Shown here: piece after piece, positions 1 to 55,327 of the stretch
Layout: each line of letters starts with the position of its first letter
Position numbering within the stretch: the stretch's first letter is position 1
Origin: Bdellovibrionales bacterium
Lineage (GTDB): Bacteria > Bdellovibrionota > FAC87 > UBA2466
Length of the DNA stretch: 55,327 nucleotides
Direction of reading: 5' to 3'
Assembly: GCA_005776395.1 (NCBI GenBank)
Contig: SXPJ01000052.1
Span: 1 to 55,327 of the forward strand
Notes under the pieces: generated by a model
Seen by the model: the letters and a program-made list of their open reading frames with translations, nothing else
What the model was told of the DNA's origin: nothing
Databases searched by the model: none
Position numbers and translations under genes: made by a program

Positions 1-954
1 CGTTATTTGCCTAGTTACCGAGCTATTCGAGAGAAATATTCGTTGTGGGAAATGGCAACGAAACCTGAAATTGCAGCCCAAGTTAGCCTTTTGCCGGTAC
101 ATGAACTTCCAGTGGATGCGGTGATATTTTTTTCGGATATTTTGACACTGCCGTATGGTTTAGGTTTGCCTGTTATCATGAAAGAGTCGATAGGACCCGT
201 GATTGAAACTCCACTACGCACTTTGAATTCTTTTCAAGTATTCAGGGATTTTAATCCCTCTAATCATACTCAGTTTGTAGGAGAGACTCTTAAAATTATT
301 AAAAATGAATTATCTTCTGAAAAGGCGCTCTTAGGATTTGCAGGAGCCCCCTGGACGGTTGGAGCCTATCTTATCGAGGGAAAAGCTAATCGAAATTTCG
401 AGCAGATCAAATCATGGATGCATACAGCGCCCGAAGAATTAACAGTCTGCTTAGAACTATTGGGTGAAGCGACCTTGCGATATCTAGAGTGGCAGCATGA
501 GTCAGGCGCTAATATGGTTCAACTTTTCGATACCTGGATAGGGCATATGCCTAAATGGTTCTTCGAAGGCTATTACATCAAAGTTTTAAATAGGATCTTT
601 TCTGGCCTTAAATCCAAGGGAATTCCTGCTATCTATTTCACTAAACACTCGACCCATTTGACTTCATTAATGGCCTCATTGCCTGTTTCTGGTTTTAGTG
701 TGGATGAGATTGAGTCTTTAACCGATTTAGATAAAAAATTTCCACAGTCCGTTTTTTTGCAAGGGAATTTAGATCCTGTAATTTTATTAAAGGGGACCCA
801 TGGTCAGGTTCGACTTAAAACTCGGCTTCTTGTTAAAGAGGCTAGTAGTTTAAATAGAAGGGTCGTTATGAATCTTGCTCACGGCATTTTACCGGGCACA
901 CCCGTTGAAAATGCGAGGGCTTTTATCGAGGAGTCGATAAGCTTATGGGTTTAA
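1..954 (+). CDS. hemE: Uroporphyrinogen decarboxylase, 5'-truncated by window edge
   Basis: Decarboxylates the four acetate side chains of uroporphyrinogen III to give coproporphyrinogen III in cytoplasmic haem synthesis. The open frame runs through base 1 (RYLPSYRAIREKY), which matches the end of the family's N-terminal RQAGRYLPEYR motif, so roughly 25-30 residues lie upstream; a TTG at base 7 is internal, not the start. The FFSDILTLPYGLG segment and the C-terminal NLAHGILPGTPVENARAF segment are characteristic. The stop overlaps the hemN start by 10 bases, indicating a haem operon. Confidence 0.95.
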   Translation, partial: RYLPSYRAIREKYSLWEMATKPEIAAQVSLLPVHELPVDAVIFFSDILTLPYGLGLPVIMKESIGPVIETPLRTLNSFQVFRDFNPSNHTQFVGETLKIIKNELSSEKALLGFAGAPWTVGAYLIEGKANRNFEQIKSWMHTAPEELTVCLELLGEATLRYLEWQHESGANMVQLFDTWIGHMPKWFFEGYYIKVLNRIFSGLKSKGIPAIYFTKHSTHLTSLMASLPVSGFSVDEIESLTDLDKKFPQSVFLQGNLDPVILLKGTHGQVRLKTRLLVKEASSLNRRVVMNLAHGILPGTPVENARAFIEESISLWV

Positions 955-2309
955 AAGAGCTAATAAAAAAATATTCAACCTCTGGCCCTCGTTATACTTC
1001 CTATCCTACAGCTCCGCAGTGGGTAGAAACCCTTGAAATTGATTCGTATCGAGAGCAACTTAAGAAGATCTTTTCAGAGAAAACCGAGCCGATTTCACTT
1101 TATATTCACATTCCTTTTTGTGAGGCTCTTTGTTACTACTGCGGTTGTAATATTCAGATAACTAAAGACCACTCGAGAAGTCGGTCCTATTTACAGGCTT
1201 TAATTCAGGAATTAAAAACTGTAACAGGAGTGATGAAAACACGGCAAACTCTCTCTCAAATCAGCTGGGGGGGCGGAACTCCTACTTTTATGACTTGCAA
1301 GGAGATTGAAACTCTTCACCAGGCAACTTTGGAGGTTTTTGATATAGCTGAAGGGGCTGAAGTTAGTATTGAGATTGATCCTAGAGTTACAACTCGAGAA
1401 CAACTTTCCACTTTAAGACGACTTGGATTTAATCGAGTGAGTTTGGGAGTGCAGGACTTTAATGAGGCGGTACAAAAAGCGGTTAACAGAATTCAATCGG
1501 TAGAACTCACTTGCGAGATGCTCAACTACTGTCGAGAAGTGGGGTTTCAAGGGATTAATTTTGATCTCATGTACGGGTTGCCTCTTCAAACTAGGGACTC
1601 CTTCCATAAAACACTGGAACAGGTCATTTCGTTAAGACCTGATAGAATAGCGCTTTATAATTATGCCCATCTTCCCTCGTTAAGACCTCATCAGAAGATC
1701 ATGGATCAGTTTGAAATGCCTGATATTCACGATCGATTGGCTATTTTTACTGAAGCCTATCAGGAATTTACGCAAAATGGATATCGGTCGATAGGGATGG
1801 ATCACTTTGCGCTTGAAACAGACGAGCTTTTTTTGGCAATAGAGAAAGAAACTCTTTACCGTAATTTTATGGGGTACACGGTTAAGCGAGGCTCGGCAAT
1901 GATAGGCATTGGCGCTTCAGCGATTGGGGAAGTGGGTGGAAGTTATTTCCAAAACATTCGAGAAGCTAAGATCTATGAAGAGAGCGTGGTTTCCCAGGGG
2001 CTTGCTTCTTTTAGAGGGTGTCTACTCACTCAGGATGATGAGGAACGCAAGTGGATTATTCAGCAGTTGATGTGCAAATTTATTTTAAGATTTTCAGATT
2101 ACAAGGCTCTTTTCGGTAAAGATTTTAAATCTCAATTCGAAAAAGAGCTGAAAGATTTGAGTGATTTTAGCAGTGAGGGGATTTTAACTGTAAGTTTCGA
2201 GGCTATTTCCATTTCTGATCTAGGAAGAGTCTTTATTCGAAATATTGCGATGGTCTTTGATGCTTACCTTACTGTGCCAACCAAGGCGACCTATTCAAAA
2301 ACTCTATGA
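945..2309 (+). CDS. hemN: Oxygen-independent coproporphyrinogen III dehydrogenase
   Basis: Radical-SAM enzyme that oxidatively decarboxylates coproporphyrinogen III to protoporphyrinogen IX without oxygen. The 4Fe-4S motif CxxxCxxC is at residues 59, 63 and 66 within IHIPFCEALCYYCGC, and the additional Cys68 is the one conserved in true HemN. GGGTP (SAM binding) follows the WGGG segment. Length (454 residues) is that of the E. coli enzyme, so it is the true HemN rather than the shorter HemW. It overlaps hemE by 10 bases upstream and the next gene by ATGA downstream. Confidence 0.95.
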   Translation: MGLKELIKKYSTSGPRYTSYPTAPQWVETLEIDSYREQLKKIFSEKTEPISLYIHIPFCEALCYYCGCNIQITKDHSRSRSYLQALIQELKTVTGVMKTRQTLSQISWGGGTPTFMTCKEIETLHQATLEVFDIAEGAEVSIEIDPRVTTREQLSTLRRLGFNRVSLGVQDFNEAVQKAVNRIQSVELTCEMLNYCREVGFQGINFDLMYGLPLQTRDSFHKTLEQVISLRPDRIALYNYAHLPSLRPHQKIMDQFEMPDIHDRLAIFTEAYQEFTQNGYRSIGMDHFALETDELFLAIEKETLYRNFMGYTVKRGSAMIGIGASAIGEVGGSYFQNIREAKIYEESVVSQGLASFRGCLLTQDDEERKWIIQQLMCKFILRFSDYKALFGKDFKSQFEKELKDLSDFSSEGILTVSFEAISISDLGRVFIRNIAMVFDAYLTVPTKATYSKTL

Positions 2310-3079
2310 ATTTTTTTAAATGGTTAGGACAAAGTAACTCGGTTGTTTTAGAGTTTGACCATATCAATGATTCTGAACTAGAAACCTTTGAGGGGCAGAT
2401 TGAGGAAGTTGAAAAGTATTACCAGTTTTCAAAGTTAGAAGAGATTGGGCTTAGAGTTAAACTTGGCAAGCGTCAGGGATTTGCAGCGATCCTTTTTAAA
2501 AATCCGAGAAAGAGTGTTTTACTCCGTATAGTTCCTTTTCTTGTGGGTAAAAAAATTCCATTTACTATATTTCTCAGAACTGACTGTGTCGGTTTAAATA
2601 AACTCCCGCATGATGAGGAGTTAAATTTCTACTCACAAAAATATCCCGAAAAATTGACTCAAGAGGTTTTAGAGCAGAAAAAGAAAATATTGTGGAACTC
2701 CCCAGATGAAATCGAAACCTTCTTGAGATCGTTAAGAAAAGAGATGGGGCCTTTGCCGTTGGAGCTTATCGATCCGACCTTTTTCTTTTCTACTTGGGGT
2801 AAATTGATTGAGCTTCCCAAGGAGTTGGTTGAGTGGGGAATTACTTTATATGTTTCCTCTAATCAACGTTCTGTTGTAGAGAACGAAATATTATTTATGC
2901 GACAACAGTTAGGTGTGCTTCCTAGGGTGGCAAGAGTGGCGCAATTTACTCAGGACGCAGTGTGGAATGAAACTTCTTTAAGCCAGCTTAATATAGCGGC
3001 TTGTGTTACAGGCAGCTATGGGGCTGTGACGCGGGAAAGCCAATGGTGGGATCTTTCAGTTTGGCGTTTTTCGACTTGA
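2306..3079 (+). CDS. Hypothetical protein, possible polysaccharide-deacetylase-like fold
   Basis: 257 residues, translationally coupled to hemN through an ATGA overlap. No signal peptide. Two stretches recall a degenerate NodB-type fold: VVLEFDHI near the N-terminus, and a segment around residues 75-110 (SVLLRIVPFLVGKKIPFTIFL) spaced like the 'fLv.kgiPaTiFl' part of polysaccharide deacetylases. The Asp-Asp/His-x3-His metal motif is not recognisable, so it may be an inactive relative or unrelated. A haem-related job is only suggested by position. Confidence 0.6.
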   Translation: MNFFKWLGQSNSVVLEFDHINDSELETFEGQIEEVEKYYQFSKLEEIGLRVKLGKRQGFAAILFKNPRKSVLLRIVPFLVGKKIPFTIFLRTDCVGLNKLPHDEELNFYSQKYPEKLTQEVLEQKKKILWNSPDEIETFLRSLRKEMGPLPLELIDPTFFFSTWGKLIELPKELVEWGITLYVSSNQRSVVENEILFMRQQLGVLPRVARVAQFTQDAVWNETSLSQLNIAACVTGSYGAVTRESQWWDLSVWRFST

Positions 3080-3103
3080 AAAAAAGAGGCTGAGGGATAA
3101 AAT
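3076..3103 (+). promoter_or_regulatory. Sigma70-type promoter for the 81-residue basic protein gene
   Basis: TTGAAA (3076-3081), 16-base spacer, TAAAAT (3098-3103): each hexamer matches consensus at 5 of 6 positions. The -35 overlaps the stop codon of the preceding gene and the start codon follows about 57 bases after the -10. Confidence 0.55.
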
Positions 3104-3160
3104 TTAATCTTCCGTCGATAAAAAAAGGCGGTTTATTAGAAGCAATTTACCGGAGGAAAC

Positions 3161-3406
3161 ATGGCAACCAAAGTGGCAAAAGTCGGAATCAAGAAAGAAG
3201 AAGGTTGGTTATATTATCTTGATAAAAAGGGAAATGTATCTCGAGCCAAAATGGGTCGAGGACGAAAGCCTTCTAAAGTGAAACCTCAAATGGTTGAGAA
3301 GGTTGGGGTAAAAAGAGAAGTGGGCTATCTATATTTTATCGACAAGCAAGGGGATGTTTCCAAGGCTAAACTCTCTCGTCGAGGCAGAAAGAAAAAGAGA
3401 AAATAA
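3161..3406 (+). CDS. Small basic two-repeat protein
   Basis: 81 residues, strongly Lys/Arg rich. Two copies of the same ~28-residue unit are visible: KVGIKKEEGWLYYLDKKG (residues about 7-24) and KVGVKREVGYLYFIDKQG (about 47-64), each followed by (N/D)VS(R/K)AK and a basic GRGRK/RRGRK patch. The pattern (aromatic-rich beta strand plus charged tail) suggests a nucleic-acid- or polyanion-binding protein, but no family is recognised. A strong GGAGG ribosome binding site precedes ATG. Own promoter and terminator make it a monocistronic, probably well expressed gene. Confidence 0.85.
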   Translation: MATKVAKVGIKKEEGWLYYLDKKGNVSRAKMGRGRKPSKVKPQMVEKVGVKREVGYLYFIDKQGDVSKAKLSRRGRKKKRK

Positions 3407-3433
3407 GAAAATAAGATTTTAAAGTTTTAAATG

Positions 3434-3464
3434 AGCGTGGACTCTTGGAGTCCACGCTTTTTTT
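3434..3464 (+). terminator. Rho-independent terminator after the 81-residue protein gene
   Basis: Perfect 11-bp stem AGCGTGGACTC / GAGTCCACGCT with loop TTG, followed by seven T residues (3458-3464, the first of which closes the stem). Confidence 0.92.
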
Positions 3465-3470
3465 GTTCTA

Positions 3471-3640
3471 AAGAACAGCAGTTCTCGGTGAATAAATTTT
3501 GAGGCTAATTGAGGAGTGCTGGAAAAACCTTTTCGCAGAGTCTCGGTGTGCCATTGGGGTAATTTTATGATGGTTCATTCAAATTTTTGAATGACTCCAC
3601 TTTTGTCATGCGCTGTGGCTCACCGAGAATTGCTGCTTAA
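3471..3640 (+). ncRNA. Candidate structured RNA with mutually exclusive hairpins
   Basis: Most of the ~300 bases between the terminator and pruA form nested inverted repeats. AGCAGTTCTCGGTGA (3477-3491) can pair with TCACCGAGAATTGCTGCT (3620-3637). A second upstream copy, CTCGGTGTGCCAT (3542-3554), can pair with GTGGCTCACCGAG (3615-3627; 12 pairs including one G-U and one T-T mismatch). The two pairings share the 3' arm. A further hairpin TGGTTCATTCAA/TTGAATGACTCCA occupies 3571-3598. This could be a free small RNA (a 6S-like rod with open and closed forms) or a 5' leader switch of pruA. No family assigned; strand is assumed from the pruA direction. Confidence 0.4.
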
Positions 3641-3703
3641 AGAGATCCCAGGTTGTCACCCCTTTGCGGGCTATGTTATTGATAAGTATTGATTGGAGAC
3701 TTC

Positions 3704-5329
3704 ATGAATCACTGTATTTCTCAAAGCCCGACCCCTAAAAATGAACCTGTTTTAAATTATGCTCCCGACTCTTTAGAAACTAAGGATCTTAAGACCTCTC
3801 TCAGAGCCTTATCGGGAAGCGAAACAGAGGTTCCTCTCGTCATTAACGGAAAGGCCGTTCGAACAGGAAAAACAGAAACTATAACTCCGCCTCACAAACA
3901 ATCGCACAAGTTGGGCCATTATCATAAGGCTGGACCCGAAGAGGTTAAAGCTGCCATAAGCGGAGCTTTAGCTGTGGCTAAAGATTGGGCTCTGATGCCT
4001 TATGAGGCTAGAGCTGCTATTTTCTTAAAAGCCGCTGAGCTTTTATCTACTAAATATCGTCCTATTCTAAATGCAGCTACGATGTTGGGGCAGAGCAAGA
4101 GCTGTTACCAAGCTGAGATAGATTCCGCCTGTGAGCTCATAGATTTTTTAAGATTTAATGTTCATTTTCAGGAGCAGATGTACTCGATGCAGCCTCTGTC
4201 GGCTCCCGGAATTTGGAACCGCATGGAGTATCGACCTCTTGAAGGTTTTGTCTTTGCTGTGACTCCATTTAATTTTACAGCTATTGCAGGAAATTTAACG
4301 ACTTCAGCAGCCCTGTTAGGAAATGTTGTGGTATGGAAGCCAGCTTCGACTGCGGTCTATTCGGGCCATTTTATTATGAAGCTTTTAGAAGAATCGGGTT
4401 TACCTCCGGGAGTCATTCAGTTTCTTCCAGGAAGTGGGGCCGATGTGGGGGACCTTTGTATTAAAGACAGAAATTTAGCAGGGGTTCACTTCACCGGTAG
4501 TACCGGAGTTTTTCAAGGCATATGGAAAAACATCGGAAATCAAATCCATCAATACCGAAGTTATCCCAGAATCGTAGGAGAAACTGGAGGAAAGGATTTT
4601 GTCTTTGCTCATCCCTCTGCGGATGTAGAAGGTCTTGTGGCTGCAATAGTTAGAGGGGCTTTTGAGTATCAAGGGCAAAAATGTTCGGCAGCTTCGAGAG
4701 CTTATATTCCAAAAAGCATTTGGAAAGAGGTTAAAGAAAAGTTGGTAGCCGAAGTAAAAACTATCAAGGTTGGAGATATCGCCGATTTTACAAATTTTAT
4801 GGGGGCGGTGATCGATAAGAGGTCTTTCGAAAATATTAGAGGTTACATTGATGAGGTTAAGAAGAGCTCTGATGCAGAAATTATTGTGGGTGGCAAATGT
4901 AACGATGAAGAGGGCTACTTCATTGAGCCGACTATCATAGAAACAAAAAATCCAGTTTATCGCACTATGAGTGAAGAGATCTTTGGACCCGTCATGACTA
5001 TCTATGTTTACGAAGATAATAAATTTGAAGAGACCTTAAAAATCTGTGACGAGACATCTCCCTATGCTTTAACGGGTTGTATTTGGGCGCAAGATAGAGC
5101 CGCTATTGTGATTGCTCTTAAAAAACTGTCTCAAAGTGCAGGCAACTTCTATATTAATAACAAACCTACTGGGGCTGTCGTTGGGCAACAACCCTTTGGT
5201 GGTGCTAGAGGTTCGGGAACCAATGATAAGGCGGGAAGCTTGCTCAATCTTTTAAGATGGGTTTCAGTAAGAACAGTTTCTGAAACCTTTACACCTCCTA
5301 GAAACTATCGCTATCCCTACATGGCTTAA
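3704..5329 (+). CDS. pruA: L-glutamate gamma-semialdehyde (P5C) dehydrogenase
   Basis: NAD-dependent aldehyde dehydrogenase of proline catabolism, oxidising glutamate semialdehyde to glutamate. Catalytic Cys327 lies in GQKCSAASR and the general base Glu293 in GETGGKDF; TPFNFTAIAGN and NVVVWKPAS form the NAD site. The sequence resembles the stand-alone ALDH4 type (about 540 residues), not a PutA fusion; no proline dehydrogenase gene lies in the window. The start chosen is ATG 3704 behind TTGGAGA (3693-3699); an in-frame TTG at 3689 lacks a ribosome binding site. It is followed 17 bases later by a peptidase gene. Confidence 0.93.
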   Translation: MNHCISQSPTPKNEPVLNYAPDSLETKDLKTSLRALSGSETEVPLVINGKAVRTGKTETITPPHKQSHKLGHYHKAGPEEVKAAISGALAVAKDWALMPYEARAAIFLKAAELLSTKYRPILNAATMLGQSKSCYQAEIDSACELIDFLRFNVHFQEQMYSMQPLSAPGIWNRMEYRPLEGFVFAVTPFNFTAIAGNLTTSAALLGNVVVWKPASTAVYSGHFIMKLLEESGLPPGVIQFLPGSGADVGDLCIKDRNLAGVHFTGSTGVFQGIWKNIGNQIHQYRSYPRIVGETGGKDFVFAHPSADVEGLVAAIVRGAFEYQGQKCSAASRAYIPKSIWKEVKEKLVAEVKTIKVGDIADFTNFMGAVIDKRSFENIRGYIDEVKKSSDAEIIVGGKCNDEEGYFIEPTIIETKNPVYRTMSEEIFGPVMTIYVYEDNKFEETLKICDETSPYALTGCIWAQDRAAIVIALKKLSQSAGNFYINNKPTGAVVGQQPFGGARGSGTNDKAGSLLNLLRWVSVRTVSETFTPPRNYRYPYMA

Positions 5330-5346
5330 CTCACAAAGGATGCTTA

Positions 5347-7098
5347 ATGAAACAATTAACTGTGCTCGTTGTATTTGCTCTTCTTACTGGATGCGTTTCT
5401 AAGGAGTTGGAGATCAGTAAAGAAAATACAGGTGTGTTGCTTGGTCAATTTTGGGTTCAAAAATTTGAAAAGTTCCTAAAAGAAGATTTAGAGAATTACC
5501 AAAATGAAGTGGATCAGGTTAGTCAGGACTATCAAATTGAGCAATGGAGAGTAGAGACTGCAGATCCTGATGCGTCTCAGAAAAAACTTTCTAAATTATT
5601 TGAAGCTCTACAAGCGACTTCGTACAATGCTGGAATTTTAAAAACTGCAATACAGTTTGATAGGGCCGCAGAGACGTTCTCCTTATCTGAGTTTCCTAGT
5701 AAAGCTAAGCTTTCTCGAGTTAGACAGCTTCTTGAGACCTCTATCTTGACCGATGCTAAGATCATTGCAAAGGAGAAGACGAATCAGGATCGTCAAGAGG
5801 CTCTGATGAATCAAAGCAACAGCTTTAGGATTGAGGTTACTGGTGAGAAGGAACCTATTTCCAAGGCCCTTTATGGGAAAAAATTGAGATCTTTAGAGGA
5901 TAGAAAAGCTCGTCAAGAGCTTTATCAAAAGTTTAATTCCTCTCGGGCTAAAAAATGGACTGAATGGGAATTCCAGGCATTGATAAAAGCACGCAACGAA
6001 GAGGGGCGACTTGCGGGATTTAAAAATTATTATGAGTACCGTTTTTTTAGAGGCCAGCTTAATTATAATAACTATCGAGCCCAGGTTCAGGAGATTAAAA
6101 CTAAACTAGCTCCGAAAGTAAGAAGAGTTTTAGCTCAATTAGGAAAACAATTTAAGATTGATAAAGTTGAAGCCTGGGATATGGGCTATTTACGAGAAAA
6201 ATCCTCCTCTGGAGAGGTTAATGAATTCCTCAAGAAAGTTCCTGAGACAGCAGTTTTAGATATGGCGAGAAGGTTTTACTCGAACCTTGGAATTAATATC
6301 GATAGTTTTAATTTCTTAATGGATCTTTATCCTCGTCCAGGTAAAAACACTCATGCATTTGCTATGGGAGTGGTAGCTCCTCACGTGGATTTTAAGGGAA
6401 ACCTGTTATCTGAGCCCAAACCGGATATTCGATTTTTAGCTAACTTAAAACAACCGGTGAAATGGGAAGATACAAGCACTGTCATTCACGAGTTAGGGCA
6501 TGCCATTCATTATGGAGAGATCCGACAGCCACTGGGAGTTTTGAGAGGTTTCGGTTCAGTAGAAACTGAGGCCATCGCAATGACCTTAGAGCGAATGGCC
6601 GATTCAAAAGAGTTTTTGGAATCTATACTTGGGGAATTTACGGGAGTCTCAAAAGAGAAACTAACTCCTATTTTAAAGAAGCAGATTAAATCAGCTCAGA
6701 TAGAACAGGCTTTTGTTCTTTTAAGACAGGTGTTTTTTAGTGATTTTGAGCATGAGGTTTATCTGAACCCGGATGAAAACTATGCAGCTTTGTGGGCTAA
6801 AATGCATAAAGAATATTGGGGAGTTGAAATCCCAGTAGAGCAAGCCGATTGGGATGTGGAGCATTTCCTTATGGCTCCAGTTTATGTTCAAAATTATGCC
6901 ATCGGAATTTTGATGGTAGAGCAATTCTATGAGTCTATTCTCAAAGAATTTAAAACTGGCTACAAGAGCACTAAAATTGGCGATAAACTTAGGGCTAAAT
7001 ACTTCGCTCCTGGTCTGGAGTTTGATTATTTAGCTCTAACTAAGCTCTTTACCGGAAAGGATTTGACGGCCGAGGCAGCTTTGAGGTTAATCAGGTAG
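5347..7098 (+). CDS. Zinc metallopeptidase lipoprotein (M2/M3-like)
   Basis: Predicted lipoprotein with lipobox LLTGC (Cys16). The peptidase motif HELGHAIHYG gives zinc ligands His381 and His385, with a third Glu at 406 or 408 in GFGSVETEAIAM, 25 or so residues downstream, the spacing of the M2 (ACE-like) and M3 (oligopeptidase) clans. The all-helical, Lys/Glu-rich body and 583-residue length fit a peptidyl-dipeptidase-like enzyme facing the periplasm. Substrate unknown; peptide scavenging from prey or environment is only a guess. It sits between pruA (17-base gap) and gmhA (2-base gap). Confidence 0.88.
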   Translation: MKQLTVLVVFALLTGCVSKELEISKENTGVLLGQFWVQKFEKFLKEDLENYQNEVDQVSQDYQIEQWRVETADPDASQKKLSKLFEALQATSYNAGILKTAIQFDRAAETFSLSEFPSKAKLSRVRQLLETSILTDAKIIAKEKTNQDRQEALMNQSNSFRIEVTGEKEPISKALYGKKLRSLEDRKARQELYQKFNSSRAKKWTEWEFQALIKARNEEGRLAGFKNYYEYRFFRGQLNYNNYRAQVQEIKTKLAPKVRRVLAQLGKQFKIDKVEAWDMGYLREKSSSGEVNEFLKKVPETAVLDMARRFYSNLGINIDSFNFLMDLYPRPGKNTHAFAMGVVAPHVDFKGNLLSEPKPDIRFLANLKQPVKWEDTSTVIHELGHAIHYGEIRQPLGVLRGFGSVETEAIAMTLERMADSKEFLESILGEFTGVSKEKLTPILKKQIKSAQIEQAFVLLRQVFFSDFEHEVYLNPDENYAALWAKMHKEYWGVEIPVEQADWDVEHFLMAPVYVQNYAIGILMVEQFYESILKEFKTGYKSTKIGDKLRAKYFAPGLEFDYLALTKLFTGKDLTAEAALRLIR

Positions 7099-7100
7099 AA

Positions 7101-7691
7101 ATGATGGAAATGACCGAAATTTGGAAAAATGCCCTTCAAGAGGCTCATAATATTTTAACCGATTTTATGAGTAACCCTGCCCAAATTGAAAAGTGTACGG
7201 CGTTTACTAGAAAAATTGTTGAGACCTACAAGAACAATGGCAACATTTTTATCTGTGGAAACGGGGGATCTCATTGCGATGCTATGCACTTTGCGGAGGA
7301 ACTTACCGGCCGTAATCGTTTAGAAAGAAGGCCCTTGGGAGCTCTCGCATTGGGAGATCCTAGCCATCTAACCTGTGTGGGCAATGATTATGGTTTTGAG
7401 TACGTGTTTGCTAGACAGTTTGCGGCTCTGGCTAGAAGAGGGGATCTTTTGATAGGCCTTTCAACCAGTGGTAACTCCAAAAATGTGGGGCTTGCTTTTG
7501 AGGAGGCTAGAGACAGGGGAATTCCAACGGTTGCTTTACTTGGGCGAGATGGGGGAAGTCTTAAAGAAAAGGCCGACCTTGTGATTATTATACCTGCAAA
7601 AACTTCTGATCGAATTCAGGAGATGCATATCAAATTGTTACATACCGTAATTGACACCGCTGAACGAGAGTTGTTTCCACCCTCTTTTTAA
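7101..7691 (+). CDS. gmhA: Phosphoheptose isomerase
   Basis: Converts sedoheptulose 7-phosphate to D-glycero-D-manno-heptose 7-phosphate, the first step toward LPS inner-core heptose. A single SIS domain: CGNGGSHCDAMHFAEEL, LSTSGNSKNV and the C-terminal QEMHIKLLHTVID stretch carry the family's active-site residues. 196 residues is the usual size. Three near-adjacent ATG codons (7101, 7104, 7110) make the exact start uncertain. A heptosyltransferase gene 3 kb away uses the end product of this pathway. Confidence 0.93.
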   Translation: MMEMTEIWKNALQEAHNILTDFMSNPAQIEKCTAFTRKIVETYKNNGNIFICGNGGSHCDAMHFAEELTGRNRLERRPLGALALGDPSHLTCVGNDYGFEYVFARQFAALARRGDLLIGLSTSGNSKNVGLAFEEARDRGIPTVALLGRDGGSLKEKADLVIIIPAKTSDRIQEMHIKLLHTVIDTAERELFPPSF

Positions 7692-7714
7692 TACCTGATT
7701 TAGGGCCAGGTATT
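7690..7714. terminator. Possible terminator between convergent genes
   Basis: AATACCTG / CAGGTATT stem of 8 bp with a 9-base loop directly at the gmhA stop, between convergent genes. The downstream T-tract (TTATT) is poor, so it may be a weak or bidirectional terminator. Confidence 0.45.
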
Positions 7715-7717
7715 TAT

Positions 7718-10546
7718 TCACAATCCCGCCTCCACTCCTAGCGTCAGATATAGATTTTCTCCGAAAGGGCCAAACCCATGATAAGCCCCTAAACGCACTT
7801 GGGTGGGTAAGTAGTAGAGAAGTTTCCAGTCACTCTTAAGCTCTACTCCACAACTTGTATAAAATTTCTTAAAGATATTTTTAGGAAAGCTGGGGTGAGA
7901 AGGACCCAAGTCATAGGAAAGCGCGTCGGCTACAAGAGCTCCATGGATCGAGTGTAAATAGACTGGAAAGAGTTGATAACCTCTCTCTACTCTTGAAATT
8001 GGAAAACGGTATTCTAAATTGGTTGCAAACATTCTTCTCCCCGCAAAAAGGCTGGGGGAAAAACCTCGATTCAAAAAGAATCCTCTCCCTTGCGAGAATA
8101 AAAGTTCTCCACCTCCTTCAAAGAATGAGTTAATAAAACTACTCCCTTCGGTGTAACCCAATTTATTTCCTAAATAGAAAGCGCTATTTCTTAGAAAGGG
8201 GCCTTCAATATAAGCCGAAACTGAAGCTACAGTAGTGAAGAAGTTTTTATCACTCCCTAGAGCCTTAAAGTATTGAGCGTGAGCTATAGAGGTTTTAATT
8301 CCATTAAGAGGAGAAATAGCAAGTTTTCTCGTTGGAAATCCCCAAGATTTAGAGAGTCCAAATTCAAGCCCTATCGACTGTTCGGCCGGGCCTAAAGAAG
8401 AGGATTCTAGTCGATTAAAAAGAGTGCTTAGACTGATCGCAGGAAGTCCCCAGGGTAAAGTTTGACTGTAACCCACTTTTCCTCCCCAGCGTTTAAAGAA
8501 ACTTTTAGAGGTTCTTAAATAACTTGGTGAAAAATTAACCCCCAAAAAAACAGAAGAGCTTCTTCTGAAACGATAAGTGTAGAGCAGGTTAGCAAAAGGA
8601 AGCCCTCGAGTATCATAACCTCCAAAAATATCGTAAAGGTGTTTTTGAGTGAGATCAAATCCGGGTATCCAAGCTCCCACTTGAACTCCATCGGGCACAA
8701 AGAGAAGCGAGGGAACCCAGGTTTGGGGCTTAAGAGTTGAGAGAGGATAGTAGGTTTTAGGAGCTTGAATACTTGTTAAATTTTCAGGAAGTTCAGAAGG
8801 GGGGGCAATTTGGGGAAACGGGATAGGGGCCCTTTTAACTGGCTTTGCCCAGGCGATATCAAAGCCCCCATGTCGATAGCTGCTTACTAAATAGTCCCCC
8901 TCTTTTTTATCAAAGCTATTAATGCCCCCTACAAGGTGTGATTTTTGTTGCATCTCTTTTTTAGCAACATTTATTTCCCAGATTTCGTAGCGTCCATTGA
9001 GATCTGAAACTGCCTCTAGTATGTCGGGTTCGGCAGCATTTTTTAAATTGAAAATCTCTTTAGGAAGAGTGGCTACTTTTTGAGGGGTTTCATTATCCCA
9101 TCGATAAAGATGGGTCGTCATCTGCTCTTTGACTCCAAACCATGCGGTTTTACCAGGGAGCAAGCTTGTAACCCATTGGCGATCGGGAACAGTCCATTTT
9201 CTAATAATCTTCCATTGATCTTCAGAATTGAAAACAGGAGAGAGTTCCATCACTGTTCCCTTATCACTTTCATCAGAGTAAATAAGAATTGTATTTTCAG
9301 TAGTAGAACAGGCTAAACGATGAATATGAGAGATAACTTTATCTTCGATTTTAAGGGGAATTGAATCTTGCTCTTTTAAGTTTCTAGAAAAAAGCTCATT
9401 AACGACATAACCATTTCGATTACTGGATGAGATATAAAGAAGTTTTTGATTTTTAGCTTCACCTATCCAACAAAGATTAGAAAAACCACTGTCACCGATA
9501 GTCGTTATTCGATTTCTCTCTTTTGTGGCTAAATCTAAAGTATAAATTGTGGCCACCTCTTTTGAAGTCTCTGCCACATAGGCTACCTTGGTTCTATCGG
9601 GAGAGAGAATAACTCCGCCTTTATAACTTCGGTTTTGGGTTAAGTAGGTAAGTTCAGAAATAGGCTCTTTTTTTATTTTAGAGATTTCTGCTTGAGTTTT
9701 AGATTCCTTTTTTTGATAAATAGTAGCCCAGAGATTGGGATAGTTTGTATTAAATATTTTTTCTAAGGGCTTATTAATAAAGTAGGGCCAATTAGAACTG
9801 TAACTTTGGGTAAGTTCATAGATTCCCTGTTTTTCTTTCTGTTCCCAAAGTTCTTCATAAAGTTCATAACCAAAAAAGTAGGGAGAGGCTCCATAGGGCC
9901 ATCGAGTCAGAGATCCATCTAAAAGATCTAAAGGAACAAAGTTTTTTCCCCAGAATTTTTCTTCAATGGCTGCTCGTCGGTACATAGAGAAAAGGGGGCC
10001 TTGTCCTCTTCCCCCTTTTGTTTTTTCGGTTTCAAGAAAAGTGGCTAAACCTTCATGAAGGTGAGAGGGCATCATTGCATTGGGAACTACCCAGCTGCCA
10101 AATAAGGTTCTCATAAGTTTCCAAAGCCCTGAAGCTGGATAGATATGCAAAATATGAACATACTCATGAAGAATGACCGAGTAGATCCAATCGTCTAAAG
10201 TTGCAAGTTGGCCCCCGGGTGAAGGGGGAGAGGCAAAAAATACAATATGTGAATAAGGAAAATTGAGGGCATAGCCATTTAAAGAGTCTTTGAAATCAGC
10301 AATAACAATCCATGTATGCTTAGGTCCTTCAGGGAAAATAGGACTGAGAACTGTATGGGCTTTCTCAGCCGCACTTAAGACTTTAAGGGCTAAGTCTTCT
10401 CTTCCTTCTCTAAAAACAGTAGTGAAATGGGAGCTCTCTTGAGATCTCCAAGAAACATCAGAAGGAAAAGTGATGTAGGTGGGTTGTTCCGCTTGTGCAC
10501 AAAAAGAAAAAAATAGAAGAAGAGCTAAAAATTTGAGTGGATACAT
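7718..10546 (-). CDS. Three-part outer-membrane protein: gluzincin-like peptidase, TolB-like propeller, barrel
   Basis: 942 residues with signal peptide (cleavage after CAQA, about residue 19). Residues 30-220 form a peptidase-MA-like domain: zinc motif HEYVH at 127-131 and Glu165 in HLHEGLATFLE. Residues about 300-600 contain repeated 'LSPDRTKVAYVAE..'-type segments of a PD40/TolB-like beta-propeller. The last ~300 residues alternate aromatic and polar residues, with GRGFFLNRGF and NLEYRFPIS segments typical of BamA/TamA-family barrels; the chain ends in Leu instead of Phe. Likely an outer-membrane exported protease or assembly factor. No partner protein recognised. Confidence 0.82.
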   Translation of the reverse strand: MYPLKFLALLLFFSFCAQAEQPTYITFPSDVSWRSQESSHFTTVFREGREDLALKVLSAAEKAHTVLSPIFPEGPKHTWIVIADFKDSLNGYALNFPYSHIVFFASPPSPGGQLATLDDWIYSVILHEYVHILHIYPASGLWKLMRTLFGSWVVPNAMMPSHLHEGLATFLETEKTKGGRGQGPLFSMYRRAAIEEKFWGKNFVPLDLLDGSLTRWPYGASPYFFGYELYEELWEQKEKQGIYELTQSYSSNWPYFINKPLEKIFNTNYPNLWATIYQKKESKTQAEISKIKKEPISELTYLTQNRSYKGGVILSPDRTKVAYVAETSKEVATIYTLDLATKERNRITTIGDSGFSNLCWIGEAKNQKLLYISSSNRNGYVVNELFSRNLKEQDSIPLKIEDKVISHIHRLACSTTENTILIYSDESDKGTVMELSPVFNSEDQWKIIRKWTVPDRQWVTSLLPGKTAWFGVKEQMTTHLYRWDNETPQKVATLPKEIFNLKNAAEPDILEAVSDLNGRYEIWEINVAKKEMQQKSHLVGGINSFDKKEGDYLVSSYRHGGFDIAWAKPVKRAPIPFPQIAPPSELPENLTSIQAPKTYYPLSTLKPQTWVPSLLFVPDGVQVGAWIPGFDLTQKHLYDIFGGYDTRGLPFANLLYTYRFRRSSSVFLGVNFSPSYLRTSKSFFKRWGGKVGYSQTLPWGLPAISLSTLFNRLESSSLGPAEQSIGLEFGLSKSWGFPTRKLAISPLNGIKTSIAHAQYFKALGSDKNFFTTVASVSAYIEGPFLRNSAFYLGNKLGYTEGSSFINSFFEGGGELLFSQGRGFFLNRGFSPSLFAGRRMFATNLEYRFPISRVERGYQLFPVYLHSIHGALVADALSYDLGPSHPSFPKNIFKKFYTSCGVELKSDWKLLYYLPTQVRLGAYHGFGPFGENLYLTLGVEAGL

Positions 10547-10580
10547 CAGAGAATTTTATCTATTGGGATTTCTTAAGTCT

Positions 10581-10602
10581 ACTTACTTATGAACTGCTTA
10601 GT
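10581..10602 (+). repeat. 22-bp gene-end repeat, copy 1
   Basis: Begins ACTTACTTATGAA and ends TGCTTAGT; copies at 13436 and 45671 differ by at most two bases. This copy is followed by AAGT, giving flanking inverted ACTTACT/AGTAAGT. It lies 3 bases beyond the stop of the heptosyltransferase gene. Confidence 0.7.
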
Positions 10603-10605
10603 AAG

Positions 10606-11622
10606 TCATAGATTCATCAAGGTTTTAATTTCCGTATAAACTTTTTCTGGAGAGATTTGCGATAGGCAAGCATGAGAAGCTAAGGGACAAACTTCATGGC
10701 CGCACCAGGCATAGAGTGGATTATCGATATTGTGATCTCTACAAGAGACCGGGAACTGAAGAGCTTTATGGCGATCAATGGGGTATCCATGCCATTCCCC
10801 AATGGATTCTGGCCCAAAAACTGTGACCGTAGGAATTTTAAGAGCTGCTGCCACATGTTTGACTCCTGAATCAGCTCCCATAAAGCCATCCATAAAACTT
10901 AAGCAACCAATTAAACTTGAAAGATCGGCTGTGTGAATTGCAGTTGTTTCAATTTTTAGTTGTGCCCATAGACTGGAAGAGGGTGGAGAATCATAAAACA
11001 CAAAAACTTGAGCTTCGTTGGATAGAGCTCTAGCTAGAGCTAAAAAATTTTCTAAGGGCCACTGTTTAGAGGGGCGACTCGCAGTTACACTCAGAGCAAT
11101 TTTTTTCTTGGGACTAGATTTAAAATGGGAATTTAAAAGCTCTTCCCCACGTCTTTTGTGCGAAGAACTGACAAAAATTTTACTTTGAGGGCTTTTTCCA
11201 GACCATCCCAAGCCTCTAACAACATTTAAATCTCTCTCAAGGGCTGACATAGGAGTCCCTACGTTAGGAATGGTTTTTGAGAATTTGGTATGGCGCGGCG
11301 ATCGATTGTGGTGATGGATCAATTTTGTTCGGCTCTTGGAAAATCGAGTTAAGAAAGCGGTTTGATTATTAGCGTGAAAGTTAAGAACAGCATCGTAATG
11401 GGTCTTTCTAATCTCTTTCAAGGTATCCCATTGAGAGGTGAAATTGGAAGATAAGGGATAGTGCTTTTCAAAACGAGGATCTAAATCAAAAAGAGCTGCA
11501 TAGGGCGCGGGATAGGCAATATCGAAGGAACACCCGAGTGATTCGCGCAGCGCTTCAAGTGCCGCGGTCCATAATGCTGTGTCCCCTAATCTTCGTTGCT
11601 TAATAGCTAAAACTTTTTTCAT
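10606..11622 (-). CDS. LPS heptosyltransferase (GT9 family)
   Basis: Transfers ADP-heptose to the LPS inner core at the cytoplasmic membrane face. The N-terminus VLAIKQRRLGDTALWTAAL and the nucleotide-binding GADSGVKHVAAALKIPTVTVFGP segment are GT9 signatures; 338 residues is normal. A Cys-rich tail (CRDHN..YAWCGHEVCPLASHACL) is common in this family. It is single and divergent from pal. Whether it is heptosyltransferase I, II or III cannot be said. Confidence 0.9.
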   Translation of the reverse strand: MKKVLAIKQRRLGDTALWTAALEALRESLGCSFDIAYPAPYAALFDLDPRFEKHYPLSSNFTSQWDTLKEIRKTHYDAVLNFHANNQTAFLTRFSKSRTKLIHHHNRSPRHTKFSKTIPNVGTPMSALERDLNVVRGLGWSGKSPQSKIFVSSSHKRRGEELLNSHFKSSPKKKIALSVTASRPSKQWPLENFLALARALSNEAQVFVFYDSPPSSSLWAQLKIETTAIHTADLSSLIGCLSFMDGFMGADSGVKHVAAALKIPTVTVFGPESIGEWHGYPIDRHKALQFPVSCRDHNIDNPLYAWCGHEVCPLASHACLSQISPEKVYTEIKTLMNL

Positions 11623-11669
11623 GAAAATTTCTTTTTTAGTGAGTCACACTTTAATCAATGAAAAAATAG

Positions 11670-11699
11670 GTGACAAGGGACTTATCTCTTTAGAATAAT
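11670..11699 (+). promoter_or_regulatory. Candidate promoter of pal operon
   Basis: GTGACA (11670-11675), 18-base spacer, AATAAT (11694-11699), both 5 of 6 to consensus. Between it and pal is an inverted repeat ACTTGC (11718-11723)/GCAAGT (11743-11748) enclosing TTACTAAGTAA, a possible operator or leader hairpin. Confidence 0.4.
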
Positions 11700-11792
11700 G
11701 TGTGTATCATTACGATGACTTGCAGTAGTATTTACTAAGTAAGCAAGTTTTAAGTTTTAAATAGGTGATCATTTAAAAAAAGGAGTCTCACA

Positions 11793-12323
11793 ATGAGTCG
11801 TTTACATCAGTTAAGAAGCCCATTTATGGCAATTATGGGTTTGGTTTTTGTTGTTGCGTTATCTTCTTGTAGCAAAAAAGAGGTTGTTTCAGATGAGCCT
11901 TTAATGAATCCCAGTGATACGTCCGGTTCTGCGACTGGAGAAGGGGTTGTCGAAACTGGAAATGCGGGCGATGCGGGAATGGCTGCTAGCGAACTTCAAA
12001 CGGTCTACTTTGCATTTGATAGTTATTCTTTAAGTGGCGAAACAAAGGCTCAACTTAAATCTAATTTGAGTTGGTTAAAAGCTAACTCCACTGCGAAGGT
12101 ACAAATTGAAGGGCACTGCGATGAAAAGGGCACTGTGGAGTATAATATGGCCTTAGGCGATCGTAGAGCCAATGCAGTGAAAAACTTTTTGGTTAAAGCT
12201 GGAATTGAAAAAGATCGTATCGATACTATCAGCTATGGCAAAGAGCGACCTGCGGATTCCGGACATGATGAAGCCGCATGGAGCAAAAATCGAAGAGCTA
12301 TTTTTATCTTATTATCTAAATAA
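11793..12323 (+). CDS. pal: Peptidoglycan-associated lipoprotein
   Basis: Outer-membrane lipoprotein that anchors the envelope by binding diaminopimelate in peptidoglycan. Lipobox LSSC (Cys26), a linker rich in Gly/Glu/Ala, then an OmpA-like domain (about 68-176) with IEGHCDEKGTVEYNMALGDRRANAV holding the conserved Asp and Arg. A good AAGGAG ribosome binding site precedes ATG. It heads pal-DUF4398-cpoB; tolQRAB are not in this window. Confidence 0.95.
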   Translation: MSRLHQLRSPFMAIMGLVFVVALSSCSKKEVVSDEPLMNPSDTSGSATGEGVVETGNAGDAGMAASELQTVYFAFDSYSLSGETKAQLKSNLSWLKANSTAKVQIEGHCDEKGTVEYNMALGDRRANAVKNFLVKAGIEKDRIDTISYGKERPADSGHDEAAWSKNRRAIFILLSK

Positions 12324-12336
12324 TAGTAGATAGATC

Positions 12337-12711
12337 ATGAACTATTTTTTTCAGCTAGTCTCAGGATTTTTAATTTTCTTGGGACTAGCCGCTTGTCATC
12401 CTCGTCCAATTGAAGAGCTTGCTATTGCTGATGTCGCTTTAAAAGCGGCTCAAAAAGTTAAAGCCGATTCTTTGGCTCCTGATTTTTTTAGAAAAGCGGA
12501 GAATTTTTATTTGAGAGCTAAAAAAGATTTTGCTGAGGGTTATTTTGATTCTTGTAAAAAGTTTGCCGACAAAGCCCGTTTAATGGCTGAAAAAGCTGAA
12601 TATCGAGCCTTACAGAGGCAAACTCAAATGAGAACCAGGGTGGGAGATGAAGAATCCTCTGGAACCTCATCAGATCCATTTAAAGTTAAAAATTCTGAGG
12701 AACAGCAATGA
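12337..12711 (+). CDS. DUF4398-type lipoprotein
   Basis: 124 residues, lipobox LAAC (Cys20). The Ala-rich helical pattern IADVALKAAQKV...APDFFRKAENFYLRAKKDFAEGYFDSCKKFADKARLMAEKAE matches DUF4398 proteins, which are usually found next to OmpA-domain lipoproteins. It starts 13 bases after pal and overlaps cpoB by ATGA. A structural role in the Pal envelope complex is inferred from position. Confidence 0.85.
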   Translation: MNYFFQLVSGFLIFLGLAACHPRPIEELAIADVALKAAQKVKADSLAPDFFRKAENFYLRAKKDFAEGYFDSCKKFADKARLMAEKAEYRALQRQTQMRTRVGDEESSGTSSDPFKVKNSEEQQ

Positions 12712-13421
12712 AAAATTTTAAGAACTGTTTACTTTTATCCCTGTGGGTAATTCTCGGAACTTTAACCTCTTGTCGTACTAAGAGCGAAATAAGAAGAGAG
12801 CAGGAGTTTGAAAGATTAAAGCAGGAGGTCACTCAGACCCGTGGGGATCGAGCCGATGTGGATTCCACTGTCGATGAACTTAAGGTGGAGATGGCAAAAC
12901 TAGGCAACGTGATTGAAGAAGAGGCTCAAGGCCGAAGAAAAGAATCGGAAGAGATTCGAAAGGAATGGACAGCTTTAACCGCTCGTGTTCAAGCTTTGGA
13001 GCAAAGGGCAGTGGCTGAGGAATTAAATCAGAAACAACTTATACAGGAAAAACCCAAGGCCAGTCTAGAATCGGGGCGAGGGCTTTTTGATGACGGGAAG
13101 TATGAGGATGCCATTGAGGTTTTAAGATCGGTAGTTGAATCTCAATCTAAATCGGAAGAGGGTAAAAAAGCTCAGTTTTTATTAGGCGAATCTTATTTTG
13201 CCACTAAAGATTATCGCTTAGCTGGGGTTGAGTTTTCTAAGTTTCAAAAGAACTTTCCAAAAGATGCTCTTGTTCCTAATGCTATTTATCGTTTAGCGGC
13301 ATCCTTTAAAGAGATGGGAAAAGGCAAAGAGGCAAAGCTTTTTTATCAAGATCTGATTGAGCGATACCCTAGCAGTCCTTTTGCGAGCAAAGCTAAAGTA
13401 GACATGAAGCGATTAAAGTAG
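12708..13421 (+). CDS. cpoB: Tol-Pal system lipoprotein CpoB/YbgF-like
   Basis: 237 residues. Lipobox LTSC (Cys22), whereas E. coli CpoB is soluble. Residues 25-105 form a heptad-rich trimerisation coiled coil; residues about 120-235 are three TPR units (FDDGKYEDAIEVLRSVV, FATKDYRLAGVEFSKF, KEMGKGKEAKLFYQDLI). CpoB couples Tol-Pal constriction with peptidoglycan synthesis. The lipid anchor is the main deviation from the classical protein. Confidence 0.9.
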   Translation: MKNFKNCLLLSLWVILGTLTSCRTKSEIRREQEFERLKQEVTQTRGDRADVDSTVDELKVEMAKLGNVIEEEAQGRRKESEEIRKEWTALTARVQALEQRAVAEELNQKQLIQEKPKASLESGRGLFDDGKYEDAIEVLRSVVESQSKSEEGKKAQFLLGESYFATKDYRLAGVEFSKFQKNFPKDALVPNAIYRLAASFKEMGKGKEAKLFYQDLIERYPSSPFASKAKVDMKRLK

Positions 13422-13433
13422 CTTATTGAAGAT

Positions 13434-14663
13434 TTACTTACTTATGAATTGCCTAGTCACAATCCATCTTCCAAGACCCAAAGTTAAAACTAAGTATAAG
13501 AGAAGAGCCCAATAGCTATTAGTTTTAAATGAGTTTGAATGAACCGATAGGCAACCCACGTTGTTTTTTGAAACTTCACAGTGCATGTTTTCATTTTCAA
13601 ACTTTTTACCGACTCCAGAATAGGCAGACCGTAAAACAGCTATATCATTGGCATGCAGACTTCTTTTTTGGGTTTCTTCTGTCGTTGCACTTGCAAACAT
13701 CGTAGCCTCTTCGTTGACAGTAGCGATTTCATGTCCAAATCCCAGAAAATGGCCGATTTCATGGGTGAGAATATTTTGAACATCATGACTTCCCGTTTGT
13801 CCTGTCGTGGTGAAAGAAAAGTTTTTTCCGTTGAGCAGAATATCGGAATCTAAAATCATTCCTGCACTTGCATCTGCATCTGTACCAGCCACATAAAAAT
13901 TTCGAGTTACCGCTATTGCAGCGCTATCAAAAGGCCAATTATCTGTAAGAAGAATAATTGTATTTAAACTGTCATTTTCATTTTTCGTTGATTGATTGCA
14001 ACCGAAAGAGAGAAATTCAACGAGAACATCATTATAAGTTCTCCAGGTCTTAAAACTATTTTCTATAGCTGTTACGTAATCCGGGTGGTTTTTGAAGGAG
14101 GGGGCTGAAATGTAATAAGGGATTGGAAAATGGCGACTGTCCCAGTACAAAAAAGGGCCAGTTCCTGAGCCATTACTTCCATCTGTTCTATTTCTTGAGT
14201 GTTGCCGAAGCTGTGTTATGGGTTTAAATCCATCTTCAAATCCAGTGACCACATAACGATGATGAGATTCAGAGCCACTGTGATTTAAGTAGGCTTTATA
14301 ACTTATCCCATTATAGGGGCGAGGAATTCCAGAGAACATAACTCCTCGGTCATTTATCTCTCCACCGGGGAATTCAATTTCAATCTCATCACGAATTTTA
14401 AGGCTTTCACCTGATTTAATATGGTGAATTTTTAATACTTCAGCAGAGGCAATTGTTTTTAAGTGGGTAGAGGGATCAATAATCGTATTCAGTGATTTAA
14501 GGGTAAGATCAGCAATTAACTCAGCTGCGTTTAATTGCGCTGAGATAAGTTCGGGAGGGACGGTCACACCTAGTAGCCCTCTTGCGAATGAGGTAATCCC
14601 TAAGATAAGAAGAAGCATTTTAGCCAGAGGTGCCGGACCTCGTTGTAGGTGTTGAATTTTCAT
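13434..14663 (-). CDS. Matrixin-like zinc metalloprotease with C-terminal membrane anchor
   Basis: 409 residues. N-terminal signal segment (MLLLILGITSFARGLLG, from about residue 16), metzincin motif HEIGHFLGFGH at 301-311 and Met-turn Met322 in EATMF, then KRSLHANDIAVLRSAY as in M10 matrixins. One hydrophobic helix (about 384-402, WALLLYLVLTLGLG) followed by Arg/Lys ends the protein, an arrangement of sorted or anchored secreted enzymes. Substrate unknown. No propeptide cysteine switch (PRCGxPD) was seen. The last seven residues are encoded by the 22-bp repeat. Confidence 0.88.
   Translation of the reverse strand: MKIQHLQRGPAPLAKMLLLILGITSFARGLLGVTVPPELISAQLNAAELIADLTLKSLNTIIDPSTHLKTIASAEVLKIHHIKSGESLKIRDEIEIEFPGGEINDRGVMFSGIPRPYNGISYKAYLNHSGSESHHRYVVTGFEDGFKPITQLRQHSRNRTDGSNGSGTGPFLYWDSRHFPIPYYISAPSFKNHPDYVTAIENSFKTWRTYNDVLVEFLSFGCNQSTKNENDSLNTIILLTDNWPFDSAAIAVTRNFYVAGTDADASAGMILDSDILLNGKNFSFTTTGQTGSHDVQNILTHEIGHFLGFGHEIATVNEEATMFASATTEETQKRSLHANDIAVLRSAYSGVGKKFENENMHCEVSKNNVGCLSVHSNSFKTNSYWALLLYLVLTLGLGRWIVTRQFISK
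13436..13457 (+). repeat. 22-bp gene-end repeat, copy 2
   Basis: ACTTACTTATGAA then TTGCCTAGT. It lies between convergent genes and supplies the last codons and stop (TAA on the minus strand) of the matrixin-like protease gene. Confidence 0.7.
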
Positions 14664-14739
14664 GAGGGTTTTAATTTTATCACAGCCCTAAAATCAGCCA
14701 GGACAATTTTTGCCCATTGTAAAAAGGGTTACCCAAATC

Positions 14740-14755
14740 GCGTAATAAATTACGC
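14740..14755. promoter_or_regulatory. Perfect palindrome in divergent promoter region
   Basis: GCGTAAT-AA-ATTACGC between the divergent protease and dolichol-kinase-like genes. Shape and place fit a dimeric regulator's operator shared by both genes; too short of G/C and T-tract for a terminator. Confidence 0.4.
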
Positions 14756-14896
14756 ATCAAAATAGGATGAAAAGCTTTTTTTTAGCGTTCTGACCACGAT
14801 AAAAAATCAAATAAATACAATTATTTATGTTAATTATTAGGATTCTGTTTGGATTGGGTATCGAATTTGCTGACTCTTATATTGAGGTTAGAAAAA

Positions 14897-15610
14897 ATGA
14901 AATTATTATTTTCTGATGTTTTAGCAATTCCCTCCTCTTTGATGAGGCCTACGGCAACTGTAAAGATGGCGAGATTAGAGGTCTTAAATCGCCATCGTTC
15001 CCTACCTCATATTGAAAGAAAATTTTATCACTTCATGATGGGAATGCTCTGTTTCTCTCTTTATGCTTTTTTTATTGAAAAACAGACTGCTATTTTGTTG
15101 TTAACTCTTATCGGTGGCCCCCTTGTTGTTTTGGATTTTCTGCGTTTGAAAAATCCAGAAATGAATGATGTTGTTTTACGACTTTTTGGAAAGATAATGC
15201 GCAGAGAAGAGCTTCGAAGTTTTTCTGGTAATTCCTTTTTTGTATTGGGACTTTTGACTGTTGTTGCGATTTTCCCAAAACCCATTGTTCTTTTAAGTGT
15301 TCTTTATTTAGCTATTGGGGATCCTATAGCGGCTGTGATTGGAAGTTTATATGGACGTCATAAATTAATTGGAAGAAAAAGCGTTGAAGGGGCTCTAGCT
15401 AATTGGATTAGCTGTACGCTAGTTACCTTTTCTATGGGATTAGGTTATTTCGGGCTTTCTGCTGATAAAGCTTTTCTTTTGGCTTTCGTGGGGGGACTCA
15501 CTAGTGTTTTTGCTGAGCTTTTACCGACCCCTATTGATGATAATTTTACTATTCCGGTAGCTTCAGCTCTATTTCTTTCTTTGTTTATTCTTATCTTCCC
15601 ACTATTTTAA
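14897..15610 (+). CDS. Dolichol/phytol-kinase-like membrane protein
   Basis: 237 residues and about six membrane segments. The family signature of SEC59/VTE5/CdsA-type CTP-dependent polyprenol kinases is clear: RKFYHFMMGM near the N-terminus, then LAIGDPIAAVIGSLYGRHK followed by GRKSVEGALANW. It probably phosphorylates a polyprenol or phytol-like alcohol at the inner membrane. Start ATG 14897 is chosen because GAGGTTAG precedes it at the right distance; an upstream TTG at 14849 has none. Confidence 0.85.
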   Translation: MKLLFSDVLAIPSSLMRPTATVKMARLEVLNRHRSLPHIERKFYHFMMGMLCFSLYAFFIEKQTAILLLTLIGGPLVVLDFLRLKNPEMNDVVLRLFGKIMRREELRSFSGNSFFVLGLLTVVAIFPKPIVLLSVLYLAIGDPIAAVIGSLYGRHKLIGRKSVEGALANWISCTLVTFSMGLGYFGLSADKAFLLAFVGGLTSVFAELLPTPIDDNFTIPVASALFLSLFILIFPLF

Positions 15611-15720
15611 AAGTAAAAGATTCTAAAAATTATTTCTTTAATAGAAGAAATTAACTTCTTATAAGGTTTTGAAATTAGATTCCATTGGGTTTACAATTTT
15701 AAACTTAAAGGAGCTTTTTC

Positions 15721-16800
15721 ATGTCGACTGAAGTTTCTAATCTTAAGATTCAAAAAAATTCCTACAGAATATTTACAGATAGTTCTAATCAGACTCAGGA
15801 AAAAATTTTCCAATTTTTAGATTCAGAAACCCAGAAATCTCAGGTGAGTTCTGTTAAAGAGGAATATCCTTCAGTTTTTAAGGCGGTCCCCGGAGGAGAA
15901 TCTCTTTATATTCAACAAGGGGATGAGGTTGTTTCTCATGTGGCGATCTTAGATAGGGAATTTCAACACCCCTCTGTTCGAATGAAAGTGGGCCTCATAG
16001 GATCGGTAGTGACGCGCCCTGATTACCGAGGGCAAGGTTATGCGACCCATTTGATTCGGCAGGCTTGTATAGAGCTTAAAAAACGGGGTTGTATGATTGC
16101 TTTGCTTTGGTCGGACCAGCCTAACTTTTATTTACCTTTAGGTTTTTACCGTTCGGGTCGGGAGCAAGATGTGCGTTTTTCCCTTAAGTTTAAAATGGAA
16201 AACATGGGTATTGTGAGACCCATGGATTTTGATAAGGATGCTCATTTTATTTGGCGTCTTTATCAGAAGCAGAACTGTCGATTAGATCGTTCTTTAGAGG
16301 AACAAAAAAAACTTCTCAAAATTCCTAGGGTTAATGTTTTTGTTACTGAACAAAACGGCAAACTAAGCTCTTACATTGCAATCAATAAAGGGGCCGATTT
16401 TACCGGTTTTATTCATGAGTGGGGTGGAGATGTTTTGGAAGTTCAGCGCAATATCGCTTATTGTCAGAGTCAATATTTTCCAGATAAGCCATTAACCCTC
16501 ATTGCACCCGCTGAATATGATATTTCAATTCTAAAACAGATAGCCGAAGATAAATGGGAAGGTGTTCTAGGACTTATTAAAGTATTAGATAAAAATCTTC
16601 TTCTCAGCACTTATATGAACTATTTAAAAACTAAAAGAATTGAGCATGTTTGGTCAAAGAATAAGGATTCAATTCTATTTTCTAATTCCGAATTCTCAAT
16701 TGTAACCGAAGGGGATGTTGTTCAATTGGTTTTTGGAAGTGAAACTCTATATTCTCATCCTACAGTTCCGTTTTTTGTTTGGGGCTTTGATTCGATTTGA
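15721..16800 (+). CDS. GNAT-family acetyltransferase
   Basis: 359 residues. The acetyl-CoA loop RGQGYA is at 103-108 in VVTRPDYRGQGYATHLIRQA; LWSDQPNFYLPLGFYRSG closes the first GNAT domain at about residue 150. The remaining 200 residues may be a degenerate second GNAT-like half. AAGGAG ribosome binding site. The acceptor substrate is not evident. Confidence 0.85.
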   Translation: MSTEVSNLKIQKNSYRIFTDSSNQTQEKIFQFLDSETQKSQVSSVKEEYPSVFKAVPGGESLYIQQGDEVVSHVAILDREFQHPSVRMKVGLIGSVVTRPDYRGQGYATHLIRQACIELKKRGCMIALLWSDQPNFYLPLGFYRSGREQDVRFSLKFKMENMGIVRPMDFDKDAHFIWRLYQKQNCRLDRSLEEQKKLLKIPRVNVFVTEQNGKLSSYIAINKGADFTGFIHEWGGDVLEVQRNIAYCQSQYFPDKPLTLIAPAEYDISILKQIAEDKWEGVLGLIKVLDKNLLLSTYMNYLKTKRIEHVWSKNKDSILFSNSEFSIVTEGDVVQLVFGSETLYSHPTVPFFVWGFDSI

Positions 16801-17493
16801 TTATCGTTTAGTATTTTCAAAGGATTGATAGTTTTCAATTAATATTCGAATTCGTTCTCCAGATTCTCGACTTAGTAAACGCTCTGGAAGAGATTCGTAA
16901 ACAAGCCAATGAGTAAGAATTACTGAGATGTCTAAATAAACCCAGATTCTATTGGGGTTTTGTGGGTTTCTGAAAAAGTGAAAATAACCCGAGAGGTTTT
17001 CAACTGGAGAGTCTTCTGCTTGCAGGGTAGTTATTTTCATTGAGAATATGTTTTTGTCCTCTGTGGGTGGGAAGTCGAAATGAAAAGTTCGACCAATGGG
17101 TATTTTAAGGGCGGGTAGAGCTAAGACCAGTTGAAGATCAATGTTGTTTGGATTGAAAGGATCTGCTTTCATTCCTGTGATTTGGATATAAAAGGTTTCC
17201 CCAGAACCTCGATTATTAATATTTGGAAGAGCCCAGATGGGGAAATCTGAAACCTTTTGGGATATTCTTTTTAAAATATTCCAATCGGCCTCCATAGAAA
17301 TAAAGGCTTCTAATGAGATCTTTCGATTGCCCATTCTCTTAACTGTTTTTTCAAAATAATCAGATTGCTGATTTTTTAGAACGGCTTGAAGTTTTGATAA
17401 AATCTCATTGGGGGAGATAACATTTTCACAAAAAGAAGATGAGCAGTAAATTAGACTTAGGAATAAAAATTTTAAGGCTTTTTGATAACCCAT
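16801..17493 (-). CDS. Secreted START/SRPBCC-like protein
   Basis: 230 residues with signal peptide (FLFLSLIYCSSSFC). ADWNILKRISQKVSDFPIWALPNIN and the final ISVILTHWLVYESLPERLL helix recall secreted START-like (SRPBCC) proteins, which bind hydrophobic ligands. ATG 17493 preferred because the signal peptide then starts directly; a GTG at 17514 is possible. It overlaps the end of ubiB by 22 bases and is the third gene of rnr-ubiB. With UbiB upstream, a lipid-handling role is plausible but unproved. Confidence 0.7.
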   Translation of the reverse strand: MGYQKALKFLFLSLIYCSSSFCENVISPNEILSKLQAVLKNQQSDYFEKTVKRMGNRKISLEAFISMEADWNILKRISQKVSDFPIWALPNINNRGSGETFYIQITGMKADPFNPNNIDLQLVLALPALKIPIGRTFHFDFPPTEDKNIFSMKITTLQAEDSPVENLSGYFHFFRNPQNPNRIWVYLDISVILTHWLVYESLPERLLSRESGERIRILIENYQSFENTKR

Positions 17494-19145
17494 AGTCCGC
17501 GTCCTAAGAGCCAAAACCCAAGTCCTACTAGTACAATTCCATAGATGGGAAATCCGGAAAATTCGGGCCCTTTTCCTAGGAAGAGAAGGGCAACTCCCAC
17601 CGAAATAATAGTGAAACTTGTTATCGCAGTATAAAAGAAATAGTTAAAAGATTTAATGGCTTGGGTAAGCGCTAGCAGTTCTTTGCTTTTGACTTCGAAA
17701 GCAAAATGGTTGTGAGACCACACCTTAAGAAATCTTTTTAAAAGTCTGGGAAATGTTTCAAGGGTATCTTGAAGATCTCGTCCTAAAATAATTAAGTCAT
17801 GGGTAAGACGTTCTTTGCTATATCTCGAGGATAAAACCTGCTTAGCAAGTCGACTCCCTAGTTGTAGCACATCGAAAGTAGGGTCCAATCTTTTTCCTAA
17901 CCCATCGATTGTCATGATAGCTCGAAATAACAGCATAAGTTCTCTAGGAACTTTTAAATGATGTTGAGCTGCAATATTAGTTGAACGAAGAAGAAGTTTG
18001 CCTGCATTAACTTCCCCTAATGACATGCCTACATAGGGAGATAGGGTGTCCATTAAATCTTTTTGCAGGACATTAATATCTGTTTCTCCAGAAGGAGCAC
18101 AGAGTATTAGGTATTCCGAGGCTAAGCTTTCATAGTCTTCATCGATAATTGCGATAAACATCGTGATGATACTGTCTTTGACTTTTTTTCCAAGTCTTCC
18201 CACAATACCAAAATCAATGATTCCGATATTTCCATCGGTAAGAACAAAAAGATTCCCAGGATGTAAATCTCCATGAAATAGACCATCATGCATGACCATG
18301 TGAAAAAAAGCATCGGCTCCGATTTCTATTATTGATTTCGGATCAATTTTAGCCTGAAGAATAGCTTCGCGATCAGAAAAACGAATTCCTTCAAATTGCT
18401 CTAAAACTAAAATGCGAGAAGTGCTATAGCTATCATAGACTTTTGGAATTCTGATTTTTTGAAGATCTTTTAAGTTCTGTTTTATTTTTCGTATATTGTT
18501 GGACTCAACAAGAAAGTCGAGTTCGAAAATAATTGATTGAAAAAACTCTTCCACCAATCCCACTGGATTAAAGGGCTTAACTTCAGGTATGTATTTTTCC
18601 AGGAGAATAGCAAGTCCTCTCAAGATGGAAATGTCATTTTGAATTATTTTATCAATGCCAGGACGCTGAATTTTAACGGCGACCTTTTCACCAGTTTTCA
18701 AAGTAGCAAAATGGACTTGAGCAATACTTGCCGCGGCTTTGGGGGTAGTATCAAAATGACTAAAGGTATCATTAATGGATCCTTTTAAATCTGACTCCAA
18801 GAAAGCTCGAATTTCATCAAAAGGGACTGTAGCTACGTTGTCTTGTAGTTTTGAAAATTCATCGACGTAGGATTCCGGTATTAGATCGGAACGTGTAGCT
18901 AGTAATTGACCTAGTTTAACAAAAGTGGGGCCTAATTCCTCAAAGCTTAATCGCAATCGTTCAGGAATGGGGAGATCTGCATAGCTGGGATTGATGGTCT
19001 CTTTTTCTCCGAGGAATCTTGATAGGTTCATTCGGTGCAATAGATCGATAAAGCCATGCTTTACCAGCACTCGAAGAATTTCAGTGACACGGCCCGCATT
19101 TTTAAATGCCTGCGCCATATGGGTTGCTGTAGAAATAACTTTCAT
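17472..19145 (-). CDS. ubiB: UbiB/ABC1/AarF-family atypical kinase-like protein
   Basis: 557 residues. The family-specific KxGQ segment (FVKLGQLLATRSDLIPESY), Ala-rich loop AAASIAQVHFA, catalytic HGDLHPGNLF and metal-binding IDFGIVG are all present. Two C-terminal membrane helices follow (about 505-550). UbiB proteins are ATPases supporting coenzyme Q or other isoprenoid lipid metabolism. Its start overlaps the end of rnr by ATGA. Confidence 0.9.
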   Translation of the reverse strand: MKVISTATHMAQAFKNAGRVTEILRVLVKHGFIDLLHRMNLSRFLGEKETINPSYADLPIPERLRLSFEELGPTFVKLGQLLATRSDLIPESYVDEFSKLQDNVATVPFDEIRAFLESDLKGSINDTFSHFDTTPKAAASIAQVHFATLKTGEKVAVKIQRPGIDKIIQNDISILRGLAILLEKYIPEVKPFNPVGLVEEFFQSIIFELDFLVESNNIRKIKQNLKDLQKIRIPKVYDSYSTSRILVLEQFEGIRFSDREAILQAKIDPKSIIEIGADAFFHMVMHDGLFHGDLHPGNLFVLTDGNIGIIDFGIVGRLGKKVKDSIITMFIAIIDEDYESLASEYLILCAPSGETDINVLQKDLMDTLSPYVGMSLGEVNAGKLLLRSTNIAAQHHLKVPRELMLLFRAIMTIDGLGKRLDPTFDVLQLGSRLAKQVLSSRYSKERLTHDLIILGRDLQDTLETFPRLLKRFLKVWSHNHFAFEVKSKELLALTQAIKSFNYFFYTAITSFTIISVGVALLFLGKGPEFSGFPIYGIVLVGLGFWLLGRGLWVIKKP

Positions 19146-21142
19146 TTTTTATTAGCCAGAGAAAAAGTAATTTGCCCCTCTTCTACATCGACTGAGATGA
19201 GCTGTACTTCCATGGAATCCCCTACCGTTAAAGTTGAATGACCTGGGCGTTTTCGAAAGCACATATGATCTTCATCAAATTGGTAAAAACCATCGAGTGA
19301 ATCGACTGGTAAGAACCCTTCAAGCCCGAATTGAGGAACCTCTATAAAAATACCACGCTCAATAAGCCCTGAAATCGTTCCTGAAAAGGATTCTCCTATT
19401 TTAGGTTTCATAAACCAACATTGCTTTCGTCGAGTTACGAAGCGCTCGGCTTCCATGGCTCGACGTTCGCGTTCACTGGTCTTTTCGCCTAACTTCTGAA
19501 AATCGACACCCTCAGTAAACTTATCGGAATGAGAGTGCTTTAGAATAAATTCTTTTAAGGCTCGATGCACAATTAAATCAGGATATCGACGAATAGGGGA
19601 GGTGAAATGGGTATAATCCATAAGGGCAAGTCCGAAGTGCCCTTTAGGCGTAGGTTCATACCGAGCCTGCTTTTGACTTCTTAAAATAGCCTGGTGCAGC
19701 GTGTGAGCCCCTTTTTTTCCGAAGGTATCGGTTAGAACTTTTGAGAAGGCGATAGGGGTAATCTCTTTCAGCATTTGAGCAAAGCCCAAGCGGTGCAATA
19801 GAGAGTTGAGTTCGTCAACTTTTTCCCAAGTTGGAGTCTCATGAACACGATAGAGTGAACTAGCCTTTCCCAGCCTTAGGGCTTTTGCTACTTCGGAATT
19901 GGCGGCGATCATAAATTCTTCAATGAGGCGATGGGACTCGAAGCGGGGCCGTTTATAAATATTGTTGGGAACACCGGTCTCATCCAATTCCATTTGGCAT
20001 TCAGTCAGATCAAAGTCCAAAACTCCGCGCTCTTTTCTGTTATGAGTTAGCTTATGGTAGAGCTCTAGAGCGAGATTAAGCGGCTCTCTCAACGTTTTAA
20101 AGGCTTCAATTTGAGAGGGATCCTTTTCGTAAAAAGAGTGGAGTTGGTTATAAGTAATTCTCTGGGCTGTTCGAATAATACCTTCATAAAATTGAGTTGA
20201 GATTATCTGTCCTGTTCGATCGTAGTGAATCTCAGCATTCAATGTGAGTTTGTCAGTTTGAGGACGAAGACTACAAAGATCATTAGACAAGATCTCAGGT
20301 AACATCGGAACACAGGTTCCTGGAAGATATACACTGGTTGAGCGTTCAAAAGCTGAGTAATCTAAATCTGTTTTGGGACGAACAAAAAAACTTACATCAG
20401 CAATAGCAACATAAAGAATATAGCCGCCCTTATCTCCAGCTTTTACTAAAATAGCATCGTCAAAATCTTTAGCGTCCTCTCCATCTACGGTCACAAAAGG
20501 AAGATCTCTTAAGTCTTTGCGGGTAGGGGAGTGAGATTTTAATTCTTCTTGTCCCCACTGAATTGAACGATCGGCATCTCGCAAAACCTTAACCGAAAAA
20601 TTATCGGGTATTCCATATTTAGCGAGAGCAATTTTATTATCCATTTTTGGGGAGAGATCTTTTCCTAAACATTCGGCAATAGTGACTACAGCAGGGTTTC
20701 TTTGAGTGGGGTACTCAACAATTTTAGCTAGAACCCATTGATGAGATTCAATTTTGTAAGATTCTCCTGCGACCAAAAAAAGATCGCCGACACTGGTTTC
20801 GATATAGGGGTGTCTTCCATCTTTTTTAAATACTCCTAGAACCTCTTTTTGAGATCTTTCGATTATATTTATAATCTCAGCCGCTAAACCTTTTCCATCT
20901 CGATGAATTTTATATTCGACAATGTCTCTATCCATGAGGAGTCTAGCTTGATGTCGATTAACAAAGGCATCTTTTTGTTTCGGATCTGATGAGATAACAA
21001 AAGCAAATCCTTGAGGTTTTTTTTGGACTCGTCCAGTAAGTGCTCGTTTAGGTTGTTTAAATGAATTTTTGTCACCACGAGAACGGTGTCTTTTTTTTTC
21101 TGATTTTTTGCTGTCTTGTTTTTGCTTTTTGCGGTGTCGCAC
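19142..21142 (-). CDS. rnr: Ribonuclease R (RNB-family exoribonuclease)
   Basis: 3'-to-5' exoribonuclease. A basic N-terminus (KKQKQDSKKSEKKRHRSR) is followed by cold-shock OB domains, the RNB domain from about residue 215 with catalytic Asp residues in VDGEDAKDFDDAI, TSPIRRYPDLIVHR, and a C-terminal S1 domain ending GQITFSLANKK. At 666 residues it lacks the helix-turn-helix N-terminus and Lys-rich tail of the 813-residue E. coli enzyme. First gene of rnr-ubiB-START-like. Confidence 0.92.
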   Translation of the reverse strand: MRHRKKQKQDSKKSEKKRHRSRGDKNSFKQPKRALTGRVQKKPQGFAFVISSDPKQKDAFVNRHQARLLMDRDIVEYKIHRDGKGLAAEIINIIERSQKEVLGVFKKDGRHPYIETSVGDLFLVAGESYKIESHQWVLAKIVEYPTQRNPAVVTIAECLGKDLSPKMDNKIALAKYGIPDNFSVKVLRDADRSIQWGQEELKSHSPTRKDLRDLPFVTVDGEDAKDFDDAILVKAGDKGGYILYVAIADVSFFVRPKTDLDYSAFERSTSVYLPGTCVPMLPEILSNDLCSLRPQTDKLTLNAEIHYDRTGQIISTQFYEGIIRTAQRITYNQLHSFYEKDPSQIEAFKTLREPLNLALELYHKLTHNRKERGVLDFDLTECQMELDETGVPNNIYKRPRFESHRLIEEFMIAANSEVAKALRLGKASSLYRVHETPTWEKVDELNSLLHRLGFAQMLKEITPIAFSKVLTDTFGKKGAHTLHQAILRSQKQARYEPTPKGHFGLALMDYTHFTSPIRRYPDLIVHRALKEFILKHSHSDKFTEGVDFQKLGEKTSERERRAMEAERFVTRRKQCWFMKPKIGESFSGTISGLIERGIFIEVPQFGLEGFLPVDSLDGFYQFDEDHMCFRKRPGHSTLTVGDSMEVQLISVDVEEGQITFSLANKK

Positions 21143-21224
21143 AGAGAAAAGTATCGCTGTCTATATAAAAAATGTCATGGGTTAAATAACCGCTCGAAGA
21201 AAATTTGGTGATTAAGGTGTTAGG

Positions 21225-22427
21225 TTATTGTTTTGACTTAAAGGGGGAAGGTAGCTTTTTTCCCAGACTTAAAGGGGGAACCTTTTGATTAAAATTATCT
21301 GAAGAACTAAAACCTTTATCGTTTTGAGATCTTGGAGTCGAAATAGAATCATCTGGAAGAGCTAAAGCCACATCTGCATCATTGTTAAACGATTGTTCTC
21401 GGCTTATAGGGGGGGCTAACCTTTGAGGTGGCATATAGTTATTGTAGTAGTTATTACCAGGGTATCCCATGGGCGGCGCCATTTGGGGGAGATAAGGATT
21501 ATATCCGGGCATTGTAGGCCCCACCGATGAAGGCTGTCTGGGATTAGGTCGGCCGAGGCTATCTAAGTCAGCTCTGCCGTAGTAATTATTGGCATGGGGT
21601 TGAAATTTTAAAAGCGGTGTTACTTGAGCGCCTTTGGGGTAGCAAACGATATTGTCTTGAGCAGGTTCAGAGGCTGAACTGTAGGTGTTATCAATGGCTT
21701 GAGCGATGTTATTTCCAGTGTGGCCATTTCCTTTTTCAAATCCGATATTGGCTTTTACTTGTGTATTGACTGGAAAACAGAGGATCATTTCGTCTTCTGG
21801 TTTTTCCATTTGAGTCCAATTTTTTTCGGGTGTTAAACTCTTAACTTCTTCAAGTTTTACGGACTCTGGAACAGATTTTTTTGATTCAGGTTCGACAGCA
21901 ACAGAGGCAGGAGCATGGGCAATAGCAGGAGTAGCAACAGATGCGGGGGCCCTTTTATTAACTACATTAGGACCCATGGCTCGATCAGAATCTTTGGGGA
22001 AAACATCTACAATGAGTCTTGAAGGATTTTGAAGCCAAAAGGCATCGACAATTGAGTTGGACTGTTTCATGAAAGTTCTAATTTCAAAGCCGGCAGTGGT
22101 GTCAGTGTTGACTGAAACCGGCCCAAAGTACTGACTCTTCTTGACGTAGGCTTCGTTAATTGAAGATTCAGGAATAGCGCCAAATAAAGAGGCTTTACTT
22201 ACATGAATTGTAGTTTCTTTTCCAAGTTTATCTGGGACTAAGCGAATATTAGGAACCTCTTTTCCTGGAATTTTTGATGAGAATTCTAATACCAATCTTT
22301 CAAATCTTAACTTTAAGTGCCGATTAAATCGAAATTTTTTGATTTGAAATTCGGCCTCCCCTTCACTAGTCGCAAAGAGAGAAGTTAGAGTTAAACAGAA
22401 TAAAGGAATCCATTTTAAGTTTTGCAT
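21225..22427 (-). CDS. Secreted protein with AMIN-like N-domain and Pro-rich tail
   Basis: 400 residues, signal peptide of about 22. Residues 25-145 are beta-rich and end in FWLQNPSRLIVDVFP, the pattern of AMIN domains that bind peptidoglycan or secretin partners. The rest is low-complexity: Ala/Val/Pro stretches, two copies of a 'ILCFPVNTQVK / IVCYPKGAQVT' unit (about 215 and 263), and Pro/Asn/Tyr-rich PGYNPYLPQMAPPMGYPGNNYY. The C-terminus carries a duplicated 15-bp sequence (21236 and 21263). Function unknown; divergent from a lipoprotein gene. Confidence 0.7.
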   Translation of the reverse strand: MQNLKWIPLFCLTLTSLFATSEGEAEFQIKKFRFNRHLKLRFERLVLEFSSKIPGKEVPNIRLVPDKLGKETTIHVSKASLFGAIPESSINEAYVKKSQYFGPVSVNTDTTAGFEIRTFMKQSNSIVDAFWLQNPSRLIVDVFPKDSDRAMGPNVVNKRAPASVATPAIAHAPASVAVEPESKKSVPESVKLEEVKSLTPEKNWTQMEKPEDEMILCFPVNTQVKANIGFEKGNGHTGNNIAQAIDNTYSSASEPAQDNIVCYPKGAQVTPLLKFQPHANNYYGRADLDSLGRPNPRQPSSVGPTMPGYNPYLPQMAPPMGYPGNNYYNNYMPPQRLAPPISREQSFNNDADVALALPDDSISTPRSQNDKGFSSSDNFNQKVPPLSLGKKLPSPFKSKQ

Positions 22428-22451
22428 AGACTTTTCACCCGTTAATTTAGG

Positions 22452-22473
22452 TGTCCAAGATATGAATCGGACA
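22452..22473. promoter_or_regulatory. Inverted repeat in divergent intergenic region
   Basis: TGTCC-AA-GAT-atga-ATC-GGACA forms an 8-bp interrupted dyad in the 100-base gap between the divergent AMIN-like and lipoprotein genes, upstream of a TAAAAT -10-like element (22483-22488). Possible operator. Confidence 0.3.
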
Positions 22474-22527
22474 TTTGTGGTAAAATCTTAAGAGTATTTT
22501 GAAAGAATTTAACGAGGCGAGTTAATA

Positions 22528-23481
22528 ATGAGTGTTAAACGGCCCCAATTGAAAACAGTTCTTCTTAGTTCTCTGGTATTAATGGGTTTGTCCCATTGTG
22601 CTTCTCAACCCACTTCGCCTACCCAATCTAAAATCTCAGATATTCTTGAAGAGATAAGACCAGAAGAGGGTTCCACAAATCAGGTTAGAGTTTCAGATAA
22701 TCCACTGGTTATTCATATATCCGCAAAGTTGCAGAGTCTTGGCTATGAAGCGTTAGGTTTGCAGTTTGAGACTGATGGTACTCTTCTTTTACTGGGAAAA
22801 ATTTTCGACTCTCCAGTGAGCCACGAAAGACAAATTCGAATTATTTATACTGGGCTTGCAATGTCTTATGATTCAAAGCACCAGTCTTTGACTATTGGCG
22901 AGAGTAAAGATCTGGGTTCTATTTTAATCTTCATCGACAAAAATATTCCCAAACGAAATTCAAGCGAGCAGATTAATAAGCCCTCTCCGGTATCGATGCC
23001 CACTCTACCCACAACGGATAAACAATCTAGCTCGATCGATAAGAGTGAGAACTCATCGATTTTAAATCAGGCCAAGTCCTCAAAAAAGAAATTACATAGC
23101 AAAAAATTAAAAGGTAAAAATTTGGGAGTAAAGCCATCTAAGAAGGGTTTCAAGGATAGCAAAAAGACTGTAACACCTGTTCCCACAGTATCTTCTTCTA
23201 CGACAGAACCTCAATTTCCAGTAGAAACAGTGAATCCCACGGTTACGATAGAACCTCAATTTCCAGTAGAAACAGTGAATCCCACGGTTACGATAGAACC
23301 TCAACTTCCAGCAGAAACAGTGAACCCCACGGTTACGACAGAACCTCAACTTCCAGCAGAAACAGTGAACCCCACCATTGCGATTCCCTCATCGACTGTA
23401 GCTCCAACCTCTTCCACCATTTCGCCATCTACGTTGGTGCCATCGACGACGATGACGCCTGATGAGGCTATTCCAGAATAG
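22528..23481 (+). CDS. Lipoprotein with tandem 15-residue repeats
   Basis: 317 residues, lipobox LSHC (Cys24). Residues 40-150 are a compact, AMIN-like beta-rich region (VIHISAKLQSLGYEALGLQFE...). Then comes a Ser/Lys-rich linker and, from about residue 227, four 15-residue repeats EPQ(F/L)P(V/A)ETVNPTVT(I/T), followed by a Ser/Thr/Pro tail. Such tails usually span the cell wall or act as flexible spacers. Divergent from the AMIN-like gene, so the two may work together at the envelope. Confidence 0.7.
   Translation: MSVKRPQLKTVLLSSLVLMGLSHCASQPTSPTQSKISDILEEIRPEEGSTNQVRVSDNPLVIHISAKLQSLGYEALGLQFETDGTLLLLGKIFDSPVSHERQIRIIYTGLAMSYDSKHQSLTIGESKDLGSILIFIDKNIPKRNSSEQINKPSPVSMPTLPTTDKQSSSIDKSENSSILNQAKSSKKKLHSKKLKGKNLGVKPSKKGFKDSKKTVTPVPTVSSSTTEPQFPVETVNPTVTIEPQFPVETVNPTVTIEPQLPAETVNPTVTTEPQLPAETVNPTIAIPSSTVAPTSSTISPSTLVPSTTMTPDEAIPE
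23206..23385 (+). repeat. Four tandem 45-bp repeats inside the lipoprotein gene
   Basis: Units start at 23206, 23251, 23296 and 23341 (each GAACCTCAA...). Units 1 and 2 are nearly identical, as are 3 and 4, suggesting duplication of a two-unit block. In-frame, so copy number can vary without breaking the gene. Confidence 0.95.
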
Positions 23482-23518
23482 ACTGAATCAAGTGGAGTTC
23501 TCTTGAACCGGCGTCTCT

Positions 23519-23791
23519 CTATCTCTTAATCTTTTGGGTAAGCTCCTCAATTTCGTTTAGGGCGATATCGACTTCGCTCTTGTGGGTTCTGAAATTGAGA
23601 ATACAAAGGCGTAGGTAAAGCTTTCCAGTTAAACGCGTAGAGCTGTTATAAAACACCCCTCGCTTTTGTATTTCATCTAAGAGTTTTTGGGTCAGCTTAT
23701 CGCTTTCCTCATCTGACTTTCCTTTAATTCTAAAGATGACGCAGGATAGTTGCGGAATGGGGCCAGTTTCGATTATGAAAAGTGAATCAAT
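23519..23791 (-). pseudogene. Decayed C-terminal fragment of a group II PLP-dependent decarboxylase
   Basis: The 419-base space between two plus-strand genes holds a ~90-codon minus-strand open frame ending in TAG at 23519. It contains GPIPQLSCVIFRIKGKSDE, GVFYNSSTRLTGKLYLRLCI and LNFRTHKSEVDIAL, which match the last domain of aromatic-L-amino-acid/glutamate-type decarboxylases ('lsvvcFR', 'T.l.gk..lR.c..n.rT'). An in-frame TGA (23792-23794) bounds it upstream. No Lys-containing catalytic domain remains and no start or ribosome binding site is visible, so it is a gene remnant. Confidence 0.75.
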
Positions 23792-23900
23792 TCAGTGAAT
23801 TAAACAACAGAACACAGAAAAATGAAACGTATTGGCAATCTATTTAAAATAACGCCTATTGTGAATTGAAGATTTGTATCTATTTTGCCGAAATTAAAAG

Positions 23901-24671
23901 ATGAACTGGAAACTGATCAAAGACCTTCTTTTGTTTGTTCCTATTGGAATTCCAAAAACTTGGACTGAGATTAGAGAAGTAAATCCCAATAAGCCCACTG
24001 TAGTGTTAATTTCTGGTTTTGGAGCCTCCCCCTCATCACTTCGAATCATGAGAAAACGGCTCTTGAAAGATGGTTTTAATGTTGTGATTCAGACTTTGAG
24101 TTATCAGGAGATTGCCGATAGCATTTCAGGGTTTTCCTGGCTTGCTGAAAAGTTAAGCCGTCTCGTTCAAGACTTAAAGAGTTTGCCAGGAATCAAGAAT
24201 CAGAAAATATTTATTGTGGCTCATTCGGCGGGTGGGTTAGTGGCTAGGTACTATGTTCAGACGTTGGAAGGGTATCAATATTTTGATGGACTTGTGACTT
24301 TGGCTACGCCCCATCAGGGAATGTGGCTCGCCTCTTTAGGATTTCTTACTCATTTGATAGTTAAGGCCAAATGCCTCTATGATATTTTGCCTATCTCCAG
24401 CTTTGTAAAGAAATTAAACAGTACAGAGTTTCCAGAGTCTTTCATGATGATGTCAATCTATTCGACTCACGATATTTTGTGCCCACCGAAAACCACCTTA
24501 TTACCACCTAAGATCTATAAGGTGCAGACGGTAAAACAATACGAACTCATGGGAATTTCCCATGTAGAGTTTTTATTTAAGAAAAAACCCTATCTGTTAT
24601 TGAAACAGTGGCTTCAGCAACAACTTGAATTGGAATCAAAAAAAGATATTCAAATTAAACTGAAGGCTTAG
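23901..24671 (+). CDS. Alpha/beta-hydrolase (lipase-like)
   Basis: 256 residues. KPTVVLISGFGASPSSL is the oxyanion segment, Ser109 in AHSAGGLVARYY the nucleophile, Asp in STHDILCPP and His in GISHVEFLF complete the triad. ATPHQGMWLAS is typical of triacylglycerol lipases and PGAP1-like esterases. No signal peptide, so likely cytoplasmic. Its stop overlaps the convergent gene by 4 bases. Confidence 0.85.
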   Translation: MNWKLIKDLLLFVPIGIPKTWTEIREVNPNKPTVVLISGFGASPSSLRIMRKRLLKDGFNVVIQTLSYQEIADSISGFSWLAEKLSRLVQDLKSLPGIKNQKIFIVAHSAGGLVARYYVQTLEGYQYFDGLVTLATPHQGMWLASLGFLTHLIVKAKCLYDILPISSFVKKLNSTEFPESFMMMSIYSTHDILCPPKTTLLPPKIYKVQTVKQYELMGISHVEFLFKKKPYLLLKQWLQQQLELESKKDIQIKLKA

Positions 24672-25006
24672 TTCAGTTTAATGCAGTCCTTAAGTGCATA
24701 CACAGTATTAATGTAAACATGACCATTAATAGAGACAGATTGCGATCCACTTAAGTTCAAAGAAGGAGCTATGAGTCTTGATTTAACCTGACAACTATAA
24801 ACAATTGACTTTAATATTTCGGTCGGTCTTTCAAGAGTGGCTAAATAGTCCACTACCTCTTCTGTCGCTGCTACAAATTCCTCTCCGCCCATGCCTTCGC
24901 CTCGTTTCCATACGACTACTTTTTTGGAGGCAAAATCCATTGCAGAAGAAGAAAGGCAAATTAGCATTCCTAAAAGAAGTGAATTTCGTAAAAGTGTAGG
25001 TTTCAT
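24668..25006 (-). CDS. Small secreted protein, unknown
   Basis: 112 residues. Signal peptide LLLGMLICLSSSAMDFA; two Cys residues (YSCQVK and LKDCIKLN) could form a disulfide. GGAG six bases before ATG 25006 favours that start over ATG 25018. Last gene of the rnr-independent rpoZ run; no family recognised. Confidence 0.7.
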   Translation of the reverse strand: MKPTLLRNSLLLGMLICLSSSAMDFASKKVVVWKRGEGMGGEEFVAATEEVVDYLATLERPTEILKSIVYSCQVKSRLIAPSLNLSGSQSVSINGHVYINTVYALKDCIKLN

Positions 25007-25030
25007 TAAAGACTCCATAGTTGGGGTTAA

Positions 25031-25834
25031 TTACCCAATAATATCCTCTCCCCCATCGACTCCCAAGACATTTCCTGTCATCCATCGTGCTTCAGGTAGA
25101 ACAAGTAGAGAAATAATCTCAGCAATGTCATGAGGGGTGGTCAATCTGCCACCAGGATTACGTTGAAGAGCACTTTCGATCATCTGTTCGTTTCCAGGGA
25201 TTTTTCTTAAAGCGGGAGTATCGGTGACACCGGCTCTAATAGCATTAACGGCAATAGCCTCTTTTCCCAATTCTAAAGCCAACTGTCGGCAGTGCGATTC
25301 TAATGCAGCTTTTGCAGCGGAGACCGCCCCATAAGTCGGCCATACTCTAGTTCCTCCGCTTGAGGTCATTGCAAAAATTCTAGAGCCTTTTTGAAGTAAC
25401 TTTGTACTCATCAGATCTTGAGTCCAGTAAACTAAACTGTGAGCCATTACATCCAAGGTCATTTCCATTTGCTCTTGAGAAATACGATCTTTGTCCTCAG
25501 TACTGGTGAAGGGTTTTAGGGTTCCAAAGGCTAGTGAGTGAACAAGACAATGAATTCCCCCCTCAACATTTTTTTGAAGGTCGGCCAGAATCTCTTTGCG
25601 TTTTTCTTTGTCTGCCGCATTAGCATTGAAAAAGTGGGCCTTGACCCCATGTCCTTTAATTTTTTGAATAACCTCTTCAACATGAGGAAGGGTGCCTTTT
25701 CGATCCAGGTGAACCCCTACGATATTCATTCCTACTTCAGCGAGTTTTAAAGAAATTGCTTCTCCAAACCCACTTGAAGCTCCTAGAACCAATGCCCATT
25801 TACCTTTAACTGATGATGTCACTTTTGACTCCAT
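25031..25834 (-). CDS. FabL/FabI-like enoyl-ACP reductase (SDR)
   Basis: 267 residues. Dinucleotide motif GASSGFG at 18-24; active-site Tyr168 and Lys175 are spaced Y-x6-K, the spacing of enoyl-ACP reductases rather than the Y-x3-K of ordinary short-chain dehydrogenases. LVHSLAFG, SLVYWTQDL and NVLGVDGG also fit FabL/FabI. It would reduce trans-2-enoyl-ACP in fatty-acid elongation. 6-base gap after the DUF4340 gene. Confidence 0.75.
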   Translation of the reverse strand: MESKVTSSVKGKWALVLGASSGFGEAISLKLAEVGMNIVGVHLDRKGTLPHVEEVIQKIKGHGVKAHFFNANAADKEKRKEILADLQKNVEGGIHCLVHSLAFGTLKPFTSTEDKDRISQEQMEMTLDVMAHSLVYWTQDLMSTKLLQKGSRIFAMTSSGGTRVWPTYGAVSAAKAALESHCRQLALELGKEAIAVNAIRAGVTDTPALRKIPGNEQMIESALQRNPGGRLTTPHDIAEIISLLVLPEARWMTGNVLGVDGGEDIIG

Positions 25835-25840
25835 TCTTGC

Positions 25841-27280
25841 TTATGATTTTTTCTGAAGCTTATCGGCCTCTTTGGGTTTATCTTCTGTTTTGATTAAAGT
25901 CTGTTTAAAGATATTCAACTTATTAAAGTCATCGATATTCATTTCAAACTGTACGGGAAGTCCAGTTTTTTGTCCTTTGACTTGATTGCCTGTGTTTTTC
26001 ACAAAAGCTAGATTTAGAACCTCTTTTTCCCCCTGTTCACTTTTCTCATAGAGAGATACTTTCAGGTTGGCTTTCTCCATTGCTACTTTAGGCCCTTCAG
26101 TTAGATATTTTGTAAGCTGAATATCTTGAAGCTTGGTTAAAAAAGAATCTACTTGAGATGAATCTATCTTGGCTGACAAATCATCGGCAAATACCCAGTT
26201 TGAATTATCATTTTTAGTAAGCTCTAGGGTCTCTGCTCCTCGAAGTAGTTTGATTTTTTTGATTTCAAATCGGTCAAAGTTTGCAATGTGCTTATTACGA
26301 TATTGAGATGCTTTAGTGGTTATCTTTTCCTCTAGAGTCTTATCAACTTCAGAAATAGTCTCTCCATCTTCGAGTTTAGCGAATAGGCTAGTCTTTACTT
26401 TGCCGATAAGGAGAACCGTTCGGGTCTTATCAGATTTAACAAAAGTGATCTTTGCGATCGGTTTATTGAGTCCAAATACCGCAAGGCCTTCAGCTTTTTC
26501 TGAGGCGATTTTTGAGGCTTTTAATTCAATTAATGGGGTCAGTGTTTTATTCCATTCTGAGGAGTCGGCAGGTAGGTTCTCACGACTTAAAGTCCATTCT
26601 TCTTTTAGATTGTTACCACTTCGCGAGAGAACAATATTTTCTTTTGAGTTTTGAATTTCCACTTCTGAGAGTTCATTGCGATTTAAATTCACAAGACTCT
26701 TGTCTCTAAGAGCAAACAGGTCTTTATCGAGAGCGCTTCGCAAGGTTCGACTGGTTTTAAATACCTCTTCGGATGGGTGGGTTTTTGCGTAGAGGCTATA
26801 GGCTACGGGAGTATTGCTTCCCACCCAAACCTCTTGGGCTGGGGAGGTGGAATCTTTTTTTAAAGCGATCTTAAATATCGGATCTTTTAAACCGAAAATC
26901 GTAAGATCTTTCGGCTTTTCCTCGACTGTTCGCTCCTGTTTCAAAGAACAAACCGAGGATAGTAAGGATGATATAGTAGAATTATCCCCCTTGGTTTGAA
27001 CTGGAGAGATGATGAACCAGTCGGGTCCGGTTTTCTTTACTTCAATGGTTTCGTATTCTGCATTTAGAGTGGGTGTGGTTGAGTTTTCGGGAGGCGGATT
27101 TTTTAGACGAGTTAGTCTAAATTCAGTGACCTGATCGGGGTCTAAAGAGATTAACTTTTTAGTCTGTTCCTCTTTTTCTTTGGATTCGGGTCTGTACTTC
27201 TCTTCATAGAGAACGTACCAACCTACTAAGCCAATAAGAACGCTTAACATCACAAGTGTTGAAGTGAAATTTTTCTTCAT
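25841..27280 (-). CDS. DUF4340 membrane-anchored protein
   Basis: 479 residues. One N-terminal membrane helix (LVMLSVLIGLVGWYVLYEEKY), then repeated beta-rich units: 'IFGLKDPIFKIALKKD...VWVGSNTPVAYSLYAK' and 'VFGLNKPIAKITFVKSDKTRTVLLIGKVKTSLFAKL', the hallmark of DUF4340. These proteins usually go with Gld-type ABC permease genes; those are not next to it here. ATG 27280 with GGGGAG upstream is preferred to TTG 27295. Confidence 0.85.
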   Translation of the reverse strand: MKKNFTSTLVMLSVLIGLVGWYVLYEEKYRPESKEKEEQTKKLISLDPDQVTEFRLTRLKNPPPENSTTPTLNAEYETIEVKKTGPDWFIISPVQTKGDNSTISSLLSSVCSLKQERTVEEKPKDLTIFGLKDPIFKIALKKDSTSPAQEVWVGSNTPVAYSLYAKTHPSEEVFKTSRTLRSALDKDLFALRDKSLVNLNRNELSEVEIQNSKENIVLSRSGNNLKEEWTLSRENLPADSSEWNKTLTPLIELKASKIASEKAEGLAVFGLNKPIAKITFVKSDKTRTVLLIGKVKTSLFAKLEDGETISEVDKTLEEKITTKASQYRNKHIANFDRFEIKKIKLLRGAETLELTKNDNSNWVFADDLSAKIDSSQVDSFLTKLQDIQLTKYLTEGPKVAMEKANLKVSLYEKSEQGEKEVLNLAFVKNTGNQVKGQKTGLPVQFEMNIDDFNKLNIFKQTLIKTEDKPKEADKLQKKS

Positions 27281-27333
27281 ACCCCACTCCCCCAAGTACG
27301 ATTGGGTTATTATAAATTTTTAACTAGATATAA

Positions 27334-27546
27334 TTAATCTATGGTTTCAGGATCGGAATCAGGACCTTTGCTCACGTATCCCGCAGCAATTTCTCTGAGC
27401 GCTACGACAGCAGGTTTGTTTCTTGAGCCTGCGACAAGAGATCTAGAGCCTTTGGTCATCTGTTTGACTCGTTTGGATGCAATATGAATTAGCTCAAAAC
27501 GGTTTGGGATTTTCTCTAAACAATCTTCTACGGTTATGCGTGCCAT
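27334..27546 (-). CDS. rpoZ: RNA polymerase omega subunit
   Basis: 70 residues. [30 protein letters not shown] and [15 protein letters not shown] are the omega signature helices; it chaperones beta' into core RNA polymerase and in many bacteria forms part of the ppGpp site. GGAGG ribosome binding site and a good promoter upstream. First gene of the minus-strand run toward 24668. Confidence 0.95.
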
Positions 27547-27577
27547 GTGAGCCTCCTACTAAGCTTTAAAAGGTGTT

Positions 27578-27605
27578 ATGTTAGGGAAATGATTCAGGAA
27601 GTCAA
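27578..27605 (-). promoter_or_regulatory. Sigma70-type promoter of rpoZ
   Basis: Read on the minus strand: TTGACT (27605-27600), 16-base spacer, TAACAT (27583-27578). The rpoZ start lies 31 bases beyond the -10. Confidence 0.6.
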
Positions 27606-27714
27606 CTGTAAATAGACAGAAAAATGAGTTCGTTTTTTTGTGGATAGAGAGAGGGCTCTTGAAAGGGGAGTGAATTAATAAAATGGCTATTTAACTGTTT
27701 GTAATAGTTGATTT

Positions 27715-29043
27715 TTATTTTTTAACCTTGAGATTACTGGCAAGGAGTTGGGTCAAGGGTTCCATGGGCTGTGGACCGGGATTGGGGCTATATAGGGCTT
27801 CGTAATGCTCAAAAAGCTTTTCAATTGGAGCTAGCTCTTTAGGGGAAAGTGAAACTCGGGCCAATCCAACCCATTGTTTTTGGGTGGGATAGTTAGAGAC
27901 TCGGATTTTCATGGGGGCACATTTTTCTTTTAAAAAGTCGATACAAATTAGGGTTGCAAGTTTAACAAACTTTTCTGACTCGCCCATTTGTTGAGCTGAA
28001 AGGGCTTGATTCCACATCTGCTCACGTTTAAACGCATGAGAAGCACGTCTCTTTGTCTCTTTCTCATCTCTCCATGATTTAAGAAGTTTAAACCCTGAGA
28101 GAATAAGTAAAACAATTTGAACTGCCCAAAATGAGAATGATTTAAAAAGAAAAAAGGCGCTTTTCCATTCTTTCTCAGGCGGAGGGAGCTGGAAAGATGA
28201 AATGTTTTCTTTGAGATTTAATGGGGCTTTAGAAAATTTGACCTCAGGCAAATGAAGTGTTCGATAAATTTTCTTGTTGGAATCGAAAAATAAAAATGCT
28301 CCTAAGGAATAACTTTCAGGAGGTAGATTTTTTAAAAGTATAGAATATTCGAATGTTTTTATGTTCTCATCTCCAGAGGATTGAATAAAATTTCTTCTTG
28401 AGAGGATTTCAGAGTTTTCAGGAAGTGAAAGGGGAAGTGAGTTGATCTCCGAAAAGTTGCCGTGCCCCTGAAGAGAAATTCTTAGTTGTGTGGGTTCATC
28501 TATTCGATAACTCACTAAAAGCTCGGGTTGGGGAATCGAGAATTCCCCCACAGCTCCTATGAAAGGGATTTGGCTCAACTGAGAAGGAATGGGAGGCAGA
28601 GGTAACATTTTGAAGGGAATACTTTGAGAGAATAGAAAAAAGGGTTCCCCTTGATCTTTGTAAAAAGCATCAGAGAGAGTCCGTTTTTTGACTGAGATTT
28701 TCATAGGAATGATTTGGCTGGTTTTTTTGTCGACCATTCGCGAAATAGTATAACTGCCGACAAGCCCCTGTTTTTTAGCTCCCGAAGGGGTTGCCACTGG
28801 CACTAGAGCGATGGGGCCCTGTCTTAGCGAAAGGTTTTCACTCCAAAATCCTCTGAACTCAGGGAATTTTACGACCTCAACCTCAACGACATCGGTGGAG
28901 CCAGAGATAATAAATTGGCAAAGAATTTTTTGGCCAAAGAAAACTTCACGATTTGCACAGTCCATAATAAATTCAAATTCCGGTGCGGAAATTGCTTTTA
29001 CGCAGAAAATAAGTGTGCAAAAAAATGGAATAAATTTACTCAT
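27715..29043 (-). CDS. batD: BatD-like oxygen-tolerance protein
   Basis: 442 residues: signal peptide, beta-sandwich periplasmic region (EVFFGQKILCQFIISG... in place of the usual 'vGe.f.l.v'), one membrane helix at about residue 310 and a cytoplasmic C-terminal tail. This architecture and its place behind batA and batB/C identify BatD. Last gene of the operon, 3 bases after batB/C. Confidence 0.8.
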   Translation of the reverse strand: MSKFIPFFCTLIFCVKAISAPEFEFIMDCANREVFFGQKILCQFIISGSTDVVEVEVVKFPEFRGFWSENLSLRQGPIALVPVATPSGAKKQGLVGSYTISRMVDKKTSQIIPMKISVKKRTLSDAFYKDQGEPFFLFSQSIPFKMLPLPPIPSQLSQIPFIGAVGEFSIPQPELLVSYRIDEPTQLRISLQGHGNFSEINSLPLSLPENSEILSRRNFIQSSGDENIKTFEYSILLKNLPPESYSLGAFLFFDSNKKIYRTLHLPEVKFSKAPLNLKENISSFQLPPPEKEWKSAFFLFKSFSFWAVQIVLLILSGFKLLKSWRDEKETKRRASHAFKREQMWNQALSAQQMGESEKFVKLATLICIDFLKEKCAPMKIRVSNYPTQKQWVGLARVSLSPKELAPIEKLFEHYEALYSPNPGPQPMEPLTQLLASNLKVKK

Positions 29044-29046
29044 TAA

Positions 29047-30603
29047 TTACCAGGGTTTTAATGTCTTTAAGTTTGATTTTCTGTTTTTATTCTCAGCTAG
29101 ACGCTTTAGAATTTCTCTCTCCTCTTCAGAGATGTGATCAAGCACCTTTTTCTTCATCTGCTCACTTAGGGATTCATCTTCAAATTGTTTGGGGCCTTTG
29201 GGATCGTTTCCGTTGCCTTTATTTTTTTCTTCCCCTTCACCTTCACCCTCTTTTTGCTCATTTGATTTCTTTTTTTTCTGTTGCTCCTTGAGTTTCTGAA
29301 GGAGAGCTAAGTTGTCAGAGATTTTTTGATTGGTCTCTTGATTAAATGAATCATTGGGGGTCTGTGTGTCATGAGATTGCTGGTAGGCTTGTAACGCTTG
29401 ATCGCTCTCTTTCATCTTTAAGTAAGTGTTGCCCAGATTAAAGAGCCCTTTTTTTCTTACCAACGGATCTAAGCTTGTGAGAATGCTTTTCTCAAAGTTA
29501 GACGCTGCTTCTTTAAAGTCTTCTTTTTGATAGGCAGTCACTCCAAGATTATAAAATTCGATGGCTTGAGTCTCATTATCAGAAGGTTCGAAGGCGTGAG
29601 CTTGGTTTGTAAGAAGTAAGGGAAGAAATAAAAGACGAATAGCAAACTCCCATCGATTCAGACAAAAATCCCAGAACAGTAATAGGAAACTTATTAAAAA
29701 GCAGAAAGGATAAAATTCTCGATTAAGTTTAAAACCTGTAGATAGTTTTCCAATTTGCAAGGACCGTTTTAAATCGTGGGCTAGCCGCAGCACCTCTTGA
29801 AAATTATCACGATATGCAGATCCCCCAGATAGATCGGCTATTTTTTGTAAGACTTTTGGATGAGCTGTAGTGAACACCGTTTTTCCAGAGCTATCTCTTA
29901 AGTTGTTCTTAATGCCGAATCGTGACTCAATAGGAATAGGGACTTCATTTTTTCCCCCTATACATACTGTAAAGATAGGAATAGATGCATTTCTATAACT
30001 AAGAGCCACTGAATCTGGAACTGGAACATGGCTCTCTCCATCGCTTAATAGTAGGACTTGAGGTGTAATCCATTCGCTTCCACGGGTTTTTGCAACTTTT
30101 TCTGAACGTTGAATTTGTTTTATGAGTTCGGTAAGAGTAGAGCCAAGATCGGTGCCTTGACCTGTCGCAATGGAGGGGGCCATTGAGCTTAAGAGATCCT
30201 TTGCGGCTTGCAAATCTGAGGACAATGGCATGATCATGTATCCATCGATAGCAAAGGGATAGAGCGCGATTTTCACCTGTGTTAACTGATCTAGAAGTCT
30301 AAGTGCAAAGTCGATAGCAAACTGCATTCGAGAGGGGAGGGTATCTTCAGCAGACATGCTCTGGGAAATATCGATCGCAATAAAAAGATTGGATTGTTCT
30401 GAAACTTGGGTTGTGATCGATTCTCCTCCTTGAGGACGTGAAAGTCCCATAATACAAAATAAAAGAGCTAAGGAGTTCAAGAGGGTTCTTCGCCATGAGA
30501 AGCTATCCTTAAGATGTTTCTGTTTCCAGAGACACCGCCCTAAATAGAGCAGGACTAAAGTTAGACCCCAGAGAGCCCAAGGATTTTCTAATCTATATTC
30601 CAT
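29047..30603 (-). CDS. BatB-BatC fusion: VWA domain plus TPR domain
   Basis: 518 residues. Two membrane helices flank an N-terminal VWA domain whose metal site starts DISQS in LFIAIDISQSMSAED; a third membrane region (~300-340) follows. Then TPR units (IEFYNLGVTAYQKEDFKEAASNFEKS and LFNLGNTYLKMKESDQALQAYQQS) and a Lys/Glu/Gly-rich tail, which is BatC. BatB and BatC are separate genes in many bacteria. ATG 30603 overlaps the batA stop by 11 bases; an earlier in-frame start (30648) would lie deep inside batA. Confidence 0.85.
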   Translation of the reverse strand: MEYRLENPWALWGLTLVLLYLGRCLWKQKHLKDSFSWRRTLLNSLALLFCIMGLSRPQGGESITTQVSEQSNLFIAIDISQSMSAEDTLPSRMQFAIDFALRLLDQLTQVKIALYPFAIDGYMIMPLSSDLQAAKDLLSSMAPSIATGQGTDLGSTLTELIKQIQRSEKVAKTRGSEWITPQVLLLSDGESHVPVPDSVALSYRNASIPIFTVCIGGKNEVPIPIESRFGIKNNLRDSSGKTVFTTAHPKVLQKIADLSGGSAYRDNFQEVLRLAHDLKRSLQIGKLSTGFKLNREFYPFCFLISFLLLFWDFCLNRWEFAIRLLFLPLLLTNQAHAFEPSDNETQAIEFYNLGVTAYQKEDFKEAASNFEKSILTSLDPLVRKKGLFNLGNTYLKMKESDQALQAYQQSHDTQTPNDSFNQETNQKISDNLALLQKLKEQQKKKKSNEQKEGEGEGEEKNKGNGNDPKGPKQFEDESLSEQMKKKVLDHISEEEREILKRLAENKNRKSNLKTLKPW

Positions 30604-31612
30604 TGATTCGACGCCGTTGAAATCTTGTTTCCTGAAGAAAAAGTACAAAAGCTAGAATGAGAGTGGCTACTAGTGCGGGCACTAGAAAGATCTCCTCTTT
30701 TTTAGACATGGGGAGCAACTTGATCTTTGTTTTCTCGAGACTATCAATATCTTGAAGAATGCGACTTAGCATTCCAGTGTCTCTGGCCATATAAGCTTGG
30801 CCTCCTGTAATGGCGGATACCTGCTTAAGAAGCTCTGGGTTGAGATAAGAAGGGATCTGTGTAATCAGTTGGGTTTTATTTCCCTGGATATCATAGGCAT
30901 AAATTGGAACGAGAACTCTATTCTGTTGTCCAATTCCTATGCTGTAGATTTTGATTCCCTCTTGTCGGGCTAGATGAGAGGCCGTAATGGGATTGATAGC
31001 TCCCACATTACTATCTCCATCGGTAAGGAGAATTAAAATTTTATTTTTTGATTCTGAGTGACGGAGTCGGGCTATCCCATTGGCAATGCCATTGCCTATA
31101 GCCGTTCCCTGTTTTAGCTCTCGGAGTTTAACATCTTCAACTTGCGATAATAGAAAGTCAAAATCTCGAGTGAGGGGACTTTTCAAGATCGATTCTCCAC
31201 CGAAAATAACAAGTCCAATCCGATCGTCGGGTCGATGATTCACAAATTCCTTGATTACAGCTTTAGCCGCCTGAATTCTTGAGGGGGTTAGATCATTTGC
31301 ATCCATGCTATCAGAGACATCTAATACAAATGCGATATCAACTCCTTCAGTCCATTTTTGAACCCAAGATTTGATCCTCATGGGTCTTGCGATAGAGAGG
31401 GCTAGAAGAGTGAATAGAGATAGGGTGAGTAAGAAAATTAATCTAAAGATGAGTTTAGTTTTGCGTTGATGAGATCTAAGTACTGATTGCTCATCGGATA
31501 ATAAAATTTGACTATGAGGATCTGCCTTTCTTTTTTTAAGTAAAAAGAAAAGGGTTCCCAAGAGGGGGAGAATCAAATACCACAAATTTTTGGGCTCCAT
31601 TAAGTGCCACAT
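30593..31612 (-). CDS. batA: BatA-like VWA membrane protein
   Basis: 339 residues. Membrane helices at about 11-25 and 58-76 precede a VWA domain with the complete MIDAS motif DVSDS (98-102) and Thr in LLTDGDSNVG; a last helix ends the chain. Works with BatB, BatD and the MoxR ATPase; the system has been linked to aerotolerance and envelope stress, but its biochemistry is unsettled. Starts inside the end of the DUF4381-like gene (13-base overlap; a second ATG at 31600 is possible). Confidence 0.88.
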   Translation of the reverse strand: MWHLMEPKNLWYLILPLLGTLFFLLKKRKADPHSQILLSDEQSVLRSHQRKTKLIFRLIFLLTLSLFTLLALSIARPMRIKSWVQKWTEGVDIAFVLDVSDSMDANDLTPSRIQAAKAVIKEFVNHRPDDRIGLVIFGGESILKSPLTRDFDFLLSQVEDVKLRELKQGTAIGNGIANGIARLRHSESKNKILILLTDGDSNVGAINPITASHLARQEGIKIYSIGIGQQNRVLVPIYAYDIQGNKTQLITQIPSYLNPELLKQVSAITGGQAYMARDTGMLSRILQDIDSLEKTKIKLLPMSKKEEIFLVPALVATLILAFVLFLQETRFQRRRINGI

Positions 31613-32502
31613 AAAATTAGATGAGTCTCCGTTTCTTTAATAAAGTGCTCTACCAATGAGGAACTTGGCTTTTTTGATTTGACTTCGGGTTGAAATTTGA
31701 AGTTATCGGAAGTTTCAAGACAGGGAATCATTTTGTTTAATTGAGGTTTATGGGTGAGACATTTTTTAAGTTCTCGTGTGGTCCAGCAGAGTGCCGGAAC
31801 TGAATCTAGTCGTTCGACATAACCCCTAATCATTTGACTCCAGTCATCTACTAAGAGTGGATTGGTAGGATCCTCCTTGAGTTTCAACTTTAGAAGCTGA
31901 ATCTGTTTTTTGAGCCAGACCAAAGGCTCTTCCTTAGGCATTGGGGGGACGATTATGGGCCTTGCTTTTCTAGCTTTGGGTCGGGATTTTAGTTTTTTGA
32001 AAATAAATAGAAGGGAAGAGATTAGGAATAAGGCCATGAGAATCCTTTTTAGCCATTTGTAATAAGGAATTGGAGGATGTAATAAAGTAAATGATTCGCG
32101 AAGTTCATTATCCTCTGGAGAACGATGACTTTGAACTATGAGAGTTTTTGTTTCCGTTGAAAAAGAGTTTCCCCTGGTTTTTAGTTCTAACGGGGGTAAC
32201 ACATATTCATTACTTTTATAGCCAGTTAATTCGTACTTAATTTCGAGACAGCAGGCAGTTCTTTCTAGAGATTTTTCAAGGATGTGAAGCTCTTTGCTTT
32301 CAAAAAGTAGCGAATCATTAACGGTAACTGATGTTTCATCCTCCTCTTTTTCTAAGGGAATAGTAATCCGAAGCACGGCATGATTGCCGGGTTGAATGGT
32401 GGAGGGTAGCAGCGAGTAGTTAAAAACTTCACTACCGAATAGCTGGCTGCTTAGAAGCCCCACGAGATTTAAAATAACGAACCACTCTTTGTAGATAGTC
32501 AT
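31600..32502 (-). CDS. DUF4381-like membrane protein of the Bat operon
   Basis: 300 residues: signal peptide, beta-rich periplasmic domain to about residue 150, one membrane helix (WLKRILMALFLISSLLFIF), a basic stretch and a helical cytoplasmic tail with WTTRELKKCL, the pattern of DUF4381 proteins found between DUF58 and BatA. Its start overlaps the DUF58 gene by 71 bases, long for this operon, so a later start is possible. Confidence 0.75.
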   Translation of the reverse strand: MTIYKEWFVILNLVGLLSSQLFGSEVFNYSLLPSTIQPGNHAVLRITIPLEKEEDETSVTVNDSLLFESKELHILEKSLERTACCLEIKYELTGYKSNEYVLPPLELKTRGNSFSTETKTLIVQSHRSPEDNELRESFTLLHPPIPYYKWLKRILMALFLISSLLFIFKKLKSRPKARKARPIIVPPMPKEEPLVWLKKQIQLLKLKLKEDPTNPLLVDDWSQMIRGYVERLDSVPALCWTTRELKKCLTHKPQLNKMIPCLETSDNFKFQPEVKSKKPSSSLVEHFIKETETHLILCGT

Positions 32503-33325
32503 CTTGAATACTCAATGGTAAATAATTGGATTTTGTATCTCGGGCTACCTGCTCGAGTTTTATAGATAGTTTTGTGAATTGATTTAACAAATCTCGTTTT
32601 AGTGCGGGTGAACTACCGTCGATTAGGTAGTGCTCTCCCGTTTCGGGATCTCTTCCCTCATAGACCCCTTTTAAAAAAGAACCTTTCTCTGCATCATCGA
32701 AACAGTGAACTAGAATTGTTTCATGTTTTTTTGCTAGAGTTTTAAGCTCAGCTTGAAACGGAGGGAGTAAAAAATCTGAGATAATAAAAACAAGAGAGGG
32801 GTTGGTCACAAAGCGAGATAGATATTGTAGGGCGGGTCTTAGGTCGCTTTTTTTTCCTTCTAAATTTTGCGATTGGAGTTTTGAGAGTGTTAAAAGTACA
32901 TGAGAACGAGATTTTCTTGCTGGAAGGTATTGGACAGGCTGTTCGTGAAAAAAGAGAGTTCCAAAATTGTCGTTGTTTTTTGAGGCCGCTAAACCGAATA
33001 AGGCTACCAACTCTTGGTACATTTCGATTTTGCGTTGTGAAGAGATTCCAAAGAGCGCAGAGCCGGAAACATCCACCATTAGAATTATATTAAGCTCTCG
33101 ATCCTCTTCATAAGTTTTTAAGGTGGGATGACCGGTACGGGCGGTGACCTGCCAGCTCATATGTCGAATATCATCTCCAAATTGGTAGGGTCTAAAATCT
33201 TTAAATTGCATACCACTCCCTTGGAGTGGGCTTGAGTAGTGGCCTGACAATAGTGCTGAGAGCCTTCTTAAACTTGAGAGCTCAAGTTGGTCGGCTGCTC
33301 GTAATAGAGCTTCTCTAAATTTCAT
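32432..33325 (-). CDS. DUF58 protein (VWA-like) of the MoxR-Bat operon
   Basis: 297 residues. Y-S-S-P-L-Q-G-S-G followed by FKDFRPYQFGDDIRHMSW is the DUF58 signature; MVDVSGSALFG opens a degenerate VWA fold (DVSGS, MIDAS-like). Cytoplasmic, no membrane segment. 4-base gap after moxR; DUF58 proteins are the usual MoxR partner. Confidence 0.92.
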   Translation of the reverse strand: MKFREALLRAADQLELSSLRRLSALLSGHYSSPLQGSGMQFKDFRPYQFGDDIRHMSWQVTARTGHPTLKTYEEDRELNIILMVDVSGSALFGISSQRKIEMYQELVALFGLAASKNNDNFGTLFFHEQPVQYLPARKSRSHVLLTLSKLQSQNLEGKKSDLRPALQYLSRFVTNPSLVFIISDFLLPPFQAELKTLAKKHETILVHCFDDAEKGSFLKGVYEGRDPETGEHYLIDGSSPALKRDLLNQFTKLSIKLEQVARDTKSNYLPLSIQDDYLQRVVRYFKSRGASKQPAIR

Positions 33326-33329
33326 AGAT

Positions 33330-34364
33330 TTAAGGGACGTTAATGGTTTCTAAAAGTTGATAAATGACATCATCAGTTGAAAAACCTCTAGCTTCAGCAT
33401 CGAAATTTAAGATAAGACGGTGTCTTAAAATATCATGGGCTATTGATTTAATATCATCTGGAGTTACAAATGTTCTTTGCTCGAACAATGCACTGACTCT
33501 CGCAGCTCTGATTAAGAAAAGAGAGGCTCGTGGTGAAGCTCCAATTTGAATTAAGGAGCGTATATTATCTAAAGATTTTGGATCGGCCTCTTCTGTAGAT
33601 AAAAACTCTCCTTTTCTAGTTGCTAATATTAATCTTAAAACATAATTTTTGATTCTTTCATCTACATAGATTTTTTCTGCTCGTTCTCTAATTTCCAAAA
33701 TCCCCGAAGTTGAAAATACTTTTTGAGTTTCGGGAGCTCTTTGATTTGCCATTCGATCTAAAATAATTCTTTCCTCGGAGCGATTGGGATAGCCCACTTT
33801 TAACTTAAACATGAATCGATCTAATTGAGCTTCGGGCAGATGGTAAGTGCCCTCTTGTTCTATAGGATTTTGAGTGGCTAGAACTAAAAAGGGCTCAGCC
33901 AACTTAAAAGAGTGATCCCCTAAAGTGACCTGTTTCTCTGCCATGGCTTCTAGTAAAGCGCTTTGGACTTTTGCAGGGGCTCTATTGATCTCATCGGCAA
34001 GGACAAGGTTTGAGAAGATAGGCCCTTTTTTGGGGGTAAATTCACCTGTTCTTTCATGATAAACCATAGTTCCAATTAAATCTGAAGGTAGAAGATCTGG
34101 AGTGAATTGAATTCTTTGAAATTTAGCATCGAGAACGGTTGCTAGAGTTCTAACGGCCAGAGTTTTAGCTAGTCCTGGAAGCCCCTCGAGTAGAATATGC
34201 CCCCCTGTGACAAGGCCAGAAAGTAGAGCTCGATTCATTGCCTCCTGCCCTACAATAACTTTTCCCATTTCATCTAAAATCAGGGAAAGGGTTTTTGAAT
34301 CTTCGGTGAGTTGAGTACAGGTTTCAGGTGAAGGCGCAAGAGCACTCAAAGTGTTTTCTAGCAT
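33330..34364 (-). CDS. moxR: MoxR-family AAA+ ATPase
   Basis: 344 residues. Walker A GLPGLAKT (61-68), Walker B VLADEINRAP with Asp124/Glu125, sensor LATQNPIEQEGTYHLPEAQLDRF. MoxR ATPases act as chaperones that insert metal or mature the VWA proteins encoded beside them. First gene of the six-gene operon; AAGGA ribosome binding site. Its start lies only 20 bases from a 172-bp palindromic element, which must contain or block its promoter. Confidence 0.94.
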   Translation of the reverse strand: MLENTLSALAPSPETCTQLTEDSKTLSLILDEMGKVIVGQEAMNRALLSGLVTGGHILLEGLPGLAKTLAVRTLATVLDAKFQRIQFTPDLLPSDLIGTMVYHERTGEFTPKKGPIFSNLVLADEINRAPAKVQSALLEAMAEKQVTLGDHSFKLAEPFLVLATQNPIEQEGTYHLPEAQLDRFMFKLKVGYPNRSEERIILDRMANQRAPETQKVFSTSGILEIRERAEKIYVDERIKNYVLRLILATRKGEFLSTEEADPKSLDNIRSLIQIGASPRASLFLIRAARVSALFEQRTFVTPDDIKSIAHDILRHRLILNFDAEARGFSTDDVIYQLLETINVP

Positions 34365-34383
34365 AATTTTTCCTTGAGAATAT

Positions 34384-34555
34384 ATCTATAGCATTAACCA
34401 GTTAACCCCGCACCCGCTGGGCGTTTGCTTTTGTCGCAAAGCTTTGTTGTGCCTCCTGCGAGTACCAAGAGTACACGGTTGTCGGCGCGTCTTGTTTTGC
34501 TATCCAAAATCAACTCACCGATCTGGTACGGGGTTAACTGGTTAATGCTATAGAT
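34384..34555. repeat. 172-bp palindromic element with perfect 27-bp terminal inverted repeats
   Basis: Left arm 34384-34410 and right arm 34529-34555 are exact reverse complements over 27 bases (core GTTAACTGGTTAATGC). The interior is an imperfect continuation of the same palindrome with a direct GAGTAC-CAA-GAGTAC near the centre. No coding capacity. Each arm read outward ends in TGCTATAGAT, an extended -10-like sequence, pointing at moxR on one side and the ferredoxin gene on the other. Looks like a MITE/BIME-class non-autonomous element. Confidence 0.9.
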
Positions 34556-34619
34556 AGAGATTGGGAGGTGTGAGAAAATCTCTTAATATTATTATAGCCC
34601 AAAGGAGAGGTTGCTGCAG

Positions 34620-34907
34620 ATGCCCATTGTTACCTTTTTTCCATCTGGAAAAACCCTAGAAGTCGAAGAGGGAACCCTTCTTTTTGACGCAGCAAAAAGA
34701 GCTGGATTGCCAGTTGCGTCATCCTGCAGTGCCGATAATGTATGTGGGCGGTGTAATATGCAGGTTTTAGAGGGGGCTCAAAACCTATCATTTCAAGGGA
34801 CTGAAGAGAGTCGATTGTTGCGACGTGATAAAAACCCTCTGTCGGATCGGATTAGCTGCATGACCCGAGTTCTGGGGCATTGCATGGTAACCACCCGGTA
34901 CTGGTAG
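34620..34907 (+). CDS. 2Fe-2S ferredoxin
   Basis: 95 residues, plant-type fold. Cluster cysteines in SCSADNVCGRC and ISCMTRV, i.e. C-x5-C-x2-C plus a distal Cys, as in bacterial/adrenodoxin-like ferredoxins. VTFFPSGKTLEVEEGTLLFDAAKRAG is the usual N-terminus. ATG 34620 chosen; GGAGAGG lies 11 bases before it and only 2 before an alternative TTG at 34611. Redox partner unknown. Confidence 0.9.
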   Translation: MPIVTFFPSGKTLEVEEGTLLFDAAKRAGLPVASSCSADNVCGRCNMQVLEGAQNLSFQGTEESRLLRRDKNPLSDRISCMTRVLGHCMVTTRYW

Positions 34908-34908
34908 T

Positions 34909-36537
34909 CTAATTCCGATTTAAAGTCTTTTCCAAAATTTCAGAAGCACGTTTCGTCCCGATAGCTAGTAAGAAGCTCGCAAGTTTAGGCCCATTGGGTT
35001 TATTCACCAAAACTCGATAGACATCCTGAAAGAAAGCTTTGGGCTCAACCTGATTTCTTTTCATGATTTCGAAAGTACGACTCGCCAAAGTCTCCTCAGT
35101 CCATGTTTCAACAGCTGCCTCTTTCAAAACTTGGATTAGTTCTAGAAGTGGTTGGGGAAAAAGGGGCCGATGTGTCGGTGTTATTTGTAAAGTGAATTTG
35201 AACTCTTCTGGAGCAAATTCTGTAACCCATTTCCAAGCTCTTTTAGCTCGAGAATAAAAACGAGCTTTATCCTCTGGAGTTTTGATCTGATTTCCGTAAA
35301 ACTCTTTCGCTTTTTCTAAATCCCCTTGGTGGATTTGAAGAATATTACAAAGGTGTCGGAAAGAAAATTGAGCTGGAATCGATTGGTAATCTCTAGGGAA
35401 GACACGCTCGATACAAGAGAATTCATAGATTCTTCTTTCATAGCGAACCTTTTTTTCATCCCCTTCTTCGATTCCATAAGCAAAGCGTTCGCATCGATCA
35501 AAATCATCGTAGGCTTTAATGACATCGAGATCAAAGGCGATAGCAAAATCCAAGTTAGGTTTTCGGCTTGCGAAAATCCAACGAATAATTGCGGGTTCAT
35601 AAATATTTAAGGTCTCTCCCACGGTGAGAAGATTTCCAGATGAGGAGGAGAGCTTAGCCCCCGCACCTTTAGCAATAACAAAGTCATATTGAACGTAGGT
35701 GGGAGGTTCTCTTTTCCATACCTCTCTAACAATCTCGACACCTGTGTCGTAAGAGCCACCTTGAGAGGAGTGATCTTTTCCTCCCGGTTCGAAATCAACC
35801 CCTTCGTGGGCCCATCGCATCGGCCAGTCGACTCGCCATAAAAGTTTGACTCCCCCTTCTTTTTCCATATCGAGAGTGTCCTCTTTTTTACAAACTTTGC
35901 AATGATAGGTGAATACGGAGTCGCTATTACGTTTAAGGAGTTCAGTGGTATCTTTTGAACAGGTCTTACAGAAAATACTGAGACAGGTCCAGTTTTCGGG
36001 AAGTGGCTCGGTTCTGGAGCGATTTAATATCGCTATAATTTCTTTCTCTTTGGCGAGAGTCTCTTTAATTCCTGAAATATATTTACCCTCTCTGTAAGGG
36101 ATGTTTTGGTAAATATAATCGGGTGCAATGCCCAATTGACCAATTTCTGCTTCAAAGAGCTTCTCAAAATGGGCCGCATAAGAGGGGTATTCTCCGAAGG
36201 GATCGGGAACTTGTGATATTGGTTTTCTTAAGTGTTTTTCCAATAACTCTCGATTGGGCAGATTTACAGGAACTTTTCTAAAGGCATCATAATCATCCCA
36301 ACTATAAAGAAAACGGGCGTTCTTACCTCTGTCGAGTAAGGCACGGACTACGAAATCGACCGTAATAGCTTCTCTAAAGTTACCAATATGAACGACTCCG
36401 CTAGGTGAAATTCCAGAGGCACAGACAAACTTTTCTTTTTTGGGATGTTTTTCGATGAGTTCCTGGGCAACATGGTCAGCCCAGTGAATATTAGGGATCT
36501 CTTCGGTTATATTTAGGTTTTTATTACGTTCAGCCAT
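34909..36537 (-). CDS. lysS: Class I lysyl-tRNA synthetase
   Basis: 542 residues. It is the class I enzyme: HIGN signature at 50-53 (SGVVHIGNFREA) and KLSSSSGN as the KMSKS loop, with none of the class II motifs. A CKTC...CKVC pair forms the zinc knuckle. Class I LysRS is usual in archaea, spirochaetes and some alphaproteobacteria, and less common elsewhere. Stop meets the ferredoxin stop in convergent arrangement. Confidence 0.95.
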   Translation of the reverse strand: MAERNKNLNITEEIPNIHWADHVAQELIEKHPKKEKFVCASGISPSGVVHIGNFREAITVDFVVRALLDRGKNARFLYSWDDYDAFRKVPVNLPNRELLEKHLRKPISQVPDPFGEYPSYAAHFEKLFEAEIGQLGIAPDYIYQNIPYREGKYISGIKETLAKEKEIIAILNRSRTEPLPENWTCLSIFCKTCSKDTTELLKRNSDSVFTYHCKVCKKEDTLDMEKEGGVKLLWRVDWPMRWAHEGVDFEPGGKDHSSQGGSYDTGVEIVREVWKREPPTYVQYDFVIAKGAGAKLSSSSGNLLTVGETLNIYEPAIIRWIFASRKPNLDFAIAFDLDVIKAYDDFDRCERFAYGIEEGDEKKVRYERRIYEFSCIERVFPRDYQSIPAQFSFRHLCNILQIHQGDLEKAKEFYGNQIKTPEDKARFYSRAKRAWKWVTEFAPEEFKFTLQITPTHRPLFPQPLLELIQVLKEAAVETWTEETLASRTFEIMKRNQVEPKAFFQDVYRVLVNKPNGPKLASFLLAIGTKRASEILEKTLNRN

Positions 36538-36605
36538 AGACTATTTCTATACCATTTCTTGAATTTCTTCGCTATTTCATTGAAAATAAAGGTCGGATAA
36601 ATTTT

Positions 36606-37094
36606 ATGAAATGGCTTATTTTCTTTATTCTTACTTTAGTCGCAGTGGGTCTCTATTGGCGTTATTCGGGACCTACGAAAGAGGACAAATCTAATCCCTC
36701 TAAGACTGAAGAGTCGTTAGAACAAACTGAAACACCTCGAGTTCCCTTGCCTAATTCAGTGACCGAATCTTCTCCTGATAACTCACTCCCCTTGCCAAAC
36801 TCTGAGAGTGGGAGCCCTTCGCAAAACTTAAATCCCCCCCCTTTGGTCATGCCTCCCCAGGCCCCACCGCCTAACTTTAATCCCTATCCTCAAGAGCTTT
36901 CTGATCAGCTTAATATTGATCCTTCTCTGGACTCCCTTCCACCGATCCCTCCAGTTTATCCGGAGAATGATTTGTTAAACTCAATTCCACCTGGCGATAA
37001 TCCTTCGCCGTTTGAACCTCCCCCCCCTCCGATTGTTGATGATTTCAATAACGGATTTGCTCCACCCACTCCCATGGATGAAGGGGAATATTAG
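36606..37094 (+). CDS. Membrane-anchored Pro/Ser-rich protein
   Basis: 162 residues: one N-terminal membrane helix (WLIFFILTLVAVGLYW), then an unstructured tail rich in Pro, Ser and Asn (PPPNFNPYPQEL, FEPPPPPIVDDF). Could be a periplasmic linker reminiscent of TonB-type spacers, but there is no C-terminal domain. 39 bases upstream of the permease gene. Confidence 0.6.
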   Translation: MKWLIFFILTLVAVGLYWRYSGPTKEDKSNPSKTEESLEQTETPRVPLPNSVTESSPDNSLPLPNSESGSPSQNLNPPPLVMPPQAPPPNFNPYPQELSDQLNIDPSLDSLPPIPPVYPENDLLNSIPPGDNPSPFEPPPPPIVDDFNNGFAPPTPMDEGEY

Positions 37095-37133
37095 AAGCTC
37101 GCCACCCCAGCCATTTTCAGTTAGGCTTTTTCA

Positions 37134-38342
37134 ATGAAAGTTATCCGGGCGATTGCATGGCGATTTATGATGAAAGGGACTGAAAAGGGCCATTTCAGTC
37201 TTCTTACCCTGTTTTCTTGGATCGCTATTGGAGTAGGTGTTGCAGCCATGTGCGGACTGCTTTCAGTCATGTATGGTTTTGAAAACTCCCTGAAAACTAA
37301 AGTTCTAAACGCTTATCCCCATATTATTGTAAGTCCGGAAGAGGGTGGGGGCTCTATCCCAGAGAATTCTAAGGGGTTAAAAGCTTTAATAGAACAGCCA
37401 GGGATTGTTCGAGTGGTTCCCTTTATTGAACGGGAGATGATTTTACAAAGTCGTTCAAGAACATTGGGGGGAATCATTAGGGGACTAAGCCTTAAAGATT
37501 TCGATCAGGTTCAAAAGGGGTTAGTAGAGGGGGCTCTACCCTTGGATAGTTTGGAATTATCCGAAGTTGTTTTGGGGCAAGAGTTAGCTCATCGATTGAA
37601 TTTGTACCCGGGAGATACGGTTAAGATTATTTCCCCTACTACGAAAATGGGTTTGATGGGTTCTGTTCCAAAATCTGAGACCTTTAAGGTCTCAGGACTT
37701 TATGCTTCTGGCCACTATGAATTTGATGAGCAATATCTTTATATGTTGAAGGAGGACGCTCAGGATCTTGTGGGTTGGACTCAAGCGATTTCTGGTTATC
37801 ATCTATGGACTCCCACACTTGAAGAGGCCGATCAGGTTCAGAAAACTCTCACTCCAATTTTAGATAAGGGTTTAAAAGCGGAGAGTTGGTCGGTATTTAA
37901 TGCAGCCCTGTTTCAATCTTTGAAATTAGAACAGTATTGTATGAGCACTATTCTAAGTTTTGCTATTTTAATTGCAGTCATGAACATTGTAATTACTTTG
38001 ATGATGCATGTGACTCACAAGAGAAAAAATATTGGAGTTTTAAGAGCTTTAGGGGCCTCTAAAACTCAAATTCAAAAGATTTTTATTTGGCAGGGAACTT
38101 GGATGGGGATTGTAGGGTTGTCTTTTGGCGCTGTTCTAACGGCTCTTTTTATTATTTATGTTAAATATTTTTCTCACTATCAACTTCCTGAGATCTACTA
38201 CGATAGAAGTATTCCTATAGATATTCGTCCTTTATCATTTTTAATTATTTTTGGTGGGGCCATCTGTTTTATTTATTTGGCTACGCTCTTACCCTCGAGA
38301 AAAGCTGCAAAGCTGGATCCTATTGAGGCAATTCGAGAGTAA
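37134..38342 (+). CDS. LolC/LolE-type ABC permease
   Basis: 402 residues. Topology N-in: helix at about 20-45, a 220-residue periplasmic domain, then three helices (about 270-395), ending with LPSRKAAKLDPIEAIRE, the MacB/LolC signature. Releases lipoproteins from the inner membrane together with LolD and LolA. No LolD ATPase gene adjoins it; the following gene is convergent. Confidence 0.85.
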   Translation: MKVIRAIAWRFMMKGTEKGHFSLLTLFSWIAIGVGVAAMCGLLSVMYGFENSLKTKVLNAYPHIIVSPEEGGGSIPENSKGLKALIEQPGIVRVVPFIEREMILQSRSRTLGGIIRGLSLKDFDQVQKGLVEGALPLDSLELSEVVLGQELAHRLNLYPGDTVKIISPTTKMGLMGSVPKSETFKVSGLYASGHYEFDEQYLYMLKEDAQDLVGWTQAISGYHLWTPTLEEADQVQKTLTPILDKGLKAESWSVFNAALFQSLKLEQYCMSTILSFAILIAVMNIVITLMMHVTHKRKNIGVLRALGASKTQIQKIFIWQGTWMGIVGLSFGAVLTALFIIYVKYFSHYQLPEIYYDRSIPIDIRPLSFLIIFGGAICFIYLATLLPSRKAAKLDPIEAIRE

Positions 38343-38352
38343 CTGAAACAAC

Positions 38353-38838
38353 TTAAAGACCTTTTAATATTTTTTCTTGAAGTCTAAACATCCTTTTCTC
38401 TTCTTTTAGACCAATTTCATGATCGTAACCGAAAAGGTGAAGAACTCCGTGGACTGTAAGTCTAGCCAACTCTTCCTGAAGGGTCGTTTTATATTCAGCG
38501 GCCTGCTTTTTAGCGATACTCCAACAAATAAGAACATCACCTAAATCGGTCTCTTCAAACGAAAAGGCAGCTAAAGAGGGCTCCATTCTAGAGAAAGATA
38601 AAACATCGGTAGGCTTGTTCTTGTTTCGATATTGGAGATTTAACTTTTGAATCTGTTTAGGTCCTACAATAGCGATAGAAATAAAGCAGTCTGAGGCTCC
38701 TCTGACCTTTTTATTCATTAGGCTCTTGGGAATATGTTTGAGAGAGATTAAGGCAGCTTTTTTAAGTGTTTTTTTAAAGTGTGTCGAAAAAAGATTGGGA
38801 CAGTGAACTAGAATTTCTATATGAGGAGCCTTTTTCAT
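38353..38838 (-). CDS. ybeY: Endoribonuclease YbeY
   Basis: 161 residues. HGVLHLFGYDHE carries the three zinc-binding His residues; NKPTDVLSF is the other conserved segment. Needed for 16S rRNA 3'-end maturation. Overlaps pgpH by ATGA; the pgpH-ybeY order is common in Firmicutes and several Gram-negatives. Confidence 0.93.
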   Translation of the reverse strand: MKKAPHIEILVHCPNLFSTHFKKTLKKAALISLKHIPKSLMNKKVRGASDCFISIAIVGPKQIQKLNLQYRNKNKPTDVLSFSRMEPSLAAFSFEETDLGDVLICWSIAKKQAAEYKTTLQEELARLTVHGVLHLFGYDHEIGLKEEKRMFRLQEKILKGL

Positions 38839-41276
38839 TTTTTCTCGCCATGTTTAATAGGCGGGTGGGGATGTGAATGCGAGTGCGAGTGTGAATGTTG
38901 TGATTTGAGTTCGTGAGGACGATTGGTTTTGCCTTCAGTGGAATTGTGGATTGCCGATTTTTGGCCTGGATATTCGATGCGATGGTGATGCAGAGAAACC
39001 AGTGTTCTAGTGAAATGAATTTCAATTAACTGAAGATCTTTGAAGGTGAGTTCACAGTCAGAAAATTGCTCCTCTAAAAATCGTTTACTTACAATGTGAT
39101 GAACCATCGCTTGGATTTTTCCAGGTGTGGGATCGGAAATGCTGCGGGTTGCAGCCTCGCAAGCATCGGCCAGCATTACAATACCAGCTTCACGAGTCTG
39201 AGGTTTGGGGCCGGGATATCTAAAGTGGTCTTCCTCTACGCTTCCCATGGAGGCCTCTTCAGTTTCTTTGGCTTTATTAAAAAAATAGGAGGTTAAGGTG
39301 GTTCCGTGATGTTGTTCGATAATATTAATAACCTTACTTCCCAGACGATAGTCTCGCCCCATTTTGACCCCGTTTTTAACATGTGAGAAGAGTATCTTAG
39401 CGGACATGCTAGGTTGTAGGTGGTCATGCGGATTGTTTCCTGGGTTTTGATTTTCAATAAAGTAAAGGGGTTTATTCATTTTTCCAATGTCATGATAGTA
39501 AGCTGAAACTCGAGCGAGAAGACCATTAGCTTTAATCTGATCTGCGGCTATTTCTGCTAGGCTTCCTACAATCACTGAGTGGTGATAGGTTCCCGGGGCC
39601 TTCATCATAAGTGAGTGAAGTAGCGGATGATGAAAGTTAGCGAGTTCAATCAACTTCAAGCTGGTGGTATAACCAAAAATAGACTCGAATAATGGGATTA
39701 AGAAATTGGTGAGTGCTGTAGCGAAAATTCCAGAGAGAAACGCAAAAAATGAAGAGGCGAAAATTGAAATCCATGGAGTCTCTTTAAATCCTAAAGTTTG
39801 AACTACACCAAAAGCTAATAGGATCACAGCTCCTACCAAACCACTCCAAGCACCACTTTTGAAAAGATCTACCCGACTTCGGCAATCTCCTACGGTATGG
39901 ATAGCAAAGGCTGTGGTTACAAAAGCAAAGATTGAAAAAGTAAAGGTTTGATCGAGAAAGAGGCTGCTGATAGCTGAAACAATAAGGGTAAAAGCATAAG
40001 AGGCGGATCTTCCAATCATGAGTTGCAACATGATACCGCCGGTTGCAAGAGGGATTAAGAAATCGGTAAGTTGTTCAAAACCGTAAGATGAGAAAATAAA
40101 TTTCAGCCATTGGGATCCATACTTGAGAGCAATCAGAGTGAATGAGGTAACGATTAGAAAAATACATATGTCTTTGAATGAAAGACTCCAGAATCGATGG
40201 TAGCCTAAGTGCAGTGAAAACAGGATAAAGAGAAATGAAAAAATAACAATGCTAGTGAGAGAGAATCTTTTGAGTGTGGTGATGGGTGAGGTGAGCTCTT
40301 TTAAGGATTGGATTAACTGAAGGTGTTGCTCTGTAAGCTTTTCACCTCGATGAATTAAAATTTGACCCTTTTTTATTTTAATCACAGGTTGCTTTGAAGC
40401 CTTCAAATATTGTTGGGTTCTTTGATCTGTTTCGGATTGGTTAAGTGAAAGATTGGGCGGAATAAGATAGTCGATAATTTCAACTGTAACCCTAGCATTG
40501 TAGAGTTTTTTATCTTTAATGATTGAGGGATATCGACTTAATACCTCCTTAGCTTGATCTAGACTCCAGATTCGAGAGATATCGGTAATTAAGCTTTCTC
40601 TAAGCCCCTGATTGTATTGTCGTACTGTAATTCCAGTAGCATAGTAAGAGAAGAAAACATCAATATTAGAAATGAGACGAACTTTTAGAAATTCAGTAAG
40701 TTTGAAAAAGGTCTCCTCAACCTGTGGACTAAATTTATTTTCATGTAAGTAGAGAAGATCTCTGGGGCGTAAAGTTTGTCCTGAGTATTGAGTGACTCGC
40801 TTTGAGAGCTGATCTAAGATTGAGGAGCCTCTTAAATTTCGTTTCGGATCTGAGTAAAACTCCTTGCGAATGGTTTTGAAAGTAACTTTCCATTTAGCCA
40901 GCCATTGAGGAATGATATTTTCATCATAATCAAAAATGGGGGGGACTCTTTGCGCTAGAGACTCTTTTTGTTGAGAATCTCTGTCGACGGGTTCGATTTC
41001 AGCGGTAAGCGGAGAGATGACATCCTCATTAGCTATCTCGCCTAATGAGGAGTAGAGATAGGGCAGAGAGTGTTCCATAGGAAAGTAAAGAGTGGCGGAC
41101 AAAATCACTGCAAAGCACAAAGTATAGGCCACACGAGCGAGACTTTGTCTTTGAATGATCGTAGCTTCACTAGAAAACTCAGATGTAGCTTTTCCCTCGA
41201 AGGTTTTCGAGAAAAAGGACAGCTTTTTTTCAATCTGAGCTGCTACTGTTTTAATTTTCCCCGTCAGTTTAGACAG
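38835..41276 (-). CDS. pgpH: 7TM-HD cyclic-di-AMP phosphodiesterase-like protein
   Basis: About 813 residues. Membrane helix near residue 60, a large periplasmic domain (IANEDVISPLTAEIEP...), seven membrane helices, then a cytoplasmic HD domain with HHPLLHSLMMKAPGTYHHS, YYHDIGK and HHGTT. PgpH degrades c-di-AMP. The frame is open back to a TAA (41294-41292) with no ATG; a CTG (41276) sits 6 bases after AGGAG (41287-41283) and is the best start, GTG 41132 having no ribosome binding site. The tail is His/Ser/Pro rich (SHSHSHSHPHPP), possibly metal binding. Confidence 0.85.
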   Translation of the reverse strand: MSKLTGKIKTVAAQIEKKLSFFSKTFEGKATSEFSSEATIIQRQSLARVAYTLCFAVILSATLYFPMEHSLPYLYSSLGEIANEDVISPLTAEIEPVDRDSQQKESLAQRVPPIFDYDENIIPQWLAKWKVTFKTIRKEFYSDPKRNLRGSSILDQLSKRVTQYSGQTLRPRDLLYLHENKFSPQVEETFFKLTEFLKVRLISNIDVFFSYYATGITVRQYNQGLRESLITDISRIWSLDQAKEVLSRYPSIIKDKKLYNARVTVEIIDYLIPPNLSLNQSETDQRTQQYLKASKQPVIKIKKGQILIHRGEKLTEQHLQLIQSLKELTSPITTLKRFSLTSIVIFSFLFILFSLHLGYHRFWSLSFKDICIFLIVTSFTLIALKYGSQWLKFIFSSYGFEQLTDFLIPLATGGIMLQLMIGRSASYAFTLIVSAISSLFLDQTFTFSIFAFVTTAFAIHTVGDCRSRVDLFKSGAWSGLVGAVILLAFGVVQTLGFKETPWISIFASSFFAFLSGIFATALTNFLIPLFESIFGYTTSLKLIELANFHHPLLHSLMMKAPGTYHHSVIVGSLAEIAADQIKANGLLARVSAYYHDIGKMNKPLYFIENQNPGNNPHDHLQPSMSAKILFSHVKNGVKMGRDYRLGSKVINIIEQHHGTTLTSYFFNKAKETEEASMGSVEEDHFRYPGPKPQTREAGIVMLADACEAATRSISDPTPGKIQAMVHHIVSKRFLEEQFSDCELTFKDLQLIEIHFTRTLVSLHHHRIEYPGQKSAIHNSTEGKTNRPHELKSQHSHSHSHSHPHPPIKHGEKK

Positions 41277-41449
41277 AAAATTCTCCTGAATTTAGAAACA
41301 CTTCTTCAGAGATCGTATCGGTAAATGGGGAGGAAAAAAGGAGTTCTTTTAATGCTGTGACGAGTCTAAAAGAAATAATGCGCATCATATTGATTAACAA
41401 CAATTAAAGAACAACACAGAAAGCTTCGATAAGCAGTAAAGGAAACACA

Positions 41450-42682
41450 ATGAAAACTCGCTTTCTTACTCCATTACTTATAGTCGTTCTTACACTTTTT
41501 ATCTCGTGCGATACAAAACCATGGAACAGTTATGAGCCATCGCCTAGCGTGTCGATATTATCGTTTGCTTCAGGTGGAATTACCATCACCGGTACTAACT
41601 TGAAGGGGGTCACGGATGTCAGTATAGAAAACGATTCGCAAAATGTTCCATTTCAGATTACTCAGCAGAGCGAATCCCAAATCCTAGCCTATCCCCTAAG
41701 TCTTGCGAGCTTCGTGTTCGGTGGACTCTATCGGTTGACATTAGTAAAGGGGCTGGCCACCCAGTTCCCCATTACTATCGAAGTGGCTGACGGATCGATA
41801 ACAGCGGCTAAACTGGCGCAGTCCTATGTGCCAGTCAATGGGGGCACTATGACGGGGACCCTGAATCTCCCCTCTAATGGACTTACGGTGGGGACGAATC
41901 AGCTCGTCGTTAGCAGCGGTAAGGTGGGAATCGGGACGGCATCGCCGGCTAGCACATTAGATGTTCAAGGATCCCTTTCCATGAAGGTCAACACAATAAC
42001 TACCTCCACAACATTGAACGATACCCATCACATCGTGTTTGCGAACAATTCATCCGATATTGCAGTAACCTTGCCGGCCGCAGTGAGTGGCAGAAGTTAC
42101 TACATCAAAAAGACAAGTAATAACACTAGTACGGTTACCCTTACTCCAAACGGGGTTGAAACTATCGATGGTGCATCTAGTCTTGTTTTGTACGTCAACT
42201 ACGATGGGGTGAGAATTGTTTCGGATGGGACCCATTGGCAGGTTGTTTCAGATGAGCGAATCGCTCATGGCGCCAAGATGCACCAGACAATAACTCAATC
42301 TATCAGTCATAATACGTTTACAAATATAGATTTTGATACGATTGATTTCAATGTAGGTGGTCTTGCGAGTACAGATGCCAACACGTTCACCATTAAGCGC
42401 TCCGGACGATATCTCGTATCGGCCTTTTGGTTGACGGCCTCGCAGGCGAACAATGGGGATCGAATAGACGCAAGAATTGCTATCGATAACGACATCAAGC
42501 TGGCAGAGTTTATAATTTGCGGTGGAGGCAACTGCTCCGCCTCCGTAGATGGGGTTTTGGATCTTGTCGCAGGAGAGGTGTTGCAGTTCGAGGTCTTTGT
42601 CTTTCATGGTTCTTCAATGACCACCTACGTGCTTGAACCTTTTAGGGTTGCCCCGCGTATGAGTGTGCAAGAGATTCGCTAA
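41450..42682 (+). CDS. Tail-fibre-like lipoprotein, candidate surface adhesin
   Basis: 410 residues, lipobox FISC (Cys20). Order: IPT/TIG-like beta-sandwich (about 30-110), tail-fibre shaft motifs (GGTMTGTLNL; KVGIGTASPASTLDVQG) at 125-180, a phage-tail-like beta domain (TVTLTPNGVETIDGASS) to about 265, and a C-terminal C1q/TNF-like region (GRYLVSAFWLTAS...). The layout resembles mosaic trimeric adhesive fibres described in Bdellovibrio, but homology is not tested here. Codon use is more GC-rich than neighbours, a sign of transfer. RBS AAAGGAAA; single gene. Confidence 0.75.
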   Translation: MKTRFLTPLLIVVLTLFISCDTKPWNSYEPSPSVSILSFASGGITITGTNLKGVTDVSIENDSQNVPFQITQQSESQILAYPLSLASFVFGGLYRLTLVKGLATQFPITIEVADGSITAAKLAQSYVPVNGGTMTGTLNLPSNGLTVGTNQLVVSSGKVGIGTASPASTLDVQGSLSMKVNTITTSTTLNDTHHIVFANNSSDIAVTLPAAVSGRSYYIKKTSNNTSTVTLTPNGVETIDGASSLVLYVNYDGVRIVSDGTHWQVVSDERIAHGAKMHQTITQSISHNTFTNIDFDTIDFNVGGLASTDANTFTIKRSGRYLVSAFWLTASQANNGDRIDARIAIDNDIKLAEFIICGGGNCSASVDGVLDLVAGEVLQFEVFVFHGSSMTTYVLEPFRVAPRMSVQEIR

Positions 42683-42750
42683 CCAGCTTATAGTTTTGAA
42701 GCTCTTAAATTACTTCAACAAGTCTTTTGCATTCCTCTTTCTTAAAGGAC

Positions 42751-42788
42751 AAAAAAAACCCAACCCGAAGAAATCTTCGAAATTGGGT
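42751..42788 (-). terminator. Rho-independent terminator of the 93-residue protein gene
   Basis: Minus strand: ACCCAA..CGAAGA / TCTTCG..TTGGGT stem followed by eight T residues (plus-strand A run 42751-42758). Confidence 0.88.
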
Positions 42789-42815
42789 CTTTTGCACTGC
42801 AAAGCAATTAAAAAT

Positions 42816-43097
42816 TTACTTTGTAGCTGGAGCAGCTTCTGGAGCAGGAGCCATAACTTCTTCTGCTTTTTTCTCAATAGCTTCAGCTTTTTTCTCGATA
42901 GCTTTTTTAGCTTTTTTCATTTTCTTAGTAACTTTTTTGGTTTCAGTTTTCACAGCTTCTACAGCCTGTTCAACTTTTTCAGCAACTGGAGCAGTTGTAG
43001 CAGCTTCAGTTGTAACTTCAGGAGCTTTGTTTTCGTTAGCGAAAGAAACGCCAGCAACCAAAGTCAACATGCTGATAGCACAGATTAAAGATTTCAT
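42816..43097 (-). CDS. Small secreted Lys/Ala/Glu-rich protein
   Basis: 93 residues. Signal peptide MKSLICAISMLTLVAGVSFA, mature part low complexity, with heptad-like Glu/Ala/Val/Lys (EKVEQAVEAVKTETKKV) then KKMKKAKKAIEKKAE repeated twice, and Pro/Ala tail. Predicted helix or coiled coil. AAGGAG ribosome binding site and a strong terminator mark it as a real, probably abundantly expressed gene. Long opposite-strand frames here are shadows of its repetitive codons. Confidence 0.8.
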   Translation of the reverse strand: MKSLICAISMLTLVAGVSFANENKAPEVTTEAATTAPVAEKVEQAVEAVKTETKKVTKKMKKAKKAIEKKAEAIEKKAEEVMAPAPEAAPATK

Positions 43098-43285
43098 AGT
43101 AGTAATACTCCTTAACAGATTGAGATGGTGATTTTAGACAATTCTAGAATCTTCTATCTCAGGTTAATTTCAATGGACCCTTTGTAAACCTGACTCTTGG
43201 AGTTGGCAATAAGAGACTCGGCCGCTAAAGAGGCGGGACCTAATGAGCCCTGCTGTGAGATTACTGATGGGCTTGATGCGTTAAA

Positions 43286-43765
43286 TTAATTTAAAGTCTC
43301 GGCCAAGTTGTGTTGGCGAACCACCTCATAAAGAACCACCGCAGCACTTTGGGCAAGGTTAAGGCTTCGAACTATAGAGGTTCTCATGGGAATCTTATAA
43401 AGTTGGGAAACATAGGTCTGGTGGAGCTCTTGGGGAAGTCCTTCGGTTTCACTTCCAAAAACTAGGTAGGTGGGGAGCTGATAGGTGCAGTGGGTGTAGG
43501 GCTGTACTGCAAATTTACTGTATAAAGTCAATTGGTTGGGCTGTTCATTTTTCAAGAAGGCCCCCCAGGAGTCGTGGTTTCTCACATCCACATAAGGCCA
43601 ATAGTCTAGTCCGGCTCTTTTTACTGAGGCTTCATCCACCTTAAAACCCAAAGGGTGGATTAAATGGAGCGTGGCTCCCGTACAGGCACAGAGTCTCGCA
43701 ATTGAACCCGTATTTTGGGGAATAACCGGCTGGTAAAGGACTATATTAAGGCTATTTTTCTCCAT
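43286..43765 (-). CDS. trmL: tRNA (cytidine/uridine-34-2'-O)-methyltransferase
   Basis: 159 residues, minimal SPOUT fold. IVLYQPVIPQNTGSIARLCACTG at the N-terminus, FGSETEGLP and RSLNLAQSAAVVLYE in the knot are TrmL signatures. Methylates the wobble ribose of leucine tRNAs. Divergent from miaB, which also modifies the anticodon loop. Confidence 0.92.
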   Translation of the reverse strand: MEKNSLNIVLYQPVIPQNTGSIARLCACTGATLHLIHPLGFKVDEASVKRAGLDYWPYVDVRNHDSWGAFLKNEQPNQLTLYSKFAVQPYTHCTYQLPTYLVFGSETEGLPQELHQTYVSQLYKIPMRTSIVRSLNLAQSAAVVLYEVVRQHNLAETLN

Positions 43766-43818
43766 ATTTTTTACTCTTCTACTTGAGGTCTGACGGTTCT
43801 ACCACTAGAATCGCCGCC

Positions 43819-45216
43819 ATGCAGCGCTCACTACACATAAAAACTTTCGGATGTCAGATGAATGTTTATGACTCCGATCGAATGCAGTCCATTTTGAATG
43901 CTAAGGGTTTTCGTTCTGAGCCCGAACTTCGAAAAGCGGATGTTATTTTGATCAACACTTGTAGCATCAGAGATAAGTCAGAACATAAAGTCTTAAGTCT
44001 GTTAGGAGAGCTCAAAGGATTAAAACAGAAAGATCCCAAAAAGGTGATCGCTATTTCAGGTTGTGTCGGACAACGAATGGGCCGAACTTTATTACAGAGA
44101 GTTCCTCATTTAGATCTGGTCTTAGGGCCTGATGCCATTGATCGTGTTGCGGAACTTATTGAGAGTGTAGTGGATCGTGGTGAGCGTCTTGTAGAGGCCA
44201 AGTTTGATACTGAAGGCCGTAAGTATTCTCAACCCTGCCTAGTGAATCGTGCAAAGCCCTCTGAATTTCTCACCATTATGAAAGGGTGCGATCATTTCTG
44301 TACCTATTGTATTGTGCCCTTTGTTCGCGGGAGAGAAAAAAGTAGAAGTATTGAAGAGATTATTCAGGATGTAAAAAACCTAGTAGCTAAAGGCACCCAA
44401 GAGGTGACTTTCTTAGGTCAAAATATCAATACCTATGGCAAGGGCACGGGTCAAAAACTCTCTGAACTGATAGAGGCTGCGAATAAAGTCGAGGGACTTA
44501 AACGAATTCGATACCTCACTTCTCATCCCAGAGATTTAGGAGAGGATTTAATAACTCAATTTGGGACTGTGGAAAAACTTTGTCCTCAGCTTCATTTGCC
44601 TTTTCAGTCTGGAAGTAATCGAATTTTAAAAGCGATGGCCCGTCTGTATACTCAAGAGCTTTACTTAAATAAAATTGAACTTTTAAGAAAAGCTTGCCCT
44701 GATATTGCTCTTTCGACCGATGTGATTGTGGGATTCCCAGGAGAAACTGAAGAGGATTTTGAACAGACATTAAAAGTTCTAAGCGAAGTTAAATTTTCGA
44801 GTGCGTTCATGTTTAAGTACTCTCCGCGTCCGGGGACTAAAGCGATGGATCTTGGAGAAGAGGTTTGTGAATCGGTGAAGGAAGAACGATTAGCTCGAGC
44901 TCAGCGGGTCGTGTACTCTCAGATTGAATTAGAGAATTTGAAATATCGCAATCAGATTATTCCAGTTCTAATTGAATCGATGGACAAGAAAAAGAAATTC
45001 TTTTCTGGCAGGACTACTCACAGTAAATTGGTTCATGTGATGAATGTGGGTGAAGCCTCAGTGGGTAAAATTATTGATGTGGAAATTACCGATTCTAATG
45101 TGAGTTGCTTGAAAGGATTTTATGTCGGAGCCCCAAAAACCTCAATTAAACTTACAGCTAACTCCGGAGGAGTTGAAAGCGGCATTTCCTCATCGGTATC
45201 GGCACCCCTCGATTGA
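43819..45216 (+). CDS. miaB: tRNA-2-methylthio-N6-dimethylallyladenosine synthase
   Basis: 465 residues. N-terminal UPF0004 domain with three Cys (TFGCQMN, NTCSIRD, SGCVGQR), radical-SAM CDHFCTYC (C-x3-C-x2-C), and C-terminal TRAM domain. ATG 43819 leads directly into HIKTFGCQMNVYDSD; the upstream TTG 43783 has no ribosome binding site. The last 32 codons (KTSIKLTANSGGVESGISSSVSAPLD region) overlap the next gene by 95 bases and are not typical MiaB sequence. Confidence 0.93.
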   Translation: MQRSLHIKTFGCQMNVYDSDRMQSILNAKGFRSEPELRKADVILINTCSIRDKSEHKVLSLLGELKGLKQKDPKKVIAISGCVGQRMGRTLLQRVPHLDLVLGPDAIDRVAELIESVVDRGERLVEAKFDTEGRKYSQPCLVNRAKPSEFLTIMKGCDHFCTYCIVPFVRGREKSRSIEEIIQDVKNLVAKGTQEVTFLGQNINTYGKGTGQKLSELIEAANKVEGLKRIRYLTSHPRDLGEDLITQFGTVEKLCPQLHLPFQSGSNRILKAMARLYTQELYLNKIELLRKACPDIALSTDVIVGFPGETEEDFEQTLKVLSEVKFSSAFMFKYSPRPGTKAMDLGEEVCESVKEERLARAQRVVYSQIELENLKYRNQIIPVLIESMDKKKKFFSGRTTHSKLVHVMNVGEASVGKIIDVEITDSNVSCLKGFYVGAPKTSIKLTANSGGVESGISSSVSAPLD

Positions 45217-45682
45217 TCCTTCAGTTTTTGTAGCTTCAGGCAGTCATGTGATCGGGGATGTGACTATCGGAAAACTAAGTAGTATCTGGTTTAATTGTGT
45301 TGTTCGCGGTGATGTGAACTTCATTAAAATTGGCGAAAAAACCAATATTCAAGATATGACTTTAATTCATGAATCATACAAGAAAAGCCCGACCCTCATA
45401 GGAAATTCAGTCACCGTAGGTCACTCAGCGGTCTTACATGCTTGTACTATCGGAGATTTTAGTCTTATCGGAATGGGAAGTGTTGTATTAGATGAAGCAG
45501 AACTTGGAGAGTATGTGCTCTTGGGGGCTGGGAGTCTTGTGACCCCAGGAACTAAAATTCCTTCGCGTAGCAAAGCTTTTGGACGACCTGCAAAAGTAGT
45601 GGGTACTTTATCTGAAGAAGAGATTAAGTTTCTAAAGTTTAGTTCGGAGCACTATGTTCGATTAAGCCAAACTTACTTATGA
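45122..45682 (+). CDS. Gamma-class carbonic anhydrase-like protein
   Basis: 186 residues of left-handed beta-helix. LIHES, TVGHSAVLHACTIG hold the His metal ligands; WFNCVVRGDV is the family's signature. Either CO2 hydration or another metal-dependent acyl/CoA function; the family is often annotated PaaY/CaiE/YrdA. GAAAGGA ribosome binding site. The C-terminal HYVRLSQTYL ends within the third 22-bp repeat. Confidence 0.9.
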   Translation: MSEPQKPQLNLQLTPEELKAAFPHRYRHPSIDPSVFVASGSHVIGDVTIGKLSSIWFNCVVRGDVNFIKIGEKTNIQDMTLIHESYKKSPTLIGNSVTVGHSAVLHACTIGDFSLIGMGSVVLDEAELGEYVLLGAGSLVTPGTKIPSRSKAFGRPAKVVGTLSEEEIKFLKFSSEHYVRLSQTYL

Positions 45683-45692
45683 ACTGCTTAGT
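45671..45692 (+). repeat. 22-bp gene-end repeat, copy 3
   Basis: Identical to copy 1 over 22 bases. It contains the TGA stop of the plus-strand carbonic anhydrase gene and the TAA stop of the minus-strand membrane protein gene, so both convergent genes end in it. Confidence 0.72.
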
Positions 45693-47320
45693 GTTTTCCA
45701 GTGGCTCTTTTTAAGTTTGAAAGTAATTACAGTTAAACAACAGAAAACGAAACATACGGGAGGCAAAATTCCGAGAGTTGTTACAGTTCCGACGAAATAG
45801 ACAACGATTCCCATGATAAGCGGAATAAATAATTGTCGAGCTCTTAATTGAATGATCTGTTGTATCGGAATCTTATGTTGAAATGCCGGGTAGAGATTAA
45901 AGAGGCTAAATGGCGATAGCATGAGTCCTGCTAGCACACCGTCAAAAAGAGCAGCTCGAATCAAGGGATTAGGATAGGTTTGAATCATTTGAGATACCAA
46001 AATAAAAAATGGAGAGGCTAGCCCTCCCGTAACAAAACTAAGAAGAAATCCTGAGAGCAAATTGAAGGGGAGAACGGCGGTAGGATGTTTTCTGGGATCA
46101 CAAATGGAGATAATAAGATCCAGAATTCCTAGATCTGAGCTTAGTGTCGCCGTAAAACAAGAGATGATTAATGCAAGTAGAGGACCTTTCCATCTTTGAA
46201 AGATGGCAATCCAAGAATCTAGTTTAAATCTTGTGAATTCAACCAAAAGAAAAGCCAATCCGATTCGAGTTAGGGTTGGAATAGATCTGAAATCAGGGAT
46301 AAAAAAACCTGCAACTTCAAGAATAAAGATCGTACTGAAGTATCTCCAAAAATATTTAAATTCCCAAATTAAAGGTTGATGGCTAGGAAAAGAGGGGATC
46401 AGAGTTGTGAAAAAATAGAAGATGATGGCAAAAGAAAAATACCTTGGAGTTAGAAAAGTTGTAAAAACTGAATAGATATTGGAGAGGTCTAAGCCAAAAA
46501 TATATAGACTCAAGGTTAAGATAAGTAGCTGTGCATTAAAGAACACTGTGAGGTTTTTAAGTTTGTGGCCGAGCGAAAAGATCATGGGGCCGAGCAAGGT
46601 ATAAAAGAGAGGGTTCCAGATTCCCAGCCCATTGGATATAAATGAGTTAACTAAACTTTCTATTGGATTTGATGGGGTCCGAGCCTGTTGTCTTTCGGTG
46701 AGGCTTCTTAAAGCTAACCAGAAAGATAAGAGTAAGAGGCCCATAAAGAGTCGATCGGTGGTTACAATATTAATCGTTGTTTTAGGTAAGATTTTAAGAA
46801 ATTGAATTAGATTAATACCACTTAAAAATAGAAAGTGAAAGAGCAAGAGAACGATGGAGCTCTTAGCAGATAAGCCGAATGGCAATATAATAAGGAACGT
46901 CAGTAGAGGTAAGAAACTTAAAGGAAGTGGAAATTCGGTTGAAAAAGTTTGCTTTAAAACAGAGGCTCCGGAAGATATTTTAAAAACTTCGAAACCTAAG
47001 CTCCATTGAGCTAAGATATAAAATCGCAGAGAGTGAGTTGATTTGGCTCTAAGCACGCAAGAGGTTAGGTTAGCTGTGTTTGCAGTTTGTGGACCGGTAA
47101 ATATTTTATTGATAAACCATCTCTCTAGAGGCGTGTTTTCGTTAGGAATCAGTTCACGGCATACCGAAATTATATTTTTTTGAATCTCAACTGAGCGACC
47201 AATCTCCTGTTCTAAACGTTGAGTTGCTAGCTCTCTTTGGGAAAAGGGAATCATCAATAAGAGAACGCCAGCGAAGAGGATCGCTAATAACCACTTAAAT
47301 ATGAGCCGAGTCTGAAACAT
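45677..47320 (-). CDS. Large polytopic membrane protein, unknown
   Basis: 547 residues. One membrane helix (about 7-25), a periplasmic segment of ~85 residues with Cys54 and Cys88 that could pair, then around 11-12 further hydrophobic helices with few charged loops. No catalytic motif or transporter signature stands out. Basic tail KLKKSHWK. Divergent from the small secreted protein at 47472. I do not recognise a family. Confidence 0.8.
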   Translation of the reverse strand: MFQTRLIFKWLLAILFAGVLLLMIPFSQRELATQRLEQEIGRSVEIQKNIISVCRELIPNENTPLERWFINKIFTGPQTANTANLTSCVLRAKSTHSLRFYILAQWSLGFEVFKISSGASVLKQTFSTEFPLPLSFLPLLTFLIILPFGLSAKSSIVLLLFHFLFLSGINLIQFLKILPKTTINIVTTDRLFMGLLLLSFWLALRSLTERQQARTPSNPIESLVNSFISNGLGIWNPLFYTLLGPMIFSLGHKLKNLTVFFNAQLLILTLSLYIFGLDLSNIYSVFTTFLTPRYFSFAIIFYFFTTLIPSFPSHQPLIWEFKYFWRYFSTIFILEVAGFFIPDFRSIPTLTRIGLAFLLVEFTRFKLDSWIAIFQRWKGPLLALIISCFTATLSSDLGILDLIISICDPRKHPTAVLPFNLLSGFLLSFVTGGLASPFFILVSQMIQTYPNPLIRAALFDGVLAGLMLSPFSLFNLYPAFQHKIPIQQIIQLRARQLFIPLIMGIVVYFVGTVTTLGILPPVCFVFCCLTVITFKLKKSHWKTLSSS

Positions 47321-47419
47321 GCATTTTTAAAGGATGCTTCATTCTATCTTTGAATTTGAACTTAATGAAGCTTTAAAGGTGAATAGTGAGTTAAATTGTG
47401 TGGCTCCATTAAGAAGGCA

Positions 47420-47445
47420 GTACAGGGTTAACGGTTAGTGCTATA
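47420..47445 (+). repeat. Solo copy of the palindromic-element arm
   Basis: GTACAGGGTTAAC then GGTTAGTGCTATA; relative to the right arm of the 172-bp element (34526-34552) it differs by one deletion and two substitutions. TGCTATATT is an extended -10-like sequence, and the next gene's ATG lies 27 bases downstream, so the arm may act as that gene's promoter. Confidence 0.5.
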
Positions 47446-47471
47446 TTTTAAATCTTAAAGAAAGGTAGACA

Positions 47472-47903
47472 ATGAGACAATTTTCGATGGGTTCAGGGCT
47501 TACTTTAGGAATTTTAGCCTCTGTGTTTGGATTGAGTTTAATGCTTATGGCAGAGACTTTGACTCCAGCACAGGAAAAAGCCCTAGCTGGAGCTATTGAG
47601 GAGCTGACCCATCCTGCAAAAAGAGCAGAGGCTTTGAAGAAGAGTCCTAAAGCTGCTGAATCTGACAAGTTTGTAAAGGAGGTTGGGGGGGAGTATTCAG
47701 AAGACCTTTATCAACTCGCAGGTAAATTAATGGAAAATTTGACTCGAGAAGGACATGGAGATCCTGACCAGATGGATCAGATTTTAGAAAAGGCTAGAAA
47801 AGATCCGGAGGGCTTTGCGAAAACATTTACCCCTGAGCAGAAGCGATTGTTAAAAGAGTTAGGACAAAAGATCGAAAAAAATAAAAAACCATCCTTGCCC
47901 TAA
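47472..47903 (+). CDS. Small secreted protein, unknown
   Basis: 143 residues. Signal peptide (GLTLGILASVFGLSLMLMA), mature part acidic/basic helical with TPAQEKALAGAIEEL and FTPEQKRLLKELGQKIEKNKK. AAAGAAAGG ribosome binding site. Suggests a helical periplasmic protein; no family recognised. Confidence 0.7.
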   Translation: MRQFSMGSGLTLGILASVFGLSLMLMAETLTPAQEKALAGAIEELTHPAKRAEALKKSPKAAESDKFVKEVGGEYSEDLYQLAGKLMENLTREGHGDPDQMDQILEKARKDPEGFAKTFTPEQKRLLKELGQKIEKNKKPSLP

Positions 47904-47934
47904 TTGCTTTTTGTCGAATTTCATCTGAGAAAAA

Positions 47935-50340
47935 CTAATTAGTCATGGGAGGACTCATCTCCTGACTAGGGGGAGATATTTTAATCCCTGTAGGAAGGAA
48001 TCCAAAACCTTCCAAACCTGCTAGGGATAACACTTGTGAAATATCTTTTATAAAGTGAAAGGTCATTTGGTTTTTAATTTCATCACTTACATCTCGTAGA
48101 TCACCCATGTTCTTCTCTGGGATAAGAACTATAGTGACTCCCGCTCTATGAGCTGCAATCACCTTTTCTTTAATTCCGCCCACGGGCAGGATATTTCCAC
48201 GAAGAGTAATTTCACCCGTTAAGGCTAGCTTACAAGATACTGATCTATTTTGAATTAAACTCGCCAGAGCTAAGAAAATAGCTGTTCCAGCAGAGGGGCC
48301 GTCTTTAGGAATGGCTCCGGCGGGAACATGGATGTGAAAATCGGACTGATCAAATTTCACTTCAGATGATTTTCCAATTTGAGATCTCAAGAGGCTCAGA
48401 GCAATTTGGGCCGACTCTTTCATTACATCCCCTAATTGTCCGGTCAGGGTTAATCCTCCCTTGCCTTCCATTCGAGCCACTTCAATCTGAAGAATCTCTC
48501 CACCTACGGGTGTCCAGGCAAGCCCTGTGACGATTCCTGGCTTAACAGCCGCTTCGACCACTTCTGGAAAAAGTTTTTGAGCCCCTAAAATAGTTTCAAT
48601 GTCGGCTTTTGACAGAATAATCTTTTTTGGGGAATTTTCTTCCGTAAGCTGTTCAGCTATTCCGCGACACAGATGAGCTAGTTCTCGAGTTAAATTTCTA
48701 ACTCCTGCTTCTCGGGTGTAGGCCTCAATCACATGGCCTAAAGCCTCATCTGTAATTTGGAGCCTATCTGCAGAGATACCATGATCCGACAGGACTTTAG
48801 AAATGAGATGGCGTTTGGCTATCTCCATCTTTTCCAATTTGGAGTAACTACTCATTTCAATAATCTCTAAACGATCTCTTAATGCAGGAGGAATGGTCTC
48901 TAGCATATTTGCGGTAGTTACAAAGAAGGCATTGGAGAGATCATAAGGAACATCCAAGTAGTGATCGACAAAAGTGTGATTCTGTTCAGGATCTAGAACT
49001 TCAAGCAGGGCCGATGAGGGATCCCCTCTGAAATCACTGCCCAATTTGTCGATCTCGTCTAATAGGATCAGGGGATCCTTCACTTGGGAGCGTTTCATCG
49101 CCTGAATAATTCTTCCGGGCATGGCTCCAATGTAAGTTCTTCTGTGACCTCTGATTTCAGCCTCATCACGAATTCCCCCGAGGCTAATCCTGACAAAGTT
49201 TCTTCCCAAGGCTTTGGCCATGGATTGGGCAATACTTGTTTTTCCAACCCCAGGAGGGCCGGATAGGCAGAGAATGGGCCCCTTCATGTCCTTTTTTAAT
49301 TTTGCGACTGCTAAAAATTGGAGGATACGTTTTTTTACCTTTTCGATTCCAAAGTGGTCTCTTTCAAGAATAGCACGAGCGTTGTTTAAATTGATTTGGT
49401 CGCTTGGGGTGCCGGAGGTTTTATTCCATGGAACGGCCAAGAGCCAATCTAAGTAAGTTCTAATGACGTGATGTTCTGGAGAGGCTTTGGGAATTGAGTT
49501 TAAACGCTTGAGTTCTTCTCGAGCGATTTTTAAAACCTCTTCAGGAAAGCCTGTCTCTTCAATTTTTTTAGCCATTCCATCGGTTGATTTGACCTCATCG
49601 CCAAGTTCTTCCGATATTGTTTTCATCTGTTCTCGAAGTAATTGATCTCTTTGATCCTTACTGAGCCGCTCCATCATTTTGCTTTGAATTTCATTTTGGA
49701 GCATGAGCTTCTCTTTTTCGCGAAGCATTTCCGATAGAAGAGAGTTTAATCGTTCCTCGAGATCTGAAATTTCTAAAAGTTTCTGCTTAGCCGCCGTACT
49801 GAGATGAATAAAGGTACAACCCAAATCGGCAATTTGAGCGGGATCTTCAATTTGATTGAGAAGTTTGATTAAGGCTTCAGAACCTGGAACTCCTGAGAGG
49901 GTCAGAATAGTTTTCCCCAACTGTTTAATCTCACTAGCTATAGTTTCGATTCTTTCGGTATAGGTTGAGGAGATCTCCGGAAGTTGAAATCCTTTAGCGG
50001 TTAAACACCCTTCATGCTCTACGATCTCAGTAATTTGAAAACGAAAAAGGCCATTAGCGATAACCTGCAAGCTCTCTTTCTCTAATTGATTGATTTTTGA
50101 AACAAGGCAAACCACACCCACAGAGTGGAGGTCTTGGATTTCAGGTTTTTCCTTAGTCGGATCTTTTTGGGTGACTACTAAAAGAAGATTTCCCTTTTTT
50201 TGGGCCTGTCTCACGGTACGGATGCTTTGGGTTCTTCCCACGATTAATGGAACCGCAGTATTTGGAAAAAGAACTGTGTTTCTTACTGGGAGAACTGGAA
50301 TGAGTTCAGGAAGCTCGATATTTTTGTGAGATGCATCCAT
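47935..50340 (-). CDS. lon: ATP-dependent protease Lon
   Basis: 801 residues. LON N-terminal domain (LPELIPVLPVRNTVLFPN), AAA+ module with Walker A GPPGVGKTS and Walker B LILLDEIDK, and protease domain with Ser-Lys dyad in PKDGPSAGTA and GIKEKVIAAHRAG. ATG 50340 behind AAGGTGG is preferred over 50391. Degrades misfolded and regulatory proteins. No heat-shock CIRCE-type operator seen. Confidence 0.95.
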   Translation of the reverse strand: MDASHKNIELPELIPVLPVRNTVLFPNTAVPLIVGRTQSIRTVRQAQKKGNLLLVVTQKDPTKEKPEIQDLHSVGVVCLVSKINQLEKESLQVIANGLFRFQITEIVEHEGCLTAKGFQLPEISSTYTERIETIASEIKQLGKTILTLSGVPGSEALIKLLNQIEDPAQIADLGCTFIHLSTAAKQKLLEISDLEERLNSLLSEMLREKEKLMLQNEIQSKMMERLSKDQRDQLLREQMKTISEELGDEVKSTDGMAKKIEETGFPEEVLKIAREELKRLNSIPKASPEHHVIRTYLDWLLAVPWNKTSGTPSDQINLNNARAILERDHFGIEKVKKRILQFLAVAKLKKDMKGPILCLSGPPGVGKTSIAQSMAKALGRNFVRISLGGIRDEAEIRGHRRTYIGAMPGRIIQAMKRSQVKDPLILLDEIDKLGSDFRGDPSSALLEVLDPEQNHTFVDHYLDVPYDLSNAFFVTTANMLETIPPALRDRLEIIEMSSYSKLEKMEIAKRHLISKVLSDHGISADRLQITDEALGHVIEAYTREAGVRNLTRELAHLCRGIAEQLTEENSPKKIILSKADIETILGAQKLFPEVVEAAVKPGIVTGLAWTPVGGEILQIEVARMEGKGGLTLTGQLGDVMKESAQIALSLLRSQIGKSSEVKFDQSDFHIHVPAGAIPKDGPSAGTAIFLALASLIQNRSVSCKLALTGEITLRGNILPVGGIKEKVIAAHRAGVTIVLIPEKNMGDLRDVSDEIKNQMTFHFIKDISQVLSLAGLEGFGFLPTGIKISPPSQEMSPPMTN

Positions 50341-50363
50341 AGCGACCACCTTCTTTCTACAAC

Positions 50364-50391
50364 AGTATGTTATCCCTTTGAAAAAGGTCAA
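50364..50391 (-). promoter_or_regulatory. Candidate promoter of lon
   Basis: Minus strand: TTGACC (50391-50386), 16-base spacer, CATACT (50369-50364); 24 bases to the ATG at 50340. Confidence 0.45.
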
Positions 50392-50493
50392 TGGAAGGTA
50401 TCAAAAAAGGGGGAAGTTTGAGTCAAAATGGGTAAAAAATGGGGGGTTTAAGCTGTCTGAAGTGCTTATTTCGACTTTTTTGGGGGGAAGAGC

Positions 50494-50528
50494 TAAAGAA
50501 AAAGGGGCTAGGTGCCCCTTTTTCTTTA
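50494..50528. terminator. Bidirectional-looking terminator below the 53-residue protein gene
   Basis: TAAAGAAAAAGGGGC / GCCCCTTTTTCTTTA, perfect 15-bp stem with loop TAGGT; serves the minus-strand gene and, by symmetry, could act on the plus strand as well. Confidence 0.85.
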
Positions 50529-50549
50529 AAGAATAGGTCGTTCAAAAGC

Positions 50550-50711
50550 TTATTTGCGGCGCAATTTCTTTACGCGCATCTTCTTCTTATTTTTGCGACG
50601 TCGGGCTAAAGCAGGATCTTGACGTTGTTGTTGTCTTCCTCTTTTTAATTTAGCCTTTCGCTGGGCCTTTTTTTTGGCTGTTTTTCTTTTTGCTGGTTTT
50701 CTTTTTATCAT
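50550..50711 (-). CDS. 53-residue highly basic protein
   Basis: Too short for a routine gene call but well supported: AAGGAG six bases before ATG 50711, a near-consensus promoter upstream and a strong terminator 22 bases after the stop. The chain starts MIKRKPAKRKTAKKKAQ, contains KRGRQQQRQDPALARRRKN and ends MRVKKLRRK; about half the residues are Lys or Arg. No acidic or hydrophobic core, so it should be disordered and bind nucleic acid (a histone-H1-tail-like or ribosome-associated protein). No family assigned. Confidence 0.8.
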   Translation of the reverse strand: MIKRKPAKRKTAKKKAQRKAKLKRGRQQQRQDPALARRRKNKKKMRVKKLRRK

Positions 50712-50761
50712 CTTGGATCTCCTTATTAAAACTTCAAACAGAACTCGAATTTAAGGTTTGA

Positions 50762-50789
50762 AGTATAGTTTGGAAGGATGAGTTTGCAA
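50762..50789 (-). promoter_or_regulatory. Sigma70-type promoter of the 53-residue protein gene
   Basis: Minus strand: TTGCAA (50789-50784), 16-base spacer, TATACT (50767-50762). Confidence 0.55.
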
Positions 50790-50857
50790 TTAAAAATAAA
50801 GTAAGGGTGTTTTTTTTTATATATAACGAGTTTTTGGCGAGTTTTACCCGGTAAAAA

Positions 50858-51655
50858 CTATTTAATTTCTAAAGCGTCTGAAAACCCCAAACTCTGTAAA
50901 TGGGGAAGTAGAGATTGGGCTTCAGCATTGAGTTGGGTAAATACGGCTCGAAAGATCGGTTTGACCTCTTGAGAGGGGAGGGTTAACGAATACACACGAT
51001 TTGCGATGGCTTCGGAAGAGTCGATCCATTGAATCTCCTTAGGCGTGGAGGCAGAAAGTTCATCTATAAGAAGTGGAAAATGGGTGCATCCAAGAATAAT
51101 AGTGTCTACCGTGAGGGGTGTTTGAGGAGCAAAAAAAGGGGCTATTTCATTTCGAACTGTTTCAAGATTAAGAATTTTTCCTCTGAGTTTTTCCTCTGAT
51201 AATTCTACTAATCGAGTAGAGCCTACTTTGATAATTTTACAATCGGAAGCATATTTTTGAATGAGCTGGTTGGTGTAAGGGCGCTGAACTGTGCCTGGAG
51301 TCGCTAGAAGTCCGATGACTTTAGTTTTTGTTTTTAAAGCTGCAGGTTTTATAGCTGGAACCACTCCGACTATCGGGAGGGACGAGTTTTTTCTGAGGGT
51401 TTCAAGGGCTAGGGTGCTGGCTGTATTACATGCAATAACGATAAGCTTTGGATTGAATTGTTGAATTGTTTTTTTAGTGAACTCACTAATGCATTGAATG
51501 ACAGTTTCTGGGGATTTGGGGCCGTAAGGAAAATTTTTGTTATCACAACCATAAACAATCGAAAGATGGGGGAGAGCTTTTCGGATGGCTTTAAAGATAC
51601 TGAGCCCTCCCACTCCTGAATCTAAAATGGCTATCATTTCATTTTGAACACTCAT
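50858..51655 (-). CDS. murI: Glutamate racemase
   Basis: 265 residues. ILDSGVGGLSI, catalytic Cys in ACNTAST and in LGCTHFPLL, i.e. the two-thiol active site. Supplies D-glutamate for peptidoglycan. Single gene, 146 bases before the 53-residue protein gene in the same direction. Confidence 0.94.
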   Translation of the reverse strand: MSVQNEMIAILDSGVGGLSIFKAIRKALPHLSIVYGCDNKNFPYGPKSPETVIQCISEFTKKTIQQFNPKLIVIACNTASTLALETLRKNSSLPIVGVVPAIKPAALKTKTKVIGLLATPGTVQRPYTNQLIQKYASDCKIIKVGSTRLVELSEEKLRGKILNLETVRNEIAPFFAPQTPLTVDTIILGCTHFPLLIDELSASTPKEIQWIDSSEAIANRVYSLTLPSQEVKPIFRAVFTQLNAEAQSLLPHLQSLGFSDALEIK

Positions 51656-51735
51656 TATTCAGTCTCTTTGCGTATTCTAATTAGTTCAGCAAATCTCTAT
51701 GTAACTTAGCTTTTTAGTTTTTTTAAAGGGCTAAA

Positions 51736-51819
51736 GCTGTCTAAGTTTTGACGTGAAAAAGTACATGATTTTAAAAGGTTGTCGAGTTGAATCATTTTTC
51801 AGTTAAAAAGTTAGACAGC
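51736..51819. repeat. Long-range inverted repeat in intergenic region
   Basis: GCTGTCTAAGTTTT (51736-51749) and AAAAGTTAGACAGC (51806-51819) match at 13 of 14 pairs, 56 bases apart; outside them GCTA and TAGC extend the dyad after a short interruption. The 243-base space between divergent murI and the 154-residue protein gene holds nothing else recognisable. Confidence 0.6.
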
Positions 51820-51898
51820 AGACTAGCTTTTTTACAGCTGTTAACTCCTGGTACTACATTTGCTGTAGAATAGGTTCAAGAGGGGAAATGGGGGGAAT

Positions 51899-52363
51899 AT
51901 GAATCAAAAGCATTGGGGCCGTTTTGTTTTTTTAGTCGGGGTCACTTGTATCTCTAATTCGGGGGCTATCATCAGAGCGGATGATTGGCGCCCCAAAGGC
52001 ACAGCGTATCAGGTTCGAGAGATTCGTGAAGAGTGCAGTGTCTATCGTTCTGTATTTACCAGTACTAAAGAATTATTAAATCGAAGAGTCGCGGATTTGA
52101 AAAATATCACCGACTCAACTCAACAACAGTACAAATCACTTACTGACTGCCGACAAAAAAATGGGATTTCCGAGATGGAGACTGAAGAGGGGCAGAGAAA
52201 AACGGCAGAGTTATGTGCAGAAAACTACGATCTTTGGTTGTTAGAAGGGACCCATTTGATCACCGCTGAGGAAGAGGTTGAAAAGTTGAGAGATGAGGTG
52301 AGTACTCTAGAAGGCGCGGTAAGTCGAAGGTGTTTACCTACGCTTGTAGCTAAGCTTAGATAG
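51899..52363 (+). CDS. Secreted Cys-containing protein, unknown
   Basis: 154 residues. Signal-peptide-like N-terminus (FVFLVGVTCISNSGAIIRA), then an alpha-helical mature part with four Cys (EECSVY, TDCRQK, ELCAEN, RRCLPT) that could form two disulfides. Heptad-like EEEVEKLRDEVSTLEGAV near the end. Start ATG with GGGGGAAT before it. No family recognised. Confidence 0.65.
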   Translation: MNQKHWGRFVFLVGVTCISNSGAIIRADDWRPKGTAYQVREIREECSVYRSVFTSTKELLNRRVADLKNITDSTQQQYKSLTDCRQKNGISEMETEEGQRKTAELCAENYDLWLLEGTHLITAEEEVEKLRDEVSTLEGAVSRRCLPTLVAKLR

Positions 52364-52427
52364 GGAATGAGGGGGGCTTACCCAAGTTTTTCATGATTCG
52401 AATTTAAAGTCCGAAACCTGTCGAAAT

Positions 52428-52438
52428 TTTGGTACAAT
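52428..52438 (+). promoter_or_regulatory. Extended -10 element upstream of WbqC-like gene
   Basis: TTTTGGTACAAT: TGG before TACAAT (52433-52438) fits an extended -10; no good -35. About 50 bases before the start codon. Confidence 0.3.
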
Positions 52439-52487
52439 TAAAGTTAGCTTTCCTGGGCAATTTAACTTACTAAAATTTCTAAAGCAC

Positions 52488-53204
52488 ATGAAAAAAGTAG
52501 CAATTTTACAATCTAATTATATTCCATGGAAGGGATACTTCGATCTCATTGCTTCTGTGGATGAGTTCATTATTTATGATGACATGCAATATACTAGAAG
52601 AGATTGGCGAAATCGGAATCAGATTAAAACATCTCAAGGTTTGCAATGGTTGACTGTTCCTGTTCGAGTCAAAGGTAGATATTTACAAAAAATTAGAGAG
52701 ACTGAAATCGACGAATCAGTTTGGAGCAGTAATCATTGGAAAACACTTTATCAGAACTATCATCGTGCTAAATACTTCTCTCAGATTGCCGATTGGTTGG
52801 AACCTTTGTATGGAGCGAATTACACCCACTTATCGGAAATGAATAGGTGCTTTATTCAACAAGTTTGTAACTACTTGGGTATCAAAACCTATATTTCTAA
52901 CTCCTGGAACTATCATCTTGTGGATGGAAAGACGGAGCGTTTGGTAGAACTTTGTAAGCAAGCGGGAGCTAAGGAATATGTTTCTGGTCCAGCTGCGAAA
53001 AAATATATTGATGAAAATGCTTTTTTGGAAAAAGGCATTAAACTGACTTGGTTTGATTATGAGGGGTATCTAGAGCATCCTCAACTTTGGGGAACTTTTA
53101 ATCATTATGTTAGTATTTTGGATCTTCTTTTTAACTGTGGCCCGGAATCTTATCTTTATATGAAATATGGCAAACCCGAAAACTTAAGAGCCACTGCTGC
53201 ATGA
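52488..53204 (+). CDS. WbqC-family protein
   Basis: 238 residues. [40 protein letters not shown] is the unmistakable WbqC start (read in two pieces), followed by WLTVPV and TWFDYEGY. The family is found in O-antigen and other surface-sugar clusters, sometimes proposed as an N-acyltransferase-like or degenerate kinase fold. First gene of the polysaccharide cluster at the right end. Confidence 0.88.
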
Positions 53205-53241
53205 TCAGCTGTTTTTTTAAAATAATTTAAGTAAAGAATAT

Positions 53242-53871
53242 ATGGTTAATGAAAAGTTGAGTTTTTTAAAAAATATTGCGGATTATTATGCCGAAAAAGT
53301 AACTCTTTATGGTGAAACGCCTAAGGGAGTTGATTGGAATGGTTTTGAGAGTCAACATCTTAGATTTGAACAACTTATCAAAGTTATTCAGAGTAAAGAT
53401 TCTGTATCGATAAATGATTTGGGCTGTGGTTATGGAGCCTTTTATGATTTTATTTCTGAAAAGTACTCTTCAGTTCATTACTGTGGCTTCGATGTTTCGG
53501 ATGCAATGATTAGTTCAGCGAAAGAAAGATTTATAAATAAAAGTAATGTACGGTTTATTAGAGAAGACAAGCCTGATCAAATTGCAAATTATACAATAGC
53601 CAGTGGAATTTTTAATGTTCGATTGGATTGTTCGGATGATATTTGGATAAAGCACATTGAAGACACTCTGCGCGTTATGGATCGGTATAGTAGCCAGGGA
53701 TTTGCTTTTAATTGTCTAACTGCTTATTCTGATAAAGAGAAAATGAAGAAACATTTGTATTATGCAAACCCTAGCGATTTATTTGATTTTTGCAAGAGTA
53801 GTTTCTCTCGAAATGTAGCTTTATTACACGACTATGATCTTTATGAGTTTACTATTTTAGTGAGAAAATAA
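53242..53871 (+). CDS. SAM-dependent methyltransferase
   Basis: 209 residues. Motif I INDLGCGYGAFYDF, then GFDVSDAMISSAKERF (motif II acidic residue) of class I methyltransferases. Low GC and AT-rich third positions even compared with neighbours. Follows the WbqC-like gene by 37 bases; probable sugar or glycan methylation, inferred from context. Confidence 0.85.
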   Translation: MVNEKLSFLKNIADYYAEKVTLYGETPKGVDWNGFESQHLRFEQLIKVIQSKDSVSINDLGCGYGAFYDFISEKYSSVHYCGFDVSDAMISSAKERFINKSNVRFIREDKPDQIANYTIASGIFNVRLDCSDDIWIKHIEDTLRVMDRYSSQGFAFNCLTAYSDKEKMKKHLYYANPSDLFDFCKSSFSRNVALLHDYDLYEFTILVRK

Positions 53872-53953
53872 TGGGTGAGGAAAAGATTTTCAGTGAATTA
53901 ATCTATTTTTTAGAGGGCGTTTTTTTAACTCTCGTGACGCCTGAGTTTATTCC

Positions 53954-54523
53954 CTATTCTAGTTTGGCAAGGCCAAAGCCTGTTTTGCCATACCCATTGC
54001 CATTATAAAGCATAAATCTTGAACCTTTATGATCAAAGATATATGGGTACTCAATTGATTCGCTATCCCATCCAGTCGACGATATCGTTAAATTAATTAA
54101 ATGGTCCTGTCTCTCCCAAAGTTGCCCATCTTTAGATTCTGCATAACCAATTCTGTAGCTCTTGCCTCGAAAGGAATACCACATTTTAAATCTATTATCT
54201 TCGTAAAGGACAAAGGGTCTCGAGAGTGCGTATTCATTTTCATTTTTAAACGGAATTGCAATTTTCCCATCCCGTATCCAAGAAAAACCATCCTTTGAAT
54301 AGGCATATTTAATGAGATGGTGGCCGATTCTATGGTTTAGTGGAAATCGAAGAAAAAAAGGATCCCAAATTAAGGGGCAGCGAATCAAATTGAGTTCATC
54401 AATTTTCTTCAGTTCAGTATGGTTAAACTCTTCCTCTTGTAAAGTAAGTATTTCATCTAACTTTGAACAAGCTAACCTAACTTCGTCTGTTGAAAAAAAA
54501 ACCTTTTTGATTTGTAACTCCAC
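53954..54523 (-). CDS. Truncated beta-propeller glycosidase-like protein
   Basis: 189 residues. HHLIKYAYSKDGFSWIRDG, YALSRPFVLYEDNRFKMWYSFRG, YRIGYAESKDGQLWERQD, STGWDSESIEYPYIF and FMLYNGNGYGKTGFG are consecutive blades of a GH32/43/130-like five-bladed propeller. Full-length relatives have about 300 residues; the first ~55 residues here do not look like the missing blades, so the N-terminal part has probably been lost or replaced. Could be a remnant or a short variant. Its start lies 24 bases from the acyltransferase stop, same strand. Confidence 0.65.
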   Translation of the reverse strand: MELQIKKVFFSTDEVRLACSKLDEILTLQEEEFNHTELKKIDELNLIRCPLIWDPFFLRFPLNHRIGHHLIKYAYSKDGFSWIRDGKIAIPFKNENEYALSRPFVLYEDNRFKMWYSFRGKSYRIGYAESKDGQLWERQDHLINLTISSTGWDSESIEYPYIFDHKGSRFMLYNGNGYGKTGFGLAKLE

Positions 54524-54547
54524 ATGAATTTAACTTAGAGGGGGAGT

Positions 54548-55186
54548 TCATATTGTGATCTCTCTACTTTTTTTTTCTGATTTAACAGGCCTTTGCGGCA
54601 AATAAACATCCCCTATTTCCGTCCCTTTCATAATCACGACCCCAGCGCCTATGAGTGTGTGAGAGGCAATCACAATATTATCTCTGAATGTTGAATTAGG
54701 CCCTAAAAAGCAGTTGTTATTTACTTTTGTAAAGCCAGAAATTACCACCTGAGAAGTAATAAAACAGTGGTCACCAATCTGCACATCATGACTAATCTGA
54801 TTCCCACTCCAAAGAACGTTGTTATTTCCGATTTTTACATAGGGTTGGATAGTATTGTCCTCTAGAATAAAATTATTATCACCCATAGGCTCTTCAGTTA
54901 GATAGCTGCACTTAGCACTTATATAATTGGGAAGTCGATATCCCATTTCCTTGGTTCTAATATAAAGTGATTCACGAACGCTGTTCATCTTACTATATCC
55001 CACAGCCACAAAAGCGAAAAACTCAGTGGGCGGGTAAGTTTCTCTTATGTTTTCAAAAGCAACTAAGGGTAAGTTTTCAAATTTAGAATCATTTATGTAT
55101 TGGCGATCAACAGCAAAGGCAATAACCTCATACTCAGTATCGTTGTCAAAATAAAGCCGCGCTAACTTTGCATTTGATGTATTACC
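54548..55186 (-). CDS. PglD/NeuD-type sugar acyltransferase, 5'-truncated
   Basis: Open from the junction near 55186. N-terminal part GNTSNAKLARLYFDNDTEYEVIAFAVDRQYI... and LPLVAFENI.. FAFVAVGYSKMNSVRESLY is the PglD sugar-binding domain; the C-terminal part is a left-handed beta-helix (ISHDVQIGDHCFITSQVVISGF, IVIASHTLIGAGVVIM). The first ~10 residues, including the GxG loop, are missing. An internal GTG at 55009 is not the true start. Likely acylates an amino sugar of the surface glycan. Confidence 0.85.
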   Translation of the reverse strand, partial: GNTSNAKLARLYFDNDTEYEVIAFAVDRQYINDSKFENLPLVAFENIRETYPPTEFFAFVAVGYSKMNSVRESLYIRTKEMGYRLPNYISAKCSYLTEEPMGDNNFILEDNTIQPYVKIGNNNVLWSGNQISHDVQIGDHCFITSQVVISGFTKVNNNCFLGPNSTFRDNIVIASHTLIGAGVVIMKGTEIGDVYLPQRPVKSEKKSREITI

Positions 55187-55327
55187 GGCCGGCGACCACG
55201 CCGTCGATGCCGCGATCGAGGTCGTGCACGTCGCCGGCGTGGGGCAGGCCGGCGCGCACCATCGTCGCCGCGAGGCGCTCGTCGCGGATGCCGCCGGCGA
55301 GCACGACGTCGAGGCGATCGGCGGGCA
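55187..55327. other. GC-rich foreign tail, likely assembly chimera
   Basis: The last ~141 bases are roughly 70% or more G+C against about 42% for the rest, and the change occurs within a few bases inside the PglD gene. On the minus strand it is open in a frame reading VLAGGIRDERLAATM, typical high-GC coding sequence, which runs into a stop just past the join. Not part of the gene it abuts. Confidence 0.85.

Follow-up and report, generated by a model that had tools for sequence, protein, structure and literature searches.

Between the divergent moxR and ferredoxin genes of this window, the 55,327-nucleotide stretch of DNA analysed here, lies a long palindrome with promoter-like ends, raising the question of whether it is a mobile element and what it does to the transcription of its two neighbors. 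The comparison described below suggests, with a probability of roughly 80%, that the feature is a lineage-specific MITE whose ends rebuild or create a -10 box at other genes, the copy in the window having landed in the moxR leader.

Structure and boundaries of the palindrome

The element carries 39-nt inverted repeats, 90% complementary, at 34383-34421 and 34518-34556, and no coding capacity was seen in it. The perfect 27-base arms of the original prediction are present as described, both ends read TGCTATAGAT outward, and the distances given to the neighboring genes hold, the moxR ATG (34362-34364) lying about 20 bp leftward and the ferredoxin ATG (34620) 64 bp rightward, against a predicted 20 and about 65 bases. 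The predicted span of 34384-34555 stands as a palindrome but not as a boundary, as the three outermost arm bases on either side (ATC/GAT) belong to the ancestral target. Because five congeners retain an empty moxR/ferredoxin site, the mobile unit can be delimited as TAGC...GCTA, and the outer arm bases are, on this comparison, target sequence that is palindromic by chance. The ends of the element are of the TATAGCACTAACC type, and all features are collected in Table 1.

Table 1. Coordinates of the element, its parts and its neighbors, numbered along the window.
Feature	Position	Strand	Evidence or remark
moxR (AAA_3/MoxR ATPase), first gene of the moxR-DUF58-VWA operon	33330..34364	-	
Outward TGCTATAGAT toward moxR, extended -10-like, TATAAT 4/6, no -35	34384..34393	-	sequence
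Left TA of the duplicated target	34387..34388	.	empty site, 5 congeners
Left terminal arm, read inward, consensus TATAGCACTAACCAGTTAACCCCGTA	34387..34412	+	arm alignment, genome scan
MITE body, 162 bp, TAGC...GCTA, near-complete palindrome	34389..34550	.	repeats, BLASTN copies, empty site
Right terminal arm, read inward	34527..34552	-	arm alignment, genome scan
Outward TGCTATAGAT toward the ferredoxin gene	34546..34555	+	sequence
Right TA of the duplicated target	34551..34552	.	empty site, 5 congeners
Ferredoxin promoter-like block TATTATAG...AAAGGAG	34590..34607	+	kept fully or largely in congeners, most altered in L067
TATAAT facing moxR, now beyond the far side of the element	34591..34596	-	61-63 nt ahead of moxR in each of the five congeners
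2Fe-2S ferredoxin-like gene (Fer2)	34620..34907	+	
Solo arm, one base deleted, outward end GCTATATT facing the ORF at 47472	47421..47445	-	arm scan

Insertion at TA targets

The divergent moxR/ferredoxin pair is kept in five congeners, with an intergenic region of about 90 bp there against 255 bp here. Alignment reveals a clean 164-bp insertion at a TA (ATATATC-TA-GATAGAG here, ATTTATT-TA-GATACAG in the congener), and the empty site retained by all five congeners indicates duplication of the TA target. Intergenic lengths at three further loci behave in the same manner, with 216 bp against 53 in the congener at L005, 170 against 1-4 at L006 and 278 against 113-115 at L008, each returning to roughly the congener spacing once the element's own length is taken off. 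The internally deleted mini forms of 56 and 60 bp at L045 (110 bp against 54-55) and L051 (178 against 113-125) are likewise clean insertions with a TA and an empty site.

Copies and their states in the host genome

The original prediction had proposed counting copies and mapping their sites by BLASTN. Run against the host genome (2.76 Mb, 106 contigs), this search returned 49 matches to the element, 10 of them full length and 80-94% identical and several partial, so the element is not a single-copy sequence. The arm motif occurs at 44 sites with at most three mismatches, against none for a reversed control pattern, and together these counts show that the palindrome is not a product of chance. 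An arm profile finds about 41 sites at E<0.01, the best in two congeners reaching E=0.4.

Three states coexist: full elements of about 166 bp with their TAs, internally deleted minis measuring 45-60 bp, and solo arms about 19-30 bp long. The related solo arm predicted near 47420 was recovered, 26 bp before the ORF that it faces. The idea that a solo arm is a mini whose other arm has eroded was rejected, such an eroded arm not being detectable against shuffles. Two copies are unusual in form: L011 (G000:C17:43482-43567) consists of the element core (query 46-133) without either arm, and L009 (G000:C9:1377-1542) has AT rather than TA on both flanks, within a palindromic target, CTTAAATTTAAG.

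The arms have diverged from the consensus by 7-8% and the tip by 3%, mostly through C>T and G>A changes, and no identical young copies occur among the copies of the host genome. The hairpin tip (alignment columns 68-98; 34454-34483 in the window copy), changing at 3% against 8% for the arms, is thus better conserved than the arms, the reverse of expectation for a bare transposon. A preference for divergent regions was considered and rejected, the 47 strong arms dividing 21/22/4 among divergent, tandem and convergent regions, close in a plain comparison of shares to the 45/41/14% of intergenic TA sites.

At four loci (L002, L006, L042 and L044) the TAG of the element or arm end serves as the stop codon of the adjoining gene. 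The rebuilt empty site of L006 has an in-frame TAG at the same reading frame. L002 (1272-1913; G000:C104 near 55162-55327) places the element between an RHH antitoxin, which terminates on the element's TAG, and a ParE-family toxin (PF05016), whose ORF now starts at an in-frame ATG inside the right arm (ATGCTATATAAT...).

Distribution and probable origin of the family

The arm motif was absent from the 13 relatives searched, five congeners among these, and the element from the 14 other genomes of the class. No homologues were found in plasmids and phages, the degenerate arm pattern had no exact match in the genome contigs searched, the host genome set aside, the core 20-mer had none in viral contigs, the host again excluded, and Rfam gave nothing credible for the element. 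By MoxR (85%), the closest relatives that bear a name are the MAGs Bdellovibrionales bacterium Baikal-deep-G133 and Deltaproteobacteria bin.416.

A resident mobiliser of IS630 type (PF13358) or of the DDE_Tnp_1 type (PF01609) was sought and rejected, neither profile matching in the host genome; PF13358 (DDE_3) matched in none of the 15 genomes of the class, with positive controls matching. Mobility is therefore inferred from comparison. With no identical young copies and neither transposase found, the family looks like a decaying, orphan MITE, and the original description of a non-autonomous element is well supported by its multiple copies, TA duplication, empty orthologous sites and apparent lack of coding capacity. 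We propose that a non-coding, TA-targeting palindrome was amplified in this lineage only, by a transposase now absent or not recognised, and that it has decayed since.

Element ends and -10 boxes at other loci

Read outward, an end gives ...GTTAACTGGTTAGTGCTA, to which the target duplication adds TA, and almost all insertions therefore leave TGCTATA plus two host bases. No -35 is recognisable in the arms, and a sigma70-type two-box scan of them gave no match. A perfect TATAAT is present at five of the nine solo arms facing a start codon, against a background of about 9% (intergenic TA sites followed by AT), and at none of the five facing a gene end. Among full, mini and partial copies, 3 of 24 start-facing ends form TATAAT, near background, indicating that the ends do not in general make promoters.

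Orthologous comparison places native -10 boxes at the element ends of several loci. Congeners carry TATAAT at an equal distance (±1 nt) from the start codon in 3/3 cases for the full copy L004, 3/3 for each of the solo arms L022 and L052, and 2/2 for the mini L045; at L033 one congener of two, the closest, has it at exactly 33 nt. A perfect native TATAAT within 1 nt was counted for 5 of the 17 testable start-facing ends against 0.45 expected from sliding the position (P 2.5e-5), and relaxation to five-of-six matches gave 6 against 1.85 (P 0.005), in tests designed after inspection of the data, on few loci, with an excess that fits targeting or survival alike. Target sites themselves often contain TATA, which can yield part of the coincidence signal. 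The empty site of L004, rebuilt from its own flanks, reads GGCTATAATAAAAAGCATG; on this reconstruction, the element entered at the TA inside the putative -10, and its end re-creates the box.

The comparison supports the view that element ends rebuild or replace a -10 box elsewhere in the genome. Since the ends read TGCTA and the target duplication contributes a TA, a -10 box hit by the element would come to read TGC-TATA-NN, whereby an extended -10 may be rebuilt or created, allowing such insertions to survive. A stronger version, in which the element targets -10 hexamers, or is tolerated chiefly there, through the TA of TATAAT, with ends rebuilding an extended TGC-TATAAT so that the element enters promoters without silencing them and leaves its 20-bp arms as permanent promoter parts, is tentative and on balance doubtful. 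Rebuilding of the -10, if true, explains how TA-targeting elements enter the TA-rich, sensitive part of promoters without penalty and how they turn into regulatory DNA.

Possible consequences for moxR and the ferredoxin gene

The window copy missed any -10 and landed in the moxR leader, where it sits between the conserved TATAAT and the start codon. Its most likely effect would be either a weak new start at the left end (TGCTATAGAT) or a long hairpin in the moxR 5' leader. Read on the opposite strand, the bases of the moxR-facing TATAAT form TATTATAG ahead of the ferredoxin gene, with the AAAGGAG of that gene after it, and as this promoter-like block is largely kept in congeners, the ferredoxin gene probably keeps its own promoter. 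Between the element and this block, at 34568-34583, GTGTGAGAAAATCTC with the dyad GAGAAAATCTC recurs in full or nearly so in the moxR/ferredoxin region of most congeners, as a possible operator.

The hairpin alternative, to which we assign slightly less than even odds, holds that no promoter was made and that moxR would be transcribed from the conserved upstream TATAAT into an mRNA with a 166-nt hairpin, possibly processed by RNase III. That box, conserved in five congeners and intact here beyond the insertion, has been shifted away from moxR, and the element may act as a hairpin in the leader; its consensus fold has 59 pairs at -69 kcal/mol, and a precedent is reported from N. meningitidis, where a Correia element that separates mtrCDE from its native promoter is processed by RNase III (PMC2649163). 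However, this TATAAT shares bases with the ferredoxin -10 of the opposite strand, leaving its use by moxR putative, and one-strand RNA selection was rejected, since G-U and A-C mismatches number 43 and 11 on one strand and 36 and 18 on the other, a difference without clear strand asymmetry that gives no sign of such selection.

Capture of both genes' transcription by the two ends, as the original prediction put it, is improbable for the window copy. What stands is that both ends read TGCTATAGAT outward, on the moxR side 20 bp before the ATG, and that at other loci ends fall on -10 boxes. Against it, moxR gains TGn TATAGA alone, a 4/6 match without a -35 and without a sigma70-type match, its older TATAAT is displaced rather than lost, and the ferredoxin block is intact. 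A far weaker reading still takes the arm for a site of host regulation or of a sigma factor, and each palindrome for a pair of such sites instead of the two ends of a transposon. It draws on the many solo arms that precede a start codon by 8-64 bp, but as a primary origin it is already contradicted by the absence of the motif from all 13 relatives, the clean TA insertions with empty orthologous sites and the 5 of 14 strong solo arms that face gene ends, and could survive only as later exaptation.

Comparison with known systems

The preferred reading, a lineage-specific MITE, agrees with the multiple copies bearing terminal inverted repeats and with the target duplication shown by the empty site. 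Many MITEs, though not all, have ends in common with an autonomous transposon; the PF13358 and PF01609 searches identified no such partner in the host genome. Derivation from IS630/Tc1-mariner would account for the TA duplication, but the related IS630 transposase was not found in the 15 class genomes. The family was found nowhere else in the collections searched, and its full, mini and solo-arm stages stand side by side; together with five congeners holding empty sites, this makes the promoter effect of the element readable by comparison.

ERIC/IRU of enterobacteria is likewise a long intergenic palindrome with TA at its ends, but has a 7-bp TIR (PMC2229807). RUP of Streptococcus pneumoniae is also an intergenic MITE at TA targets (PMC2229807); its ends are common to the resident IS630-Spn1, whereas no IS630-type DDE_3 gene was found here in genome or class.

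By design, the element is closest to the Correia elements (CREE/NEMIS) of Neisseria, which share ends beginning TATAG, insertion at TA, palindromic ends, no known transposase, and shorter deletion forms. Both bear a partial -10 at the end that is completed on insertion, known in CREE as the 'Black promoter' (PMC2649163), and for Correia elements, cleavage by RNase III of the hairpins that they form in mRNA leaders is also reported (PMC2649163, PMC2229807). It is not filed as one, as the arm has no match to the Correia patterns and its sequence is not theirs. The CREE arm pattern is TATAG[CT]GGATTAA...(CCGGTAC or TCAGGAC) (PMC2649163), whereas the arm here differs past TATAGC, reading TATAGCACTAACCAGTTAACCCCGTAC; in a comparison by eye with the consensus, only TATAGC agrees ungapped. 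Correia elements measure about 105-157 bp, against 166 and 45-60 bp here, and belong to another phylum. The present element is further set apart by an arm without a recognisable -35 and by ends that, set against orthologous sites, fall on native -10 boxes.
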